Shown: positions 1 to 64,000 of the stretch, one piece after another
How the letters are laid out: every line of letters starts with the position of its first letter
Numbering within the stretch: position 1 is the first letter of the stretch
DNA from: Candidatus Zhuqueibacterota bacterium
GTDB lineage: Bacteria > Zhuqueibacterota > Zhuqueibacteria > Residuimicrobiales > Oceaniaggregativiventaceae
NCBI GenBank assembly: GCA_014728085.1
Contig: WJMF01000020.1
Location: 1-64,000, forward strand
Direction: 5' to 3'
DNA: 64,000 bases
The notes under the pieces: generated by a model
The model's input: the letters and a program-made list of their open reading frames with translations, nothing else
The model's database searches: none
What the model was told of the DNA's origin: nothing
Translations under genes and position numbers: made by a program

Positions 1-61
1 CATTACGGGCTGACTTGGATTCTAATCGTTTTAATCCGTAATTGTGTTTTACATCGACCAC
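1..61 (-). CDS. Start of an unidentified gene cut by the left edge
   Basis: Only about 20 codons lie inside the window. A GTG at 61-59 follows a GAAAGGAG Shine-Dalgarno sequence at 76-69 with seven bases between, and the frame is open to position 1. It begins MVDVKHNYGLKRLESK. The one nearby ATG, in another frame, is followed at once by a stop codon, so GTG is the better start. The fragment is too short to assign a family. It would be the next gene downstream of the phosphoesterase on the same strand, but a terminator at 146-184 separates the two. Confidence 0.35.
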   Translation of the reverse strand, partial: MVDVKHNYGLKRLESKSARN

Positions 62-145
62 AGGAATGCTCCTTTCTTTTAAGTTAATGAGATAACTTAA
101 ATTATACATTCCTATGGTCATATGCACTAAACTTTAAATAGATAT

Positions 146-184
146 AAAAAAAAGGCATCCCCTCGACCAGGGGATGCCTTTTAT
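146..184 (-). terminator. Rho-independent terminator after the YfcE-like phosphoesterase
   Basis: A perfect stem, AGGCATCCCCT paired with AGGGGATGCCT around a 5-base loop, is flanked by A-runs on the left and T-runs on the right. It can therefore act in both directions. On the minus strand it ends the gene at 201-680 with a run of eight T. Confidence 0.8.
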
Positions 185-200
185 ATTACAGTTTTAGCCC

Positions 201-680
201 TCAATTAAGCGTGACCAGCTTGATCTCATCTGTTTCTGTATCCCACGTTGCCATCGTTGACTTGCCGCTCAACCAGCCGGACAATTCTCCCGGATTGACG
301 ACAATCGGAGGACCCGGACGAATATCAATCTCATGCAAATGGCCGTATAAAATCAAATCATAACGTCCGGATTGCACAAGTGCATCGAGGACGACCGGGT
401 CGTGCAGCATGATAACCGATCTGCCGTCCAGCTCCAATTCATACGGCGGCTCGAAAATTTTATCGGAAAAAGCCTTTTCCAGGCCCTTGCGCTCGCCGTC
501 ATTGTTTCCATAGACAATGGTAAGCGGAGCCTTGAGCTTGTCGAGCGCCCGCGTGACAAATGGCGCCACCAAATCTCCGGCATGCAACACATGCCCGACG
601 TGTTGATCATTGCAAAATTCCACTGCCTTGTGCAGCATCGGTAAATTATCATGACTATCACTCATTAAAACAACGTTCAT
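201..680 (-). CDS. YfcE/MJ0936-type metallophosphoesterase
   Basis: A small (159-residue) cytoplasmic phosphodiesterase of the calcineurin-like superfamily. All metal-ligand motifs are visible in order: D8-x-H10 (SDSHDN), D36 (HAGDL), GNND at 58-61, H93 and GHLH at 113-116. The length is normal for the YfcE/MJ0936 subfamily, whose members hydrolyse phosphodiesters such as bis-pNPP in vitro; the natural substrate is usually unknown. The ATG at 680 is preceded by an AAAGGAG-type site. It stands alone, about 320 bases downstream of the propeller gene on the same strand, and has its own terminator. The family is secure; the substrate cannot be read from sequence. Confidence 0.9.
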   Translation of the reverse strand: MNVVLMSDSHDNLPMLHKAVEFCNDQHVGHVLHAGDLVAPFVTRALDKLKAPLTIVYGNNDGERKGLEKAFSDKIFEPPYELELDGRSVIMLHDPVVLDALVQSGRYDLILYGHLHEIDIRPGPPIVVNPGELSGWLSGKSTMATWDTETDEIKLVTLN

Positions 681-996
681 AAATACTCCTTTATAGTATT
701 AAATTTTATGTTCACACCAACCTGAAATGACGAATCCCCAAACCAGCAATGATTTGTGCGTCATTTTTCAGCCCCTTTGTCAGCCATGCCTTTTTGAAGA
801 AATGACTGCGAAGGGGTTGCAGCTATTTTTGATTTTTTACTGTTTTTTTTTTAAAAGGCAGATTCGTCTACAAGCCGCGACCTCGCTATAGGAACAAGAT
901 AGGGAAAATAGGTAAAAAATCGCAGGAAAAAATGATCCTCCCCGAAACAGAGGAACTAAAAAAAAAAAGAATCACTCCGCCCGGGTAAAGTTCGAT
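681..996. other. 316-base intergenic stretch
   Basis: It contains the short terminator-like hairpin at 927-954, homopolymer runs near 842-852 and 958-968, and ACCTCGCTATAG at 880-891, whose complement contains a TATAGC that could be a -10 element for the minus-strand phosphoesterase. I see no coding frame with a credible ribosome site. Confidence 0.5.
927..954 (-). terminator. Probable terminator of the Ycf48-propeller gene
   Basis: On the minus strand TCCTC pairs with GAGGA around a 9-base loop and is followed closely by a run of six T. The stem is short, so this is moderate evidence. A second T-run of eleven bases lies between it and the stop codon. Confidence 0.4.
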
Positions 997-3423
997 TCAA
1001 CGGAGATAAAGCATTTTACGACTTTGCCGGCGACCGGGGGTTTCGAGCACACAAAAATAAATCCCGGAAGAATGGGGAGCCGCATTCCAAATCACTTGAT
1101 ATCGTCCGGCATCGCGATGGCCATCGATCAGAGTATCAACAATTTGTCCGATACGATTATAGATGGAGAGAGTGATATTGCCCTCGCGGGCCAGGGAAAA
1201 TTCTATTTTGGTCGCCGCATTAAATGGATTTGGATAGACCGGATGCAAAACAAAGCCCTGCGGCAATGTATCGTGCCGCTTAACCGCCAGAATTTTTGAA
1301 AATGTGACCTTTCCATCGAGATCGATCTGTGCCAGTCTATAATAGATATTTTTATCCGTACGAGAAATTCCGGTATCCTGAAAGCGATAAAAATTGGTTT
1401 CTGCTGTGGTACCATTGCCGGCAACAAAACCGATGGTTTGCCATTCGGATGTCGGCCGGTTTAAGCGCCTCTGGATGTCAAATCCATAATTATTTTTTTC
1501 GCTTGCGGTTTGCCACCACAGGAAAACCCCGCTCTCATCGGTGTCTGCAGTAAATGCTACCAATTCAACAGGTAAGCCACCGTCATTGGTGCGCAGAATT
1601 GTACCGTTGTTACCGACGATGATACCGGTATGATTATCGAGAAAATAGATATCCGAAAGCGCTTCAGCACAGCGGCTGATTTGCCGGTGCCAGGAAAGAC
1701 CGGCGTCTGTGGTTCTCAACACCAAACCGTCTTCTCCAACCACATAACCCGTTGAGGGGTCGGCAAAATGAACGGATAAAAAATCCTCTGTAAAAACCCC
1801 GCTCAGAATCAAAGACCAGGTTCGACCGGCATCAATGGTACGCAACAGGGTACCATCCTGGCCAACCACAATACCGGTCAGACCGTCGGCAAAATCGACA
1901 TCGTAAAGCCGTTTGGTCGTATAAGGTCCACCACCTTCCTTTTCAACCGTGATCCAGTTTTGTCCCTGATCAGTCGTACGGACAATGGTTCCAAACATCC
2001 CAACTGCGATACCACTATCAGCATCGGCAAAATCCAAAGCAAACTGATCAAAAAAACTGTTTGTGGAATTAGCCGGACTCCAATTCACTCCGGCATCAAC
2101 CGAACGATAAATATCACCGGATGCACCGACAGTACAAATAATCTGACCGGTTAAAAATTTAACATCATATAAATAGCTCGATGTAACACCCGTAATTTTA
2201 CTCCACGACCCACCGCCGTTTGCAGAACGTATGATCAGTCCGTCATCCCCGACGAGAATACCGGTCGAATTAAAAAACTGAACCGCCTCCAGCCGCGTGC
2301 CGCCGGAAATAATTTTAACGGTAAAATCATTGAACCAGTTTTGTCCGCCATCTTCGGTATAAAAAAGCTCGCCTTCCTGATTGACAGCAAAGGCATTGAG
2401 CTCATCCGGAATAAAGGCATCCGTAAAACCGACACTGGTAACGCTGAATCGATAGTTGTACCAGTTTACCCCCCCATCCACCGATTTTAAAACCGTTCCG
2501 GAATCACCGACCGCCATGGCGACATTCATATCGACAGCGGACAATCCCAAAAGCCTGACCGATTCAGCCTGCTCCTCGCTCCAGGTGTTGCCCCCGTCTT
2601 CAGTCAAATAGACAACCCCCTCTTCACCGACAATCATCCCATGAGTCGACGTGCCGAAGGAGATATCGTACAAATCCCGGCCATTGATATTGGGGAGAGA
2701 AACAGGACTCCAGCTGTCCCCGTTATCCAGAGACCTAAACGCCGCGCCGCCGAGCCCGACGCATATCCAGGTTGAACCGCTGACATGATTCAAACCCCGC
2801 AACGATAACGGATCAAAGTAAACCGACTCCCCGATAATATCTTCAAACCCGATATCCCCCAGGCTTGTGCGTATCATGGTGGCATCATCACCGACAATCA
2901 TAATCTCGGTTGTGATATCTTTGATCTGAATGTCGTACAAATTCATGGTTGGATCGCCCTGGATGGTCACCCGGTTCCAGCTATTTCCGCCATTCCCGGT
3001 TTTGAGCACGGTTCCGCTATCGCCAACAACGATACCGATATCCGCGGTCTCGAAATAGACCGACCGAAGATGAACGCTGACGCCGCTTTCCTGCTGAATC
3101 CAGTTTTGTCCGCCATTTGTGGTTCTCATGATGATGCCATCTTCGCCAACGACGGTACCGGTTGTGTTGTTGAAAAAATGAACGCCAAAGAATTCCTTGG
3201 TGACATCGGTGAATTGCATGGTCCAGTTAAGCCCACCATCATCGGTTCGGATAATCGTACCCTGTGTGCCGACTGCAAAGGCGAGATTGGAATCGATCAT
3301 TTGAATGTCATTTATACCGTTTCCGTGGGGGGAAGGATTTTGCCAGAACCAACCCTGCTGGGCAAATAGAACATTGAAAAAAAGTAGTAGAATAAATAAA
3401 AATCTCACAGCGATTCTCCTCAT
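997..3423 (-). CDS. Secreted Ycf48/BNR-repeat beta-propeller protein with type IX sorting domain
   Basis: An exported protein of 808 residues. The start used is the ATG at 3423, giving MRRIAVRFLFILLLFF, a clear signal peptide; an in-frame TTG at 3438 is less likely. Most of the chain (about 25-650) is a tandem of roughly ten 45-55-residue units of the form GxxGTIxRTxDGGxxW. This is the Ycf48/Hcf136-like, BNR-type propeller blade. A fibronectin-like linker (VELVAFTADTDESG) comes next. From about 725 there is a C-terminal sorting domain with VYPNPFNAATKIEFSL and the ending RKMLYLR. Such domains direct proteins through the type IX system encoded at 38-51 kb. In FCB bacteria this architecture is a surface or extracellular protein, not a photosystem factor. 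The ligand is unknown. Confidence 0.85.
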   Translation of the reverse strand: MRRIAVRFLFILLLFFNVLFAQQGWFWQNPSPHGNGINDIQMIDSNLAFAVGTQGTIIRTDDGGLNWTMQFTDVTKEFFGVHFFNNTTGTVVGEDGIIMRTTNGGQNWIQQESGVSVHLRSVYFETADIGIVVGDSGTVLKTGNGGNSWNRVTIQGDPTMNLYDIQIKDITTEIMIVGDDATMIRTSLGDIGFEDIIGESVYFDPLSLRGLNHVSGSTWICVGLGGAAFRSLDNGDSWSPVSLPNINGRDLYDISFGTSTHGMIVGEEGVVYLTEDGGNTWSEEQAESVRLLGLSAVDMNVAMAVGDSGTVLKSVDGGVNWYNYRFSVTSVGFTDAFIPDELNAFAVNQEGELFYTEDGGQNWFNDFTVKIISGGTRLEAVQFFNSTGILVGDDGLIIRSANGGGSWSKITGVTSSYLYDVKFLTGQIICTVGASGDIYRSVDAGVNWSPANSTNSFFDQFALDFADADSGIAVGMFGTIVRTTDQGQNWITVEKEGGGPYTTKRLYDVDFADGLTGIVVGQDGTLLRTIDAGRTWSLILSGVFTEDFLSVHFADPSTGYVVGEDGLVLRTTDAGLSWHRQISRCAEALSDIYFLDNHTGIIVGNNGTILRTNDGGLPVELVAFTADTDESGVFLWWQTASEKNNYGFDIQRRLNRPTSEWQTIGFVAGNGTTAETNFYRFQDTGISRTDKNIYYRLAQIDLDGKVTFSKILAVKRHDTLPQGFVLHPVYPNPFNAATKIEFSLAREGNITLSIYNRIGQIVDTLIDGHRDAGRYQVIWNAAPHSSGIYFCVLETPGRRQSRKMLYLR

Positions 3424-3601
3424 AAGATTTACTCTCAATTTGATGCGGTCCAGAGAATCAAAAAAATCAGTATCCAGACAGATGCCTTATTATTAAAATA
3501 GATTCATGTAACAGAAAATGCGGACGAATAAATAAAGTCTGTATATTTTTAATTTAAGCATTGCTACGAAAACATAAATTCGGTATTTTAGTTGGTGGAA
3601 A

Positions 3602-4933
3602 ATGAACAATGGGGCAGGAATGCGTACCATCGAATTAATAGCCAAAAAAAGAGACGGACAAAAATTATTAAAATCCGAAATTCAATATCTCATTGACGGT
3701 TATTGTCAGGATTATATTCCCGATTATCAGATGTCGGCGCTGTTGATGGCGATTTACCTGAAGGGCATGGATGCCGAAGAAACCGCCTGTCTTACCGAAG
3801 CCATGTTGCTGTCGGGAGAGCGATTTCGCTTTAAGGAGGTTTCGCCCAAAGTCGATAAACACAGCACCGGCGGGGTCGGAGATAAAATTTCTCTGATCCT
3901 GGCGCCGCTTGTGGCGTGCTGTGGTATTGCTGTGCCGATGCTGTCCGGGCGTGGACTTTTGCATAGCGGCGGAACGCTGGACAAGCTGGAATCTATTCCC
4001 GGTTTCAGCAGCGATCTTGCGGCTGAGGCATTTCATCAGCAATTACATAGCCTCGGGGTTGTAATGGCCGGTCAGACGGCACGGCTGGTTCCTGCAGATA
4101 AAAAACTCTACGCCCTTCGCGACGCTACGGCCACTGTTGCCTCCATCCCCCTGATTACCGCCTCTATTCTGAGCAAAAAATTGGCTGAAGATATCGATGC
4201 CCTGGTATTGGACATTAAATGCGGTGTTGGCGCCTTTATGCAAACCCCTGAGGAGGCAAAAAACTTGGCTGCCAGTCTGATATCCACTGCAGAACGCCAC
4301 CACCTGCCGACAACAGCTTTGATCACAAATATGGATCAACCCCTGGGATATGCCGTCGGTAACTGGCTTGAAGTCAGGGAGGTCGTCAATTGCCTGCAAA
4401 ACAAGGGACCGGCTGATATTATGGAAATCGTATATGCGCTCGCTGCTCATATGCTGGTCATGGCAAAACGAGCAGAAAATACGAGCAGGGCAAAAGAGAT
4501 TCTGGACAAAAAACTCCGATCGGGTGAAGCGTGGGAAAAGTTCCTCAATATGGTTCAATCTCAGAACGGAGAAACGCGATATCTCAGGAATCCCTCTCTC
4601 TACGAAACCGCCCGGTACGAAAAAAAACTATATGCCCCGCAACAGGGATTTGTGACTCGTATCGATGCGATGAAAATCGGAATGTCTGTGGTCTATCTCG
4701 GCGGCGGCAGAGCGGTCAAAGAGGAGAGCATTAATTACAAAGCGGGAATCCAGCTCAACGTCAAAGTGGGCTCGCAGGTCGAAAAAAACGATTTGATAAC
4801 GACTCTATACTCCGATACACCGATATCGGAAACCATTATCAACGGCGTTATGGCTGCTTTTAAAATTAAGAAAAAACCTGCAGCAGAGACAACCCTGATT
4901 CTGAAAACCCTGTCTACAAAAAATCTGCTGTAA
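3602..4933 (+). CDS. deoA: Thymidine / pyrimidine-nucleoside phosphorylase
   Basis: A cytoplasmic salvage enzyme that splits thymidine, and possibly uridine, with phosphate to free base and (deoxy)ribose-1-phosphate. It has the usual length (443 residues). Family marks are the N-terminal helical domain, the phosphate-binding stretch KHSTGGVGDKIS near residue 85, SGRGLLHSGGTLDKLES near 120, and a C-terminal PYNP-type domain (about 345-420, FVTRIDAMKIGMSVVYLGGG). The first ATG (3602) has GGTGG seven bases ahead. A second ATG at 3620 would start the protein as MRTIELIAKKRDG, which matches the family better and may be the true start. Whether it is strictly DeoA or the broader Pdp type cannot be told here. 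Its 3' end overlaps the convergent dehydrogenase gene by 20 bases, with no terminator between them. Confidence 0.92.
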   Translation: MNNGAGMRTIELIAKKRDGQKLLKSEIQYLIDGYCQDYIPDYQMSALLMAIYLKGMDAEETACLTEAMLLSGERFRFKEVSPKVDKHSTGGVGDKISLILAPLVACCGIAVPMLSGRGLLHSGGTLDKLESIPGFSSDLAAEAFHQQLHSLGVVMAGQTARLVPADKKLYALRDATATVASIPLITASILSKKLAEDIDALVLDIKCGVGAFMQTPEEAKNLAASLISTAERHHLPTTALITNMDQPLGYAVGNWLEVREVVNCLQNKGPADIMEIVYALAAHMLVMAKRAENTSRAKEILDKKLRSGEAWEKFLNMVQSQNGETRYLRNPSLYETARYEKKLYAPQQGFVTRIDAMKIGMSVVYLGGGRAVKEESINYKAGIQLNVKVGSQVEKNDLITTLYSDTPISETIINGVMAAFKIKKKPAAETTLILKTLSTKNLL

Positions 4934-6008
4934 TATCCAAATCAGCAGCAATGGCACGTAAATTTTCCTGCAGCCGGGCATTTAATGGAATGCCTGTACG
5001 GGGCACAGACTGCTCATGGTCGAACTCTTTTTCTCCTGCTGTATAGATTCGCTCATGCCCTGGGAGGGTTTCGGATTGACGCATGGACCGTACAAGGTCC
5101 CCCGCCAGTTTTTTAAATTCTTTGATATCGATAAAAGCAGAAATATTGACAGCAATAAAAAAATGACCAAGGCGATGGGGAATTTTTTGTTGATTCTCGT
5201 CAAATCCGGACAACCCCCAGCCAAAAGGTCCGCCGCTAAAAAGCGATGAAAGAATCTCCACCATCATCGCCATTCCATACCCTTTATAGCCGCCAAGCTT
5301 CTCCCCCGCCCCCCCGAGAGGCAGAAACGAAGCAGCTTTTTGTTTTAACATTTTCAGGAGATCGGAAGGGTTGCTGACAACATTGCCATTCCCGTCTATA
5401 GCCCAACCGGGGGGAATATTTTGATGCTGGCGTTCAAGCACCTCGATTTTACCGCGTTGCGCTATAGACGTGGCCATATCGAGAAGAAACGGACACTCTT
5501 CATCTGTCGGACAGCCAAAGGCGATTGGGTTGGTCCCCATCATCGGATTTTTACCAAACGTCGGCGCTATTGAGGGACGCGCATTGGTAACCGCCATACC
5601 GGCCATGTCGTTTTGAATGGCCATATCGGCATAATATCCGGCAATACCAAAATGTGAACTGTTACGAACGGAGACGGCGGCAATACCTGTGCTTTGCGCT
5701 TTTTGAATGGCAAGCTCCATGGCTTTATATGAAATAACATGCCCCATCCCGTTATTCCCATCCAGCAGCGCGGTGGCGGGATATTCTTTAATCGTTTCAA
5801 TGTGGGTTTGCGGCTGAAGGATACCATCGCGTATTCGATCGATGTAGAGTTTCAGGCGGCCGATCCCGTGGGAACGGATACCGCGCAAATCGGAGCGAAT
5901 GAGTATATCGACGATAATATCAGCATCCGTTTCCGGAACCCCCACAGCCACAAAAGAACTTTTCATAAATTTTCTGATCGAATCGACCGCAACCCGTTTC
6001 TCCTTCAT
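4914..6008 (-). CDS. Malate/L-lactate dehydrogenase family oxidoreductase (Ldh_2)
   Basis: An NAD(P)-dependent 2-hydroxyacid dehydrogenase of the Ldh_2 family (YlbC/YiaK/ComC relatives), unrelated to classic Rossmann-type lactate dehydrogenases. Recognisable segments are SDLRGIRSHGIGRL near residue 45, NSSHFGIAGYYADMA near 115 with the conserved histidine, TNARPSIAPTFG, GTNPIAFG, and the C-terminal GGYKGYGMAMMVEILSSLFSG. The ATG at 6008 with GGAGG just ahead is preferred over the in-frame start at 6032, giving about 364 residues. The exact substrate (malate, lactate, sulfolactate, ureidoglycolate or a dioxo-acid) is not decidable from motifs. It lies 164 bases downstream of the SWIM gene on the same strand. 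Confidence 0.88.
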   Translation of the reverse strand: MKEKRVAVDSIRKFMKSSFVAVGVPETDADIIVDILIRSDLRGIRSHGIGRLKLYIDRIRDGILQPQTHIETIKEYPATALLDGNNGMGHVISYKAMELAIQKAQSTGIAAVSVRNSSHFGIAGYYADMAIQNDMAGMAVTNARPSIAPTFGKNPMMGTNPIAFGCPTDEECPFLLDMATSIAQRGKIEVLERQHQNIPPGWAIDGNGNVVSNPSDLLKMLKQKAASFLPLGGAGEKLGGYKGYGMAMMVEILSSLFSGGPFGWGLSGFDENQQKIPHRLGHFFIAVNISAFIDIKEFKKLAGDLVRSMRQSETLPGHERIYTAGEKEFDHEQSVPRTGIPLNARLQENLRAIAADLDITADFL

Positions 6009-6172
6009 AGAGCCTCCGAAAAAACACTGCACATTTGCTTATATTATAAAAGTATGAAAAGAGTTTGGAAAATTGATTTTTCCAGACTTGTCGGATTTGA
6101 CGATACAGTAGAGATGCCGCGGCAAAAAAGCGCCTGCACCCCATATCAGGCGATTGGTGAAAAAATGTTGTC

Positions 6173-6982
6173 CTAACCGGTTTCCAGTTTTAATCTCTCT
6201 TTGATTTGATCGAAAAAAATGCCCTCAATATCCGTTGCATCGTGCTCTAAAATCTCACTAACCTGACGCCTGATATCATCCCGATGCTCATCAAAATCCG
6301 GGTCATGAAGGGCGAGTTCTTCATAATCATCTGCCAGCTCTACGATAAAATTCTCGCGAAAAGGCCGGCTCAGCTGTTCACGTTCGACCAGAGCAAGGGT
6401 ACGGTTTAATATCTCAAACAGAATGGTACGGGCCAGATTCCACATTCCCTCGCTGCGCAGCAACTTTGCCCGCACAAGAAGAATCTGGCAAGGCTTTAGA
6501 ATGTCGGTGGGGTCTATTTTTTGTGAAAGCGGCAAATCAAAAATATCCGCAACGTCCTCACGGACAGCCTTAATCTGATCGATCCCTGGTTCGTCGATAA
6601 AAAACTGACTGATTTCGGGCAAGACTTCAATCAGGTTCATCAATACATCGATAAGCGTATTTTTATCTTTAGCGCGAATAGCCTTGCGAAGCGATTGGTA
6701 GCTGATAAACGTGTGTGAATCATTAACCCAGGAGAGCAAGGTAGCGACCTGATGTTCACAGGGTGCGCTCCCGGCCGGACAGGTACAGCGGCCAAAAAGC
6801 TGCTCGCCCTCAACGATCATTTCAACATGATAATTGCCGTTACTGCGCACAGTGGCCTGTAGACCAACATTGGTCTGGAAGCGGTGCTTGACCAATTGGC
6901 TCTCATAGATCTGTTCACCCTTGCGGTAAATCTCATGTTCAGCAAAGGCTTTAACATCTAAAGGCGTGATTCTTGAAGGCAT
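6173..6982 (-). CDS. SWIM zinc-finger protein
   Basis: A 269-residue protein with one SWIM zinc finger near the N terminus: C66-x-C68-x6-C75-x-H77 (RCTCPAGSAPCEH). The SWIM motif binds zinc and is found with nucleic-acid or protein-interaction roles, often beside SNF2 helicases. No helicase is attached or adjacent here. Residues 100-269 are helical and acidic with no motif I recognise. The ATG at 6982 is chosen because GAGG lies seven bases ahead; the upstream in-frame TTG at 6988 has no room for a ribosome site. Function unknown. Confidence 0.8.
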   Translation of the reverse strand: MPSRITPLDVKAFAEHEIYRKGEQIYESQLVKHRFQTNVGLQATVRSNGNYHVEMIVEGEQLFGRCTCPAGSAPCEHQVATLLSWVNDSHTFISYQSLRKAIRAKDKNTLIDVLMNLIEVLPEISQFFIDEPGIDQIKAVREDVADIFDLPLSQKIDPTDILKPCQILLVRAKLLRSEGMWNLARTILFEILNRTLALVEREQLSRPFRENFIVELADDYEELALHDPDFDEHRDDIRRQVSEILEHDATDIEGIFFDQIKERLKLETG

Positions 6983-7035
6983 GCCCAAACCTCGCTATAG
7001 AATTAAGGTTCAATGCGCAAGTCCGTTGTCGATAA

Positions 7036-7647
7036 CTAGAAGGATTTTGCCTGGCGAATTTTGCTTAAAATATGATTCATTGCCTGCTTTGAAAATTTAT
7101 CCTCGCTGTCGTTCTTTTGATCCGTTGATTTATACTCCTGATTCGAAAGGGGAAGGCGATAATTCTTAACCGGTGCGACACCAACTTGAACCGTTTGCGA
7201 CTTTTTCAATTCCACAGATAGAGCCAGTTTTTCCGAATCCTGTCTGTAGCTCTCTACCTCCGGCCATTCGATGTATTCGACTCGCTGTGCCAATGAGGCA
7301 ACTTTATTGCCGAACAGACCGAAAACAGGTTTTAATAAAAAGAACGGCTTTACGTGTAACAGTGCTTTATCGGTAACCCGGTAATCGACACCAACAACGA
7401 TATTCTCCAGAAAAGCATCGATGATACCAGTAATAAAAACGAGAAAAAAAACAATCCGCGCCAGAGTCTGGCCGGTACCAACAAGATTCAGGTGATGACA
7501 AACAAGAGCAGTTAAAATTCCGGCGACAAAAGCACTCAATAACCAGGTAAATATCTTGACAACAAAACGATTAACAGCTTTATGATACCATATAAGATAG
7601 GGCTCACCGAACCGAGACAGATCCCGGCTCTTTTTCCATGCCTTCAT
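7036..7647 (-). CDS. Membrane protein of unknown function, two helices plus soluble tail
   Basis: 203 residues, no family recognised. The N terminus is basic (MKAWKKSRDLSRFG), followed by two hydrophobic helices at about 28-50 and 62-82. A segment with alternating hydrophobic residues follows (VDYRVTDKALLHVKPFF), which loosely resembles bacterial PH-like domains that sit after paired membrane helices. The last 50 residues are polar and charged. It precedes the SWIM gene by about 50 bases on the same strand and may be co-transcribed with it. The reading frame is longer than chance and sits neatly between neighbours. Confidence 0.65.
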   Translation of the reverse strand: MKAWKKSRDLSRFGEPYLIWYHKAVNRFVVKIFTWLLSAFVAGILTALVCHHLNLVGTGQTLARIVFFLVFITGIIDAFLENIVVGVDYRVTDKALLHVKPFFLLKPVFGLFGNKVASLAQRVEYIEWPEVESYRQDSEKLALSVELKKSQTVQVGVAPVKNYRLPLSNQEYKSTDQKNDSEDKFSKQAMNHILSKIRQAKSF

Positions 7648-7912
7648 TTCTATCCTCTGCTATAACCCGTACGTTTGTTTGAATTTAAATATACAAAAAA
7701 GCACGTATCACTATCAAGTAAAATAATCCATTCTACGGCCTGCAGACACGCTTATCAAAGCCTGTTCACAATCCGGCCCTGATGGTCGACAGAACGAACT
7801 GTCCGGGTTCAAGCGAATAAACATGGATTCCGCGAATTGAGATGTGAATATAAAGAGTCGGTGAGATAGGTTATTGCTGGAAAGGGCCTTATTGGAATTT
7901 AATTTTTTTCCA

Positions 7913-8572
7913 TCAAATTTCGAGCCCCAGCCGGCTTGCTCCGGACAAGAGCGAAAAAAATATCGGTGACGGTTTACCCCCAATTACCACCTGGTGATGT
8001 CGTATCGCCTGTTTAAGATCGTCTGTGGTACGGCCGTCAAATTCAAGATAGACACTGCCGATTTCAAAGGGCGTATGCGCATCGCTGCCGGCCGTAATCA
8101 TCGTATCAAGTTGACGCGACAGACTCTGGGCCAGTTGATCATCGTGCGGTGTCCACGTGCGCCCATTGCTTACTTCAATAGCGATATGAGACCAATCCTC
8201 GATTTGATCAAACGCCTTGAATTCATGTCTGCGTTCGGAAAAAGGATGTGCAATGGATATCAAGCCACCCTGTCCCGAAACCTGATGAACCAACTCGGGT
8301 AACGTGCGGCCGGTGACGGGACGGTCGAGGAATAAACACAATACCTCACCGACTACCGCATCGTTCCTGAATATTTTCATCTCCTGCCCAAATACGATTG
8401 CTACCGGATAATGACGACTTGCATCCGCCAATTCCTTCCAGGCCTGTGTGGTTTGATGATCGGTGACGGCAATAATATCTATTCCGTGGTCAGCGGAAAC
8501 CGATAATACGGTATCCACCTTGGAAATGGCATCCGGGGAGTAATGCGTATGTACATGAAGATCAGCCAGCAC
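7913..8572 (-). CDS. PHP-domain phosphoesterase
   Basis: A 219-residue metal-dependent hydrolase of the PHP superfamily (as in DNA polymerase III alpha, histidinol phosphatase and RNase AM). Metal ligands are in the expected order: DLHVHTHYSPD at residues 4-14, TDHQ near 38, the conserved E in GQEMK, AHPF near 110, and GSDAHTPFE near 168. The start is GTG at 8572 with AAAGGAG nine bases ahead. Substrate unknown; RNase AM-like 5'-3' exonuclease or nucleotide phosphatase activity is typical of stand-alone members. The 265 bases downstream hold no other convincing gene. Confidence 0.85.
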   Translation of the reverse strand: MLADLHVHTHYSPDAISKVDTVLSVSADHGIDIIAVTDHQTTQAWKELADASRHYPVAIVFGQEMKIFRNDAVVGEVLCLFLDRPVTGRTLPELVHQVSGQGGLISIAHPFSERRHEFKAFDQIEDWSHIAIEVSNGRTWTPHDDQLAQSLSRQLDTMITAGSDAHTPFEIGSVYLEFDGRTTDDLKQAIRHHQVVIGGKPSPIFFSLLSGASRLGLEI

Positions 8573-8766
8573 CCTTGTTTTCTCCTTTAATGAGATATGA
8601 TTTCCTTCCTCGATACCCTATCAAAGGACGTGCCACCGTTTCAGGACTCGGCCATATAAAGATGGTTTGTTTTTTATAAAGTTATATCACAACCAAAGAA
8701 TGAAAACAAATCCGGCGTGTGAAAATCTGCCCAAAACAAAGGGCGCCTGCAAGTAAAATTGGGCAC

Positions 8767-10023
8767 CTATTCAATTTTAACCAGACGGTATTGGCCGGTT
8801 CCGTTGCGGTCGGTAAAAATGTAGCGCTGATTTAATTTAGCATAATACCATATTTCGGCATGGGGTTGATTGATTTCAGTGACGTGCTTTTCGACCTCAG
8901 TCGGGGCGCCGTTTTTGATATAGACGCGTCCCCGGTCCGTTTTCCATCCTTCCCGTCCGGTAACCAGTTCGGTAAAATTACGGTTGGCAAAATCAACTCT
9001 TCTAAAAAATTCAATTTTTAGCTCATTAACCGGGGTCCCGGGGGAAGGATCGCGTTTCTGCCAAAACTGATCGTACAAAATGTTTTGTTGTTCCTTGTCT
9101 GCGTCTTTAATTTTTTCGATATCTGCACTGCGGCCAATGAGTTTCAATTGTTCCAAAAGAATATCCAGATTATCCTTTTGCATTGATAGATTGCCCCAAA
9201 AAACGCTAAAATTGCGATTCATCTTGACCACCTCTTTGCCGGCGTTTAACCGTACCGTCAGGCTATATTGACCCGGCCGTTTAATATAATCGCGCATATA
9301 AATGCAGTAGGGCAGTGGTTCACCCGGTACCGCAAGTGTATCCACATTCTGCTGAACGATGACATTGTTATTATCCCTTAGCTGCCATGTTGCCAGGGTT
9401 TTTGTCTCGGTGGAATAAAGAACGAAAAAGGCGGCAAAATCAGAGTCGACATCATCGAAAATATTTCTCAGATTGGGACTAAACTGTTCAGGTGTCTGGC
9501 AGTCGAGTTTTTCAGCAAAAACGAGGTCGCTGGTTTGCAAGTGTTGCTTGTCAAAGGACCTCAACACCAGGTGGTGTTTCCGGCTTTTAATGACCTCCGT
9601 ATCATTACTATATAACATCACATGATAATCATATTCACCGGGAGGCAATTCAAAGAGCGATTGATGCCGGTGCAAACGGATGCGTGAATTTGTTTCTTTA
9701 AATGTGTGGGCGCGAACTGTATTGCGAATGCTCTCTTCAGCAATAGCTTGTTCATCTTTATCATATATAATAATAATAATTTCATATTCGGAAACAAAAG
9801 TGCCGTCATCCTGCTTGATAAAGGTCAGGATATCGTTCACCACCGACAAATGAACAATCGCCTTGCTCAAATTCGGTTTTTTGGCCGCAAAATTATAAAA
9901 TGAGAATAGAAACAAATCCCTTCCAAAGACGGGCTGTCTTTTGACTCCAAAATCAACGGGTTGCCCGTATACGGATACACTTAAAAAACCGAAAATAACA
10001 ACAAACAATAAGACTCTTCGCAT
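8767..10023 (-). CDS. GWxTD-domain secreted protein
   Basis: 418 residues with an N-terminal signal peptide (MRRVLLFVVIFGFLSVSVYG). The C-terminal part holds the motif GWKTDRGRVYIKNGAP (about 355-370), which defines the GWxTD domain of FCB and Acidobacteria-like bacteria. The family has no settled biochemical function. The middle section is beta-rich. It lies 35 bases downstream of the peptidase-MA/propeller/barrel gene on the same strand and is very probably in its operon, so a cell-envelope role is the best guess. The ATG at 10023 follows a GGTGGTGG stretch. Confidence 0.85.
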   Translation of the reverse strand: MRRVLLFVVIFGFLSVSVYGQPVDFGVKRQPVFGRDLFLFSFYNFAAKKPNLSKAIVHLSVVNDILTFIKQDDGTFVSEYEIIIIIYDKDEQAIAEESIRNTVRAHTFKETNSRIRLHRHQSLFELPPGEYDYHVMLYSNDTEVIKSRKHHLVLRSFDKQHLQTSDLVFAEKLDCQTPEQFSPNLRNIFDDVDSDFAAFFVLYSTETKTLATWQLRDNNNVIVQQNVDTLAVPGEPLPYCIYMRDYIKRPGQYSLTVRLNAGKEVVKMNRNFSVFWGNLSMQKDNLDILLEQLKLIGRSADIEKIKDADKEQQNILYDQFWQKRDPSPGTPVNELKIEFFRRVDFANRNFTELVTGREGWKTDRGRVYIKNGAPTEVEKHVTEINQPHAEIWYYAKLNQRYIFTDRNGTGQYRLVKIE

Positions 10024-10058
10024 AAACCACCACCTGTTGAATAGGTTGTCAATAGTTA

Positions 10059-13000
10059 CTAAAAATCCGCACCCAATGACCAGATCACATGCATATCACC
10101 TGTTTGATAGAGGTCCGTGGGCCAGGCAAAATCAACTCTCAACAAAAAGAATCCCAGGAATATCCGCGCACCGAATCCATAGCTCATAAAAACATCACGG
10201 GTTTGGATTATACCATTTGGGCCTTTGACAAAGGGTTTAACCTGCTCACCACGATCCCAGGCCAGCCCTATGTCGCTGAAAATTGCTCCGCCGATGTTCC
10301 AAAGTTCGAGAGGAAGAGGAAATCCCATCGACAAGCGCCTGACCAGGGGAAACCTGAATTCAAGATTGGCCATTAGAAACCGGTTTCCTTCGAGTTGGTA
10401 ATAATCCGCTCCTCTTAAGGGCATTTCAAAGGTGGAAAAATAAATCTCTTCTATATTATCGACCCGAATACCACCATAATAACCGCGATTCAGCCAATTT
10501 GAGACGCCACCGAGAAAAAATTTCTGCGGATGTTTTCCAAAGCTCGCACCACCAGCGGTACGCAGGGCGAAACTATAATTTTGTCCCAACCGTAAATAGC
10601 GCCTCCAGTCCGCCCGAACAGTGGTGAATTCTATGCCTTCTTTACCCAACTGAGGACTGTAGGTGACGCCGATAGCGTATCGCGCTCCATTTGCAGGACC
10701 TGTACTGCCCCAGATAGTATTGTCTTTTGTATAGGTCAGATTATTTAACATAAAAAACCGGTTTCGCGACGGCAAAAAGTCATCTTCGATCAACAGATCG
10801 ATAATTTCATCATATTGATCCAAATAATTACGGCTCACCCCCATCAGGCTCATACCGTAGCTCAATCGTTTATAACGGTTAAATGGATTGCTCAGATAGA
10901 GCGACAATCCATAGTTTCTGTCGCGCACCCAGCCAAAGGTATTGGAATAGAAATAATAGGCATGGTGGTACCCTCCCACCCCGATATCCAGGCGCTTGGG
11001 CAGATAAAAGTAGGTTGCCGAATAATCTGCATTTTTCAAATCTCCGAACATATTCAATCCCAGATTCAGACGGTGGTTGCCCAAAACATCGGAGAGCATA
11101 ATATTGGTATAACCCTGGGTACCGAAGAACTGATCATAACCAAAGGCTCCATAGACAAAATCGAGTGAAAATTTTACATCGTAATCGTGCACTTTGAATT
11201 TTCCGCTCGGTAATACATAATCGCTGGAATCGAGAAAAACCTGTTCGCTTTCTTTCTCTTCCACCTTGCCGCGGGCAAAATCATTGTCGAAAACAAAATC
11301 CCTGTATTTCTTCAGATTTTCGTTATCTGCAAGCTTGCTCTCTTCCGTCTCGGTTTCGGCGATGGATTTATCATCTTCCTTTTCAAGAGATTTTATAAAT
11401 TGTGTTTTCTCAACCAGGATTTCATCGGGTTCAATATCAAGAGGATTTTTAAGCTGAAAAATATCATATCCGGCTTTATAGAATGAAACAAAAGCGAGGC
11501 GATTGGCGTCGCCCCCCCAGCTCGGCTGGAAAATACCGGTGAGAATATCGGTAATGGGCCATTCCCGGCCGCTTTCCAGATCCTTCAAATAAACATTGCT
11601 GATGCCCGTTCTTGCACTGACAAAAACAATTTTGTCACCCTGGGGAGAATAACTCGGTGTATGGTCTCCGTATGGTGTGTCAACAAGCAATTTTAGATCT
11701 GAACCATCCGCATTAATTTCATAGATATCATAATCTTTCATGTCAATGTGCATTGGTTTGAAATTTTCCGGAACCTTGTCGATATATTCCCCGCGATCGC
11801 TGGAAAAAACAATCTTTTTGCCGTCCGGAGACCATTTCGGTTCAACATTGCTGAAGAGATCATCCGTGATCTTTCTTAATTGATTGTTGCCAAGGTGATA
11901 GCTATAAATATCGCTTTGGCCGTTCCTGATACCCATAAAGGCAATCTCTTCACCGGAAGGACTCCAGGCAGGATTATGGATCCCGTCCAGCTGCAGCTTG
12001 ATCGTATTGACAATTTCACTTTTCCGTACATCAACAAAATTCAGCGCATCTTCTTCTCCCGCCTTGGCCGTAAAAACCACCTGTTCATCATCAGGACTAA
12101 AAGAGATGCTGGGGCCCTTTAACCAGTGCAATTCTTCCAGATTACCTGCCCGTTGTCCCCTTACCAGTTTCTTTAACATACGACCGTCTATAGCGCTCAT
12201 TAAATAGACATCAAAATAATCATCTTTATCAGAAATAAAAGCAATTTTGTCACCCCGATTGCTAACTGTCGGATTGGTATTGATGAAATTTTTATATTTG
12301 AGGTGATCCGTAAGCTGTTTTGCAAATTCTTCCGGCTCCTTACGGTTCTCGATATCGGGCCAATAAAGTCGTTTCAGCTCGAGATGCCATCTTTCCGTAA
12401 GTTCTTTCGTGTCGATTCCAATCGACTGTTTTAGTCCTTTTTCAACACTCTTGTTGATCTTGATCTTGCCGAGCATCTCACCAATTTTTTCACGGCCATA
12501 ACGATCGGCAATAAATTTCATCACCGATTGCCCGCCTTTATAGGCCATATAACCGTAGAGATAATCAACCGGAGGTACATATCCGTTTAAGGTTGCATCG
12601 CGCATGAACATGTCGCTTTCAATATCCCAGCCTCTGCTTTCATATTCGGCCAGGCCTTCCACCATCCACAAAGGAAGTTGCAGCTGAGCCATGCCGGTAA
12701 TGATCGACTGGGCGCCGGCACCATAAACCATCTGCAACATGATAGCATGAGTCAACTCGTGGTGAATAACGTGTCTGAATTTTTCCCATTCACCCTCATA
12801 GGGTATAACAACTCTGTTTTTTAAAAACTCGGTAAAGCCACCCACGGATTCCTCCGACGGAGAGAGATCTACATTGGTTTGAGCAAAATCATTATGACTG
12901 TTATAAACGATTATGGTTATCCGGTCGAGGAGCTGATAACGGAAACTTGTGCTCAATTCCATATAGCTGTCTTCTGCAACAGTTGCAACAAAAGAAGCCA

Positions 13001-13169
13001 AAGATTCTCCTCCCTCGGTAAAGTAAACATCAAAGTGTTCGGATTGCAGATAAAACCATTCAAAATCGGTGTACTGGACCTTGTTTTTGCCGAAAAATTG
13101 TGCAAAAGCACCGGATATCATAAACAGCAGTATAACAAAAATAATGTATTGGGGACGAAGCATTTTCAT
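10059..13169 (-). CDS. Outer-membrane fusion: peptidase-MA domain, TolB-like propeller, BamA-like barrel
   Basis: A 1036-residue envelope protein with three parts. After a signal peptide (1-23) comes a gluzincin-type peptidase-MA domain with H137-E-L-T-H141 and a downstream E171-G-L-A-E175, so the zinc site and catalytic glutamate look intact. Residues about 290-560 carry PD40/TolB-type blades (PAWSPSGEEIAFMG, PKWSPDGKKIVFSS, PSYSPQGDKIVFVS). A charged linker (590-650) leads to a C-terminal region of beta-strands ending in SLGADF. This has features of a surface-antigen/Omp85 barrel, such as GGVSNWLNRGYYGG and a terminal phenylalanine. I infer an outer-membrane-anchored protease or chaperone with periplasmic domains; it could also be a catalytically idle scaffold. 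The GWxTD gene follows. Confidence 0.85.
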   Translation of the reverse strand: MKMLRPQYIIFVILLFMISGAFAQFFGKNKVQYTDFEWFYLQSEHFDVYFTEGGESLASFVATVAEDSYMELSTSFRYQLLDRITIIVYNSHNDFAQTNVDLSPSEESVGGFTEFLKNRVVIPYEGEWEKFRHVIHHELTHAIMLQMVYGAGAQSIITGMAQLQLPLWMVEGLAEYESRGWDIESDMFMRDATLNGYVPPVDYLYGYMAYKGGQSVMKFIADRYGREKIGEMLGKIKINKSVEKGLKQSIGIDTKELTERWHLELKRLYWPDIENRKEPEEFAKQLTDHLKYKNFINTNPTVSNRGDKIAFISDKDDYFDVYLMSAIDGRMLKKLVRGQRAGNLEELHWLKGPSISFSPDDEQVVFTAKAGEEDALNFVDVRKSEIVNTIKLQLDGIHNPAWSPSGEEIAFMGIRNGQSDIYSYHLGNNQLRKITDDLFSNVEPKWSPDGKKIVFSSDRGEYIDKVPENFKPMHIDMKDYDIYEINADGSDLKLLVDTPYGDHTPSYSPQGDKIVFVSARTGISNVYLKDLESGREWPITDILTGIFQPSWGGDANRLAFVSFYKAGYDIFQLKNPLDIEPDEILVEKTQFIKSLEKEDDKSIAETETEESKLADNENLKKYRDFVFDNDFARGKVEEKESEQVFLDSSDYVLPSGKFKVHDYDVKFSLDFVYGAFGYDQFFGTQGYTNIMLSDVLGNHRLNLGLNMFGDLKNADYSATYFYLPKRLDIGVGGYHHAYYFYSNTFGWVRDRNYGLSLYLSNPFNRYKRLSYGMSLMGVSRNYLDQYDEIIDLLIEDDFLPSRNRFFMLNNLTYTKDNTIWGSTGPANGARYAIGVTYSPQLGKEGIEFTTVRADWRRYLRLGQNYSFALRTAGGASFGKHPQKFFLGGVSNWLNRGYYGGIRVDNIEEIYFSTFEMPLRGADYYQLEGNRFLMANLEFRFPLVRRLSMGFPLPLELWNIGGAIFSDIGLAWDRGEQVKPFVKGPNGIIQTRDVFMSYGFGARIFLGFFLLRVDFAWPTDLYQTGDMHVIWSLGADF

Positions 13170-13545
13170 AATGTTGTCCTTGTCTGTTAATTTTATGACC
13201 TAACCTTACTCTTTGACATTACAAAAAGAATAAAAAATAATCAATTTAAAAGTGCATTCAATTCACCCCGGTATCATCACAGCCAGCGTAATCCTCATAC
13301 AAATATGACATTTTAAATATTCGAAATATTCCATTTCTTTTTCATTTATTTGAACGATCATTAATAATTTAAGGTTCCATTAAATTACTGCCACAATTCT
13401 TTATGCAAAAGAGTTTTTATTGAATTTTTGATTTTTAAGTTATATTATATCATCTATTACAGGGTTGGCTGCAGAGCACAGCCGTTCTTGTAACATCTTA
13501 TGGAAAATCGATCATCCAATACCAAACAAACTGAATGGAGAATTA
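13170..13545. other. 376-base divergent intergenic region
   Basis: AT-rich spacer between the fusion gene (minus) and the membrane protein gene (plus). It holds a sigma70-like promoter for the plus gene at 13420-13448 and a small hairpin in its leader (GGCTG 13467-13471 with CAGCC 13479-13483). I see nothing else convincing. Confidence 0.45.
13420..13448 (+). promoter_or_regulatory. Candidate promoter of the 13546 gene
   Basis: TTGAAT at 13420-13425 and TATTAT at 13443-13448 are separated by 17 bases, matching sigma70-type spacing in an AT-rich stretch. Transcription would begin near 13456, giving a leader of about 90 bases. Judged by eye only. Confidence 0.3.
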
Positions 13546-14367
13546 ATGAAGTCTGTTATTCTATGGATCCTGGCGCTCTTACTAACTCTCGGCTCGGCAG
13601 TATACCAAAAGAAAACCGGCCCAACCTGGCCGCTTGAGGGTTCTGTTGTGTTTGACAAGAATGCCATTTCATATCACTTTTTAACCTCACACAGCACCGG
13701 CAGCGATCAAAAAATTGAATTAACCGTTCCGGATACATCGGTTTCCGGTACCCTTTATTTCCGCCGCACCCCCTCGTTTGAGAGCTGGCAGAGCCAATCC
13801 CTTACAAGACGCGATAGTCTTCTTTATGCCTGTCTGCCCAAACAAAATGCAGCAGGAAAACTAGAGTACCGCGTAGAATTACAAAAATCAGAGCAATCAA
13901 TCCTTCTGCCACCGAAAAAAAGCGTCATTACGCGTTTTAAAGATGATGTTCCTGTTTCGATATTATTGCCTCATGTTATTTTTATTTTTATGGCCCTGTT
14001 ATTGTCGACACGTACAGGACTGGAAGCGCTCAAGAGAAACCCCCTCCATCTTGACAGTTATACCTTTGTAACCGTTGTTTTGATGGCTGTCGGTGGCCTC
14101 GTTTTTGGTGCGCTGGTGCAAAAAGCTGCTTTTGGCCATTACTGGGCAGGAATCCCTGTGGGAACCGATCTGACCGACAACAAAACTCTGATCGCTTTTC
14201 TCGCCTGGATTATTGCGCTTGTTAAAATCCGCAAAAACAAAAATGCTAAAAGATGGGTACTGGTTGCTGCGGTTATCACCTTTATCATATTTATCATTCC
14301 ACACAGCATGATGGGCTCTGAAATCGATTACACAAAACCGGAGATGCAGAATACATTGCCGGACTAA
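13546..14367 (+). CDS. Conserved-looking multi-pass membrane protein of unknown function
   Basis: 273 residues from the ATG at 13546, with GGAG five bases ahead; an upstream in-frame ATG at 13465 lacks a ribosome site. Layout: an N-terminal helix or signal anchor (1-20), a beta-rich extracytoplasmic domain (about 25-130), then four hydrophobic helices near 136-155, 172-195, 213-228 and 237-254. Two stretches look like conserved family signatures: GIPVGTDLTDNKT in a loop and IPHSMMGSEIDY at the C-terminal end. I do not recognise a named family. Its TAA overlaps the TAG of the convergent DUF4432 gene, so the two stop codons share bases. Confidence 0.75.
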   Translation: MKSVILWILALLLTLGSAVYQKKTGPTWPLEGSVVFDKNAISYHFLTSHSTGSDQKIELTVPDTSVSGTLYFRRTPSFESWQSQSLTRRDSLLYACLPKQNAAGKLEYRVELQKSEQSILLPPKKSVITRFKDDVPVSILLPHVIFIFMALLLSTRTGLEALKRNPLHLDSYTFVTVVLMAVGGLVFGALVQKAAFGHYWAGIPVGTDLTDNKTLIAFLAWIIALVKIRKNKNAKRWVLVAAVITFIIFIIPHSMMGSEIDYTKPEMQNTLPD

Positions 14368-15452
14368 CGATCCAAACCGCGCAATTTAGATTCAAACAGC
14401 CGAATATCGTTATTATCCGTCAATATCGTTATTTCAAGCTGAAAGACGGCCGTTTCCCGGGGTTGCAGCATAACGAGAGCGTTGCGTTTTCTGGCCAGAT
14501 TTTGTCCCTCAGGACGGCAATTTCCCGGTTCCATACCCACGACATACGTCCCCTCTCCCATCATCTTCCATTCGGTGTATTCCGGCATTTGATGCTTGGG
14601 GTAAGCCAGAGCGATACCAAGTCCCTGATTGTCTCTGAATTTTCTATTTACCAGAGCAACATTCACCACGCCGTTTTCATCGGCGTCATGATCGATGAAA
14701 AAAACCTGTTCAGCATATGGTGTCACAGGTTCACCAAAGTGATCGAACTGTTGCAATCCTTTGCTCGCGGCTTTATCCCGCGGCGTAACCGTGTTCATCA
14801 CGCCGATGAGCTCGCTATCCTGATCAACCAGGGGAAAACCCATGTTACAATGATAGAGCATCATCAATGGCGCCGGCTCGAAACCCTGATTTTCCACAAT
14901 ATCCTTAATCCAGATCTTGGATTGCCCCAAAAGGGCATGAACCGTTCGACGCAACAGCAGATTGGGGCCAAAGGGCTTGCCTTCGCGCACTTGACCGCTG
15001 GCCCATAGCATATACTCTTCGCCTTCCCAATCAGCGCCATAGCTGACAGAGCTCGCCGGTATATTGGAAACGCGGCCGTGCAAACCGCGTTCTTCAAGTT
15101 CATCTTCTTCGGGCGGGCCCGCATGTTGCATTCCACAGGTTACCAATAACCCACCAGGCATCGACCACAACCAGCCAAGATCATGCGCATCATAATATGC
15201 CGGCGCGGTTACTCCCGTGGGAGAATGCCAGCACAAAGAGGTACCGCAAAATTTGGCGTCAAAGATATCCATAGCGCGATCCACAACCACGCTGAATTCC
15301 AATCCGCTACCGGTATGAAACTGCAATGTCCTGACCCCCTTTTCCTTACCATCACCGTATTCTACCGCCTTCACTAAAGCAAGCTGGGACATGTCTCCGA
15401 CGCGTTTTAATAATTCTGTCTTGGTATACTCTGTGCCTGATATCTTGACCAT
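14364..15452 (-). CDS. DUF4432 aldose 1-epimerase-like protein
   Basis: 362 residues of the galactose-mutarotase-like fold, DUF4432 subgroup. Marks include VVDRAMDIFDAKFCGTSLCW near residue 58, HDLGWLWSMPGGLLVTCGMQ near 93, the histidine pair in ERGLHGR, and EPGNCRPEGQ near 325. Members are predicted sugar epimerases or sugar-binding proteins without defined substrates. It is the last gene of the minus-strand operon with zwf, pgl, cysK and cysE, 38 bases after cysE. A role with a hexose or hexose phosphate would fit the pentose-phosphate genes upstream. Start at 15452 with GGAG nine bases ahead. Confidence 0.85.
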   Translation of the reverse strand: MVKISGTEYTKTELLKRVGDMSQLALVKAVEYGDGKEKGVRTLQFHTGSGLEFSVVVDRAMDIFDAKFCGTSLCWHSPTGVTAPAYYDAHDLGWLWSMPGGLLVTCGMQHAGPPEEDELEERGLHGRVSNIPASSVSYGADWEGEEYMLWASGQVREGKPFGPNLLLRRTVHALLGQSKIWIKDIVENQGFEPAPLMMLYHCNMGFPLVDQDSELIGVMNTVTPRDKAASKGLQQFDHFGEPVTPYAEQVFFIDHDADENGVVNVALVNRKFRDNQGLGIALAYPKHQMPEYTEWKMMGEGTYVVGMEPGNCRPEGQNLARKRNALVMLQPRETAVFQLEITILTDNNDIRLFESKLRGLDR

Positions 15453-15490
15453 AAATAATCACTCCGTTTATAGATCCTGTTGTCAGGAGA

Positions 15491-16441
15491 TTAGATTTCA
15501 AAATCGATCGAATCACCGGCGCCGTTTTTCGGGGCTGTCTGTTTGCGGGAACGAAAAACCTGTTTTTCCTGAAAGGTCACCAGCGTATTGCTGGGTACGG
15601 ATTGGGTAATCCAGGTGTTGGCGCCTATCACCGTTTTAACGCCGATGACGGTCTCACCACCCAATATCGTCGCTCCGGAATAAATCGTCACATCATCCGA
15701 AATGGTCGGATGCCGTTTACCACCCTTGACCAGTGTTCCATCGCTCTTTCTGGGAAAACTCAATGCCCCCAGCGTTACGCCCTGATAAATTTTTACACGA
15801 TTTCCAATTACAGCGGTTTCCCCAATAACCACCCCGGTTCCGTGATCGACAAAAAAACTCTGACCGATTTTGGCACCCGGATGGATATCGATACCTGTCC
15901 GGCGGTGTGCCCATTCCGACATCATTCGGGGAATAAGAGGGATTTCCATCAAGTATAATTCATGGGCAATTCGATGTGTGGTAATGGCATAGACAAAAGG
16001 ATAACACAAAATAACTTCTTCTATACCGGTAGCCGCCGGATCGCCTTCATAACCAGCCTGGATGTCGGTTTTCAGGGCCCCCCGTATCTCGGGGATATGC
16101 TCTATAAATGTCAGAGCACAATCCGATGCGGTTTCCCGACAATACTTTTTCGGACAATCCTCGTTTCTGCAGTGCGCCTGTAAAGCTCTCATAAAGAGAT
16201 CGCAACATTTTATGTAAACCGAATCAATGTTGCTCTGAACATGAAAAATCAAATTGGTTTTCATCGGAAACCGGGTTTCAAAGTATCCCGGAAATATGAT
16301 ATGCATCAAATCATCGAGCAATTCGATTGTGTTTTTAAAAGTAGGCAGATTTTTCTCTTCAATGCGATTTACCCCGAACTGGTCATAAGTACGTACGATC
16401 TTATCCGCGGTTTGGGATAATCTTTTCGTAAAATCATTCAT
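15491..16441 (-). CDS. cysE: Serine O-acetyltransferase
   Basis: Transfers acetyl from acetyl-CoA to L-serine, giving O-acetylserine, the substrate of the cysteine synthase encoded 24 bases upstream. 316 residues with a long helical N domain holding the cysteine-rich CRNEDCPKKYC at 91-101 typical of the EpsC/SrpH-type branch. Then come YEGDPAA at 131-137, IDIHPGAKIG at 184-193, VDHGTGVVIGETAVIG at 198-213, and a left-handed beta helix of hexapeptide repeats. The usual Cys-end inhibitory tail of CysE is not obvious; the C terminus is KNGAGDSIDFEI. Confidence 0.93.
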   Translation of the reverse strand: MNDFTKRLSQTADKIVRTYDQFGVNRIEEKNLPTFKNTIELLDDLMHIIFPGYFETRFPMKTNLIFHVQSNIDSVYIKCCDLFMRALQAHCRNEDCPKKYCRETASDCALTFIEHIPEIRGALKTDIQAGYEGDPAATGIEEVILCYPFVYAITTHRIAHELYLMEIPLIPRMMSEWAHRRTGIDIHPGAKIGQSFFVDHGTGVVIGETAVIGNRVKIYQGVTLGALSFPRKSDGTLVKGGKRHPTISDDVTIYSGATILGGETVIGVKTVIGANTWITQSVPSNTLVTFQEKQVFRSRKQTAPKNGAGDSIDFEI

Positions 16442-16465
16442 ACACGATTCTCGAATGGATAAGGT

Positions 16466-17398
16466 TTAAAAGAGGAACTCTTTATACAGGTCCGTGGTCA
16501 GATAACGCTCACCACAACTGGGAATAATAACAACAATGCGTTTCCCTTTGTTCGCTTTGTGCCCGGACAGAAGTTGCGCCGCTTTAAGGGCTGCGCCGGA
16601 TGATATACCGCACAATATTCCTTCCTCGCGGGCAGCCATACGAGCGGTTTCATAAGCGTCTTCATCCTCGATGCTGACAACTCTGTCGATAAGCTCTTTT
16701 TTTAAAACAGGGGGGATAAACCCTGCGCCAATTCCCATGATTCTATGCCTGGAAGGCTCTTTACCGGATAACACTGCAGAATTGGCAGGTTCTACAGCAA
16801 CAATTTGAATCGCTGAATTTTTTTCCTTTAAAAAAGTCCCCACACCGGTTAAGGTTCCTCCGGTGCCGACACCAGCGACAAATATATCGAGCTCTCCGTC
16901 GGTATCCTGCCAAATTTCCTCTGCAGTGGTTTCATAATGGATATCCGGATTGGCACTATTTTCAAATTGCATCGGAATATAACTTTTGGGTAATTCAGTC
17001 GAAATTTCTTTCGCCTTTTCGATGGATCCGTGCATTCCGGTATCCGAAGGGGTGAGATAGAGCTCGGCACCCAGGGCTCTTAACAGGGCGCGCCGTTCCA
17101 GACTCATACCTTCAGGCATGACCAATATGCAGCGGTACCCCCTGGCAGCGCATACAAAGGCCAGAGCAATACCGGTATTTCCGGATGTGGGCTCGACAAT
17201 GACCGTATCTTTATCGATCATCCCCGCCTTCTCGGCACGAGATATCATAGAATACCCGATGCGATCCTTAACGCTGGAAAGAGGATTAAAAAACTCCAGC
17301 TTGAGCAAAATTTCCGCCTCGCCGCTGTTCAGCTTGTTCAAACGCACCAGCGGCGTTCTGCCTATGGTTTCGGTAATGTCATTATAAATCGCCGCCAT
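16466..17398 (-). CDS. cysK: Cysteine synthase A (O-acetylserine sulfhydrylase)
   Basis: PLP enzyme that makes L-cysteine from O-acetylserine and sulfide. 310 residues, standard length. PLP lysine K44 lies in [10 protein letters not shown]; the asparagine/substrate loop TSGNTG is at 71-76; the phosphate-binding [10 protein letters not shown] is at 177-186; a late SSGAA motif is present. It sits between pgl (1 base upstream) and cysE (24 bases downstream). The two enzymes form the cysteine synthase complex in many bacteria. The CysE C terminus here does not end in the usual isoleucine after a DGM-like tail, although it does end in I, so complex formation is possible but not shown. Confidence 0.95.
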
Positions 17399-17399
17399 A

Positions 17400-18146
17400 T
17401 TACACTCCCTTTGTTAACAAACCGGCAGCATCGGCATCGATAAACCAGTAGCTTTCTCCGTCAACAGGTTCTACTTTTTGAGCCGGGTACTGCTGCTCTT
17501 TTGTGGTAAAAATTTTATTCAAAATCTTGGCCTTTTTTTCTCCGGTTGCCAAAAACAGAACCCTGTCGGCCTTATTGATCAGCGGAAAGGTAAATGTAAT
17601 TCTCCAGGTGTTCAATTTTTCAACCCAATTTGCTACAATCAATTTTTTGTTTTCATTCGATGCCAACGTGTTGGGAAAAAGGGAAGCGGTATGGCCATCC
17701 TCTCCTATCCCGAGCAAAATCAGATCAAACCGCGGATCGCTTTTATGCTGTCGGAAAAAGTCCAATATGTCATCTTCGTAGGCGTCGGCGACGCGTTGTA
17801 TGGGTATCCGGTCTGTGGGCACGGTATAAATCTGTTCCGCCGCTATATTCAGAGGCCTTAACAGATGTTCCATTGCCATTCCCGCATTGCTGTCCGGATG
17901 TTCCAGTTTAACCGGCCGCTCGTCGCTCCAGAAAAAAAAAGAGTGTCGCCAAATCTTTTTCGCCCCGTGATGTTTGACCAATTCTTGGTACAATTTTTTG
18001 GGGGTCGATCCTCCGGAAAGAGCAATCGTCAGGTACCCTTTCTCCCGAATAGCCTTTTCAAAAGTTTGTATGATAAAATCGGCAGCTTTTGAGTATAATT
18101 CCCGCTCATTTTTCAATATCTCAATATGTGTGGTGTTGTTCTTCAT
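17400..18146 (-). CDS. pgl: 6-phosphogluconolactonase (DevB type)
   Basis: Second enzyme of the oxidative pentose phosphate pathway, hydrolysing 6-phosphogluconolactone. 248 residues from the ATG at 18146. Family motifs: [15 protein letters not shown] near residue 40, FFWSDERPV near 72, SNAGMA, and [15 protein letters not shown] near 148. An upstream in-frame extension exists to 18239 but lies inside opcA and has no ribosome site. The gene overlaps the 3' end of opcA by 26 bases and its stop is one base from the cysK ATG, so translation of zwf, opcA, pgl and cysK is tightly coupled. Confidence 0.93.
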
Positions 18147-19179
18147 CTTTACGGATACCTTTTTTAAAATGAAACAACTCGGAAAGCTTTTCCAGAGCTT
18201 GAAGATAAATTCGATCCTGAAACAATACATCCAATTCATTGCTTAAAATTTGACCTGGATCAGTCGTCAGGGGAATACTTGCCAGGAACTGATCGTTTTT
18301 CAGAATTTGAATGCTGTTTTGTTGCGAACGAAAAAGCAATTGATCCGGACCGACCTTTATTTCGACCGCGAGCAGGTGTTGATTGTCCCGTTCCTTGTTT
18401 TCGAACAAAACATCAATCCGCTGATCCTTGTGAGAAAAGGTTAACCGGCCGGAAAGGATGCCCTTCGGGGTCCAGGATAATCTTGAAGCCAGCCAGCCCA
18501 CAAAAAGCCATGCATCAAGAGCCGGATTTTCACCGCTGCTGAACAGGGTAACCTGCTGAATGTGCTGCAGTGAATCAGGATCAATATAGTGCGCCATAGC
18601 TTCACGCCAGTTGGTTATTCTTCCCCAGGCGTAATCGCTTAATTTTATTTCCTCAACAGAAAGCACAGTTTCCACAAGCGTTTCCATGTCGACCGCTCGA
18701 AGGAAAGGCGAGTTTACAATCAAGCGATTTGTCGATTTTAGCAAGGAATCATAATCCATTAACTGATCACAAGACAACATCCACCATAAATAAAGCGGCA
18801 GATTGGGCAATATGAGCGGTAAAATCAATCCGGTCAGGTGTTGACGGCTGTTTTTACCAAAATGCAAAATAATCATTTCCGAACAAATGCGTTTTTGATC
18901 TGCCTTTTCATGGCAATACGTATACACATGGGCGGTAATCTGTTCCGAGGTGTTGTGCTCATCAAAAGCTGCAACCACAACCCGGCCGGGATGGTAAGGC
19001 ACAACGTGATGAAGAAGCTCGAGGATTTTATCGAGCAGAGACAATTCACAGGTCACGCAAAAATTAATCGTGCTGGATCTGACAAGATCCTGCTTGAGTT
19101 CAGACGCCTTTTGCTCCCAAATCTCATGTAGGTGCTTTTCAATTTTATCGACAGGCACTTTTTTGCCGGGAATTGTCAT
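18121..19179 (-). CDS. opcA: Glucose-6-phosphate dehydrogenase assembly protein OpcA
   Basis: 352 residues from the ATG at 19179. That ATG has GGAGG five bases ahead and overlaps the zwf stop as ATGA; an ATG at 19191 is also in frame but less likely. OpcA is known from cyanobacteria and actinobacteria as an activator or assembly factor of glucose-6-phosphate dehydrogenase. Supporting features are a helical N-terminal domain, the PLILPNLPLYLWWM segment near residue 125, which matches the family, and its place directly between zwf and pgl. Assignment rests on these features and context. OpcA also takes part in redox control of Zwf in cyanobacteria; whether that holds here is unknown. Confidence 0.88.
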   Translation of the reverse strand: MTIPGKKVPVDKIEKHLHEIWEQKASELKQDLVRSSTINFCVTCELSLLDKILELLHHVVPYHPGRVVVAAFDEHNTSEQITAHVYTYCHEKADQKRICSEMIILHFGKNSRQHLTGLILPLILPNLPLYLWWMLSCDQLMDYDSLLKSTNRLIVNSPFLRAVDMETLVETVLSVEEIKLSDYAWGRITNWREAMAHYIDPDSLQHIQQVTLFSSGENPALDAWLFVGWLASRLSWTPKGILSGRLTFSHKDQRIDVLFENKERDNQHLLAVEIKVGPDQLLFRSQQNSIQILKNDQFLASIPLTTDPGQILSNELDVLFQDRIYLQALEKLSELFHFKKGIRKDEEQHHTY

Positions 19180-20678
19180 AGACGCCTCCACAAACGACCC
19201 TGTTTTTCAATCCAATCATCGACTTTTTTGGGTCCCCAGCTGCCGGCCCGATAAGAATGGACCGGGATGTCTGAACCCTCCTGCCATTTGGTCAGAATGG
19301 GGTCTATAATTTTCCATGCCTGTTCATTTTCATCCGCCCGCGTGAATAACGTCGGATCACCAATCATTGCATCCAGAAGCAAGCGCTCATAAGCATCGGG
19401 CGGAACCTGGCCGAAACTGGTGCCATAGCGAAACTCCATGGTAACCGGCCGTATCCGGGTGCGGTAACCGGGAATTTTCGAATCAAAGCTCAGGCTGATC
19501 CCTTCATCAGGCTGAATCGTTACCGTCAGGACATTGGCCATTGCTTCTTTTTCGACGTTGTGTCCAAACATGAGAAGAGGTGGTTTTTTAAAGTAGATTG
19601 CTATCTCGGTGACCTTTTTGGGTAACCTTTTACCACACCGCAAATAGAACGGTACGCCGGCCCATCGCCAGTTTTCTATCATTAATCTGAGGGCAACATA
19701 GGTTTCGGTTTTGGATTGCGGAGAAACATTTTCCTCGTCCCTGTATCCTTTGACGTTATTGCCGTCTATAGAGCCCTCGCCGTATTGTCCCCTTTTGACA
19801 TTTTCATCAATGTCCGGGCCGAGCGATCGCACAGCATGCAACACCTTGACTTTTTCATCTCTTACGGCATTGGGCTCGGTCGTGGATGGAGGCTCCATCG
19901 CCACCAAACACAATAATTGCATCATATGATTTTGCACGATATCTCGTAAAATGCCGGTCTCTTCAAAAAAGCCTCCCCGGCCTTCAATACCTATTTTTTC
20001 CGAAACCGTGATCTGGATATGATCGATATATCGTCGATTCCAAATCGGTTCAAAAATGGTGTTGGCGAAACGAAAAACGAGTAAATTCTGCACCGTCTCC
20101 TTACCGAGATAATGATCGATACGATAGATCTGGTCTTCATTAAAAACCTTTTGTATCGTTTCGTTCAACATCCGGGCAGAGTCCAGATCGCGACCGAACG
20201 GCTTTTCAATAATGACTCTTGTCCAGTGATCCTGCAAAAACGCCATATCCACTGCGCCGAGGTTATGAATAATGTTATCGAATGCTGATGGTGGTGTCGC
20301 GAGATAAAACAGGACATTATTATCGATTTCTTCAAGCCGCTTCTTGAGACGCTTGAAATCGTCTGTTTCAGAGTAGGCACCGCGAAAATAGGAAATCCGC
20401 TTTAAAAACGGTTCAATGCTATCTGATGACGTCTCTTCTGAAGCGATCGCCTTTTCGACAACCTTGCGAAAAGAGTCGTCCGTGTTTTCGCTGCGGGCAA
20501 AGGCAATAATATCAAATTCCTTTGGAATAAATCCTTGTTTGAATAGACTGAACAGGGCCGGCATGAGCTTGCGTTTGGTCAGATCGCCGGTGGCCCCAAA
20601 AATGACCAGTGTGTTTTTGTCGGCGATTTTTCTTATCCTCAAGCCTTCTTCCAAAGGATTGTTCTTTTCGGATTTCAT
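19176..20678 (-). CDS. zwf: Glucose-6-phosphate 1-dehydrogenase
   Basis: NADP-dependent oxidation of glucose-6-phosphate, entry step of the oxidative pentose phosphate pathway. 500 residues, full length. Nucleotide-binding GATGDLTKRK at 28-37, EKPFG at 158-162, and the active-site signature RIDHYLGKE at 186-194 with H189. It is the first gene of a minus-strand operon with opcA, pgl, cysK, cysE and DUF4432, and is separated from the divergent metallophosphoesterase gene by about 130 bases. NADPH from this step would supply sulfite reduction feeding the cysteine genes in the same operon (inference). Confidence 0.97.
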   Translation of the reverse strand: MKSEKNNPLEEGLRIRKIADKNTLVIFGATGDLTKRKLMPALFSLFKQGFIPKEFDIIAFARSENTDDSFRKVVEKAIASEETSSDSIEPFLKRISYFRGAYSETDDFKRLKKRLEEIDNNVLFYLATPPSAFDNIIHNLGAVDMAFLQDHWTRVIIEKPFGRDLDSARMLNETIQKVFNEDQIYRIDHYLGKETVQNLLVFRFANTIFEPIWNRRYIDHIQITVSEKIGIEGRGGFFEETGILRDIVQNHMMQLLCLVAMEPPSTTEPNAVRDEKVKVLHAVRSLGPDIDENVKRGQYGEGSIDGNNVKGYRDEENVSPQSKTETYVALRLMIENWRWAGVPFYLRCGKRLPKKVTEIAIYFKKPPLLMFGHNVEKEAMANVLTVTIQPDEGISLSFDSKIPGYRTRIRPVTMEFRYGTSFGQVPPDAYERLLLDAMIGDPTLFTRADENEQAWKIIDPILTKWQEGSDIPVHSYRAGSWGPKKVDDWIEKQGRLWRRL

Positions 20679-20807
20679 ATTATACCTTACATTGATTTCC
20701 TTTACTTTTCAATATAACAAAAATAAAGGGATTTGCAACAATCAAATAGCAAGTGTTTGCAAATTTCAATTGGTGTTTGTATAATAGTGTTAAACAGAGA
20801 GGATACG

Positions 20808-22319
20808 ATGCTAAAAAAGTTAACTCTGATGGTTTTTCTGCTCGGGATGCTGGTACTATTGTACGCCTTTTTAATAGAACCAAACCGTCTGCTGGTCGAA
20901 AAAATTGAAATCTCAAGTAACCAGCTTGGCAATCTCTCCAGGCCCGTTAAAATCGTACAACTCTCCGATTTGCATATCAAGCATTTCGGAAAGCATGAAA
21001 ATCGCGTTGTCAAAAAAGTGAATCAACTCCAGCCAAATCTCATCATTATCACCGGTGATTTATGCAAACATTCAAGGCTTTTTGAAAATCCTCAAAGCAA
21101 TTCTTTCAAAATACAGATGCAGAGCATTGTCGAATTTCTAAACGCTTTACAAGCGCAAAACGGCATATATATTGTTCGCGGTAACAATGATTTCAGCGAC
21201 AACAAAGAAAGCAGCGATCTGTTGCTGGAGGCGATAGCAAATACAAAGGCCACGGTGTTGACCAACTATAAAAAGAAAATCGAGGTTATGGGAGATACCC
21301 TTGTATTGATAGGCATAGATTTTCCCGATGTTTATCACGAAGTGGTTACCGACTTTTATGTTGCCAAAAACAGGAAAAATGCGGCCCTGGTTTCACGGGC
21401 ATCTGCAAAAAATTCCTATTCGCATTATTATCCGCGCAGCCGGGATTCTTTTAAAAATTACACCTATAGCGGCAGGATGAAACAATCCAGCAGGGACGGC
21501 GGCATCGGAGTGACGTTCTATTCACACCTGGACCGCGGATACGACCGCTTTTACAGAATACGGTCACATCCCGATTTTCCGGAATTCCATCTCTCTCCCC
21601 ACGGTACACGAATCAGAAATCAAAAGTTGAACAGCGGTGTCATTCCGAAGGTCAATACCTGGTATTGCTTCAAGATCAAGGTTGAAAATAACAGAGAGAG
21701 AACGGATATTTTTGCGAAAATCTGGCGACAAGATGATCGCGAACCCACTGAATGGCAAATTGAAGCAAAGGATTCGTCGAAAACCAGACTTGTAAATGGA
21801 ACGTTCGGAGTATGGAGCGCCAAAGCCGGCATGCATTATTTTGATGATTTGAACGTATATACGGAAAACGACACCCTTGTTCATAATGATTTTGAAAATA
21901 TCGAATCTGGCAAAGACCCCTTTCAATGGATTGATATGAACTTTGAAGATCAAATTCTTCCCTTTTTGACCGCCGGGGTAAGAAAAAATATCTTTACAAT
22001 ATTGCTGGCCCACTCACCCGACACCTTTTTAAAAACAAAAGACCTCCCGATTGATCTGGTCCTCAGCGGACATACACACGGGGGACAGGTCCGCCTTCCG
22101 TTTATTGGAGCGATATATTCACAGACTGCACTGGGGCCGGATATGAGCCAGGGGGCTTTTCGCCGAGATCATTCCCTTCTTTATATTAACCGGGGTATCG
22201 GCACAGTTCTCATCCCCGTTCGCTTTTTCTGCCCGCCGGAAATTACACTGTTTACACTCAGACCTGCGGAAAAACCGCTGCAGCTGTCGGGGTCGTCCGT
22301 GAAATCTTTTAAACACTAG
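20808..22319 (+). CDS. Membrane-anchored metallophosphoesterase with an inserted lectin-like domain
   Basis: 503 residues from the ATG at 20808, with GAGG five bases ahead. An N-terminal helix (4-23) anchors the protein. The calcineurin-like catalytic motifs are split: SDLH 53-56, GD 83-84 and GNND 125-128 in the first half, then AHSPD 401-405 and GHTHGG 421-426 after about 200 extra residues. The core resembles YkuE/LpxG-type phosphoesterases. The insert (about 178-375) reads as a concanavalin A-like jelly-roll: VNTWYCFKIKVENN, IFAKIWRQDDREPTEWQ, GTFGVWSAKAGMHYFDDL. All metal ligands remain, so the enzyme should be active. Substrate unknown; a cell-surface or lipid-linked phosphoester near a glycan is a reasonable guess. 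Confidence 0.85.
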   Translation: MLKKLTLMVFLLGMLVLLYAFLIEPNRLLVEKIEISSNQLGNLSRPVKIVQLSDLHIKHFGKHENRVVKKVNQLQPNLIIITGDLCKHSRLFENPQSNSFKIQMQSIVEFLNALQAQNGIYIVRGNNDFSDNKESSDLLLEAIANTKATVLTNYKKKIEVMGDTLVLIGIDFPDVYHEVVTDFYVAKNRKNAALVSRASAKNSYSHYYPRSRDSFKNYTYSGRMKQSSRDGGIGVTFYSHLDRGYDRFYRIRSHPDFPEFHLSPHGTRIRNQKLNSGVIPKVNTWYCFKIKVENNRERTDIFAKIWRQDDREPTEWQIEAKDSSKTRLVNGTFGVWSAKAGMHYFDDLNVYTENDTLVHNDFENIESGKDPFQWIDMNFEDQILPFLTAGVRKNIFTILLAHSPDTFLKTKDLPIDLVLSGHTHGGQVRLPFIGAIYSQTALGPDMSQGAFRRDHSLLYINRGIGTVLIPVRFFCPPEITLFTLRPAEKPLQLSGSSVKSFKH

Positions 22320-22765
22320 TTCGATTCAAACACATCTTTTTTCTGTCCTGCCTCGGTACCGGTTTCGTTGGGGTGATAAATCGACGAACCCGAAAATGTC
22401 CTGATTTTCCTTTTGATACAGTTCGTCAGTATTGCGTTTTGTTGTAAAATTTAGACATATTTTTTTTACAGGTGTCATATTTTTGGCACTATGTTTGAAT
22501 ATATACAGACTGTGATGAAAGCAAAACATTCATTTAGATATTATTTTACAACAAGTTAACGCAAAGAAGGAAGACAAAATTCGTGGCACAAGGTAAACAA
22601 AAATTGATTTACGCTCCCCTTTATGCCACAAATATAACAGTATACGAAAAGCGGCAATGGACTGATAAATTCAACACCTGTCAGATGTTTAAAATATGAT
22701 TGGAAAGGCGAGTTTAACAGTTGTTTGCTGAGAAAGCAAACTCATTTTTCAGGGAGAAAATAGTG
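22320..22765. other. 446-base intergenic region with inverted repeats
   Basis: Between two plus-strand genes. It contains the large imperfect inverted repeat at 22434-22562 and a small hairpin (GTTTGCT 22723-22729 with AGCAAAC 22735-22741) just ahead of the next start. I find no coding frame with support and no clear terminator for the upstream gene. Confidence 0.5.
22434..22562. repeat. 129-bp element bounded by inverted repeats
   Basis: Left arm 22434-22450 (GCGTTTTGTTGTAAAAT) and right arm 22543-22562 (complement GCGTTAACTTGTTGTAAAAT) match at 12 consecutive bases plus the terminal GCGTT, with three extra bases in the right arm. The interior is AT-rich with no coding frame. It may be a small non-autonomous mobile element remnant or the stem of a structured RNA; sequence alone does not decide. 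Confidence 0.5.
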
Positions 22766-24958
22766 ATGAGAAGATTTAAAATGTATAAACAGTCAGCAGC
22801 CGGATTGGAGGTTCTGCTCATACTCCTGATTACAGGATGGACCTCCCTGGCGCTTGCCGAAGAATTGGAATTCCCGCCGCAAACGTCTATGGTTACATTG
22901 CAAACCAACGGGCCTTACGCGCCGTTGACCAGCGGCGACTGGTGGACCAGCTCCGAAATTCAGGTGAGCGATCAGAAACAACACTGTTTCGAGATTTATG
23001 TACCGAGATTTGTAAGAGATGATTTTCCCATTGAATTACTGCTTTATGATCCTGAAAGCTTAAATTCCGGTGAAGACTTTGATCAAATGGGCGGGGCATC
23101 CTGGGATACAACAACATTTACACTGATTGCCCCAAATAATATATCCATTATTAAAAACACCACGTTTGAGCCGGCATCGGAAACGTCCGAACAATGGGTT
23201 TCATTCGCTACATTTACCACTCAGAATTATGGCTTTGGCATTTACAAGCTTTATGTCGAAACAGGTCATGATGACGAGAACACCTATCGTTTGAAAATAC
23301 GGCAAAACAATCCGGACGGCATTGCCAACAACGGAGACGAAATCACAATGGCCGCCCGCAAGGCGTTATACCGCCACCGCGAAAGTGGATGTGCAACCTA
23401 CTGGTTTTATCCGTCAACGGAAAAAACGCTTTCCCTTTTGAACTTTGACATGGACAGTGAAACCAGTCTGCACTACAGCGATCCGTATGGCGGGCGATAT
23501 CTCGGTATCATTTCAGGCGAGGCTGTCTGGAATAATAACGCGGCCACGTTCAATAACAACGATGGAGATCGCTTTGTCGACCCCATAGCAGGATGGTGGA
23601 ATGCATACGCCTGTGTTGAAAGCAATAACCCCTACATCTTTTTTCCTGATAAAGCTGTATTTATTGATCAAAAACCCTCGTTCCCAAGACTGTTTGTACA
23701 AATAAGCAATGGTGCCAATCGCCTTTCATTATATGACGAGTCTACATATTCGATTACCATCAACAATGCAGGAAACGGACCCGCATTGCATATCTCCGTA
23801 ACCGATACGATACCGCCCGGAAGCAATTATGCCGATGCCGGCGGATATCACAACCATGTCATCAATAACCGGCAAAACTATGTAGAGTGGTTTATAGATC
23901 AACTCGCTCCCGGCGAGAGCAAAACGCTTACTATCACATTGGAAGTACATGACGAAAATATTGAACAGCTCAAAAATTCCGTCCTGTTGAAATGCAGCGA
24001 TATCATGTTCAATGATTATCATATCCGGAGCAATGTTGATGTCGATCAGATCGGTCAATGCAGCAATATCGGAGAATATGTCTGGGCCGATCAAAATGGA
24101 AACGGGCTGCGCGATGACAGTGAGCTCGGATTGCCCGGAATCATCCTGCAATTGCTCGATGCTGATGGTAATATCGTTGAAACCGCGGTAACGGATGAAA
24201 ACGGGCACTATTATTTTTATTGTGTAAATCCCGGCCAATATTCTATTACCATGGACAACAAATCCATTCCACTCGGTTTTCGTATCAGCACACACAGCCT
24301 GCCGATGACCCTTTCGCTGGGATCCAATATGACCTTTGATTCTGCAAATTTTGGCTTTGCAGGTACGCACTACCCGATAGAACTGAGCAGTTTTACAGCC
24401 GAATTTCTCAACAATGCAGTGCAAATCAACTGGATAACGCAATCGGAAACGGAGAACTATGGATATCACCTCTACAGATCTGAACATAAGGAAGCAGACT
24501 ATGCTCAAATAACTCCGCAACTGATTCCCGGTGCCGTAAACAGCACCTCGGAGAAGAGATACACGTTCAGGGACGAAACAGTAGAAAGCCAAAAAACATA
24601 TTTTTACAAACTTGCGGATATCAGTACCGATGGATCCAGATCCTGGCATGGCCCGATTGCAATCAATACCGAATTGCCGGATCAATACGAGCTGTTGCCG
24701 AATTTCCCGAATCCCTTTAATCCGCAGACCACGATTTCATTTGTTCTGGGCCAGGCCGGCTATACAACTCTGGAAATTTTCAATATCACCGGTCAAAAAA
24801 TAATGACGCTGGTATCAGAACAGATGGCTGCCGGAAAACATGAAATGATCTGGAACGGAACAGATCAAAACGGACAGATGGTGCCAAGTGGTACCTATTT
24901 GTATCGGTTACAGGTAAATGGTTACCAGGAAATGAGCAAGATGACCCTGCTCAAATAA
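22766..24958 (+). CDS. Secreted adhesin-like protein: DUF11, SdrD-type B domain, type IX sorting domain
   Basis: 730 residues from the ATG at 22766; GGGAG lies nine bases ahead. A signal peptide ends near ALAEE (about residue 32). The N-terminal 330 residues are beta-rich and unrecognised. About 340-425 is a DUF11 repeat (YSITINNAGNGPALHISVTD). About 430-535 is an SdrD_B/Cna-B-like domain (GEYVWADQNGNGLRDDSE, YSITMDN). A fibronectin-like region (545-640) precedes the sorting domain with FPNPFNPQTTISFVL and the ending MSKMTLLK. Expected to be a surface-exposed or released cargo of the type IX system; the SdrD-like part suggests a structural or adhesive role. A terminator follows at 25022-25079. 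Confidence 0.85.
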   Translation: MRRFKMYKQSAAGLEVLLILLITGWTSLALAEELEFPPQTSMVTLQTNGPYAPLTSGDWWTSSEIQVSDQKQHCFEIYVPRFVRDDFPIELLLYDPESLNSGEDFDQMGGASWDTTTFTLIAPNNISIIKNTTFEPASETSEQWVSFATFTTQNYGFGIYKLYVETGHDDENTYRLKIRQNNPDGIANNGDEITMAARKALYRHRESGCATYWFYPSTEKTLSLLNFDMDSETSLHYSDPYGGRYLGIISGEAVWNNNAATFNNNDGDRFVDPIAGWWNAYACVESNNPYIFFPDKAVFIDQKPSFPRLFVQISNGANRLSLYDESTYSITINNAGNGPALHISVTDTIPPGSNYADAGGYHNHVINNRQNYVEWFIDQLAPGESKTLTITLEVHDENIEQLKNSVLLKCSDIMFNDYHIRSNVDVDQIGQCSNIGEYVWADQNGNGLRDDSELGLPGIILQLLDADGNIVETAVTDENGHYYFYCVNPGQYSITMDNKSIPLGFRISTHSLPMTLSLGSNMTFDSANFGFAGTHYPIELSSFTAEFLNNAVQINWITQSETENYGYHLYRSEHKEADYAQITPQLIPGAVNSTSEKRYTFRDETVESQKTYFYKLADISTDGSRSWHGPIAINTELPDQYELLPNFPNPFNPQTTISFVLGQAGYTTLEIFNITGQKIMTLVSEQMAAGKHEMIWNGTDQNGQMVPSGTYLYRLQVNGYQEMSKMTLLK

Positions 24959-25021
24959 TTATCTATTACGGTTGCTCCCTCGATTTACATGAGGTCCTCC
25001 AATCAACACTCATGTTAAATG

Positions 25022-25079
25022 CCGCAGGACTTGCCCGCAAGACGTCCTTTGCCCGACGCTTGTTGTCCTGCGGTTTTTT
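25022..25079 (+). terminator. Long-loop terminator after the SdrD/DUF11 gene
   Basis: CCGCAGGAC (25022-25030) pairs perfectly with GTCCTGCGG (25065-25073) across a 34-base loop and is followed by TTTTTT. The T-run ends at the stop codon of the convergent rlmB. The minus strand has no T-run after the stem, so it works for the plus gene only. Confidence 0.7.
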
Positions 25080-25809
25080 ATTTTACCACAAGAAAACGTT
25101 GCCTTCTCGCTTCAAAAAAGAACAAGGAGGCAGCCGCCGACACATTGAGTGAATTCACAGCCCCGCTCATAGGAATAAAAGCCAAAAAATCGCATTTTTC
25201 CCGCACCAGACGCCGCAACCCGCTTCCTTCGCTACCCATCACGATACCCATGGCACCTTTAAAATCAATTTCATAATAGGGCCTGTCTCCATGATGATCC
25301 GCTCCCGCAAACCACATTCCCTTTTTCTTTAACGCTTCGATCGTACGGGCAAGATTAACCACTCTTACAATCGCCATATGAGCAACCGCTCCGGCTGATG
25401 CCTTGAAAACCACCCCCGTCAAACCTGCACTTTTATCTTTTGGAATGATAATGCCGTGCAACCCGGCACCATCAGCAGAGCGAATAATCGCTCCCAGATT
25501 TTGCGGATCCTGGATGCTATCCAGTATGCCAACCAGGAGCGGCTCTTTTTTACGCGCTGCTATTTCGAACAAATCATCCAGCTCTTTATAAAGCTGTGTT
25601 TCATCTATCCGGGCGGCGATCCCCTGATGATAGTCATTACCGGCTATACGGGTCAGTTTTTCTCTGGAGAGATGACTGACCTTGACGGCGTTGTCTATTC
25701 GTCCGGGCACCGCTTTATGGGAATCATCCGAGAACCAGATTTTTTCCACCGCCAGGCCGGATTTTAACCATTCCAGCACAGCGTTTTTTCCATATATGAT
25801 CTGTGTCAT
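25078..25809 (-). CDS. rlmB: SpoU-family 23S rRNA 2'-O-methyltransferase, RlmB type
   Basis: Predicted to methylate the ribose of a guanosine (G2251 in E. coli numbering) in 23S rRNA. 243 residues: an N-terminal L30e-like substrate-binding domain (GKNAVLEWL near residue 7) and a knotted SPOUT domain. SpoU motifs are DSIQDPQNLGAIIRSA near 95, IVMGSEGSGL near 187, and SGAVNSLNVSAAASLFFFE near 213. It ends the minus-strand cluster ddl-dapF-rlmB, 14 bases after dapF. RlmB versus another TrmH-family guanosine methyltransferase cannot be fully separated by motif, but length and N domain favour RlmB. Confidence 0.9.
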   Translation of the reverse strand: MTQIIYGKNAVLEWLKSGLAVEKIWFSDDSHKAVPGRIDNAVKVSHLSREKLTRIAGNDYHQGIAARIDETQLYKELDDLFEIAARKKEPLLVGILDSIQDPQNLGAIIRSADGAGLHGIIIPKDKSAGLTGVVFKASAGAVAHMAIVRVVNLARTIEALKKKGMWFAGADHHGDRPYYEIDFKGAMGIVMGSEGSGLRRLVREKCDFLAFIPMSGAVNSLNVSAAASLFFFEARRQRFLVVK

Positions 25810-25823
25810 ACTCTATTTATCGT

Positions 25824-26618
25824 TTATTCTACCAACAATGCTTTATAAACCGGTTCAACCAAACCGGTCAAGGTAATCCGGTCCAGTGTATCAACATCCA
25901 CAACCAGGTCACCGCCGGGAAAGTGAAGGGTAACCAAAGGGGTTGCCCGGTTTAGCTGCCGCGAAACAAGAGCAGCAGCGACCGCTCCGGTACCGCAAGC
26001 CAGTGTTTCCCGTTCCACGCCACGCTCAAAGGTTCTTACCCGCAGCTCATTTTTGTTCATAAACTCAACAAAATCGATATTTGCCCCCTTTTCAAATGCG
26101 GTATGATGGCGATAGTGCTTTCCGAGGCCATCGACATCCAGATCATGTACCGATCGGCAATAAATGACAAAATGGGGAACACCGGTATCGATAAAGCCGC
26201 CATCTTCAAGTCCGGCATGCTCCACGATACGTAGAGTCAGATTCGTATGTTTTGGTTTTGAAAAATCAGTGGTGACCGTTTTGTCCTTGATTTTTGCCCT
26301 GTATAGTTGGCCGTGAATTTCAAAAGTTAGAAAAGAGGTCACAATACCCAGTCGCCGGGCAAAGTAGGCAATGGCTCTGGTACCGTTACCGCACATCTCT
26401 GCAACAGATCCGTCTGCATTGATATGAATATACTCAAAATCCGCTCTGTCACTGCGCTGTAGTAAAATTACCCCATCCGCGCCCACAGAGCGGCGCCGGG
26501 TACACAGCGTCTGAAACAGCTGCCGGTCTTTTTCTGCATTCACGACACAGGTGCGGTTATCGATGAGGATAAAATCATTGCCGGTAGCTGAAATTTTCAT
26601 AAACTCGAGAGGAATCAC
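25824..26618 (-). CDS. dapF: Diaminopimelate epimerase
   Basis: Interconverts LL- and meso-diaminopimelate for lysine and peptidoglycan synthesis. 264 residues. The start is GTG at 26618, which overlaps the ddl stop as GTGA and has GGAGG close ahead; it gives IPLEFMKISATGNDF, matching the family N terminus better than the later ATG at 26600. Both catalytic cysteines are present: C76 in AEMCGNGTR and C208 in LACGTGAVAAAL. Its coupling to ddl groups two peptidoglycan precursor steps. Confidence 0.95.
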   Translation of the reverse strand: MIPLEFMKISATGNDFILIDNRTCVVNAEKDRQLFQTLCTRRRSVGADGVILLQRSDRADFEYIHINADGSVAEMCGNGTRAIAYFARRLGIVTSFLTFEIHGQLYRAKIKDKTVTTDFSKPKHTNLTLRIVEHAGLEDGGFIDTGVPHFVIYCRSVHDLDVDGLGKHYRHHTAFEKGANIDFVEFMNKNELRVRTFERGVERETLACGTGAVAAALVSRQLNRATPLVTLHFPGGDLVVDVDTLDRITLTGLVEPVYKALLVE

Positions 26619-27799
26619 GGCTCCTCCCTGTACCAATCTTTTTTGGGTGTATAAGAACTCTGCAGGTTTCGCGTCTGCTCGGCGCGCTGCAGCGCCAATT
26701 GAATCAGTTCATCTAATAAAGCTCCATAGGTCAGGCCCGAGGCCTGCCACAATTTCGAAAACATGCTGATATTGGTAAAACCGGGGATGGTATTGATCTC
26801 ATTGATAAACAATTCTTTTGAGCCGGGATTATATAAAAAATCAACTCTCGCCATCCCCTCCGCACCGACGCAGAGAAAGGTTTGAATAGCGGCCTGTTGT
26901 ATCTTTGCAGTCAGTTCCGGCGATATGTCTGCCGGAATGCACAGTTTGCTGGCATTGTCTATATATTTAGCATCATAATCATAGAATTCATTGCTGGGTA
27001 TGACCTCTCCGACCACGGAAGCGCGGGGATGGGCATTTCCCAAAATACTCACCTCAAATTCCCGCACCGGATGAACCGCTTTTTCGATAATGATTTTATG
27101 ATCAAAGCGAAATGCTGCTTCGATGGCATCTGACAAGGTATGATAATCATAAGCCTTGCTTATTCCAACACTGGATCCCAGATTGGACGGTTTAACGAAA
27201 AAAGGACTTTTCAGCACCTGAAAGATCTTTTCGATCATCTCTTTCCGGCTGGAATTGCCGAGCTGTTTTTCGAGCACCGGCCTGTTGCCCTGCCGGTCTT
27301 CAAGCCAATCCGTATGATACATCCACAAAAAATCCGTGCCCGGCACCGGTAGTGCCGAACATATTTGCTTTTGAAAAACCTTATCCATGGAAAGGGCTGA
27401 TCCCAATACGCCGGCACCGACATAGGGTATGTCTGCATAATCGAGAAGACCCTGCAGCTTTCCATCTTCACCATATGGGCCGTGCATGGCGATGATGATC
27501 ACATCGAGCTCGATTTTGCCCTGCTTGTCGATCTCGCCATTTTTCCATGGAAATATAGATGATAACATCGGCTCAGCCGGCAGAATAACCCGGTGGTTTT
27601 GCGGATAAACGCCTTTTTTAAATTTATTCAACACATCCGTGCCGCTATACCACCTTCCGTCTCTGGAGATCCCAATCGGTATAACCCGGTACGTATCAGG
27701 ATTCAACGCTTTGATGATGGATTGGGCCGATACCAATGACACTTCGTGTTCACCCGACCGACCGCCGAAAATGACCCCTACGCTTAGTTTAGACGGCAA
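26615..27799 (-). CDS. ddl: D-alanine--D-alanine ligase
   Basis: ATP-grasp ligase making the D-Ala-D-Ala end of the peptidoglycan stem. About 394 residues from a TTG at 27799, with GAAGGAGG four bases ahead. Key stretches: VGVIFGGRSGEHEVSLVSAQ at the N terminus, AMHGPYGEDGKLQGLLD near residue 120, KPSNLGSSVGI near 210, DYDAKY near 272, and INEINTIPGFTNISMF near 335. The frame stays open upstream to an ATG at 28072 (91 more codons), but that ATG has no ribosome site and the extra residues are not part of the family. Cytoplasmic; dapF follows with overlapping stop and start. Confidence 0.93.
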   Translation of the reverse strand: MPSKLSVGVIFGGRSGEHEVSLVSAQSIIKALNPDTYRVIPIGISRDGRWYSGTDVLNKFKKGVYPQNHRVILPAEPMLSSIFPWKNGEIDKQGKIELDVIIIAMHGPYGEDGKLQGLLDYADIPYVGAGVLGSALSMDKVFQKQICSALPVPGTDFLWMYHTDWLEDRQGNRPVLEKQLGNSSRKEMIEKIFQVLKSPFFVKPSNLGSSVGISKAYDYHTLSDAIEAAFRFDHKIIIEKAVHPVREFEVSILGNAHPRASVVGEVIPSNEFYDYDAKYIDNASKLCIPADISPELTAKIQQAAIQTFLCVGAEGMARVDFLYNPGSKELFINEINTIPGFTNISMFSKLWQASGLTYGALLDELIQLALQRAEQTRNLQSSYTPKKDWYREEP

Positions 27800-28210
27800 A
27801 AAACCTCCTTCTGATGCTATCGGTAGTATTTCCTCAAAAAAATGAAACTGTATGGAAAAAAATGCGTTATGGTCTATACTCCGCAATATCGGCTTTTCAA
27901 AATATAACCGATACTGTTGATTCAATAGGTATATAAAATAAAAGGTAGAAACTTGAGCGTCAAAATGCAACAGATCATTTTGCAAATATAGTTCAATCCC
28001 GGTGCCAATTGTTAAAATGAAAATTGATTGTACAATTGTGGCACGGGCCAATCGCACTGAATTGTTTTTCATTGCTAATCAGCATAATATTTATTAAATT
28101 AAAAGTTTATTTTTTATAAAGTTTTCATCAAATTTTGCATAACATATCCGCATAAATTTTTTCCTTTTACCTGGAGTAACCTCGTTTATGCGGATCGCTG
28201 GCGAATCATC
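27800..28210. other. Divergent region between ddl and mtaB
   Basis: The ddl-proximal 270 bases are an open frame continuing ddl but probably untranslated. The mtaB-proximal end holds a perfect 11-bp hairpin (28146-28195) and a possible leader peptide (28188-28214). No other gene seen. Confidence 0.5.
28146..28195 (+). promoter_or_regulatory. Leader hairpin immediately before mtaB
   Basis: ATCCGCATAAA (28146-28156) pairs perfectly with TTTATGCGGAT (28185-28195) around a 28-base loop. The loop contains GGAG, and the right arm contains an ATG that opens an 8-codon frame ending across the mtaB start. No T-run follows, so it is not a standard terminator. A translational control element is the best reading; an operator is the alternative. 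Confidence 0.45.
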
Positions 28211-28214
28211 ATGA
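28188..28214 (+). CDS. Possible 8-residue leader peptide of mtaB
   Basis: ATG at 28188 opens MRIAGESS and stops with TGA at 28212-28214, overlapping the mtaB ATG (28211) as ATGA. A GGAG lies 11 bases ahead, whereas mtaB itself has no clear ribosome site, which would fit translation by coupling. It is very short, so this may be chance; no residue bias typical of amino-acid attenuators is visible. Confidence 0.25.
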   Translation: MRIAGESS

Positions 28215-29488
28215 AAGTATCTTTTTTAACATTTGGCTGCAGATTAAATCAGGCCGAGACTGCCATTTTACAAAATAGTTTTGTAAAAGAGGGCTTCCAG
28301 ATCGTCGATTCGGATAAAAATGCCGACCTGGTGGTAATCAACACCTGCACGGTAACCGAAAACGGGGATGCCGATACCCGACGGGCGGTAAACCGTATCT
28401 GCAGAAAACAGCCAACCGCTCAAATCGCCCTGATCGGATGCCAGGCCCAAACCCAAAAGGAAGAGCTGTTATTTAATTCACAGGTACGGTGGATCGTCGG
28501 CAATCATGACAAGTTGAGACTGGCCGCCCTTGTTAAAGAAAATCAGAATCCCCGGCCTTTCGTTCTGGTCTCTTCCGGCGATTCGAAGAGTTTTACCATA
28601 GACGGCGTCGGTATAGACCGGAAACACACACGCGCCAACCTGAAAATACAGGACGGCTGTAATTATTTTTGTGCCTATTGCGAGATCCCCTATGCCCGCG
28701 GCAGAGCCAAAAGTCGCAATTTTAACGATATACGAAGAGAAGCGAATATCCTCGTTGAGGCCGGCCATCAGGAAATCGTGCTTACCGGAATCAATCTGGG
28801 GTGCTACCGGTACCGGGGGAAAACTCTTGTCGATGTCCTTAAAACAATGGAAAAAATAGACGGATTGAAACGTATTCGAATTTCTTCTGTTGAACCGACA
28901 ACCATTACAGACGATTTTATCGAAACGGTATCAGAGTCAGAAAAAATTTGCCGATTTTTCCATATTCCAATGCAATCCGGAGATAATGACATTTTACAGG
29001 CAATGAACCGCAAGCACACCATCGAAACCTTTAGCGATATTATTTATAAAATATATCAGGCCATTGATGATGTCTGTCTGGGCACGGATGTCATGGTTGG
29101 ATTCCCGGGTGAAAGCGAACAACACTTTATAAACTCAAAAACGATTTTGTCGGCGTTGCCTCTTGCTTATCTTCACGTATTCAGCTACTCAGACCGACAA
29201 TATGCCAAAAGCAGAATGATAAACGGCAAAGTGCCTAAAAATGAAATCAACAAACGCAGCAAAATCCTGCGCAAGCTCGGCGCCCGAAAAAGAGAGTCCT
29301 ATTTGCAAAACTTTATGCATAAAAAGGTAACGGTTCTCTTTGAACAAAAGAAAAAGGGATACTGGAGCGGACTAACCGATACCTATATCCGCGTTAAAAC
29401 AGAATCGGATCAAAACCTGAAAAATCAATTCAGACAGGTCAAACTCGTTAAAATCGACAAGCAAATGATGCTCGGTACGCTTTTATGA
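28211..29488 (+). CDS. mtaB: tRNA t6A37 methylthiotransferase MtaB
   Basis: Radical SAM enzyme adding a methylthio group to N6-threonylcarbamoyladenosine at tRNA position 37. 425 residues in three parts: an N-terminal methylthiotransferase domain with cluster cysteines C10 (TFGCRLNQAE), C46 (NTCTVTE) and C77; a radical SAM core with C150-x3-C154-x2-C157 (DGCNYFCAYC); and a C-terminal TRAM-like region. The N-terminal TFGCRLNQAET favours MtaB over MiaB or RimO. It overlaps miaB by four bases (ATGA), so the two thiomethylases are translationally coupled. The start lacks a clear Shine-Dalgarno site and follows a strong hairpin. Confidence 0.92.
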   Translation: MKVSFLTFGCRLNQAETAILQNSFVKEGFQIVDSDKNADLVVINTCTVTENGDADTRRAVNRICRKQPTAQIALIGCQAQTQKEELLFNSQVRWIVGNHDKLRLAALVKENQNPRPFVLVSSGDSKSFTIDGVGIDRKHTRANLKIQDGCNYFCAYCEIPYARGRAKSRNFNDIRREANILVEAGHQEIVLTGINLGCYRYRGKTLVDVLKTMEKIDGLKRIRISSVEPTTITDDFIETVSESEKICRFFHIPMQSGDNDILQAMNRKHTIETFSDIIYKIYQAIDDVCLGTDVMVGFPGESEQHFINSKTILSALPLAYLHVFSYSDRQYAKSRMINGKVPKNEINKRSKILRKLGARKRESYLQNFMHKKVTVLFEQKKKGYWSGLTDTYIRVKTESDQNLKNQFRQVKLVKIDKQMMLGTLL

Positions 29489-30792
29489 AAGTCTACATCG
29501 AAACATATGGCTGTCAAATGAATGAATATGACAGCGAACTGGTAAAAGCTGTTCTGAAAGACCAGAACTTGAGCTTTACCACATCGCTTGCAAAAGCGGA
29601 TATTGTCCTCATCAACACCTGCTCTGTACGTGAAAACGCCAATCGCAAAATTTATGCCCGGGTTCATGAGGTGCGGCATTTGAAAAAGGATCAGAGCTTC
29701 TATATCGGTATTCTTGGATGCATGGTCACCAATCTCGGTAAAGAATTGTTTGATCTGCCGGTGGATTTTTTAGCCGGGCCGGATAGTTACCGCCGTCTGC
29801 CCGCTATGATAAACGAATCGATTGCAATGCAAAGCACTATTCTCGATGACAAACTCTCTAAACAAGAGACCTATCAAAATATATATCCATTGCGCCAAAA
29901 AGGGGTGAATGCATGGATTTCCGTTATGCGCGGCTGCAATAATTTCTGCTCGTTTTGTGTGGTTCCCTATACACGGGGTCGGGAACGAAGTAAAAGTTTA
30001 ATGGATATCTATAACGAATGTCAGCGACTGGCGGATGAAGGATTCAGGCAGGTCACCCTGCTCGGCCAGAATGTCAACTCTTATCATCATGAAGGAAATG
30101 ACTTTGCAGCTTTACTCGATAAAGTAAGTGAGATAGATGGAATTAAACGGATCCGCTTTGTTTCTCCCCATCCAAAAGATTTTCCAGGGTCTCTTATCGA
30201 CATCGTCGCACAGAACGATAAAATATGTAACCACATACACCTTCCCTTACAGGCCGGTAATGACCGTATACTCGGTTTGATGCGACGAACCTATACGCAA
30301 AAACAGTACCTGGAATTGGTGCAAAGAATCAAAGAAGCTATTCCCGATATCACGCTTACAACAGATATTATTGTCGGTTTCCCAACCGAAACCGCAGCCG
30401 AATGTAAAGATACCAAAAATGTGCTGGAAAAAGTGAGATTTGATTCTTCCTTCATTTTTAAATATTCCGAGAGACCCGGGACGCTGGCGGCTAAAAAATA
30501 TCCCGATGATATCGCAGAAGAGGAGAAAACAAGACGCATTGTATCCTTAAATGAACTGCAAAAAGAAATATCACTACAGAAAAACCAATCGCATATCGGC
30601 AAAGTCCATGACGTCCTGCTGGAAAAGAAATCCACAAAAAAATCAACGCAGGATTATCAAGGCAGAAATGATGGAAATAAAGTTGTTATCATATCCAAAG
30701 GTCCCTATCAGATCGGAGATTTTCTTCGGGTGAAAATTGAGGATGCCAGCGCACATACATTAATGGGTACGGTTATCGCACCGCAATCCTAA
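29485..30792 (+). CDS. miaB: tRNA i6A37 methylthiotransferase MiaB
   Basis: Radical SAM methylthiotransferase converting N6-isopentenyladenosine-37 in tRNA to its 2-methylthio form. 435 residues. Cluster cysteines C10 (ETYGCQMNEYDSE, the MiaB hallmark), C46 (NTCSVRENA) and C79; radical SAM triad C151, C155, C158 in RGCNNFCSFC, followed by VVPYTRGRERS; C-terminal TRAM domain ending near VIAPQS. Second gene of the plus-strand cluster, 18 bases before the first MATE gene. Having both t6A- and i6A-specific enzymes in one operon suggests joint control of anticodon-loop thiomethylation. Confidence 0.95.
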   Translation: MKVYIETYGCQMNEYDSELVKAVLKDQNLSFTTSLAKADIVLINTCSVRENANRKIYARVHEVRHLKKDQSFYIGILGCMVTNLGKELFDLPVDFLAGPDSYRRLPAMINESIAMQSTILDDKLSKQETYQNIYPLRQKGVNAWISVMRGCNNFCSFCVVPYTRGRERSKSLMDIYNECQRLADEGFRQVTLLGQNVNSYHHEGNDFAALLDKVSEIDGIKRIRFVSPHPKDFPGSLIDIVAQNDKICNHIHLPLQAGNDRILGLMRRTYTQKQYLELVQRIKEAIPDITLTTDIIVGFPTETAAECKDTKNVLEKVRFDSSFIFKYSERPGTLAAKKYPDDIAEEEKTRRIVSLNELQKEISLQKNQSHIGKVHDVLLEKKSTKKSTQDYQGRNDGNKVVIISKGPYQIGDFLRVKIEDASAHTLMGTVIAPQS

Positions 30793-30810
30793 AGATCAGA
30801 AAAATATTGC

Positions 30811-32205
30811 ATGCAAACGAATGAGAAAAATCTGACTCGGGGTAGCATATCAAAGAATATTTGGTATCTGGCTCTGCCCCTGATGGCTACGAACGCTATA
30901 CAGACAGGTTTTAACCTCGTCGATATCGCTTTTGTCGGCCGTTTGGGTCCGGAATCGGTTGCAGCAGTATCACTCGTCGGCGCCATTATGATGTTACCCT
31001 TCTCTATGATCCTCGGTTTGGCCATCGCCTCCGGTGCCATGATTTCGAGATTTTATGGATCGAAAGATTATCATCATGTGGGCCATGTCATTATCCAGTC
31101 CATTCTCTCCTCTGTTTTTGGCGGCATTCTGGTAACCATTGCCGGCATTGCCCTGGGCCGATATCTGTTCGCGGTCTTCGGCATCGAAGATAAAGTCGCC
31201 CAACTGGCAATCATCTATGTGCGTATTCTCTTTATCGGTACCGTGCCCATTGCTCTGCAATTTCTGATCGCTGCCATTTTTCAGGCCCTCGGTGATGCAT
31301 CTAAAGCGCTCTATATCAATGTTTTTGGTATTATGATCAATATTATTCTGGACCCTCTATTGATCTTTGGACTGTGGATATTTCCACGACTTGAGGTTGC
31401 CGGGGCGGCGCTTGCCACCACAATTGGCAGAACGTTGGCCATGTTTTTGGCATTTTATCTTCTGTATGCGAAAACGCACCATCTTCCCATCGTCTGGAAT
31501 CGACTGAGATTCCACAAACAAACGATTATGACCATTGTTAAGATCGGTGTCCCCAGTTCACTGCAAATGAGTTTTCGCAGTGTCTCAAGTATGGTCATGA
31601 TGGGTATTATCTCCCGGTACGGGACCGCAACCTTGGCTGCATATGGTATCGGCATCCGGCTCGACATGCTGACGATGATGCCCGGATTTGGTTTGGCCGC
31701 GGCGACCGCGACACTTGTCGGGCAAAATTTAGGCGCAAAAGAGCCCAAAAGAGCAGAACAAAGCAGCTGGTACTCTGCCATATATTTTATTGTCATCATG
31801 AGTACAACGGGCGTTATTTTTTATGCTTTTCCCAAAATCATATTCAGCCTCTTCAACGACTCTGAAACCGTTATTCAAAACGGGGTCCTTTACCTCCGTA
31901 TTATCGTTCTATCCTATCCCTTTATTGCGGTTTCCATTATTCTGACAAGAGCCCTGGCCGGTGCCGGAGAAACCATCATTACCATGTTGATCACGCTTTT
32001 TTCACTTTTTGGTATTGCGGTACCGCTTGCATTCCTGATTCCCGCCTTTACAAATAGCGGTGCGTTGGGCGTCTGGGTTGCCATCGCCGTATCGAATATG
32101 GTTCACAGCATTATTATCACCCTGTTATTCTTTCAGGGCAAATGGAAAAAGAAAAAAATCGATATTGGCTCCTTGCAAAGGACAGAATTAATAAATGACC
32201 TCTGA
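30811..32205 (+). CDS. MATE-family efflux transporter (first of a tandem pair)
   Basis: 464-residue inner-membrane transporter of the MATE family, which exports drugs or metabolites using Na+ or H+ gradients. Twelve hydrophobic segments in two similar halves; typical stretches are ALPLMATNAIQTGFNLVDIAFVGRLG near the N terminus and GVPSSLQMSFRSVSS at the start of the second half. The start has no strong ribosome site and may rely on coupling to miaB 18 bases upstream. It overlaps the next MATE gene by 11 bases. Substrate unknown. Confidence 0.92.
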   Translation: MQTNEKNLTRGSISKNIWYLALPLMATNAIQTGFNLVDIAFVGRLGPESVAAVSLVGAIMMLPFSMILGLAIASGAMISRFYGSKDYHHVGHVIIQSILSSVFGGILVTIAGIALGRYLFAVFGIEDKVAQLAIIYVRILFIGTVPIALQFLIAAIFQALGDASKALYINVFGIMINIILDPLLIFGLWIFPRLEVAGAALATTIGRTLAMFLAFYLLYAKTHHLPIVWNRLRFHKQTIMTIVKIGVPSSLQMSFRSVSSMVMMGIISRYGTATLAAYGIGIRLDMLTMMPGFGLAAATATLVGQNLGAKEPKRAEQSSWYSAIYFIVIMSTTGVIFYAFPKIIFSLFNDSETVIQNGVLYLRIIVLSYPFIAVSIILTRALAGAGETIITMLITLFSLFGIAVPLAFLIPAFTNSGALGVWVAIAVSNMVHSIIITLLFFQGKWKKKKIDIGSLQRTELINDL

Positions 32206-33616
32206 TCAACATCGAAATCCCGATCCCCCCCTGGATTGGCACGCGATCCCGGAAGCGTCGACCATATTGCCGACGATGGAAGCTGAACCCGAGCTGACCA
32301 CATTACCCCTGAGCCGGGCCATCGTAAAACTGGCCGGTCCGGCGATGATATCCATGCTTTTGCTGATCATTTTTAATCTCATCGATATATGGTGGGTGGG
32401 CAAATTGGGGCCGGCCCCATTGGCCGGTGTGAGTGCAGCATCCTTTATTTACTGGGCCCTGCAGTCCGTGGGTACGCTGATCAGTACCGGAGTAACCGCC
32501 ATGGTCGCCAGATTTGCCGGTGGCAAAAAACACAAAGAGGCAAACCTGGTGGCGCAACAGGGTTTTTTGCTTGCGATCTTTATCGCACTCGTTTTTTCTA
32601 TCACCGGTCTTTTGCTTTCACCGTCAATTTTTACGGCAATGGGCCTGAAAGGTATGGTGCTCCATTCTGCAAATCAATATATGCTCTATATTTATCTCGG
32701 CCTGTTTTGTATCTATCTCGTATATGCCCTCGAAGCCGTTTTCCGGGGACTGGGCGATACCAAAACCCCTCTGAAAATTATGGTTATCGGTCTGAGCATA
32801 AATATTATTCTTGATCCGGTTTTCATTTTCGGACTGGGTCCCCTGCCGGCCTTTGGTGTCGGCGGTGCCGCAATCGCAACAGTCATTTCACATCTAATCG
32901 GTGCCATTTTGTGCTTTATTATTTTAAACAAACGTCAGGTTCGAATTTATCCGCACAGGTTCAGCGTCTCAGCGGATATGATATGGCGAATCAGTAAAAT
33001 CGGTGCCCCCATAGCCTTTAGCGGGGTTATGTTTAGCATAAGCTATCTTGTGCTGACCGATATTATTACCGATTACGGATCGGAAGCGATTGCTGCACTG
33101 GGATTGGGACACCGAATCGAGGGTCTGGCCTATTTTTCCGCTGTAGGGTTTGCTGTAGCGGCAGAGGCCCTTGTCGGTCAAAATCTGGGCGCATCCAAAC
33201 CTGAAAGGGCAGAAAAAGCGGCATGGCTCTCTGTCCTTTATATCGGTCTGCTTTTGCTCCTCATCTCCGTGCTTTTTTATATATTTCCGGAACCGATTTT
33301 CAGAGTTTTTACGGATGACCCCCGTATTGTTGAACATGGTAAAAATTATTTGAGAATCATCGCTGTTTTTGAAATCTTTTTGGGGGTTGAGCTCGTTCTT
33401 GAAGGAGCGTTCAGTGGCGCCGGCAACAGTTTGCCTCCAATGATCGTTATCGTACCGCTTACCTGGCTGCGAATCCCTCTCAGCATATTGATGGCGGATT
33501 ATTTCGATATGAAAAGCATGGGCATATGGTGGGCTATCAGCATAACCACCGCCATGAAAGGAATCGTTCTCGTCTTTTGGTTTAAAAAAAATAAATGGAA
33601 ATATAAACAGGTCTGA
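32195..33616 (+). CDS. MATE-family efflux transporter (second of a tandem pair)
   Basis: 473 residues; begins with a polar extension of about 40 residues (MTSDQHRNPDPPLDW) before the first membrane helix, unlike its neighbour. Typical MATE segments are KLAGPAMISMLLLIIFNLID, VGKLGPAPLAGVSAAS and GAPIAFSGVMFSISYL. It is clearly diverged from the preceding gene, so the pair is not a recent duplication. The ATG at 32195 lies inside the previous gene. Function as two separate exporters or a mixed dimer cannot be told from sequence. Confidence 0.92.
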   Translation: MTSDQHRNPDPPLDWHAIPEASTILPTMEAEPELTTLPLSRAIVKLAGPAMISMLLLIIFNLIDIWWVGKLGPAPLAGVSAASFIYWALQSVGTLISTGVTAMVARFAGGKKHKEANLVAQQGFLLAIFIALVFSITGLLLSPSIFTAMGLKGMVLHSANQYMLYIYLGLFCIYLVYALEAVFRGLGDTKTPLKIMVIGLSINIILDPVFIFGLGPLPAFGVGGAAIATVISHLIGAILCFIILNKRQVRIYPHRFSVSADMIWRISKIGAPIAFSGVMFSISYLVLTDIITDYGSEAIAALGLGHRIEGLAYFSAVGFAVAAEALVGQNLGASKPERAEKAAWLSVLYIGLLLLLISVLFYIFPEPIFRVFTDDPRIVEHGKNYLRIIAVFEIFLGVELVLEGAFSGAGNSLPPMIVIVPLTWLRIPLSILMADYFDMKSMGIWWAISITTAMKGIVLVFWFKKNKWKYKQV

Positions 33617-33662
33617 ATTGTGTTATGATGAATCAAAACCCCAAACCCGAATGGGAATCGCT

Positions 33663-34085
33663 ATGAATGATGAAAAAAATTTACTTGCCAGATTGAAAAC
33701 GGAACGCCTCTCTTTATATGTGATGAAAGAAGGTAAAGTTCTTTTCAAGTCTCGCGAACACAGAATAAAACCGCTCTATCTTTGTCTCAGACAGCATGGT
33801 GGTGAGATGAAGGGAGCCATAGTGGTCGATAAACTCGTTGGGGCCGCTGCCGCTTATCTCTGTATCCTGGGAAAAGTAAAACAGGTCATCACACCGGTGA
33901 TCAGCCGGGTAGCCATAAACGCACTCGAAGAGGCGGACATTTCCGTATATGCTGAAAAAATCATCGATAATGTTATGAATCAGGATAAAACCGGTCTTTG
34001 CCCAATGGAAAAACTGGCAAGAGAGTTACAATCGCCAAAAGCCTTTTACAAGCATATTTCAGACCATATTTATCAAAAAGAATAA
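33663..34085 (+). CDS. DUF1893 (TM1506-like) protein
   Basis: About 140 residues from the ATG at 33663; an in-frame start at 33618 is possible but has no ribosome site. The family pattern is clear: LSLYVMKEGKVLFKSREHRIKPL, then GAIVVDKLVGAAAAYL near residue 51, and GLCPMEKLARE near 111 with the conserved C113. The Thermotoga structure TM1506 has a cytidine-deaminase-like fold, but the zinc-binding deaminase motif is missing and the function is unknown. Last gene of the plus-strand mtaB operon. Confidence 0.82.
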   Translation: MNDEKNLLARLKTERLSLYVMKEGKVLFKSREHRIKPLYLCLRQHGGEMKGAIVVDKLVGAAAAYLCILGKVKQVITPVISRVAINALEEADISVYAEKIIDNVMNQDKTGLCPMEKLARELQSPKAFYKHISDHIYQKE

Positions 34086-34278
34086 GAATGGGACATGATG
34101 GCATCGCTTTGTCCCCCGGGAGTATCAAAAAAACGCTCTTCCTTCTTTTCTGCTTCTAATGCCCCGCTATTCCATAATATAATGTATTAAATAACAAGTA
34201 ATTATGGCTTGAAATTATATGAGCACTATATCCGGTTTGGCATATCATTTGCTATTCTATTCATAGATGAGATGGAAA

Positions 34279-34356
34279 CCAGGATTCGCCATCGAGCAAC
34301 TCTTTGTTCGGCAGCACAGAGCTTTCATAGTGGCAGCGGCGAATCCTGGCTTTTTT
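34279..34356 (+). terminator. Long-stem terminator ending the mtaB-miaB-MATE operon
   Basis: CCAGGATTCGCC (34279-34290) pairs perfectly with GGCGAATCCTGG (34338-34349), followed by C and TTTTTT. The 47-base loop can form an inner helix (CTCTTTGT with ACAGAG, two bases bulged). It lies about 195 bases after the DUF1893 stop and its T-run abuts the stop codon of the convergent permease. It could also be the 3' end of a small RNA. Confidence 0.7.
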
Positions 34357-35668
34357 ATTTAGCGGATTTTTTCAAGTAAGAATAGAGAGGCAAGCCTGTT
34401 AGAATCAAAGCCAATGCACTCAAAACCCCACCGGTCGGAAAAGCCAAAAATGTCATATAGATCAAACCGAGCTGAAAACATATCGACAGCAGCGCCATTA
34501 ATCGCCATGCCGGTGATGTAAACGAGGGGTTGTACTCTTTTTTCCTGCGCAGCCAAAAGATGGAAAAATAGACCAGGGTATTTTGCAGCACATAAGAAAG
34601 GGTAAAATACCCCAGCAAAGCCTCAAGTCCGCCGACAATAACGAGTATTGCAGCCAGACCGGATTGAATCATAATCGAATAATCCGGTGTATTGTATTTT
34701 GGATGTACGTGCGCAAACGGTTTAAAAAACAGACCATCTCGGGCGATGGCATATTCCATTCTCGGCTGTACCATAATGCATGCATTGGTGGCACCGAGCA
34801 TGGAAATGAATGCAAAAATCCCCAGAAAGGCTGCGGCAAATGCAGCGAAGAAAGGCAAATAGAGAAAAGGATTGGCAAAACTGCCGACAAAGGAAACCAA
34901 TTCTTCATAAGGAACAATAGCAAACGTTGCCAGGGAAATGAGGACATAGGCCGTTATAATCGCCAGAACCGAACCGATCAAAGCAAGCGGCAGGGTTTTC
35001 GACGGATTTTTGATTTCACCGGCCATGTACAATAAATTGGGAATTCCGGCATAGGGCCATACCGTTGCCGCCACGCCCGCACCGACGGCACCAAAAGCCG
35101 AAAGGTTCATCGTATTCAGTGTTTCATTTGCCGTGAAATGATGGCATTGACAAAAAATGACGCCAAGTATTATCAAAAGCAGAAGAGGAGATATCTTGAT
35201 CGCAGTCAAAAAAATCTGCAAGTTACCACCGGTCTTAACATCGCGATAGTGCGGAATCGTCAGTACCAAAATCAGTAAAACGGCAAAAAGACGATTAAAA
35301 ATGAGAGCATCAAAAGGCGCCCAGAAAACAGCAAGAGCCGAAACAGCACTCATGGCAATAATACTTATAGAGGGGGTGTCGCTGGTAATAAATGCTGACC
35401 AGACATAAAGAAAAGCCAGTGCCGGTTTGTCTGCTTTTTTAAGATATAGATAACCAAATCCCTGGCCGGGATACGCGGTAGCCATTTCCGTAATGATAAA
35501 AACCTGGGGAATCCAGATCAAGCCGCCGATAAGCCAGGCGAGGGTGGCAAGCAGTGGAGAACCCGCATTGCGGGCAACGATAGGTAAATTAATAAAAACG
35601 CCGGAACCGATAACGGTCCCGACGATAATAGCAACAGAGTGTACCAGCCCAAGTTTTCGTTGTAACAA
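34355..35668 (-). CDS. APC-superfamily amino acid permease
   Basis: 437-residue inner-membrane transporter with about twelve helices. The N terminus QRKLGLVHSVAIIVGTVIGS has the APC helix-1 signature GTVIGSGVF, and GGLIWIPQVFIITEMATAYP is typical of the LAT/SteT-like branch exchanging or importing amino acids. The start is a TTG at 35668 that directly abuts the TAA of the outer-membrane protein gene; no better start exists because the conserved helix begins within a few residues. Translation probably depends on the upstream gene. Substrate unknown. Confidence 0.88.
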   Translation of the reverse strand: MLQRKLGLVHSVAIIVGTVIGSGVFINLPIVARNAGSPLLATLAWLIGGLIWIPQVFIITEMATAYPGQGFGYLYLKKADKPALAFLYVWSAFITSDTPSISIIAMSAVSALAVFWAPFDALIFNRLFAVLLILVLTIPHYRDVKTGGNLQIFLTAIKISPLLLLIILGVIFCQCHHFTANETLNTMNLSAFGAVGAGVAATVWPYAGIPNLLYMAGEIKNPSKTLPLALIGSVLAIITAYVLISLATFAIVPYEELVSFVGSFANPFLYLPFFAAFAAAFLGIFAFISMLGATNACIMVQPRMEYAIARDGLFFKPFAHVHPKYNTPDYSIMIQSGLAAILVIVGGLEALLGYFTLSYVLQNTLVYFSIFWLRRKKEYNPSFTSPAWRLMALLSICFQLGLIYMTFLAFPTGGVLSALALILTGLPLYSYLKKSAK

Positions 35669-36853
35669 TTAATTGGGTTCCAGATTTTGCCTCAGAGATT
35701 CCAGGTTTTCGCTGCTTTCTTTTTGACCCTCCAAGATCTTGCGCAACCGCTCCAATTCGCGCTCGGCTTTACGCCGTTCTTCCCGAATACGTTCCAACTC
35801 TTCTTCTGCGGATTCGGTCTCGCGGCGGTCGCGAATGATTTGTTCAAACAGTTCTCTGCGATTCTGTGCCCGCTGCATCAGAATATCGCGTTCACTGGTA
35901 CGATAAACCGATGTCGGCAGCAATACAAATTTTGCGCCAACATTGACCCGCCAGGTGTTATAATTGGGAATGCTGGAGGGGGAACGCAGGGGGCCCACGG
36001 TTTCTTCTTTGTTCGACGTTAAGCGGTATTCCCCTGAAACGATAAAATCAAACCAGCGGTAGGGTTTATAGACAACACTGGCGGCAAAATAGGAATAGAC
36101 TTCCCTTCCTGCTGCCGTCTCCGGAGGTTGCTGCAGCCAAAAATTACCATACATTTCCATGGTATAATCGAAACTTTGGGTCGGAATCATAAATCCCAAT
36201 GCGTAAAAGCCTTCCTGAGTTGGATGAAGAACCTCGTTTTGCAACCCGGCTATTTCTCTGGTCAATTCATCACCAACATCGTTATGGTGGAAATATCCGA
36301 GGTTTGCATGAATATTCAGGGCATCTTCCGGATAAAGCGGATCAAGGGCATAGCTGACCAGACCGGTAAAACCAAACCCCACGGAGCCGGCATTGTATGG
36401 ATGATAGAGAATATTATGTCTCTCACCTGTGGGAAATCTCGCGTTCAGTTCAACACCATAGCTTAATGAACTCGCTTTGGAACCAAAGGACCCGATCTTC
36501 AGTCCGATCCGGGTATCCCAGGGATAGTCTTCATATTCTCCGCGATGAACGTCTTTGTAAAACGAGGGCGTTATAAAAAAGCCAAAATGATCGCCCAAAC
36601 CATAATTGAGGCTCAGCAAACCCTGCACATCCCAAATCGTATAAGCGGTTTTATCATCAGCTACGGTTTTAACTTGATGGACTTTACCCCAAAAAGATGT
36701 ATGGGTTAAAAGGGTTAAATGTCCTTTTTGCATAACCCAGGCAGCCTTGGTATGGGGAAGGCCTCTTCCTCCTTGAATGCCAACAGCCAAAGATGCGTGA
36801 GTCAAAAACAGATGCAAAATAAATACAAATAGTGCTGTTCTAACTACTTTCAT
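35669..36853 (-). CDS. Outer-membrane beta-barrel protein with C-terminal coiled coil
   Basis: 394 residues. A signal peptide (1-23, ending near ASLAVG) is followed by about 290 residues of amphipathic beta-strands with many aromatic residues (WDVQGLLSLNYGLGDHFGFF, RWFDFIVSGEYRLTS), as in small outer-membrane barrels. The last 75 residues are strongly charged and heptad-like (EELERIREERRKAERELERL), a probable periplasmic coiled coil. No named family recognised. GGAGG seven bases ahead of the ATG. It abuts the permease gene with no spacer, so the two may share a transport pathway, or the permease simply rides the same message. Confidence 0.75.
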   Translation of the reverse strand: MKVVRTALFVFILHLFLTHASLAVGIQGGRGLPHTKAAWVMQKGHLTLLTHTSFWGKVHQVKTVADDKTAYTIWDVQGLLSLNYGLGDHFGFFITPSFYKDVHRGEYEDYPWDTRIGLKIGSFGSKASSLSYGVELNARFPTGERHNILYHPYNAGSVGFGFTGLVSYALDPLYPEDALNIHANLGYFHHNDVGDELTREIAGLQNEVLHPTQEGFYALGFMIPTQSFDYTMEMYGNFWLQQPPETAAGREVYSYFAASVVYKPYRWFDFIVSGEYRLTSNKEETVGPLRSPSSIPNYNTWRVNVGAKFVLLPTSVYRTSERDILMQRAQNRRELFEQIIRDRRETESAEEELERIREERRKAERELERLRKILEGQKESSENLESLRQNLEPN

Positions 36854-36971
36854 TTCCCCACCTCCAGGAAAGGATCATTTGTGATGTATATTAGTTTAAA
36901 TGTAAAACTTTTTAACTAATTGTCAAGTCAAATCTATGGCTTCTTTATCTATATTATTATTAGAGACTTAA

Positions 36972-37664
36972 TTACTGGGGCAATTCAAAGCGATGCCATC
37001 TTGATTCACTTCCGGAGCGATGGGCCGGGCCGACAATATCAACACGCCAGCGGTAACGTACGTCTGCCTCCAGATCTCGACTGGCCGCCATCCCGTCCCA
37101 GTTATAAATTACAGATTCCGACATACCCTGATAGGAGGATTGGATACGGCTGAACCAAATTTTTTCGTTGGACGTGTCGTCAAACAATTTAAGGATATAT
37201 TCATCAGGAGCGATATCCTCCAATTGCCAGTGAAATATGATCGAGTCTTGCAGAGATACTGACAGATTATAAGCTTTTGTAACCAACATGTAATTTACCG
37301 TATCAGAAGGCGCACTCTGTCTGTCACTAAATCCAATAATATAATAGAAATAGCGCTTAAATTGCTCCACCTCTATATCCAAATAGGTACTGTCTTCTCC
37401 GGAAATTTCGGCAAATAAATCGAATTCATCCTGACTCTGTGATTTTCTGTACAGTTGATAGCCATCATAGATATTTTGCTTCATCCATTGAATCTGGATG
37501 GCGTTGCTTTCAGGGACGGCATCGATACCTCTCTCCTGCTCAGCCATATCACTGACAGCCGCAACAACCATCGGAGGCTGCAGCAATGGCTCCTCTTCAG
37601 AGGTTTCACTGCAGGCTGTAAATAACAACAACCCACTGCAAAATATCAATAAACGGGTTTTCAT
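36972..37664 (-). CDS. Fibronectin-like lipoprotein
   Basis: About 230 residues. The start used is the ATG at 37664 (MKTRLLIFCSGLLLFTAC); an in-frame GTG at 37685 is less likely. A lipobox LFTAC with the cysteine near residue 18 predicts a lipid anchor. The mature part reads as two fibronectin type III-like folds (IQIQWMKQNIYDGYQLYRKS and DSIIFHWQLEDIAPDEYILK). No enzyme motif. It lies between the porV-like gene and the barrel protein on the same strand, in the type IX secretion neighbourhood, and may be a surface accessory protein. Confidence 0.72.
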   Translation of the reverse strand: MKTRLLIFCSGLLLFTACSETSEEEPLLQPPMVVAAVSDMAEQERGIDAVPESNAIQIQWMKQNIYDGYQLYRKSQSQDEFDLFAEISGEDSTYLDIEVEQFKRYFYYIIGFSDRQSAPSDTVNYMLVTKAYNLSVSLQDSIIFHWQLEDIAPDEYILKLFDDTSNEKIWFSRIQSSYQGMSESVIYNWDGMAASRDLEADVRYRWRVDIVGPAHRSGSESRWHRFELPQ

Positions 37665-37812
37665 AAAAATCTCGCTTTTAATCACACGATTCAGGTGGTT
37701 CCAATATCAATTTAATCAATTTTACGCTCATAAAAAAATACATGGGTCGAAATGAATTAAAAAATTGCAATAAATGTGTTGAGAAAGCAGTTAACATCTA
37801 TCTACTGACTTT

Positions 37813-38841
37813 TTATTTGATAGAAAATGAACAACTGATTCGATGTGAATTTTCAAGGTCCAGGGTAACAAAAGCATAATCAAACACCAACCGCCAAAGT
37901 TCAATACCGGCCCCCGCTGTCAAGCCGTCACGGTTCTTTCCGAACCGCAGGGCACCGTTTTTCATTTTTAACTCCAGGCCGAACAGATGTTGCCGTTCAA
38001 TTCTCTTCCACGTCGTCCAGTACAAATGAACAGCCGCATCCCGAAAACCAACGTTCTGTTCAAAGGCAACACCAAAAGAGACGGTACGGCCGATTTGATC
38101 TTCATGTCTTGTGTTCCATATAATTTTTGTATCCGATATATCCAAGACAGCAAGACCGACCGCCATATCGCCTATGGTTCTGCGGTCGAGCAGGTGGCCG
38201 AGTTTGAATTTTATCATCGTGCCGATATCCAGTCCCAATCCGGAAGCGGATGAGTCGTAAATCCTTTGTCGTAAACCCTTAATAGTAAAACCGACAGGAA
38301 TCTCCACAGGTAAATCGGTAAACAGCCAGCCGAACGGAAGGTTGACAGCAAACATACGGGAAAAATTAAAATAAAAAACATCTTCAATATCGGTAAAGGA
38401 GCCGCTTGGCGTCCCATCCGGACGCAGTTCAGCATTATTTAATCGGTCGGCATAAGAAGACCCGCGCAAACTTGGAAAAACAGGAATATCATCAACAGAA
38501 AAGCGGGTCCAGTGAACACCCAACACCGCTTGTTGCGGCAGGGGCAGCGACACACCGACGTAATTATAATTCGCTAACGCTTTGCCGAACCCGCCAAAGC
38601 TCGGTGCATACATCAGAGAAAGCCGCAACCGGTCAGTTCCTGCGGGAGCGGATGGATTATAATAAAAGCCTTCATGCTGACCGAACCGGGCTACAGTTGC
38701 TCCTCCAAGAGCGAGATTTTGGGCGCCGAGTCCCAATTGCATCGACGCACCGCCATAGCGGCTTTGCCCGGTCAGAGGCAATATCAAAATCAGCAAAAGG
38801 TAAAAAATGAAAATATGATAATAAACAGATACGTTTTTCAT
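37813..38841 (-). CDS. porV: PorV/PorQ-family outer-membrane protein
   Basis: 342 residues with a signal peptide and a beta-barrel of the PorV/PorQ (UPF0164, FadL-like) type. The N-terminal signature is present: LGLGAQNLALGGATVA followed by YYNPSAPAG. In known type IX systems PorV is the shuttle that takes cargo from the SprA translocon to the PorU sortase. The gene begins three bases after porU, the same arrangement as in Bacteroidota, which is why I prefer porV over porQ, though the family has other paralogues. Ends with alternating strands and SCSFSIK. Confidence 0.82.
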   Translation of the reverse strand: MKNVSVYYHIFIFYLLLILILPLTGQSRYGGASMQLGLGAQNLALGGATVARFGQHEGFYYNPSAPAGTDRLRLSLMYAPSFGGFGKALANYNYVGVSLPLPQQAVLGVHWTRFSVDDIPVFPSLRGSSYADRLNNAELRPDGTPSGSFTDIEDVFYFNFSRMFAVNLPFGWLFTDLPVEIPVGFTIKGLRQRIYDSSASGLGLDIGTMIKFKLGHLLDRRTIGDMAVGLAVLDISDTKIIWNTRHEDQIGRTVSFGVAFEQNVGFRDAAVHLYWTTWKRIERQHLFGLELKMKNGALRFGKNRDGLTAGAGIELWRLVFDYAFVTLDLENSHRISCSFSIK

Positions 38842-38844
38842 CGT

Positions 38845-41800
38845 TTATTGGATCCGTGCTATTTTTCCGGTAACTTTGTATTTCTTTGATTCAAACTCGG
38901 CAACAGCCTTGTAGAAATAGACACCGTTTGCAATCTCAACGCCATCCTCATCCAGACCGTCCCAAACCGCTTCGTGATAGTCCGTGCCCAAAGGATTGGG
39001 ATCAAAAGGATCCTGATCGGGATCCAGGGTTCGTATTAGTCGCCCTGAAGCGCTGTAAATTTTAATGAAAAAATGGTCACAGGGCATAGAAAGATGGTAG
39101 GCGAATATCGTTTCATCCTGAAAAGGATTCGGATAATTGCCATACAAGGTCAATTCAAATTCAGCAGCTACTCTAAACTGCGACCGAATCTCCGCAGAAG
39201 CATTGCCCATGCAGTCCAGTGCTTGAATATAAAGGGTATGCGAGCCCGGACGTAATTTGGGTCTCAGGGTCAAATGAACATGATTGCCTTCCACCCCGCT
39301 ATCCGGCAGAGCGAGTTCCTCGCCGGTATAAAATTTGTCATCCAGGTATACCGTTAACTTTTCCGGCGAGATATCGATACCATTCATATCCTGTAGCTGA
39401 ATAGCTATACAGGGTTCGGGAGCGATCATGCTGTTCTCAGCCACCGGTTGTCCGTCGATGGTTACTTTTACAGTAGGAGGGGTATCATCGCTTCCATAGA
39501 GGACCGTGTAGACTCCATTCTGTTGAATTTGACCTGCCGCACTCCGTTTGCCGATAAATGTGGTTTGCTGCACCCATTTTTGTGTCCTCGGCTCAAAGCG
39601 ATACAAATGTAGCGTTTTATTTGTTTCGGAAATCGTGTTCGGCAACTCGGAAATATCCAGATGAACTGTTAAAGGCCTGGAAAAAAGATTATCTCCTTCG
39701 CCAAGAGCGATTTCATAGGCAGCGATAGCAACCGTTTTTTTCAAATCGGGTTGTTCCCAAATCCGTATGCTGTCCTTTTTTTCCACTTTTAAGACCGATG
39801 AGGAGGAAACAGCCTGCAGGGGTGCAAATATCGTGAGATTGCCATCATATTTCAACGTATCCATGCCGGCATTATTGATAACGATTCCCTGCTGAGGATT
39901 ATAGGGAAAAGCGTTCACGGTCAATGTCTTGTCAACCCGGTTATTATAACGACGGTACATATCGAATTGATTTTCAGGATCCACTGTCATTCGCAGAGAC
40001 AGCTCTCCGGGCATTGCCGCATAGGGCAGGCGCGTTCGCGCTGATGAAAAAGCCTCGATATCTATCCAGTCTTTTCCCAGAATTTTCCATTCATTCTCTG
40101 TTGTATAATATTCATACAAAATTTTTACATCTTGAACGCCTTCATTGCCCAGATTCAACACCTTTGCGGTTATATAGGTGGTTGTATCCCAGTCAAAATC
40201 GACAGTAGCAACATCAATTGTCAAATCGATATTGTTTTGAACCGAGTGAATTCTCTGACCGCTCGAAAATTGTTTATTCCCCTGCCTGAAAATAAATTCA
40301 TAGGAAAATGAAGTGAAATAAAGAGGAACGCTATGCTCTGCGGTATACCAAAAAGAGCCTTCCGATTTCATTGCAATGGTATCATAATTCACCACGCATA
40401 AAACTTCAGCCGGAGAATCTTCATGCTCGACATAAACGCGGAATTTTAATTTTGGATGCTTGCTATCATCGATCAAAACGGAATCAAACATGACCGGTGA
40501 GAGGGAAAACCGGAATCCTCCGTTAACCCGCTGCAGATCCATATCATCATTCGCATATAACCGTATCCATCCATTTTGACCCATCAAGTTCTCCGGGACG
40601 GTAAATGAAGATGAAAAATCGCTGGAGGAAACGGGAATTTCATTTGATTCGATAATTTGGAAAAAGGAATCGGTTAGGGAAACGTGAGCAACGCCCTGGT
40701 CGAACGGCAGGGTGGCGGTTATCTGAATGGTTTCTCCGGGTTTGTAAAGCTTGCGTTCGGAATGCAGCCTGACCTGATTTTGCGGCAGGGCCAGGCGCGT
40801 TGCCGGATCACCAAGGATATGGTATTGGTGAACTTCCGATTCAACATATTGGTTTTGATAATTGAGCTGGTAATTCACTTTTCCCGTGTTGATAATATCG
40901 CCAATGCTCCAATCGGGATGCTGGTATAATACTTTTAAAATTTCACGCTGTAAATAATAGTCATTATATACCCTTGTGATTCCGCTCGACCCTAAAAAAG
41001 CGATTGCACCGACGTTTGCGGAAAAAAGCAACGTATCCGCCAGATTCATCAATTTTGGAGATTCAAACGCTGCGGTAAAACAAGTCATACTCATGACCAG
41101 CGGTAATTTGTTCCGGCCGTAGATTTTTTCAACATCTTCGATTCGAAGCAAGCCGTTATCCGCCCAAATAGCGCCACCGCCATGTCCGTGAAAATTAATA
41201 ACTGCACATCCCTGATCAAAATAGTCCAAAAGCGTGAAGGTGCTGCCAAAATGGGGATCATAGGCAAGCTTTGGATTCTGCAGGGTCAGCAGAAGTCGCG
41301 GCTCAAAATCCGCCGGAGTAACCGAATAAGAAAGATCATAACATTGGGTTCGAAAAGCAGAATGGTTTCCACCGATAAATAAAAACCGGTTACGCCAGTT
41401 ACCCTGAGGCGGCTCTGTCTCATAGCGAACAATCTTTCTCGTAACCCGGTCGCACTCATCCAGTGTTCTGACCGGTAAACGCCCAAGAGCCACGTCGGGA
41501 ACAAGGTTTTCACCATCAAGCAGTGAATACCAAAAGTCACTGGCGGTGGCGCCAAAATCGATGGTCTGGGTCATAAAAACCGGGACCAAATCCAACGTAT
41601 CGCGAACTGTCACTTGCGGATCGAGCGGATCAGGATAAAAACGGTACCGCTGCCGGCACCCGTCTCCGACAAAGAGAACGTATTTTAAACGGGGAGATTG
41701 CCAGTGCGTAACCGCCCATTGAAGGTAGTCTTTAATTGCATAAGGACTTGGTTCACCATCATTAAACTCGTCATATATATCTTTAACATTCACTTTAAGT

Positions 41801-43620
41801 ACAGCATAACCCTGCGATTGGCGCAGATGAACAAGCTCTGCCAATCCTTCCGAATCGATGAAACGGTCGTGCGTGATAATCAGATAATCCGCTGCCCCGT
41901 CCATAGGCTTTATGTTGATACGCTGATCCGCATAGATGGCTTTGGGCTTCAATTTGCCGGATCGATCGATGGCGATATATTCTGTCTGGTATGAGGTCAC
42001 ATAATCATGAAAGGTAACCTGATTCGAGGTAAAACCTTCAATGTCCGTGATCTCCTCGAGTTTTGCTCCCGCTATTTTACTGTGCCCCAATTTATAGATA
42101 TCGATCGTTTCGGACGTAAATCCGTCGACTTTGAACAGGAAATGGCCCAAACTGTAATCCGGCGGAATGGAAAATTTAATAAAATTGTCATGCGCGCGGT
42201 ACAGCCGGGGATAGGTAACCTCGAACCAGTTTAAAAGAATAATATCCGTTTTTAACGGTTCGACCTGATTTAAAATGGTCAACACATTTTCGCCGTTTTT
42301 TAGGTCCGCACCGGCGAGGATACTATTTTTCTCAGACTGCAGCGATTTATAGCTCTGGCCCCTCCATTGTTCACTGCTGGTATATTGATCATTCAAATAA
42401 ATCGCCGCATCATGCTGACTAACATTTGTATTGGATCCCATCATGACCCGAACCTTGACCTCCAGCGGAGACCGATCATCCGGGCACCACAATTTGAAAG
42501 GATAATCACGCTTGCTGGCAGCAGATATCCCATCGTCATAGAACCAGTGATCTCTCAGTATTCCCGGTGGAACAAGCTTTAAATTATCATGCCGGTTGTC
42601 CTCTTCAATATGCACAGTCTGATAAAAAGAATAGGGCCGTTTCATCACTTGTCGCTGAGATTCCAGCACAGACCCCTGTTCCTCAGACATCCAGTTTTTA
42701 GCATCGCCATCCCAGGACAACCAATAGACATTAATATCGCAAAAGGGATCCTGGTATAAATCCGGCGATGTGTTTTGATAGGTCTGTCGCTTGAACTCGC
42801 CCCAAAATTCAAACGAATCATTTGGATCAAAATATCCGTCCCTCCAGCCCCTGATGTAGACGGGTATGTTTTGCTTCTGATCAGAAAGAGACAAGTTGTG
42901 CATATCAATCACTTGGATATCAATCCCGGCCTCCAACAGATCCTTACCCGTTACCTTATACCATCCGTCTTTTTCAATTTCGATTTTTACCCGATTGGCG
43001 GCGGCATTCACCTTCTTTTGCAATTTTGAAACCGGCATAAACCTGGAATCGCCGAGTGAAAGGACTTTAATCCGTTCAAGTTCCTGCCGGTCTTGAGGCA
43101 GTAACCTCGTCTTACGCTTATTCGGGGCAGACAAATCCTGCGGAAATATCAGAATTCGCATGGCGGTATGGATTATCAGGCGATTCGCATCATAATCATA
43201 GATATAGGGGAAAAGGGTCAATTTGAATAATGCTTTTCCGTTCAATTTCCCCAAATATTTGATTTCATTGGTTCGGGTATTCTCGGAAACAGAATCCGAC
43301 GGTTTAGGCAAAGGCGGTGGACAGCGTATCTGTTCTGAAGAGACGACATCCACACGCAGAGAAGCCTTTTGGGTATCCAGGTGTAAAAGCAACGAACGAC
43401 AGGGGATGTCCAGATGCTCGCATTGAACAAAATCAGCACCATGTACGGAAATAGAGGAATATAAAGTGCCTTCCTCCTTTGCGCTCTCCACTCCGGGTAA
43501 AGGATTTGATATCTCCAGAATAATTTTTTGGTCAGACGTTGAAACCACGCGTACCGACTCTGTTGCAGACAACAATAAAAAATGGCATAGTGTGAAAAAT
43601 ATGATAAACCTGATCTTCAT
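38845..43620 (-). CDS. porU: Type IX secretion system sortase PorU
   Basis: Cell-surface gingipain-type (C25) cysteine protease that removes sorting domains from cargo and joins cargo to the cell surface. 1591 residues, longer than the well-studied 1158-residue PorU. A signal peptide is followed by a gingipain propeptide-like beta region. The C25 domain spans about 577-950, with the catalytic histidine in NFHGHGGG (H811/H813) and catalytic C847 in MSMTCFTAAFE. Then come Ig-like domains and a C-terminal sorting-like domain with NYPNPFQDETIFAY near 1505. It overlaps the preceding 219-residue gene by four bases (ATGA) and is followed after three bases by porV. Confidence 0.93.
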   Translation of the reverse strand: MKIRFIIFFTLCHFLLLSATESVRVVSTSDQKIILEISNPLPGVESAKEEGTLYSSISVHGADFVQCEHLDIPCRSLLLHLDTQKASLRVDVVSSEQIRCPPPLPKPSDSVSENTRTNEIKYLGKLNGKALFKLTLFPYIYDYDANRLIIHTAMRILIFPQDLSAPNKRKTRLLPQDRQELERIKVLSLGDSRFMPVSKLQKKVNAAANRVKIEIEKDGWYKVTGKDLLEAGIDIQVIDMHNLSLSDQKQNIPVYIRGWRDGYFDPNDSFEFWGEFKRQTYQNTSPDLYQDPFCDINVYWLSWDGDAKNWMSEEQGSVLESQRQVMKRPYSFYQTVHIEEDNRHDNLKLVPPGILRDHWFYDDGISAASKRDYPFKLWCPDDRSPLEVKVRVMMGSNTNVSQHDAAIYLNDQYTSSEQWRGQSYKSLQSEKNSILAGADLKNGENVLTILNQVEPLKTDIILLNWFEVTYPRLYRAHDNFIKFSIPPDYSLGHFLFKVDGFTSETIDIYKLGHSKIAGAKLEEITDIEGFTSNQVTFHDYVTSYQTEYIAIDRSGKLKPKAIYADQRINIKPMDGAADYLIITHDRFIDSEGLAELVHLRQSQGYAVLKVNVKDIYDEFNDGEPSPYAIKDYLQWAVTHWQSPRLKYVLFVGDGCRQRYRFYPDPLDPQVTVRDTLDLVPVFMTQTIDFGATASDFWYSLLDGENLVPDVALGRLPVRTLDECDRVTRKIVRYETEPPQGNWRNRFLFIGGNHSAFRTQCYDLSYSVTPADFEPRLLLTLQNPKLAYDPHFGSTFTLLDYFDQGCAVINFHGHGGGAIWADNGLLRIEDVEKIYGRNKLPLVMSMTCFTAAFESPKLMNLADTLLFSANVGAIAFLGSSGITRVYNDYYLQREILKVLYQHPDWSIGDIINTGKVNYQLNYQNQYVESEVHQYHILGDPATRLALPQNQVRLHSERKLYKPGETIQITATLPFDQGVAHVSLTDSFFQIIESNEIPVSSSDFSSSFTVPENLMGQNGWIRLYANDDMDLQRVNGGFRFSLSPVMFDSVLIDDSKHPKLKFRVYVEHEDSPAEVLCVVNYDTIAMKSEGSFWYTAEHSVPLYFTSFSYEFIFRQGNKQFSSGQRIHSVQNNIDLTIDVATVDFDWDTTTYITAKVLNLGNEGVQDVKILYEYYTTENEWKILGKDWIDIEAFSSARTRLPYAAMPGELSLRMTVDPENQFDMYRRYNNRVDKTLTVNAFPYNPQQGIVINNAGMDTLKYDGNLTIFAPLQAVSSSSVLKVEKKDSIRIWEQPDLKKTVAIAAYEIALGEGDNLFSRPLTVHLDISELPNTISETNKTLHLYRFEPRTQKWVQQTTFIGKRSAAGQIQQNGVYTVLYGSDDTPPTVKVTIDGQPVAENSMIAPEPCIAIQLQDMNGIDISPEKLTVYLDDKFYTGEELALPDSGVEGNHVHLTLRPKLRPGSHTLYIQALDCMGNASAEIRSQFRVAAEFELTLYGNYPNPFQDETIFAYHLSMPCDHFFIKIYSASGRLIRTLDPDQDPFDPNPLGTDYHEAVWDGLDEDGVEIANGVYFYKAVAEFESKKYKVTGKIARIQ

Positions 43621-44276
43621 TGATCGTTCCGTTGATCTTTATAGAAAATGCCTTTTTGCGAAATTGCAAAATCTTCCGATTTGATGGAAAACTCTTTATC
43701 CCCTAATCCGATAAGGTCGAGAAAAAGGGGGAAAACCCTGCCCCGCTTTACCGGTTGCGCGTTATGATTTTCCTTTTCATTTTTTGATAACCATTGCGAC
43801 AGCTCCTGAAAAGTCTGATCCGAAATCGGCTGAAATGTAGTTTGAATGCCAACAAAATAGGAGGCATTTTGATCCAGGTCTTGCAGCGGCAACACCTGTT
43901 GCCGGGCAAATCGGGTGCTTTTTACCTCTATTCTATCCAGATCAGAGGAGAGCAGCCTCTCTTCGTCCTTGATGACGGCGTATTTTTTTTGCCAATTATC
44001 GTAATAAAGTATCACTGAAAACATATTTTCGCTTTTTAAAGAGCTGAATAAAAATCGTTTTTTCCATAACTGAACCGAGAAAATCATCTCAGATGTTAAG
44101 CCATGCTTTAGGCCATCGATCATTTTGCTATCAAAAAAATTTTCCAGGTGAAAATCCAGAACCAGCATTTGATCAGCAATATAGAGGCTGTCGATAACCA
44201 GCTCCTTTTCCTGACAATATATTGCAGAAAACAATATGAGAACAAAGAAAAATACAAATTGGTGTTTTAATTTCAT
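43617..44276 (-). CDS. Exported protein of unknown function coupled to porU
   Basis: 219 residues with a signal peptide (MKLKHQFVFFFVLILFSAIYC). The mature part starts with LVIDSLYIADQMLVLDFHLE and contains a run of strands and aromatic residues (VQLWKKRFLF, VILYYDNWQKKYAV) that loosely resembles DUF4390, a family of short exported proteins. The assignment is weak. It starts ten bases after prmA and its stop overlaps the porU ATG (ATGA), so it is very likely translated with porU. The position makes it a candidate accessory factor of the secretion system. Confidence 0.72.
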   Translation of the reverse strand: MKLKHQFVFFFVLILFSAIYCQEKELVIDSLYIADQMLVLDFHLENFFDSKMIDGLKHGLTSEMIFSVQLWKKRFLFSSLKSENMFSVILYYDNWQKKYAVIKDEERLLSSDLDRIEVKSTRFARQQVLPLQDLDQNASYFVGIQTTFQPISDQTFQELSQWLSKNEKENHNAQPVKRGRVFPLFLDLIGLGDKEFSIKSEDFAISQKGIFYKDQRNDQ

Positions 44277-44286
44277 TGCAATATGA

Positions 44287-45159
44287 TCAAACCTGACTTT
44301 GCCGGATAATATAACAAAGCCATTCCTCCATTTGACTTTTTTGAAAATTCCAATTTCCGATTTTTAAATGATCTTCAATGACCCGGGCATCTGACTGCAA
44401 TATACCGGATAAAATGGCCCGGCCGTGGGCAGCAAGCAGTGCCGGAATTTTGCTTAAAAGCGTTACCACAACGAGCGTGTTCACATTTGCTACCAACAAA
44501 TCAAAGGAATCCGGTTTCAGGGCATCGACAGACCCGGCAAACAGCTCAATGGATGACAAAACGTTATTGACAGCAGCGTTTTCCTGCGCGGTCTCTACGG
44601 CGATAACATCCGTGTCCAGAGCCACGGCACGCCGGGCGCCGAGTTTAAGCGCGGTAAAGGAGAGAATTCCGGTACCGGTTCCGACATCCAACAATATTTC
44701 GCCCCCGTGAATCTGGTCTTCCAGCGCTTTCAGGCACATTCTGGTCGTCGCATGGGTGCCGGTGCCAAATGCCATGGCCGGGTCGATCTCTACAACAACA
44801 TCATACTCCGTCTTCGGTGCCTCCAACCAGGTCGGTTTAATTAAAATACGGTCTGATATGGGAATAGGCAGATAATTTTTTTTCCAGTCCTGATTCCAGT
44901 CTTGCTCAATAATTGTCTCTGTATGGATAACCGGATTGGTAATCTGCAACCGATTTTCCGACTTTAGGAAATATTCGATCTTGTGCACAAGTCCCGAACT
45001 GGCATCCGTATCCGGAAAGTATATCTTGAACTGATTCTCTTCTTCCTCCACACCGCTGGCACCGAGTTGAAAGAAGAAATCATAATCTTCAATTTCACAA
45101 CTCGTAAATTGAACCCTGACCACAAGCCACTTCTTTTTCTTGTCACTTCTCACAAGCAT
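44287..45159 (-). CDS. prmA: Ribosomal protein L11 methyltransferase
   Basis: SAM-dependent enzyme that trimethylates lysines and the N terminus of ribosomal protein L11. 290 residues: an N-terminal substrate-recognition domain, then QDWNQDWKKNYLPIPI near 93, DPAMAFGTGTHATTRMCL near 128, and SAM motif I LLDVGTGTGILSFTALKLGA near 157. The GTG at 45153 has AAGG seven bases ahead and may be the real start instead of the ATG at 45159, changing only two residues. It lies between sprA and the porU group; the link is probably just operon sharing. Confidence 0.94.
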   Translation of the reverse strand: MLVRSDKKKKWLVVRVQFTSCEIEDYDFFFQLGASGVEEEENQFKIYFPDTDASSGLVHKIEYFLKSENRLQITNPVIHTETIIEQDWNQDWKKNYLPIPISDRILIKPTWLEAPKTEYDVVVEIDPAMAFGTGTHATTRMCLKALEDQIHGGEILLDVGTGTGILSFTALKLGARRAVALDTDVIAVETAQENAAVNNVLSSIELFAGSVDALKPDSFDLLVANVNTLVVVTLLSKIPALLAAHGRAILSGILQSDARVIEDHLKIGNWNFQKSQMEEWLCYIIRQSQV

Positions 45160-45309
45160 TCCTTGCGCTTATCAAAAAAAGTACATAAATATAGTTACAA
45201 GCACAATATTAAAATTCATCAATTTTCAAGGTGTCCGGCCGGCGGCGAATCAACAGCGAAGCTTGATACACTCTATAACATGGAAACTGATTGAGAAAAA
45301 AGGAGAGAT

Positions 45310-48300
45310 CTAGCTACCTCGAATAGCGATATTAACCTCAATACCAAATTCCTTGAAAGAAGAGTCTCCGAGTATTTTATTGTGAGTCTTGCCAATTTCA
45401 AAATGTGTGCCCCCCCGTACGCGGTTGCTGAAACTATATCGAATGCTGGGTTTGAAGGTCCATTTGCTCGTTTCCGCGCTTATGCCCCACTTGCCTTCAT
45501 TACCGCGGTATTTTTCCGTTTTATTGCTCCCCATGTTAAAAGCGATCTGAATATCGATATTATTTTTCAGACGCATATTATTAAACGGCCAAACCGGTAT
45601 AGGGATGCGGAAATCGCTTCGCTTTGAATAACTGGCTGAAAAACTGAGTTCAGAACTTGATGTCCGCGTTCCGCCCACACCAAATCCTTTGTTTAAATTC
45701 TCCTTTTCCGACGTGTTATAGCGGACCTGCATACTGATACCATTGCTCATCGACAAATTAAGTCCGACCAGTGGCCTGAAACTTGCATCCGTATCCGTTT
45801 TGGTGATATTGTCTTCCTGATTATCAAAGGTTTCGCTTAAACGGCTGCTGTAGGCATGATCCAGAGAAATGCGCTGGAAATATTTGTTTACAAGGGGCAA
45901 TTTTTCAAGACCGCTGACTTTAAAATTCCAGTCCGGCCCCGGTCCGTTCATGTCGCCCAGCCTGATCCAGCTCTGGGTCCGCTGGCCGGTTAATTGCGTG
46001 CTTTTGTTCTTTTGCGAGCTTACATCATATTTTAGCGTCAGCTTGACGTTGCGCGAAATGGAAAAACCGGATGATACGCTCCATGATAAATTATTGCTGT
46101 AGGAACTGCGATTCAATGTAGCTCCGGTACTGCCCTCGCCTGACTCTTGTTTCTGAATATCAATACCAATACTGTCCTCTAGTCCGAATTGATACTGCCA
46201 GGAAGGCATCCCTCTCAGGCCATATTCAGAGGCATTTTCGCGCCACGATCCGTTAAAGCTAAAGGGCTCAAATATGGTGAAAAATTTGAAAAAATAGCCC
46301 GCAGCGGAATAAAAAATATTTGATCCGTCATCTTCTTCGCCTTCTTTATCCTCCTGGTTCTGTGTACCCGGTGGTCTCTGAGGTGTGCGGCGAGCGGGGC
46401 GCATGCGACGCCCACCGGGACCTTCACCGGTAACGGAATTGATCAGCGTTCGCAGGTTAAACGAACCGGATAAGGAAACATTACGATTGCGGCGCACATT
46501 GCGGGGATCGGTTTTATTCTGCCGGTTATAGGAAAAGTTATAGCTATTGCTGAAGGAAAAATTATTGGTCAGCCAGCTGAACATCTTGGGATTGAATTTA
46601 ACGGAAAAATTTTGATCCAGTTTGCTTAAAAGTCCCAGCTCACCGTTGATCAGGTCATCTACCAGCTCCATATCGATAATCGCACTGGTGTTATAGTCAC
46701 GTAAATCATGGGTATACTGACGCCCCATATCAAGGGTGAGATTCTCGAAAATATTCATCTGTAAAGAATGATTCCGGCTTATTGAATGACTGCTGTTCTC
46801 CGACGGCACGCCGGTACGGGTTTCTGATTTGTTGATGTTTTTAGAAGCATCGATGCTGTTGCTGATTCTGGAAGGAGTGTAATAAAGCTTCAAGCCCGCT
46901 AATTTCCGAACCCATTTGGATTCCCCCAGCCATTTGAAAGGGCGGATATAATTGTCGCCAAAGGTAATGCCCCAATCGATATTACCCGCCTCCCGCTCAC
47001 TGGTGGAAAACAGGGTTCGGGAATCGCTGCTCTCGCTTTCATTTTTACTATAGCGCACCTTGAGGCCGGATAAAAGGTTTTTTACAAAAAAGTTTTGCGA
47101 GCGTGAATTAAATCCCAGTGAAACATTATATCCCAATCTTGTGCTGGCTTTTTGCACTTGCTCTATAACGGAATCCGGCGTCGTGTCGGTAATTTCAACA
47201 TCGGTTCCGGGAACGTATTTGGGCGTCGCCTCTGAATTGGCATAATTCCAGCTGACCGGAAGAGATATGCCCAATTGGGAAGGCAAAAACTTGTCCAGCT
47301 GAATGGATGTGTTGTAATTATAGCTGAATTCATTATCTCCGGTACCAAAACGCTGGGCAACGTTATGAAAGTCTGCATCCTCCTTGGTCACCTCACCATT
47401 AAAACGTATCAAATCGGCCCAGGCAAAATCCAACCGGCTGCGCATGGCCATACCCTTTTCTTTCTTCACTCTGGAAAGGCGCAGCTCGTTCATATAGACC
47501 TGGCCATGAAACGGTATCAGATTTTGATCTTCTTTACCGTTCTTGCGTTCATGCAAATGTATCACACCATCAGGGCCTATTTGATAGCGCTTGCCGTGAA
47601 TACAATTTTTAACACCTGCAATCAGGTTTCGAACGTTGCGAAGCGCAGGTTCCCCCTTGATGCGGAGCGTTGTGCGATCATCGAGTTGTTGAATAAACAC
47701 CAATTCACCGCGGTCATAATAGGAACTGTCGAGTTTTAATGCAGAAAATTCGACCAGATCGATTTCAATGGTATTGGGTGACCAGCCGCTCAAAAGGCGT
47801 TTGCGGATTTCATAGTAATTGTTCTTATCCGCACCAAACCTGAGGAAAAATTCAATATTGCTGCTCGTGTCGGTAATATGTCTGCCATAGAAATCCCTGG
47901 CATACACGTACATTTTAAGCGTTTTATAATGAATATAGTCCTGCGGATCATAAAATGTTTTTTGAATAATGCCGGTCTCATCAGCACCCAAACCGTCTAC
48001 ATTCAACACCAGCGATTGTTCCTTGGCCTGAACCTGTGTAATTCTGTCGACCTCTCCGGCAACACCGGGAGGGGGAATATACTCGGGGTTATCATGTGTA
48101 TTCACAACCGAAACGGTTACCTTGGGATCTTCCTGGAGATCATAACTGTCAGGATCCAGTCCCGTAGAGGTACCGCCTTCTTTCCACTCGTTTCCGACCA
48201 AATTCACTTCAGCGATATATATTCGGTGGGTACCCGATTTTTCAAATCCATCTACCCAGATTCGCACATATTCTATAAGAGAGATATCGGGCGTCCCGAT

Positions 48301-51300
48301 CTGTTGCTTTGTCGGTTCAGATGCATCGATCGGAATGCGATAAAGTCGCCAGCCATAATCGGTGCCGCTTTCGAGATCAATACTTTTGCCGGCGATATAT
48401 TTTGAATCAGGATGATTGTCTCCCAGCGTAAATGAATATTCAAAATAGTCATTTCTAAGATCGACATCGCCATTGCCGTTCATATCCTCCGTATCCGGAT
48501 AGCGACCGCCATTGTCGTTGGCATTATTTTCAGTACCGTTGACGCGGCTATAATCGATTTCCCCCGCATCCTTGGGGTCATAGCGCCAGTCATCATAGCT
48601 CAATGGTTCGCCCCAGTCCCGAACGCCGTTGCTATTCAGATCCCAAAAATCATTAGGGTCAGCGCCCTTCATCTCGTCCAGGCCGGTATCTTCTCCATCA
48701 TCGAGAACACCGTTTCGAATGCTGCCTTCAATTCTGTCTTCTGTGTTCAGGGATCCATTGGGTATGATATCTTCCGAAACCTGACCCAAATCGATATGTA
48801 CGCGGCCCTGTTGTCCCCGAATCCAGACTTCAAGAAACTTGGCCTCGGTCTGGTTGCGATAGCCGGCAGAAAGGTCCCGTTGTATACCATTCCAGGACTC
48901 GGTTATGTTGGCGATGGAATCGGCCGGGGTAAAATCCATAACCATAATGTTGGTCCGCTGAGCAACGTTGGCGTTGATATCGCGGTTGGGCCAGATTTCC
49001 CTGATCGGCCACTGATTATAGGGATTAAAATAAACCAGAGACCCCCGCTTTTCCAGGGTTCCCTGATCCGGATTAAAATATCTGTCGTCTTTTGGCGGAG
49101 AACAGTAATTCCATCCGCGGCGAATTACCCCAATCGGGGTAATGCGTTTGGCCGCTTCAAAATCATCGATATAGGCAACACCTTCGTTGTCGCCGGTATT
49201 TTTATTGTTTTTCGTGTTGGGATTGGGCAATACCTGGGCAATTTCGCCTTCAAATTTGAGAGAAGATGGTGATCGCGTTTCCACAAAAGGCAAAAAATTG
49301 GCAAACCGGGTGAGAAAAAAGGGCTTGAACGCGAGACTCGTGTTGACATCCCATACCATGTTGCGCATGGGGCCTTTACCGACGCGAATTTTTTGATCCA
49401 GCGTTGTCTCATTTAGATAGAGAAAGGTAGCACCGATAAAACTGTCTTCCCACAAATCATATTCGCCACGCACCCCCATAACGGTTTTTTTCTCGATTTG
49501 AAAGATCTGGTTGCTTTCATAGGTTATATCCAGATTGGCATTTGCGCTGGTAGCGGACTCGTCCAAAATCCGCAGAGTTCCGGTAAAATAATCAATGGTA
49601 TAATCGATGCCCCGTTGTAACATCCGTCCATTTAATCTGACTTCTTCTGAATTTTCTATAACATTCATCCCCAAAGAGTGTTCCGCCTTGCCGCCCTTGG
49701 ACGACTTGACATCGATATAGAACTTGCTTTCAGCACTGATCGCACTCTGAACGGTTGTATCGTACAAAGCAGGAGACAATTTCCCCTCTTCCTCTAGATA
49801 ATCTCGAAAGTTGCTGTCCTTCTCCGGATCAAAGGGCCTCAAAGCAGGAAACAAGAGTTCCCCCCTGGCCAGATTGAGAATATTGGGATTGTTATCGATT
49901 TTATTGTCGGGTACATTATCCCCGCTTTCATTGACCTTGTCGAGTCCAAATGCCTGCAAATAGGTCATCTTGGTACCGTTGAGAGGCAAGGTTTCCTGGG
50001 GATCACCGGAAGAGGGTTTGTAGAAAATTCGCACTTCAAATTCTTCCTCAGGAATATTACGCGCGCCGAGATAATATACATTTTTCCATTCCAGCGGCCA
50101 GGTGGCATCTGTGGGACGGGCTGTCTGCGTTTTCATTAGCCGCAACTGAATGTTCTTATCGGTATCCGGATTAAAGTTGATCTGTCCGCGTATACGGCCC
50201 GAGCTGTCGCGATATGCAATCGCCAACACCTCCCCATCTCTCAGGGGATTGTTCATGCGCAAATACCCGAGTTCAGTATCGACGTAATAATCTTCGTTTT
50301 TCTCGAGACGCAAAAAATAGCCGCGGTAATGATCGCTGTCTACAATAGAAGTGTCCTGCTCGGTGATCACCCGGCTGTCGTTTTCCGGTACCCAGGCCCA
50401 GCCGCGAATCGCCTCGGCATAATTGTATTCATAACGCGCTTCAGATTTGTAAACCTCGATTTCCTTGATAATACGATTGGGATCGATAATAAAAGCACCG
50501 CTTTCTTCGTCTCGTACCAGGTATTGCTGGCGGTAATATTCATCGAAAAAATAATAAACACCGCGGCGATATTCATAATCCTTTATCTGAAATGTCTCCT
50601 CTTCCGATCCGCCGGTGAGAGAAATCTTTTTCTTCTCCCCTTTTTCCTGACTGGCGATGGCGGTTAATTGCAGCCGTCCGATAGTGGCCGCTGCTTTGAT
50701 ACCGAAAAGACCGCTGCTTTTCCCTCCAAAGGTCACATAACGGGTGCCGGGCAGAGAAAGCGAAATATTTCCAGCCTCGATCGACTGGATAATCTCATCC
50801 TCATATCCTTCGTATTTGAGACGGATGTTATTATCAAAATCAAATGCGCGTTCGGAATCCTGATCGACGCCGATGGTAACTTTTTCTCCGATATGCCCCT
50901 GAACGCGAAAACGCTGGGTCTGCTCCATTTTAAAGCTGGTATCGTTGCCCCGGGTCATCGCGGTTTTAACTTCACTGCGGTCTTCACGGCGAAAACCGCC
51001 GCGAATGTTGATCTCGCCGGTTACATCCAGACCCACGGTACCACTACCGAATATCTTTTGAAAGGTCCTGTTCTTAATTTCCACCGGAATATCGATTCTC
51101 AATCCGCCTCCGCCGGAGCTCGAGTAGCGGGAACGATCTCCCAATTTGTTGAGCGAGGTTCGGTGCCAGAGCCGTTTAAGCTCACTCTGTCGTTTTTCTT
51201 CGATATAATTATCGACCGAAATATAGGTCGGTAAACGAAAATTGACGTCACCGATGGTTTCGACGAATTGCAGCCGGCTGCCGGTTGAATCGAGCTCAAC

Positions 51301-51534
51301 CGTTCTTTTAAAGCTCGACGTTCGGTGCTTTAAGAAAGATGAGCGCAATCCGTCCCGATGCATGCCGAGAAAAATTTCGTCCTCCTCCATCGGCACACGC
51401 GGATCATGACTATAGGGCATACGTATCCCGATGTAAGGAGGAAGCTCCTCACTTTGAGCGTACATATTCCCGGTCTGTCCGATTAAGAGGAAGCAGAAAA
51501 TAAATAAAAATGTATTTTTCCACAGTGTTTGCAT
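45310..51534 (-). CDS. sprA: Type IX secretion translocon protein SprA
   Basis: 2074-residue outer-membrane translocon, the giant beta-barrel through which type IX cargo leaves the periplasm. A signal peptide (1-27) is followed by SprA-type repeats. The clearest is near residues 165-260: GLDVTGEINIRGGFRREDRS, then EKVTIGVDQDSERAFDFDNN and SLPGTRYVTFGGKSSGLFG. Polar calcium-site-like stretches occur near 1020-1110 (NSNGVRDWGEP, DMNGNGDVDLRNDYFEYSF). The C-terminal half is a long series of barrel strands. Slightly shorter than typical SprA (about 2400). Unbroken over 6.2 kb. It heads a long minus-strand run with prmA, porU and porV. Confidence 0.94.
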   Translation of the reverse strand: MQTLWKNTFLFIFCFLLIGQTGNMYAQSEELPPYIGIRMPYSHDPRVPMEEDEIFLGMHRDGLRSSFLKHRTSSFKRTVELDSTGSRLQFVETIGDVNFRLPTYISVDNYIEEKRQSELKRLWHRTSLNKLGDRSRYSSSGGGGLRIDIPVEIKNRTFQKIFGSGTVGLDVTGEINIRGGFRREDRSEVKTAMTRGNDTSFKMEQTQRFRVQGHIGEKVTIGVDQDSERAFDFDNNIRLKYEGYEDEIIQSIEAGNISLSLPGTRYVTFGGKSSGLFGIKAAATIGRLQLTAIASQEKGEKKKISLTGGSEEETFQIKDYEYRRGVYYFFDEYYRQQYLVRDEESGAFIIDPNRIIKEIEVYKSEARYEYNYAEAIRGWAWVPENDSRVITEQDTSIVDSDHYRGYFLRLEKNEDYYVDTELGYLRMNNPLRDGEVLAIAYRDSSGRIRGQINFNPDTDKNIQLRLMKTQTARPTDATWPLEWKNVYYLGARNIPEEEFEVRIFYKPSSGDPQETLPLNGTKMTYLQAFGLDKVNESGDNVPDNKIDNNPNILNLARGELLFPALRPFDPEKDSNFRDYLEEEGKLSPALYDTTVQSAISAESKFYIDVKSSKGGKAEHSLGMNVIENSEEVRLNGRMLQRGIDYTIDYFTGTLRILDESATSANANLDITYESNQIFQIEKKTVMGVRGEYDLWEDSFIGATFLYLNETTLDQKIRVGKGPMRNMVWDVNTSLAFKPFFLTRFANFLPFVETRSPSSLKFEGEIAQVLPNPNTKNNKNTGDNEGVAYIDDFEAAKRITPIGVIRRGWNYCSPPKDDRYFNPDQGTLEKRGSLVYFNPYNQWPIREIWPNRDINANVAQRTNIMVMDFTPADSIANITESWNGIQRDLSAGYRNQTEAKFLEVWIRGQQGRVHIDLGQVSEDIIPNGSLNTEDRIEGSIRNGVLDDGEDTGLDEMKGADPNDFWDLNSNGVRDWGEPLSYDDWRYDPKDAGEIDYSRVNGTENNANDNGGRYPDTEDMNGNGDVDLRNDYFEYSFTLGDNHPDSKYIAGKSIDLESGTDYGWRLYRIPIDASEPTKQQIGTPDISLIEYVRIWVDGFEKSGTHRIYIAEVNLVGNEWKEGGTSTGLDPDSYDLQEDPKVTVSVVNTHDNPEYIPPPGVAGEVDRITQVQAKEQSLVLNVDGLGADETGIIQKTFYDPQDYIHYKTLKMYVYARDFYGRHITDTSSNIEFFLRFGADKNNYYEIRKRLLSGWSPNTIEIDLVEFSALKLDSSYYDRGELVFIQQLDDRTTLRIKGEPALRNVRNLIAGVKNCIHGKRYQIGPDGVIHLHERKNGKEDQNLIPFHGQVYMNELRLSRVKKEKGMAMRSRLDFAWADLIRFNGEVTKEDADFHNVAQRFGTGDNEFSYNYNTSIQLDKFLPSQLGISLPVSWNYANSEATPKYVPGTDVEITDTTPDSVIEQVQKASTRLGYNVSLGFNSRSQNFFVKNLLSGLKVRYSKNESESSDSRTLFSTSEREAGNIDWGITFGDNYIRPFKWLGESKWVRKLAGLKLYYTPSRISNSIDASKNINKSETRTGVPSENSSHSISRNHSLQMNIFENLTLDMGRQYTHDLRDYNTSAIIDMELVDDLINGELGLLSKLDQNFSVKFNPKMFSWLTNNFSFSNSYNFSYNRQNKTDPRNVRRNRNVSLSGSFNLRTLINSVTGEGPGGRRMRPARRTPQRPPGTQNQEDKEGEEDDGSNIFYSAAGYFFKFFTIFEPFSFNGSWRENASEYGLRGMPSWQYQFGLEDSIGIDIQKQESGEGSTGATLNRSSYSNNLSWSVSSGFSISRNVKLTLKYDVSSQKNKSTQLTGQRTQSWIRLGDMNGPGPDWNFKVSGLEKLPLVNKYFQRISLDHAYSSRLSETFDNQEDNITKTDTDASFRPLVGLNLSMSNGISMQVRYNTSEKENLNKGFGVGGTRTSSSELSFSASYSKRSDFRIPIPVWPFNNMRLKNNIDIQIAFNMGSNKTEKYRGNEGKWGISAETSKWTFKPSIRYSFSNRVRGGTHFEIGKTHNKILGDSSFKEFGIEVNIAIRGS

Positions 51535-51908
51535 GAAACGATCAGGAGCGCCTTAATATCATCCGTTCTATGACCCTATTGCCACAGAATATGCGTATTA
51601 TGTACCTTTTTTACCACGCTCTGGTGGTCTGTAGCAAAATTCGCTATAGGCCCTCCTAACGTTTGGGGATGGATTCGAGCAAGTGTATGTTTAAAGCCTT
51701 TAAAAACAAGAAAGTTTTGTCAATGTAACAATATTAAAAAGAAATTTCAATATAAAAATTATAATTACAGCATAAAAAAGTTTTAGATAAATGGATATTT
51801 TTCAATATATTTTAATACAAATATCAGACCAGAAGTAAAATCTTGGGAACATCTCTTAATATTATTATATTTAAAGAATAATAAATAGTTCCACAATAAA
51901 AGGAAATC
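51535..51908. other. 374-base divergent region between sprA and lptF
   Basis: AT-rich with a near-perfect palindrome TTTAAAGCCTTTAAA at 51690-51704 (7-bp arms, one central base) that could be an operator. TCGCTATAG at 51641-51649 gives TATAGC on the minus strand about 100 bases before sprA. Promoters for both genes should lie here, but I cannot assign them reliably. Confidence 0.45.
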
Positions 51909-53339
51909 TTGCTGTTGAAATATATACCAGCTACCAGACCCACAACACTGTGGCGTTACATTCTACAAGAACACATCGGCCCGTTCTTCTTTTCGATGGC
52001 GGTGATTACCCTGGTTTTTATTCTCAACCTGGTTTTTAAGGAATTGGGGCGTTTTCTCAGCCGTGGACTGGAGATTAATATTATTCTTGAATTCTTTTTC
52101 CTCAATATCGCATGGATGCTCGCTCTCACCGTCCCCATGTCGGTTCTGGTTGCAACCCTGATGACCTTTGGCCGCATGTCAGGAGACAATGAGATCGTCG
52201 CAATTAAAGCCAGCGGCATCAGCATTCTGCAGATCATCTTTCCCGTGCTGGTAGCCGGCAGCTGTCTGGCAGCCGGATTAATATGGTTTAACAATGAAAT
52301 TCTACCGGATTTTAATCATCGGGCCAGGTTGCTCATGTCGGATATCGCCAGAAAGAGACCGACACTGAGCCTCGAAGAAGGTGTCTTTTGTCGGGAAATA
52401 CCCGACTTTACCATTATGGTTCAAAAAATCAAAGAAAAACCGGATACCTCCTATGTGGAAAATATTCGCATCGAAGATGTTAGCGATCCCAATCGCATGA
52501 AAACCATTTATGCCGAAAACGGCAAAGTCTATTTTAACCAGGCTTTGGGAAGTCTTGTCTTTATTTTAAATAACGGCCAGGTTCACGAACTCGATCTCAA
52601 AACAATGGAACAGTACCGCATTCTCTCGTTCCCTAAACAGATCGTTTCGGTGGATATTCCCAATTTCAGAATAGAGCGAAGCCAATCACAACACCGGGGC
52701 GATCGGGAAAAAAGCGCCAGGGCCATGCTGGAAGAAATTGAACAGAACAAGAGGGAAATTGGCAGACAAAAAATGGAGATAGAGAATGTGGCCAACCAGT
52801 TTGCGCTCAAGTATTTTCCTCAACAGGAACAGTCGCAATCATCAAACCTGAGCCGCCTCTTTCCGAGAAGAGTGGTCGGCCATCCCGGCACAAGACATCA
52901 GAGAATCGCACTGGCCATATCCGATCATCTCCGGCTGGATCAAAAACTCGCCAATGCCAATGGAGTCATCAAAAGCAGGAAAAAGGAAAACGCCAAACTC
53001 ATGGTAGAAGTTCAAAAAAAATATTCCATTCCGATTTCCTGTATTGTCTTTATCCTCATCGGGGCGCCGCTGGGCATTATGTCGCGTAAAGGGAATCTAA
53101 CCGTGGCCGCGGGAACGAGTTTTTTCTTCTTTCTGCTTTACTGGGCCTCTCTGATCGGCGGCGAAGAGCTGGCCGATAATCAAATGATCACTCCATTCTG
53201 GGCAATGTGGGGTGCCAACATGATTGTGGGACTCACCGGTATCTATTTGCTCATTCGTTCGATTAAAGAATCCACGTTTATCAACTGGAACCGTTTGAAT
53301 AGCCTGATAAAGAGAAATAAGAATGAAAATACTCGATAG
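51909..53339 (+). CDS. lptF: Lipopolysaccharide export permease LptF
   Basis: Inner-membrane subunit of the LptB2FG transporter that lifts lipopolysaccharide toward the outer membrane. 476 residues. Six helices are placed as in the YjgP/YjgQ family: three near the N terminus (FFFSMAVITLVFILNLVF onward), a periplasmic beta-jellyroll (about 120-255), then three C-terminal helices from ISCIVFILIGAPLGIMSRKG. A Gln-rich charged coiled-coil stretch of about 100 residues (255-355) precedes the last helices; similar inserts are common in FCB LptF. The start is a TTG at 51909 with AAAGG six bases ahead. It overlaps lptG by 17 bases. Confidence 0.9.
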   Translation: MLLKYIPATRPTTLWRYILQEHIGPFFFSMAVITLVFILNLVFKELGRFLSRGLEINIILEFFFLNIAWMLALTVPMSVLVATLMTFGRMSGDNEIVAIKASGISILQIIFPVLVAGSCLAAGLIWFNNEILPDFNHRARLLMSDIARKRPTLSLEEGVFCREIPDFTIMVQKIKEKPDTSYVENIRIEDVSDPNRMKTIYAENGKVYFNQALGSLVFILNNGQVHELDLKTMEQYRILSFPKQIVSVDIPNFRIERSQSQHRGDREKSARAMLEEIEQNKREIGRQKMEIENVANQFALKYFPQQEQSQSSNLSRLFPRRVVGHPGTRHQRIALAISDHLRLDQKLANANGVIKSRKKENAKLMVEVQKKYSIPISCIVFILIGAPLGIMSRKGNLTVAAGTSFFFFLLYWASLIGGEELADNQMITPFWAMWGANMIVGLTGIYLLIRSIKESTFINWNRLNSLIKRNKNENTR

Positions 53340-54402
53340 ATACATACTCGGCCGCTTTACCGCCATATTGTTATTCGCTCTTGTCGCGTTTATTTCCATA
53401 TTTATCATCGTCGACCTGATCGAAAAACTGGATGATCTTCTTAAACAAAAAGTAGCCTTTTTTATTATCATCAAACTCTATCTCTTTTCTCTTCCCTACA
53501 TCATCGTCTTGACCCTGCCTGTGGCGATGTTGCTTTCAAGCCTCTTCAGCGTCGGAAATATGGCCCGGCAAAATGAACTCGTGGCCATGAAAGCTTCCGG
53601 ATTATCGCTTTACCGCATTCTCGCTCCCCTGTTTGTTTTCGGTTTTTTGGTAAGCCTCTTTGCCTGGGGGTTCGGTGAATTCGTTCTTCCCGGAGCAAGC
53701 GAGCGATATAATTATTTAAGAGATGAATATCTGGAAAAACATCGCGAAGCCTGGAGAAAACGTATCCTCAACCCTATTCTCCGGGACGATACCGGTAAGC
53801 TCTTGTCGATGCGCGATTTTCACACAGCTCAAAAAAGCGGCAATCTGGTCAGTATACGCCGCTTCGATGAAAACGAGAATCTCATCGGCCGCATCGACGC
53901 CAGAAGAATCGAGTGGCAGGATAGCGTCTGGATACTCTACGACGGATACGAACGCATTTTTAAACAAGGCGAAGAAATCGCCGTTCCGTTTGCAAAACGC
54001 AAATTCAATAAAACCAGCATAAAACCGCAAGATTTTGATCAACTGTTAAAAAATCCGGAAGAAATGTCGTTTAAGGAATTAAAAGCCTTTATCGAAGAAG
54101 TAAAACGGAATGGCGGAGATGCCGATAGATGGCTGGTCGATCTCTATTTAAAAACAGCTATTCCCCTGGCCAATTTTATCATCATCCTGTTCGGGGCCCC
54201 GCTCTCCTCGCCAAAACGCCGCGGAGGCATGGCCACCGGCTTCGGCGTCAGTCTGGTGATCTGCTTTGTCTACTTTGGAATCGTTAAAACCACACAAACC
54301 ATGGGACATAGCGGCCTGCTGCCGCCACTCCTTGCAGCCTGGGCAGCCAATATTGTATTTGCCATCGCCGGACTCTTTGTTCTGATGAGAACCTCAAAAT
54401 AA
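53323..54402 (+). CDS. lptG: Lipopolysaccharide export permease LptG
   Basis: Partner of LptF in the LptB2FG complex. 359 residues, usual length. The N terminus MKILDRYILGRFTAILLFAL matches the family; NELVAMKASGLSLYRILAP lies in the coupling region near residue 86; the periplasmic jellyroll spans about 120-235; and the C-terminal helices begin IPLANFIIILFGAPLSSPKRRGG. It lacks the coiled-coil insert of LptF. The gene starts inside lptF and ends at a strong terminator. LptB and LptC are not in the window. Confidence 0.92.
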   Translation: MKILDRYILGRFTAILLFALVAFISIFIIVDLIEKLDDLLKQKVAFFIIIKLYLFSLPYIIVLTLPVAMLLSSLFSVGNMARQNELVAMKASGLSLYRILAPLFVFGFLVSLFAWGFGEFVLPGASERYNYLRDEYLEKHREAWRKRILNPILRDDTGKLLSMRDFHTAQKSGNLVSIRRFDENENLIGRIDARRIEWQDSVWILYDGYERIFKQGEEIAVPFAKRKFNKTSIKPQDFDQLLKNPEEMSFKELKAFIEEVKRNGGDADRWLVDLYLKTAIPLANFIIILFGAPLSSPKRRGGMATGFGVSLVICFVYFGIVKTTQTMGHSGLLPPLLAAWAANIVFAIAGLFVLMRTSK

Positions 54403-54429
54403 AAAGCGGCAACTTTTGGTTGCCGCTTT
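54403..54429 (+). terminator. Terminator of lptF-lptG
   Basis: AAAGCGGCAAC (54403-54413) pairs perfectly with GTTGCCGCTTT (54419-54429) around TTTTG, right after the lptG stop. The hairpin is strong, and the downstream T-run is just the TTT of the stem, so release may be imperfect. Confidence 0.75.
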
Positions 54430-54565
54430 ACAAAAAAAGGTCAGAAAAGGAAGGGGATTAGCAGTCACCCTAAACTACAGCAACAATAGTGCCAACGTCA
54501 CCCCCCATAACCAAATTAACACAAGCACAATATAAACAATCCAATAGTAAAATTTCCACTTTATT

Positions 54566-54612
54566 AAAAAGTGTTCTAAAATAGAACAGTGTCTCAAGGC
54601 GAGACACTGTTC
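54566..54612 (-). terminator. Terminator of the GHL10 gene, with an alternative hairpin
   Basis: On the minus strand GAACAGTGTCTC pairs perfectly over 12 bases with GAGACACTGTTC around a 5-base loop (54584-54612), and TTTTT follows at 54570-54566. Between them TGTTCTA and TAGAACA can form a second hairpin that competes with the main stem. Confidence 0.7.
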
Positions 54613-54672
54613 GGGGGATGGGTCCGACCAGAGAAAAGCAGGTCAGCCGACCATACCCGTTGCCATGACTTT

Positions 54673-57027
54673 TTATTTCACCAGGGTCATTTTTTGCCGC
54701 AATATGTCGTGACCGTATTGCAAGCAATAGATATAGACACCTGCTGCTAACCGAGTCCCATCCAGATGTACCCGGTGTTCGCCCCTGTTGAGCTCCTGAT
54801 CAAGCAGGATCATCACCTGCTGGCCCAGGGTATTGTAAACAACCAGGCGAATGTGACCAGATGCGGGAATACTAAAAGAGATGGTGGTTTTCGGATTGAA
54901 GGGATTGGGGAAATTTTGTTCAAGAACAAAAGATGCCGGGATTTCCGATTCATCGAAGACAAACAAAGCATCATCAGTTTTGAAAATCAATCTGTTGGCC
55001 CAATCTCCATAGCCATATTCATTTTTGGAGCGGACACGCCAGTAATGGGTGGTTCGTTCCTCCAGCAACCGGGAAAGCGTCAGCGTTGTATCCGCGATAT
55101 TTTCCTGCTCAAAAACCAGAGACCCGGGATCAAAACCCAAATCGGTTGAAACCTGCAAGTGGTATTGCTGAGTATGATTGACTGAATGCCACACAAAGGC
55201 CGGGCGCAAAGCCGTGTTGCGGCCTTTGGGTGCAATCAACTCGGGAGAGGCCGGAAAAAGAGTGCGGAAAGAAAGAGGCTCGGAATAGTCGCTCTGGCCG
55301 CCTGCACTCAGAGCCCGAACCCTGCAATAGTAGTGCGTTTGACCTTTTAAGTTTTGCAAAACGTCGAAGGTATCCGTCACCGCCTCTTCTTCATAGACAA
55401 GCACATCCTGAAAAGCGGAATCCACAGACACCTGTACATGATAATTGATACCATCTGTTTGATCCGCCCAATAGACAATAACTTTTGGAGTGTCGTTTTG
55501 TACCTCAAACAGGATTGCCAGTTCCGGTGCTGATGGAGCCCTGAGGGTAATAACATTGCTCATGGCGCTCTCATTGGCGTTGCGATCGAGGGCGGTTACT
55601 GCATAGGAATAAAAATCATTTTCCGGGTTACCCCCGAAAACCGGCAGAGATGTCATGCCGGTAAGGTCATAGATATGCTGAGAGCTATCCAAATCCAGAG
55701 CTGTTATATACTCCTTCTCAAATCGGTAAACCACATAACGAACAGCCGTGTCACCATCTGCAGCGACAGCGGGAGAATCCCAATTTAATCCATAACCGCC
55801 AGAAGCTACGGATTCGTAGCGCAGATTTGCAGGTGCATATGGTTTTATCTGATCTTTCCATACCATATTTGGAAACAGCGCAGGATAACGATAAAGATCG
55901 CTTTTCAGGCTGTCGGTAAAACCGCGGGGATTGCTCAGGATAGTGCTGGCGCGAAAAAATATACTTCCTTCAGCGCCGGTTTGGCGGTTTAATCTTATCT
56001 GATCCGGCATTTCCGAGCGGGGCCAGCTGCTGATCCGGTAAGCACCGTGACCGACATAGAGATGCCTCGTTTCCAACTGCTCCTCCCACCACGGCATCAG
56101 TCTGCCATAGTCCTGTCCGCCTCCAAAGGGCCAGTAGAGCTGTGGTGTCAGATAATCGATCGTCTTTTGTTCAATCCAGGCCAAAGCATCGGTGTAAATA
56201 GTATTATAAGCGGATAATCCCCAGACACCATCGGGGACACCACTTTTCCAGATTCCAAAGGGGCTGATGCCGAACTTGACAAAGGGTTTCAACGACTGTA
56301 TAGCCTGATAAACCTGAGATACCAGCAAATTGACATTGTCCCGGCGCCAATCCCCCTGGTCATCAAATCCACGGGAATAGTTGGCAAAGGTCTGGTCGTC
56401 CTCATCGGTGATCTGATCCGGGGGGTAGGGATAAAAATAATCATCAAAATGAACGCCATCAACGTCATAGCGGCTGACGACATCAACGATGACATCGGTA
56501 ACATAATCCCGTACCTGGGGCAAGCCGGGATTTAGAATTTTCAGTTCGCCAAAGGTCAGGATCCACTCCGGATGCTGCCGGGTAACATGCCGGGCGTCCG
56601 TCGAATAGGCCCCGGCGCGCACCATCGCGCGGTAAGGATTAAACCAGGCATGCAATTCCATGCCTCGTTTATGCGACTCTTCAACCGCAAACTCGAGCGG
56701 ATCAAAAAAAGGTTGAGGTGCTTTTCCCTGCGTGCCGGTCAGCCAATAAGACCACGGTTCATAGCTGGATTCGTACAGCGCATCGCATTCAGGGCGGACC
56801 TGAAAAATAACGGCGTTCATTCCGGCCGCTTTGAGTTTGTCCAGCATATCGATGAAAAGCTGCTTTTGATAATCGGTTTCAGCACCTCTTGATGGCCAGT
56901 CAAGATTACTGACGGTAGCAATCCAGACGCCGCGAAATTCCCGTTTTGGCGGCAACGTATCGGAAAAAAGAAATGATACATGAATACATAGCAAAGAAAA
57001 GAAAAAGTAAATAGTAATTTTTTTCAT
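54673..57027 (-). CDS. Secreted GHL10 (DUF187) glycoside-hydrolase-like protein with type IX sorting domain
   Basis: 784 residues. A signal peptide is followed by a GHL10 domain (about 27-330), a TIM-barrel family predicted to cleave glycans. Its hallmarks are REFRGVWIATVSNLDWPSR, NAVIFQVRPECDALYES, LHAWFNPYRA and the acidic YDVDGVHFDDYFYPYP, whose Asp/Glu residues are the likely catalytic ones. Two fibronectin-like domains (about 395-660) follow, then a sorting domain with NFPNPFNPKTTISFSI and the end RQKMTLVK. GGAG lies five bases before the ATG. Exported by the type IX system by inference. Substrate unknown. Confidence 0.88.
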   Translation of the reverse strand: MKKITIYFFFSLLCIHVSFLFSDTLPPKREFRGVWIATVSNLDWPSRGAETDYQKQLFIDMLDKLKAAGMNAVIFQVRPECDALYESSYEPWSYWLTGTQGKAPQPFFDPLEFAVEESHKRGMELHAWFNPYRAMVRAGAYSTDARHVTRQHPEWILTFGELKILNPGLPQVRDYVTDVIVDVVSRYDVDGVHFDDYFYPYPPDQITDEDDQTFANYSRGFDDQGDWRRDNVNLLVSQVYQAIQSLKPFVKFGISPFGIWKSGVPDGVWGLSAYNTIYTDALAWIEQKTIDYLTPQLYWPFGGGQDYGRLMPWWEEQLETRHLYVGHGAYRISSWPRSEMPDQIRLNRQTGAEGSIFFRASTILSNPRGFTDSLKSDLYRYPALFPNMVWKDQIKPYAPANLRYESVASGGYGLNWDSPAVAADGDTAVRYVVYRFEKEYITALDLDSSQHIYDLTGMTSLPVFGGNPENDFYSYAVTALDRNANESAMSNVITLRAPSAPELAILFEVQNDTPKVIVYWADQTDGINYHVQVSVDSAFQDVLVYEEEAVTDTFDVLQNLKGQTHYYCRVRALSAGGQSDYSEPLSFRTLFPASPELIAPKGRNTALRPAFVWHSVNHTQQYHLQVSTDLGFDPGSLVFEQENIADTTLTLSRLLEERTTHYWRVRSKNEYGYGDWANRLIFKTDDALFVFDESEIPASFVLEQNFPNPFNPKTTISFSIPASGHIRLVVYNTLGQQVMILLDQELNRGEHRVHLDGTRLAAGVYIYCLQYGHDILRQKMTLVK

Positions 57028-57093
57028 ATCTGCTCCATATCATATCAGAGAATAACAGGTTTGTTTATCCGGTTCCATCGGCTCAAACAAAAA

Positions 57094-57151
57094 ACAGGTG
57101 TCAGACACAATGGGCAAGTACATTTAAAATACACTCAATTTGTCTGCCCAT
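57094..57151 (-). terminator. Possible terminator between the two GHL10 genes
   Basis: ATGGGCA (57110-57116) pairs with TGCCCAT (57145-57151) around a 28-base loop. Downstream on the minus strand comes TGTGTCTGACACCTG and then TTTTTT. The distance from stem to T-run is long, so this is weak as a classical terminator. The ACAGGTGTCAGACAC segment at 57094-57108 is a separate near-palindrome. Confidence 0.3.
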
Positions 57152-57217
57152 GTTACAAGCTTGTGCTTGATATTTTTATAGCTTATCCCGGCCCGGAACA
57201 TACAAAGGGCATGTATA

Positions 57218-60200
57218 TTATTTAATCAATGCCATACGTCGCGTAAATACCTGATTTCCGGCCTTAAACCTGTAATAATAAATACCGGAAGCCAGGTCAG
57301 AGCCGTCGAAAACAACAGTGTGACGTCCTGGTGCAACCACGCCACTAAGCAAAACGTTAACCTGACGTCCTCTGATATCATAAATAATCAGCTCAACATG
57401 TCCGGGTTCGGCAACGGTAAAGGGTATTTGCGTGACGGGATTGAATGGATTGGGATAATTTTGGTATAGCATCCACTCTTCCGGTGTTCCGGCCGCAAGC
57501 GGTCTCGATTCGACATCGGAGAGCGCGGCTTTTTTAACCAGACGTAAGTCATCGAAATAAACCGACCCTGTTGAGGCCGCTCCTTCCGAATGTGTAAATT
57601 GAAAACTGTCAAACCGCATCGATGGGCCATGCAGAACACCATCACCCAGCCACGATCCCACCGAATTGCGATCGTTTAAACGCCATTCTATTAATCGCCA
57701 GCCATACCAATCAATGGTGATCCATTTCGACACCTCATGGAAGGCACCCTTGTCCTTGGTGCTGTCATCAACACAAAATCGGAACTGATTGTTGCTGCCA
57801 TCGCCGAAGAGCCAGCACTGCACTACCCAGGTGGTATCGAAATAGACCGCGCGGGGCTGGGTTCCTGACATATAGAGACGAATCAAATGGTTATCCGCCG
57901 TTTCATCCCAGGCATAATCGAGACGAAGACTCTTTCGCTGCGGCACGGGCAGAGCCGGCCGATAAGCATCTTGCGAAATGGAGATTCCGGAATTTGGTTC
58001 CAAAATACCTGTGGTAGAACCGCTGTAGGAAGGGCGTTCCCAGTTCCCGGTACCCCAAAACCGATCCAGATAATCCGTCTGGCTATAGTATTCTTCCCGA
58101 GTTACAAAAGCATTGACAATCTTTTCAGAGGTCGTATTGCCAAGCGTATCGCCAAGTCCGGGTAACAGTTCAATTTCACAAGCGGCATTGTTCTCAAGCG
58201 CATCAACCGGTTGGATCGAGAGGACTGCGATATCATCAACCACGGTGACGGCAAAATTTGACTCTACCGGTTGATCATTCTGCATAAACAAAATGGTTGA
58301 ATCGTTAAGAGACTTTTCATTCAATGGCTCGTCAAAGACAAAGCTAAAAACGGCATCGATGGGTGGCAATTCCTGCTTCGGATAAGCACTGAGCAGTCGG
58401 GGCGGAAAAATATCCGCACTATAGGTATAAAAGGAAAACACAAAATCATCCCCACCCACTGCATCACCGTTTGCATCGAGGGCTTTACCGTTTATATCGG
58501 TAATCGAGGCGTGAACCGTAACCTGGTATTCAGTGTCAAAATCAAAAGCTTTCTGCAAAAAAATCCTTACGCGCTTGTACTCGCTATCCCATTCATAGCG
58601 ATCAATCGTTTTTCCCGGAGCAAAGGTAACCTGAAGGGATTCAGGGTTCATGGTCTTGGAAAAATCCAGGGTTAAAGAGGAATGCACGGATATCGTATCA
58701 CCCGGGGCCGGGTTTGTGACAACAATCCGGGGAGGAAAAGAAATCAAAGAATCCGACGAAACCGCGTTTGAAATTACCGACTCGTTCCAGTAACGGTCCA
58801 GCATGGTTGCGGCATAATAATATTTCCCATTATAATCCTGGCTGCCGTCGAAGGTTTCTGCTACGAGAAAATCGGCCGAGCCGAACTGAAGATAAATGAT
58901 TTCATCTCTGTCCACATCGATATCCGAATCATAAGAGCGATATACCGCAAACCACTGATCATAGTCCGGCAACATACCGGGTTGCACCTGCAGAATCCAG
59001 TTCAGCGAGTCCTGCATGGAAAGGTGTACGGTCGGAGCGACAGGGGTATCGCTATTGATCAAACCCGAAGCGCGGATTTTGCTCTTTTGCGGAAAGACCG
59101 TAGAGGCAGCGACCGAAAAATATCTCCAGTCCTGCCAAAAGCCGTATCTGAAAAACTGAAAGCCATCCACCCAGGGAACCGTACGGCAGCGTTCAACAAT
59201 TCCGGTGTGGTTATTCCATATCTTTTTCTCACTCAAGACATAAGATGGCGGCCCGACACTGTAAAGCCGACCGAGATCGATGCCGGGTTGGATATATTGC
59301 TGCCAGCAGGCAGGGCAACCACCGGTGAGAACGCTGTAAAATCCATCACCATCATACCAGTGATAATGCATCGGCATAAGTTGATCGACAAATCCCTGAT
59401 TAAACCACAAGGCGGCATCCTGATAAACCGTGCCGTACGCCTGCCAGCTGCTCCAGTTATATTTCCCCAGAACCGCGGCTGACAGCCGCACCCATGGTTT
59501 TGCCTGTTGAATGGAATCGTGCAGCGTTCTTACAAATTCAGTAACCGACCAGCGCCACCACTCTTCCCACGAGTCAAAACCGGCGGGGGTACCGTCGTCA
59601 TAGGGATGTTCGGTATCATAAAGATAACGACTGCTTTGGTTCGTCACCAGGTCCTGAATATGCTGTGGGGAGACCAAACCATCCAGAGACTGTTCCTCGG
59701 GCAAGAGATGACTGGTCTTTAACAATGCGTTGGAACTATAGTGCTCATTCCATCGAACATAATCCAGGTGCAGACCATCCAGATCATAATGGCGCACAAT
59801 TTCCATGGCCACAGCATTCAGATATTGACGCACCTCAGCCAGACCGGGGGAAAGCGCCCGGTGTGATGTCATCGGATGGCCGCTGCGGTCACGGCAAATC
59901 CAGTCCGGATGTTCGGCAGCAGGGGTTCCGGGTTGAGTGCTGGCATTGGCAAAAACATTAAACCAGACATGCAGCTCCAGACCTCTCGCATGCGCCTGTT
60001 CGATAACATAGGCAAGGGGATCAAATCCGGGAGAGGTATAGCCGAGGTCGCGTCCCCAGGGCTCAAAATCGGAAGGGTAATAAACCTCTCCGCCCCGCCT
60101 CGCCTGCCAGAGAACGGCATTCATATTGGCATCGACATGATTGTCGAGAATTTTATCAATATGGGCTTTTTGCTGCTCTATCGGCGCTCCGTTGAGGCTA

Positions 60201-60298
60201 TGCTCCCACGTCACCACCCAGGTGGCACGAAACTCCTCATTAATAGAAGCATAGAGTGCGATATAGAATAACAGTAAAAACAGAGTGGTCTTTTTCAT
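57218..60298 (-). CDS. Second secreted GHL10-type protein, with Big_5-like and carbohydrate-binding-like domains
   Basis: 1026 residues. After a signal peptide, a diverged GHL10 domain (about 20-350) keeps EEFRATWVVTWEHSL, MNAVLWQARRGGEVYYPS, LHVWFNVFA and YDLDGLHLDYVRWNE with the acidic residues. A fibronectin-like section leads to two Big_5-type Ig domains (about 530-760, PAPGDTISVHSSLTLDFSKT). A beta-sandwich resembling a carbohydrate-binding module follows (about 780-930, SIRFDSFQFTHSEG region), then a sorting domain with NYPNPFNPVTQIPFTV and the end FTRRMALIK. It is a distant paralogue of the gene downstream. Probably a surface glycan-active enzyme; substrate unknown. Confidence 0.85.
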   Translation of the reverse strand: MKKTTLFLLLFYIALYASINEEFRATWVVTWEHSLNGAPIEQQKAHIDKILDNHVDANMNAVLWQARRGGEVYYPSDFEPWGRDLGYTSPGFDPLAYVIEQAHARGLELHVWFNVFANASTQPGTPAAEHPDWICRDRSGHPMTSHRALSPGLAEVRQYLNAVAMEIVRHYDLDGLHLDYVRWNEHYSSNALLKTSHLLPEEQSLDGLVSPQHIQDLVTNQSSRYLYDTEHPYDDGTPAGFDSWEEWWRWSVTEFVRTLHDSIQQAKPWVRLSAAVLGKYNWSSWQAYGTVYQDAALWFNQGFVDQLMPMHYHWYDGDGFYSVLTGGCPACWQQYIQPGIDLGRLYSVGPPSYVLSEKKIWNNHTGIVERCRTVPWVDGFQFFRYGFWQDWRYFSVAASTVFPQKSKIRASGLINSDTPVAPTVHLSMQDSLNWILQVQPGMLPDYDQWFAVYRSYDSDIDVDRDEIIYLQFGSADFLVAETFDGSQDYNGKYYYAATMLDRYWNESVISNAVSSDSLISFPPRIVVTNPAPGDTISVHSSLTLDFSKTMNPESLQVTFAPGKTIDRYEWDSEYKRVRIFLQKAFDFDTEYQVTVHASITDINGKALDANGDAVGGDDFVFSFYTYSADIFPPRLLSAYPKQELPPIDAVFSFVFDEPLNEKSLNDSTILFMQNDQPVESNFAVTVVDDIAVLSIQPVDALENNAACEIELLPGLGDTLGNTTSEKIVNAFVTREEYYSQTDYLDRFWGTGNWERPSYSGSTTGILEPNSGISISQDAYRPALPVPQRKSLRLDYAWDETADNHLIRLYMSGTQPRAVYFDTTWVVQCWLFGDGSNNQFRFCVDDSTKDKGAFHEVSKWITIDWYGWRLIEWRLNDRNSVGSWLGDGVLHGPSMRFDSFQFTHSEGAASTGSVYFDDLRLVKKAALSDVESRPLAAGTPEEWMLYQNYPNPFNPVTQIPFTVAEPGHVELIIYDIRGRQVNVLLSGVVAPGRHTVVFDGSDLASGIYYYRFKAGNQVFTRRMALIK

Positions 60299-60371
60299 AA
60301 TTTAACAATCCCGGCTCAATGGCCTGTTTAATCGGTTGGATTTAATCGAAAACGGGTGTGGTGCTTATAAA

Positions 60372-60405
60372 AAAGGCCGATGAGGATTCAGCCCCACCGG
60401 CCTTT
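60372..60405 (-). terminator. Terminator of the secreted propeller gene
   Basis: On the minus strand AAAGGCCG pairs with CGGCCTTT around an 18-base loop with some inner pairing, followed by a run of T (AAAAAA on plus just left of the stem). About 20 bases after the stop codon of 60425-61816. Confidence 0.75.
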
Positions 60406-60424
60406 ATCATGTTACGGAAAAAAA

Positions 60425-61816
60425 TTACTTTACCAGCATCATCTTGCGGGTTCTCATCTGGCCGTCGACGACGAGTTTATAGTAATAGGTGCCGCTGGCC
60501 ATTTCTGAAGCATCGAATTCGATCATGTGATTTCCCGTTGACATGTTTTGATTGATCAGAGTGGCAATCTCATGTCCGAGAATATCATAGACCCTGAGTT
60601 CAACCTTGCTCATTTCATCGAGAGTAAAGGGAATGGTCGTGCTCGGGTTGAACGGATTGGGATAGTTTTGTCCCAACATAAATTCACGAGGCAATTGCTC
60701 TTCTTTTGCAACTGCTGCCGTTTCATCCCAGACATATTTTTTGATCACATAGGAGTACATGTCTGCAAGATAGAATTCCGTTCCATCCGTATTAAAGGCG
60801 CCATCGCGGGGAGCGCGGACATACTTGGGTTGTGCATAACCACCCGTGGTGGTATCGGTCTGAGCCGTATTGCCCCACCAGGTAAAACTGGTGCTGTCGA
60901 CGATAGCATAATCCTGAGCCGGATCGAGAGCCCACAGGATTTTCATCGCAGCTTCCTCTACCGTACCGAACCACAACAATCCATTTGGATCCATTTCGAC
61001 ATAATTGGGAGCGATGGTCGTACCGTTGATCTCCTGTACCAGGGTATCAGCAACTTCATAGGTACCGTCAACGCCATCATCGCTGTGAAAATGAATGATT
61101 CCGCCATTCAGGCTTCCCAGATAGATATCCTTACCATCGGCTGAAACGCAAATTCCGCGTGAGAGCGTTTCAACGCCTGGAATAGAGTTGTAGACCGAAA
61201 AATCAAATGGATCGAGAATGTTGAGGGCGCCGCCTAAAAGCGGAAAGGTGTATACAAATCCCTCTGCATCAACTGCCGGACGGGCATTCTGACCTTCATT
61301 TTCGAAAGCGTTGAGGACGCTATAGTCACTCGGGTCGATCTGATAGACCATGGCTGGAATGCGATCATTATCATCGACGGCAACGATAATGTTGCCCTCC
61401 GGATCTCTAGCCATACCACGGCCACTGCCCCAGGTCGTATCGACAGTACCATCCGGCATGTCGAGGAACTGAATAACATCAAGATTACCAGTCGCGGGTT
61501 CAAGCACCATGATCGGATAGGTGCCAACTACAAGCGTAGAATCGCCGGACGGAATGGTCAGATCATCAGGCCAATAGGTGCTGTCATCACCGACTGCGAT
61601 TCGTCGTTGGTAATAAGAATGGAACCAAACATTCCCATCATTATCGACATCAACGCCATAAGGGATTCTAAAGCCCGGAGCATTAACCGCAGCTTCGCCC
61701 TCATCGGTTGCGATAGCGTTTCCTACGACGACAGCTTCATCAAAGACCCAGCCACCTGCAAATGAGAGACCGGCAAAAAGTGCTACGAGAAGAACTGTAA
61801 ATACCAACTGTTTCAT
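60425..61816 (-). CDS. Secreted NHL/propeller-like protein with type IX sorting domain
   Basis: 463 residues. Signal peptide MKQLVFTVLLVALFAGLSFAG, then a propeller-like region (about 45-365) of repeated DxxGNxW and DAEGFVY blades (PYGVDVDNDGNVWFHSYY, GMARDPEGNIIVAVDD, RGICVSADGKDIYLGS). The sorting domain starts near 378 with QNYPNPFNPSTTIPFTL and ends RTRKMMLVK. GGAGGG lies eight bases before the ATG, one of the best ribosome sites in the window, so high expression is likely. No catalytic motif; a binding or scaffold role is likely. The IPT/TIG lipoprotein gene upstream shares the propeller theme. Confidence 0.83.
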   Translation of the reverse strand: MKQLVFTVLLVALFAGLSFAGGWVFDEAVVVGNAIATDEGEAAVNAPGFRIPYGVDVDNDGNVWFHSYYQRRIAVGDDSTYWPDDLTIPSGDSTLVVGTYPIMVLEPATGNLDVIQFLDMPDGTVDTTWGSGRGMARDPEGNIIVAVDDNDRIPAMVYQIDPSDYSVLNAFENEGQNARPAVDAEGFVYTFPLLGGALNILDPFDFSVYNSIPGVETLSRGICVSADGKDIYLGSLNGGIIHFHSDDGVDGTYEVADTLVQEINGTTIAPNYVEMDPNGLLWFGTVEEAAMKILWALDPAQDYAIVDSTSFTWWGNTAQTDTTTGGYAQPKYVRAPRDGAFNTDGTEFYLADMYSYVIKKYVWDETAAVAKEEQLPREFMLGQNYPNPFNPSTTIPFTLDEMSKVELRVYDILGHEIATLINQNMSTGNHMIEFDASEMASGTYYYKLVVDGQMRTRKMMLVK

Positions 61817-61930
61817 TGTAAATACCCTCCTTTGGTTTTAACGATTTAGGCTTGAATTAAAAAAGGTTGAACTGTCCTCTCACCTCCTTCCCGTTTTGTT
61901 CATTTCCGACAGAATTTGGTAATCGATAAT

Positions 61931-63160
61931 CTATTGTCGTCCATAATAGGGAGCACTGAGTTTGGCCATGGTGACGCGCAATAGCTTTTGTTCATCCGGA
62001 TTATCGCTTTTTCGATTGACATAGAGATAGATATCATTATCCCATACAAATGCAGTAGCCGGTGGTTTGAGGATATTCGGGTATAGCACATTCAATTCCG
62101 AACCGGCATAATCTCCGGGGCCCTGCGGGATAAGGTAATAAATGGCATTGTCATATTCCGCCCCGATATAGAGGAACCCATCTATATCCAGGGTAATATC
62201 GTTGATACCCGGACCGGTCTCTCCGACCGCGGCATCCCAGTCGAATACCGCTTCCGCAGGACCGACCGCGCCATCGTCGGATGTGATCTCATTGCGCCAG
62301 ATACCGCGTACCATAACGTTGGGATCATCGCCATAATATTCACCCGAAACATAGACATAACCGTCATAAACACGAATGGCATTTAAAATGATTCGCTCAT
62401 ATTCCATCACCTCGTCCACCGAACCGTCCGGTTTCATACGCATGAGCGAGTTCCGGCCGGCTATAAAGAGATTATGATTGGGACCAAAGTCAATATCGTA
62501 AACGGGATTTCTCAACCTGTCGCCATACTTGTCGATTGATCCCCCGCCGGGTGGAACGCGATAAATAAAACGCGTACGGCCGGCGTAGAGATAGTCATCC
62601 GGTCCCCAGCACATGGTTTGATAAAAACCATCCGTTACCGGTACATAGTCGCTATTGTCTTCAGGATCATCCGGTGAAATTTTTACAATTTTCCGCAAGC
62701 CCGAGGAAACATAGATGTTGTTTTGCGGATCACAGGCCAGGCTATAGGCGTCGGTAAATTTATCCACCCCGCCGTACTCGAATTCCGTATACTCTAATTT
62801 GTAAATTACCGTATTGCTGAATAGCTCGGCGCCGTGAACGGCGATTTTTACAGCCACGGAATCACCTACCAGATTGGGTGGTTTGACTTTGAGCTCGGTT
62901 GCAGAGGCCGATTGAATTTGGCCCTTCTGGTCATCAAAATAAACAAAGTTTTTCTCCGAATCCGGAGAAAAATTCTGTCCCGTAATGGTTACAATCGTAA
63001 CCCCGGCAAGGGCAAAATCCGGCGGATCGATAGAAGAGATCGCAGGTTGGGGTCCCGACGTTGCGTCCGGATTATACAAACTTGGCGTGATATCCTTGTC
63101 ACAGGCCAAAAAGACCAGAAAAAAGGAAACAGATAAAAGTAAAATCATCGTACGCTTCAT
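61931..63160 (-). CDS. IPT/TIG-domain lipoprotein with NHL-like propeller
   Basis: About 409 residues from the ATG at 63160 (GGAG six bases ahead); an in-frame start at 63172 is less likely. A lipobox LVFLAC predicts a lipoprotein with the cysteine near residue 20. Residues about 40-125 form an IPT/TIG immunoglobulin fold (AISSIDPPDFALAGVTIVTI, GQNFSPDSEKNFVYFDDQ). The rest is a propeller of NHL-like blades (ACDPQNNIYVSSGLRKIVKI, DITLDIDGFLYIGAEY). In Bacteroidota polysaccharide-utilisation loci, IPT/TIG lipoproteins are surface glycan-binding proteins, which would suit the GHL10 genes downstream. No SusC/SusD pair is in the window. Confidence 0.82.
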   Translation of the reverse strand: MKRTMILLLSVSFFLVFLACDKDITPSLYNPDATSGPQPAISSIDPPDFALAGVTIVTITGQNFSPDSEKNFVYFDDQKGQIQSASATELKVKPPNLVGDSVAVKIAVHGAELFSNTVIYKLEYTEFEYGGVDKFTDAYSLACDPQNNIYVSSGLRKIVKISPDDPEDNSDYVPVTDGFYQTMCWGPDDYLYAGRTRFIYRVPPGGGSIDKYGDRLRNPVYDIDFGPNHNLFIAGRNSLMRMKPDGSVDEVMEYERIILNAIRVYDGYVYVSGEYYGDDPNVMVRGIWRNEITSDDGAVGPAEAVFDWDAAVGETGPGINDITLDIDGFLYIGAEYDNAIYYLIPQGPGDYAGSELNVLYPNILKPPATAFVWDNDIYLYVNRKSDNPDEQKLLRVTMAKLSAPYYGRQ

Positions 63161-63200
63161 TTTACACTCCATGTAAACAGGGTTTCATCTCTTAATTAAC

Positions 63201-64000
63201 TTAACGGATAATGATAAACTTGCGAAATGCCGTATCGCCTTTGCGGTAGAGCAGTTCTCCGCTGTCGGGATCATTAAAATCCTCAGTCACTTCAAAATGA
63301 GCAATATAGACGCCACTGACAATGACCTGTCGCGACGAAGTGACAGAGTTCCAGGCTTCATCTCCGCTTCCGTCCGTGTGTTCAATCGTCTGAATCAGAT
63401 CTCCCCGCTCGGTATAAATGCGAATGGTGCAATAAGCGGGTATATTTAAAAACATGATTTTGTCCGGTTCACCGGTGTATTGCAGATCTTTTGCCTTGAT
63501 GTTATAGGGATTGGGAACCACCCGGATCGCGTCCAGGCTGGTACCGGCCCGCCGGCGCAGATAAGCTGGTTCGGTGGTCTGGGTATAAAAACGGCCGCTG
63601 TACAACGGACCGGTCGGATTGGTATCGCCGGAGGTGTTGTTGCTGCCGTCGTTAAAAGCAACGAGATAATAATAGTAGGAAAAACCCCGTACAGCCGTCA
63701 AATCGTCAAACGAGGTCACTCCCGGACCACAGGCATAAATTTCGTCATAGGTGGTGTCTTTGCGACCAATAGCACGAAAAACCTTATAGCCGGCAAAATC
63801 AGGCCCGTCTTCAGAGGGACTCGGGGACCAGGAAAGGTTGATACGGTCTCCGCCGGAATTGACTTCAAACACGGTCGGCGGTTGCGGCGGTTGCGGAATT
63901 TGATAGTCAGCGTCTACATTGCGTTTGGCACGACCGAAAACCTGTAAAATAGAATCCCTACCGGTATAAAACCAGGCATTCTTGTATTCATCTTCCTCTG
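63201..64000 (-). CDS. C-terminal part of a fibronectin-domain exported protein (cut by right edge)
   Basis: The frame is open from the right edge, so the start is outside the window; an internal GTG at 63872 is not a start. About 265 residues are visible: a fibronectin type III domain (DRINLSWSPSPSEDGPDFAG, SYYYYLVAFNDGS), then RVVPNPYNIKAKDLQY and a beta-rich end with CTIRIYTERGDLIQTIEHTD and AFRKFIIIR. The PNPYN version of the end domain is a variant of the type IX C-terminal domain seen in related phyla. Its stop is 40 bases before the IPT/TIG lipoprotein start, so the two are probably co-transcribed. Confidence 0.8.
   Translation of the reverse strand, partial: EEDEYKNAWFYTGRDSILQVFGRAKRNVDADYQIPQPPQPPTVFEVNSGGDRINLSWSPSPSEDGPDFAGYKVFRAIGRKDTTYDEIYACGPGVTSFDDLTAVRGFSYYYYLVAFNDGSNNTSGDTNPTGPLYSGRFYTQTTEPAYLRRRAGTSLDAIRVVPNPYNIKAKDLQYTGEPDKIMFLNIPAYCTIRIYTERGDLIQTIEHTDGSGDEAWNSVTSSRQVIVSGVYIAHFEVTEDFNDPDSGELLYRKGDTAFRKFIIIR

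Follow-up and report, generated by a model that had tools for sequence, protein, structure and literature searches.

An 11-bp hairpin and an overlapping eight-codon frame upstream of mtaB and miaB in a Candidatus Zhuqueibacterota genome

Results

The mtaB–miaB locus

Within the window (the whole 64,000-nucleotide stretch of DNA that was analysed), the ORF at 28211-29488 encodes MtaB, scoring 402.7 bits against a cutoff of 357.05 with the NCBIfam equivalog model TIGR01579, and the next ORF encodes MiaB (NCBIfam equivalog model TIGR01574, 464.3 against 355.3) (Table 1). Direct reading shows the mtaB stop and the miaB start (29485) overlapping in an ATGA, like the junction between mtaB and the short frame in front of it. 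We ruled out a MtaB start further upstream: the mtaB frame contains no ATG, GTG or TTG before a stop, and the alignment begins at residue 1-4 in 15 of 16 family- and order-level MtaB homologues.

Gene calls throughout were ORFs of at least 120 amino acids taken from their first start, with overlaps above 25% removed, and some starts called this way are wrong. One belongs to the divergent gene upstream of mtaB, which we take to be D-Ala-D-Ala-ligase-like (ddl). The ORF list puts its start at 28072 on the minus strand; an AGGAGG followed after 4 nt by TTG at 27799 (27797-27809, minus strand, by eye) probably marks the likelier start, which would leave about 410 nt between the ddl-like gene and mtaB. 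This AGGAGG also indicates that strong Shine-Dalgarno sequences (SDs) occur in this genome.

Table 1. Features of the mtaB–miaB locus (window coordinates)
Feature	Position	Strand	Basis
Predicted sigma-70-like promoter TTGCTA-17-TAAATT, transcription start ~28107	28072..28100	+	Weight matrix
Left arm of stem, ATCCGCATAAA	28146..28156	+	Direct reading
GGAG in loop	28173..28176	+	Predicted paired with UUCC 28161-28164
Right arm of stem, TTTATGCGGAT, holds leader ATG	28185..28195	+	Reading; pair probabilities 0.89-1.00
Eight-codon mini-ORF MRIAGESS, TGA overlaps mtaB start (ATGA)	28188..28214	+	Direct reading
mtaB, tRNA t6A37 methylthiotransferase	28211..29488	+	TIGR01579 above cutoff
miaB	29485..30792	+	TIGR01574 above cutoff; ATGA overlap with mtaB stop

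A hairpin and a mini-ORF abut mtaB

The first-pass annotation had pointed to a perfect 11-bp stem with GGAG in its loop and an ATG in its right arm, and all of these read as claimed: the right arm is the exact reverse complement of the left arm across a 28-nt loop. Folding predicts an energy of -17.9 kcal/mol for the stem (11 pairs plus one G-U) and places GGAG and UUCC in a weak 4-bp helix adjoining the start-codon stem. The right-arm ATG at 28188 opens the frame ATG CGG ATC GCT GGC GAA TCA TCA TGA, whose TGA (28212-28214) overlaps the mtaB ATG at 28211 (ATGA, 28211-28214), again as annotated. Eleven nucleotides separate the end of GGAG from this leader ATG. mtaB does lack a ribosome site of its own, with no SD match of at least 4 bases before 28211.

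Taken by itself, the stem is unusual: inverted repeats of at least 11 were found in 6 of 1,500 random 120-nt windows (10 of 3,000 in a second sample) and in 2 of 1,000 shuffles of the mtaB upstream region. The mtaB repeat is the longest (rank 1) among the 114 gene starts of its contig; across a broader set of 232 gene starts, 4 had a repeat of at least 11 nearby, and two of the other three resemble short-loop terminators by eye. Ranked by best 54-nt fold, mtaB comes 13th of 232 starts. The fold z of the hairpin is -5.5 for 54 nt, a stretch picked after the fact, and shrinks as flanks are added, to -2.9 (101 nt) and -1.9 (161 nt); 7 of 200 shuffles of the 161-nt region fold equally well.

The mini-ORF taken by itself is unremarkable: abutting ATG mini-ORFs of at most 20 codons precede 10 of the 114 genes of the contig, against 131 of 899 internal ATGs; when an SD is also required, the counts become 1 of 114 (mtaB itself) and 34 of 899. 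The full set of elements occurred together in none of 20,000 shuffles, an SD-bearing mini-ORF with a repeat of at least 9 in 3 of 20,000, and an SD-bearing mini-ORF alone in 259 of 20,000. This joint rarity is the strongest point for reading the arrangement as a switch, weakened by the design of the test, which was defined after the feature had been seen.

Across the window (1-64000) there are five perfect inverted repeats of at least 11 (loops of 3-60), compared with 1, 0 and 0 in three shuffles. A second long-loop repeat, at 34276-34352, has 12 perfect pairs around a 47-nt loop and is single copy in the genome; it lies between two convergent ORFs with a T run after it, and is possibly a terminator.

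Copies of the repeat and known RNA families

In its entirety the repeat is single copy in the genome, and its exact sequence is absent from the 59 other genomes. Its half-site is found nine times in the genome (two being the arms) against once for a reversed control and, with one mismatch allowed, six times in the window, where 2.45 would be expected; 4 of 100 shuffles reach six. Four of the other seven half-sites lie inside listed ORFs of at least 90 amino acids, and a search of 30 bp around each of the seven found no exact partner; the half-site at L117, between genes, has an 8-bp partner by eye. A repeat family or regulon was ruled out on the single-copy whole repeat, its absence from 59 genomes and the lack of exact partners near the other seven half-sites. 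The lack of an Rfam match likewise ruled out a known RNA family: Rfam 15 gave no gathering match in the window and, for 27700-28400, one chance-level hit only (osmY, E 3.8, other strand).

Predicted transcription start and accessibility of the two starts

We trained a promoter weight matrix on the genome's 114 other upstream regions, excluding that of mtaB, and its best site within 28011-28210 was TTGCTA-17-TAAATT; 26 and 30 of 500 shuffles score equally under two model starts, and a generic promoter scan did not list the site at 28072-28100. On this model the transcript would probably include the stem, which would span about +40 to +89. The first-pass annotation had named a transcription start downstream of 28146 as telling against its proposal; the predicted start, near 28107, lies upstream of the stem. 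The model also shows a weaker promoter-like site, TTGCAT-16-TTTTTT, from which transcripts would begin near 28169; its score of 8.4 in the first model is matched by 226 of 500 shuffles. Upstream of genes, TTG...TA...T pairs number 70 against 34.4 in shuffles (115 regions). In 115 upstream regions of the window's genome, TTG...TATATT pairs occur 8 times against 0.8 in shuffles and TTG...TATAAT pairs are not enriched (1 against 1.4), which suggests that the -10 box of this genome leans towards TATATT.

Folding agrees with the annotated idea that the stem hides the leader start: positions 28188-28190 have a predicted unpaired probability of 0.00 and cost 19.4 kcal/mol to open, a cost reached by 1 of 232 gene starts. 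Of the 28 SD-bearing ATGs lying at most 60 nt upstream of gene starts, none of the other 27 is closed as tightly as the leader ATG. Folded in a 100-nt context, the mtaB start is unremarkable, costing 8.3 kcal/mol to open against a median of 7.9. With the whole leader folded it costs 13.3 kcal/mol, equalled by 10.3% of 232 starts, because 28123-28128 are predicted to pair with 28211-28216 and 28134-28138 with 28201-28205. The full leader itself folds with a z of -3.45 (7th of 232), or -2.91 with other shuffles.

AT content is 40% in the 20 nt that precede mtaB, against a mean of 64% over 232 starts, and 2.6% of starts have less; such an AT-poor stretch does not resemble a typical SD-free start. 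Together with the fairly closed mtaB start in the full leader, this fits poor direct initiation, as the first-pass annotation supposed, and argues against reading mtaB as an SD-free start.

Comparison with relatives

We compared 110 mtaB loci (L003-L112); once L014, L017 and L103 had been removed, the set comprised 106 relatives and the window's own. The relatives comprise loci from 29 of 59 other genomes and the best 80 of 564 loci, two sets that may share species, and their mtaB starts were picked by rule as the ATG nearest the alignment start. Sixteen loci of 21 family- and order-level genomes, minus L014 and L017, supplied 14 usable family/order loci. The comparison reaches three other genomes of the family and the order level, with none from the same genus. 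MtaB identity is 56% for the nearest relative, 50-54% within the family and about 49-56% over the usable family/order relatives.

Across the 14 usable family/order loci, neither the stem (0 of 14; longest repeat 9) nor the eight-codon frame is kept, and none of the 106 relatives carries an inverted repeat of at least 11 upstream of mtaB (longest 10). As far as the relatives examined show, the arrangement of stem and mini-ORF thus appears private to this lineage. At about 49-56% MtaB identity, these farther relatives offer a weaker test than the close-relative one that the first-pass annotation had proposed, and absence of conservation at family/order distance is weak evidence. An abutting ATG mini-ORF is present at 1 of the 14 family/order loci (L009; 3 codons, no SD) and before mtaB in 19 of 106 relatives, 6 of these with an SD. 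At L031, from another family of the class, an eight-codon SD-bearing mini-ORF is present, but by eye its upstream sequence resembles a terminator and is unlike that of the window's mtaB.

Upstream of mtaB the relatives fold with a mean z of -0.49 (n=105; z of -3 or below in 5 of 105), meaning that a structured mtaB leader is not the norm among them, and 8 of 105 mtaB starts cost at least 13 kcal/mol to open. One of the three same-family relatives, L018, is strongly folded upstream (z -3.84), with a promoter-like TATATT between fold and gene by eye. A DNA search with 28080-28214 against the relatives returned short matches only, the best outside the locus (E 1.8e-4) covering about 30 bases of the AT-rich part.

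No SD precedes mtaB in 87 of 106 relatives and in 12 of the 14 usable family/order loci, and 56% of the first starts of 114 genes on the contig lack one. The genome does use SDs at some genes: 44% of the first starts of the 114 genes carry one, compared with 15% of 689 internal ATGs. The first-pass annotation had argued from the missing ribosome site that mtaB is translated only by coupling; with SD absence this common among relatives, the argument is not supported.

Discussion

The account we favour, and consider most likely with a fair measure of reserve, is a direct SD-free start of mtaB, with a mini-ORF that is incidental and a hairpin whose effect is small or constant. Transcription would begin near the predicted start at 28107, making the hairpin a lineage-private element in a 5' leader of about 100 nt on an mtaB–miaB transcript. 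Ribosomes would initiate at the mtaB ATG (28211) itself with no SD to guide them, a step suggested by the SD-less mtaB starts of most examined relatives. The mini-ORF would most likely be incidental, because its start is predicted to be shut in the stem and about 1 gene in 11 has an abutting mini-ORF. On balance the hairpin may either reduce mtaB output by a constant amount or have no effect, and no regulation would be needed.

The first-pass annotation had instead suggested a feedback switch: the hairpin closes the leader start, and its opening allows MRIAGESS to be translated and ribosomes to be handed over to mtaB at the ATGA, tying mtaB–miaB output to a signal. The absence of the joint arrangement from all 20,000 shuffles argues for such a device, as do a leader start more closed than any other of the 28 SD-bearing upstream ATGs, an mtaB start that is AT-poor and fairly closed in the full leader, a stem downstream of the predicted promoter and the same ATGA overlap at the mtaB–miaB junction. 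Yet a shut leader start means that obligatory coupling would keep mtaB off unless the stem were opened; we found no candidate opener, and with a start shut this tightly very little mtaB would be made at the basal level. The 11-nt spacing between GGAG and ATG is also long, and stem and eight-codon frame are missing in the 14 usable family/order relatives. Nothing we found bears out the feedback, and we consider the switch rather unlikely. A genus-level autoregulatory version, in which ribosome passage over the leader, and with it hand-over to mtaB, would depend on the A37 thiomethylation state, could draw on the leader's last two codons, both UCA (Ser), because in known bacteria the tRNA that reads UCA is a MiaB substrate; we judge it very improbable.

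The inverted repeat might also act as DNA, as a regulator's operator, or transcription might start inside it, in which case no RNA stem would form. The excess of half-sites over the reversed control and of one-mismatch half-sites in the window would suit an operator, and the weaker TTGCAT-16-TTTTTT site, with its start at about 28169, would suit an internal start. However, nearly half of the shuffles (226 of 500) match that site's score, the whole exact repeat is single copy, four of the seven other half-sites lie in ORFs with none of the seven having an exact partner within 30 bp, and the arms, 28 bp apart, are spaced widely for binding by a dimer. We regard a DNA-level role as improbable. 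Lower still, at the bottom of our ranking, we place control of the leader start by melting, as in an RNA thermometer or a similar element. GGAG does sit in a weak 4-bp helix with UUCC beside the start-codon stem, but the start codon itself lies in a 12-pair stem that is probably too stable for gradual melting, and the element has no Rfam family match and was not found in relatives.

If the switch were true, it would amount to feedback control of a tRNA thiomethylation operon. As things stand, the locus teaches caution on two points: coupling should not be read from the lack of a ribosome site where mtaB lacks an SD in most relatives, and a single gene's hairpin, however striking, should be compared in close relatives before a regulatory role is assigned to it. 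Among the literature matches listed, titles and the openings of abstracts contained no leader control of mtaB or miaB.

Comparison with known systems

The locus resembles erm translational attenuation (ermC/ermB) in combining a short leader ORF and 5'-leader hairpins with an RNA-modification gene. In erm attenuators the leader is open and the gene's own start is hidden, whereas here it is the leader start itself that is predicted to be hidden (unpaired probability 0.00, 19.4 kcal/mol to open), so that, by prediction, the leader is not open in its ground state as an erm-type attenuator would have it; nor was the arrangement found in relatives. The mini-ORF stop overlapping the mtaB start also recalls stop-start (ATGA) translational coupling, as does the overlap between mtaB and miaB. 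A coupled leader ORF would show this overlap, which is present, and conservation of its frame, which is absent from the 14 family/order relatives; compared with usual ATGA coupling, the upstream frame has only eight codons and its start is predicted to be shut.

The favoured direct start is closest to SD-independent initiation in Bacteroidetes (PMC3155529), in that an SD is absent before mtaB in 87 of the 106 relatives examined. This genome differs in using SDs at some genes and in having 20 nt before mtaB that are not AT-rich. In favour of the direct start, reporter output in Prevotella bryantii, where the SD does not act, was not reduced by a hairpin of -9 kcal/mol placed at -21 (PMC3155529); that hairpin is weaker and further off than the one before mtaB.
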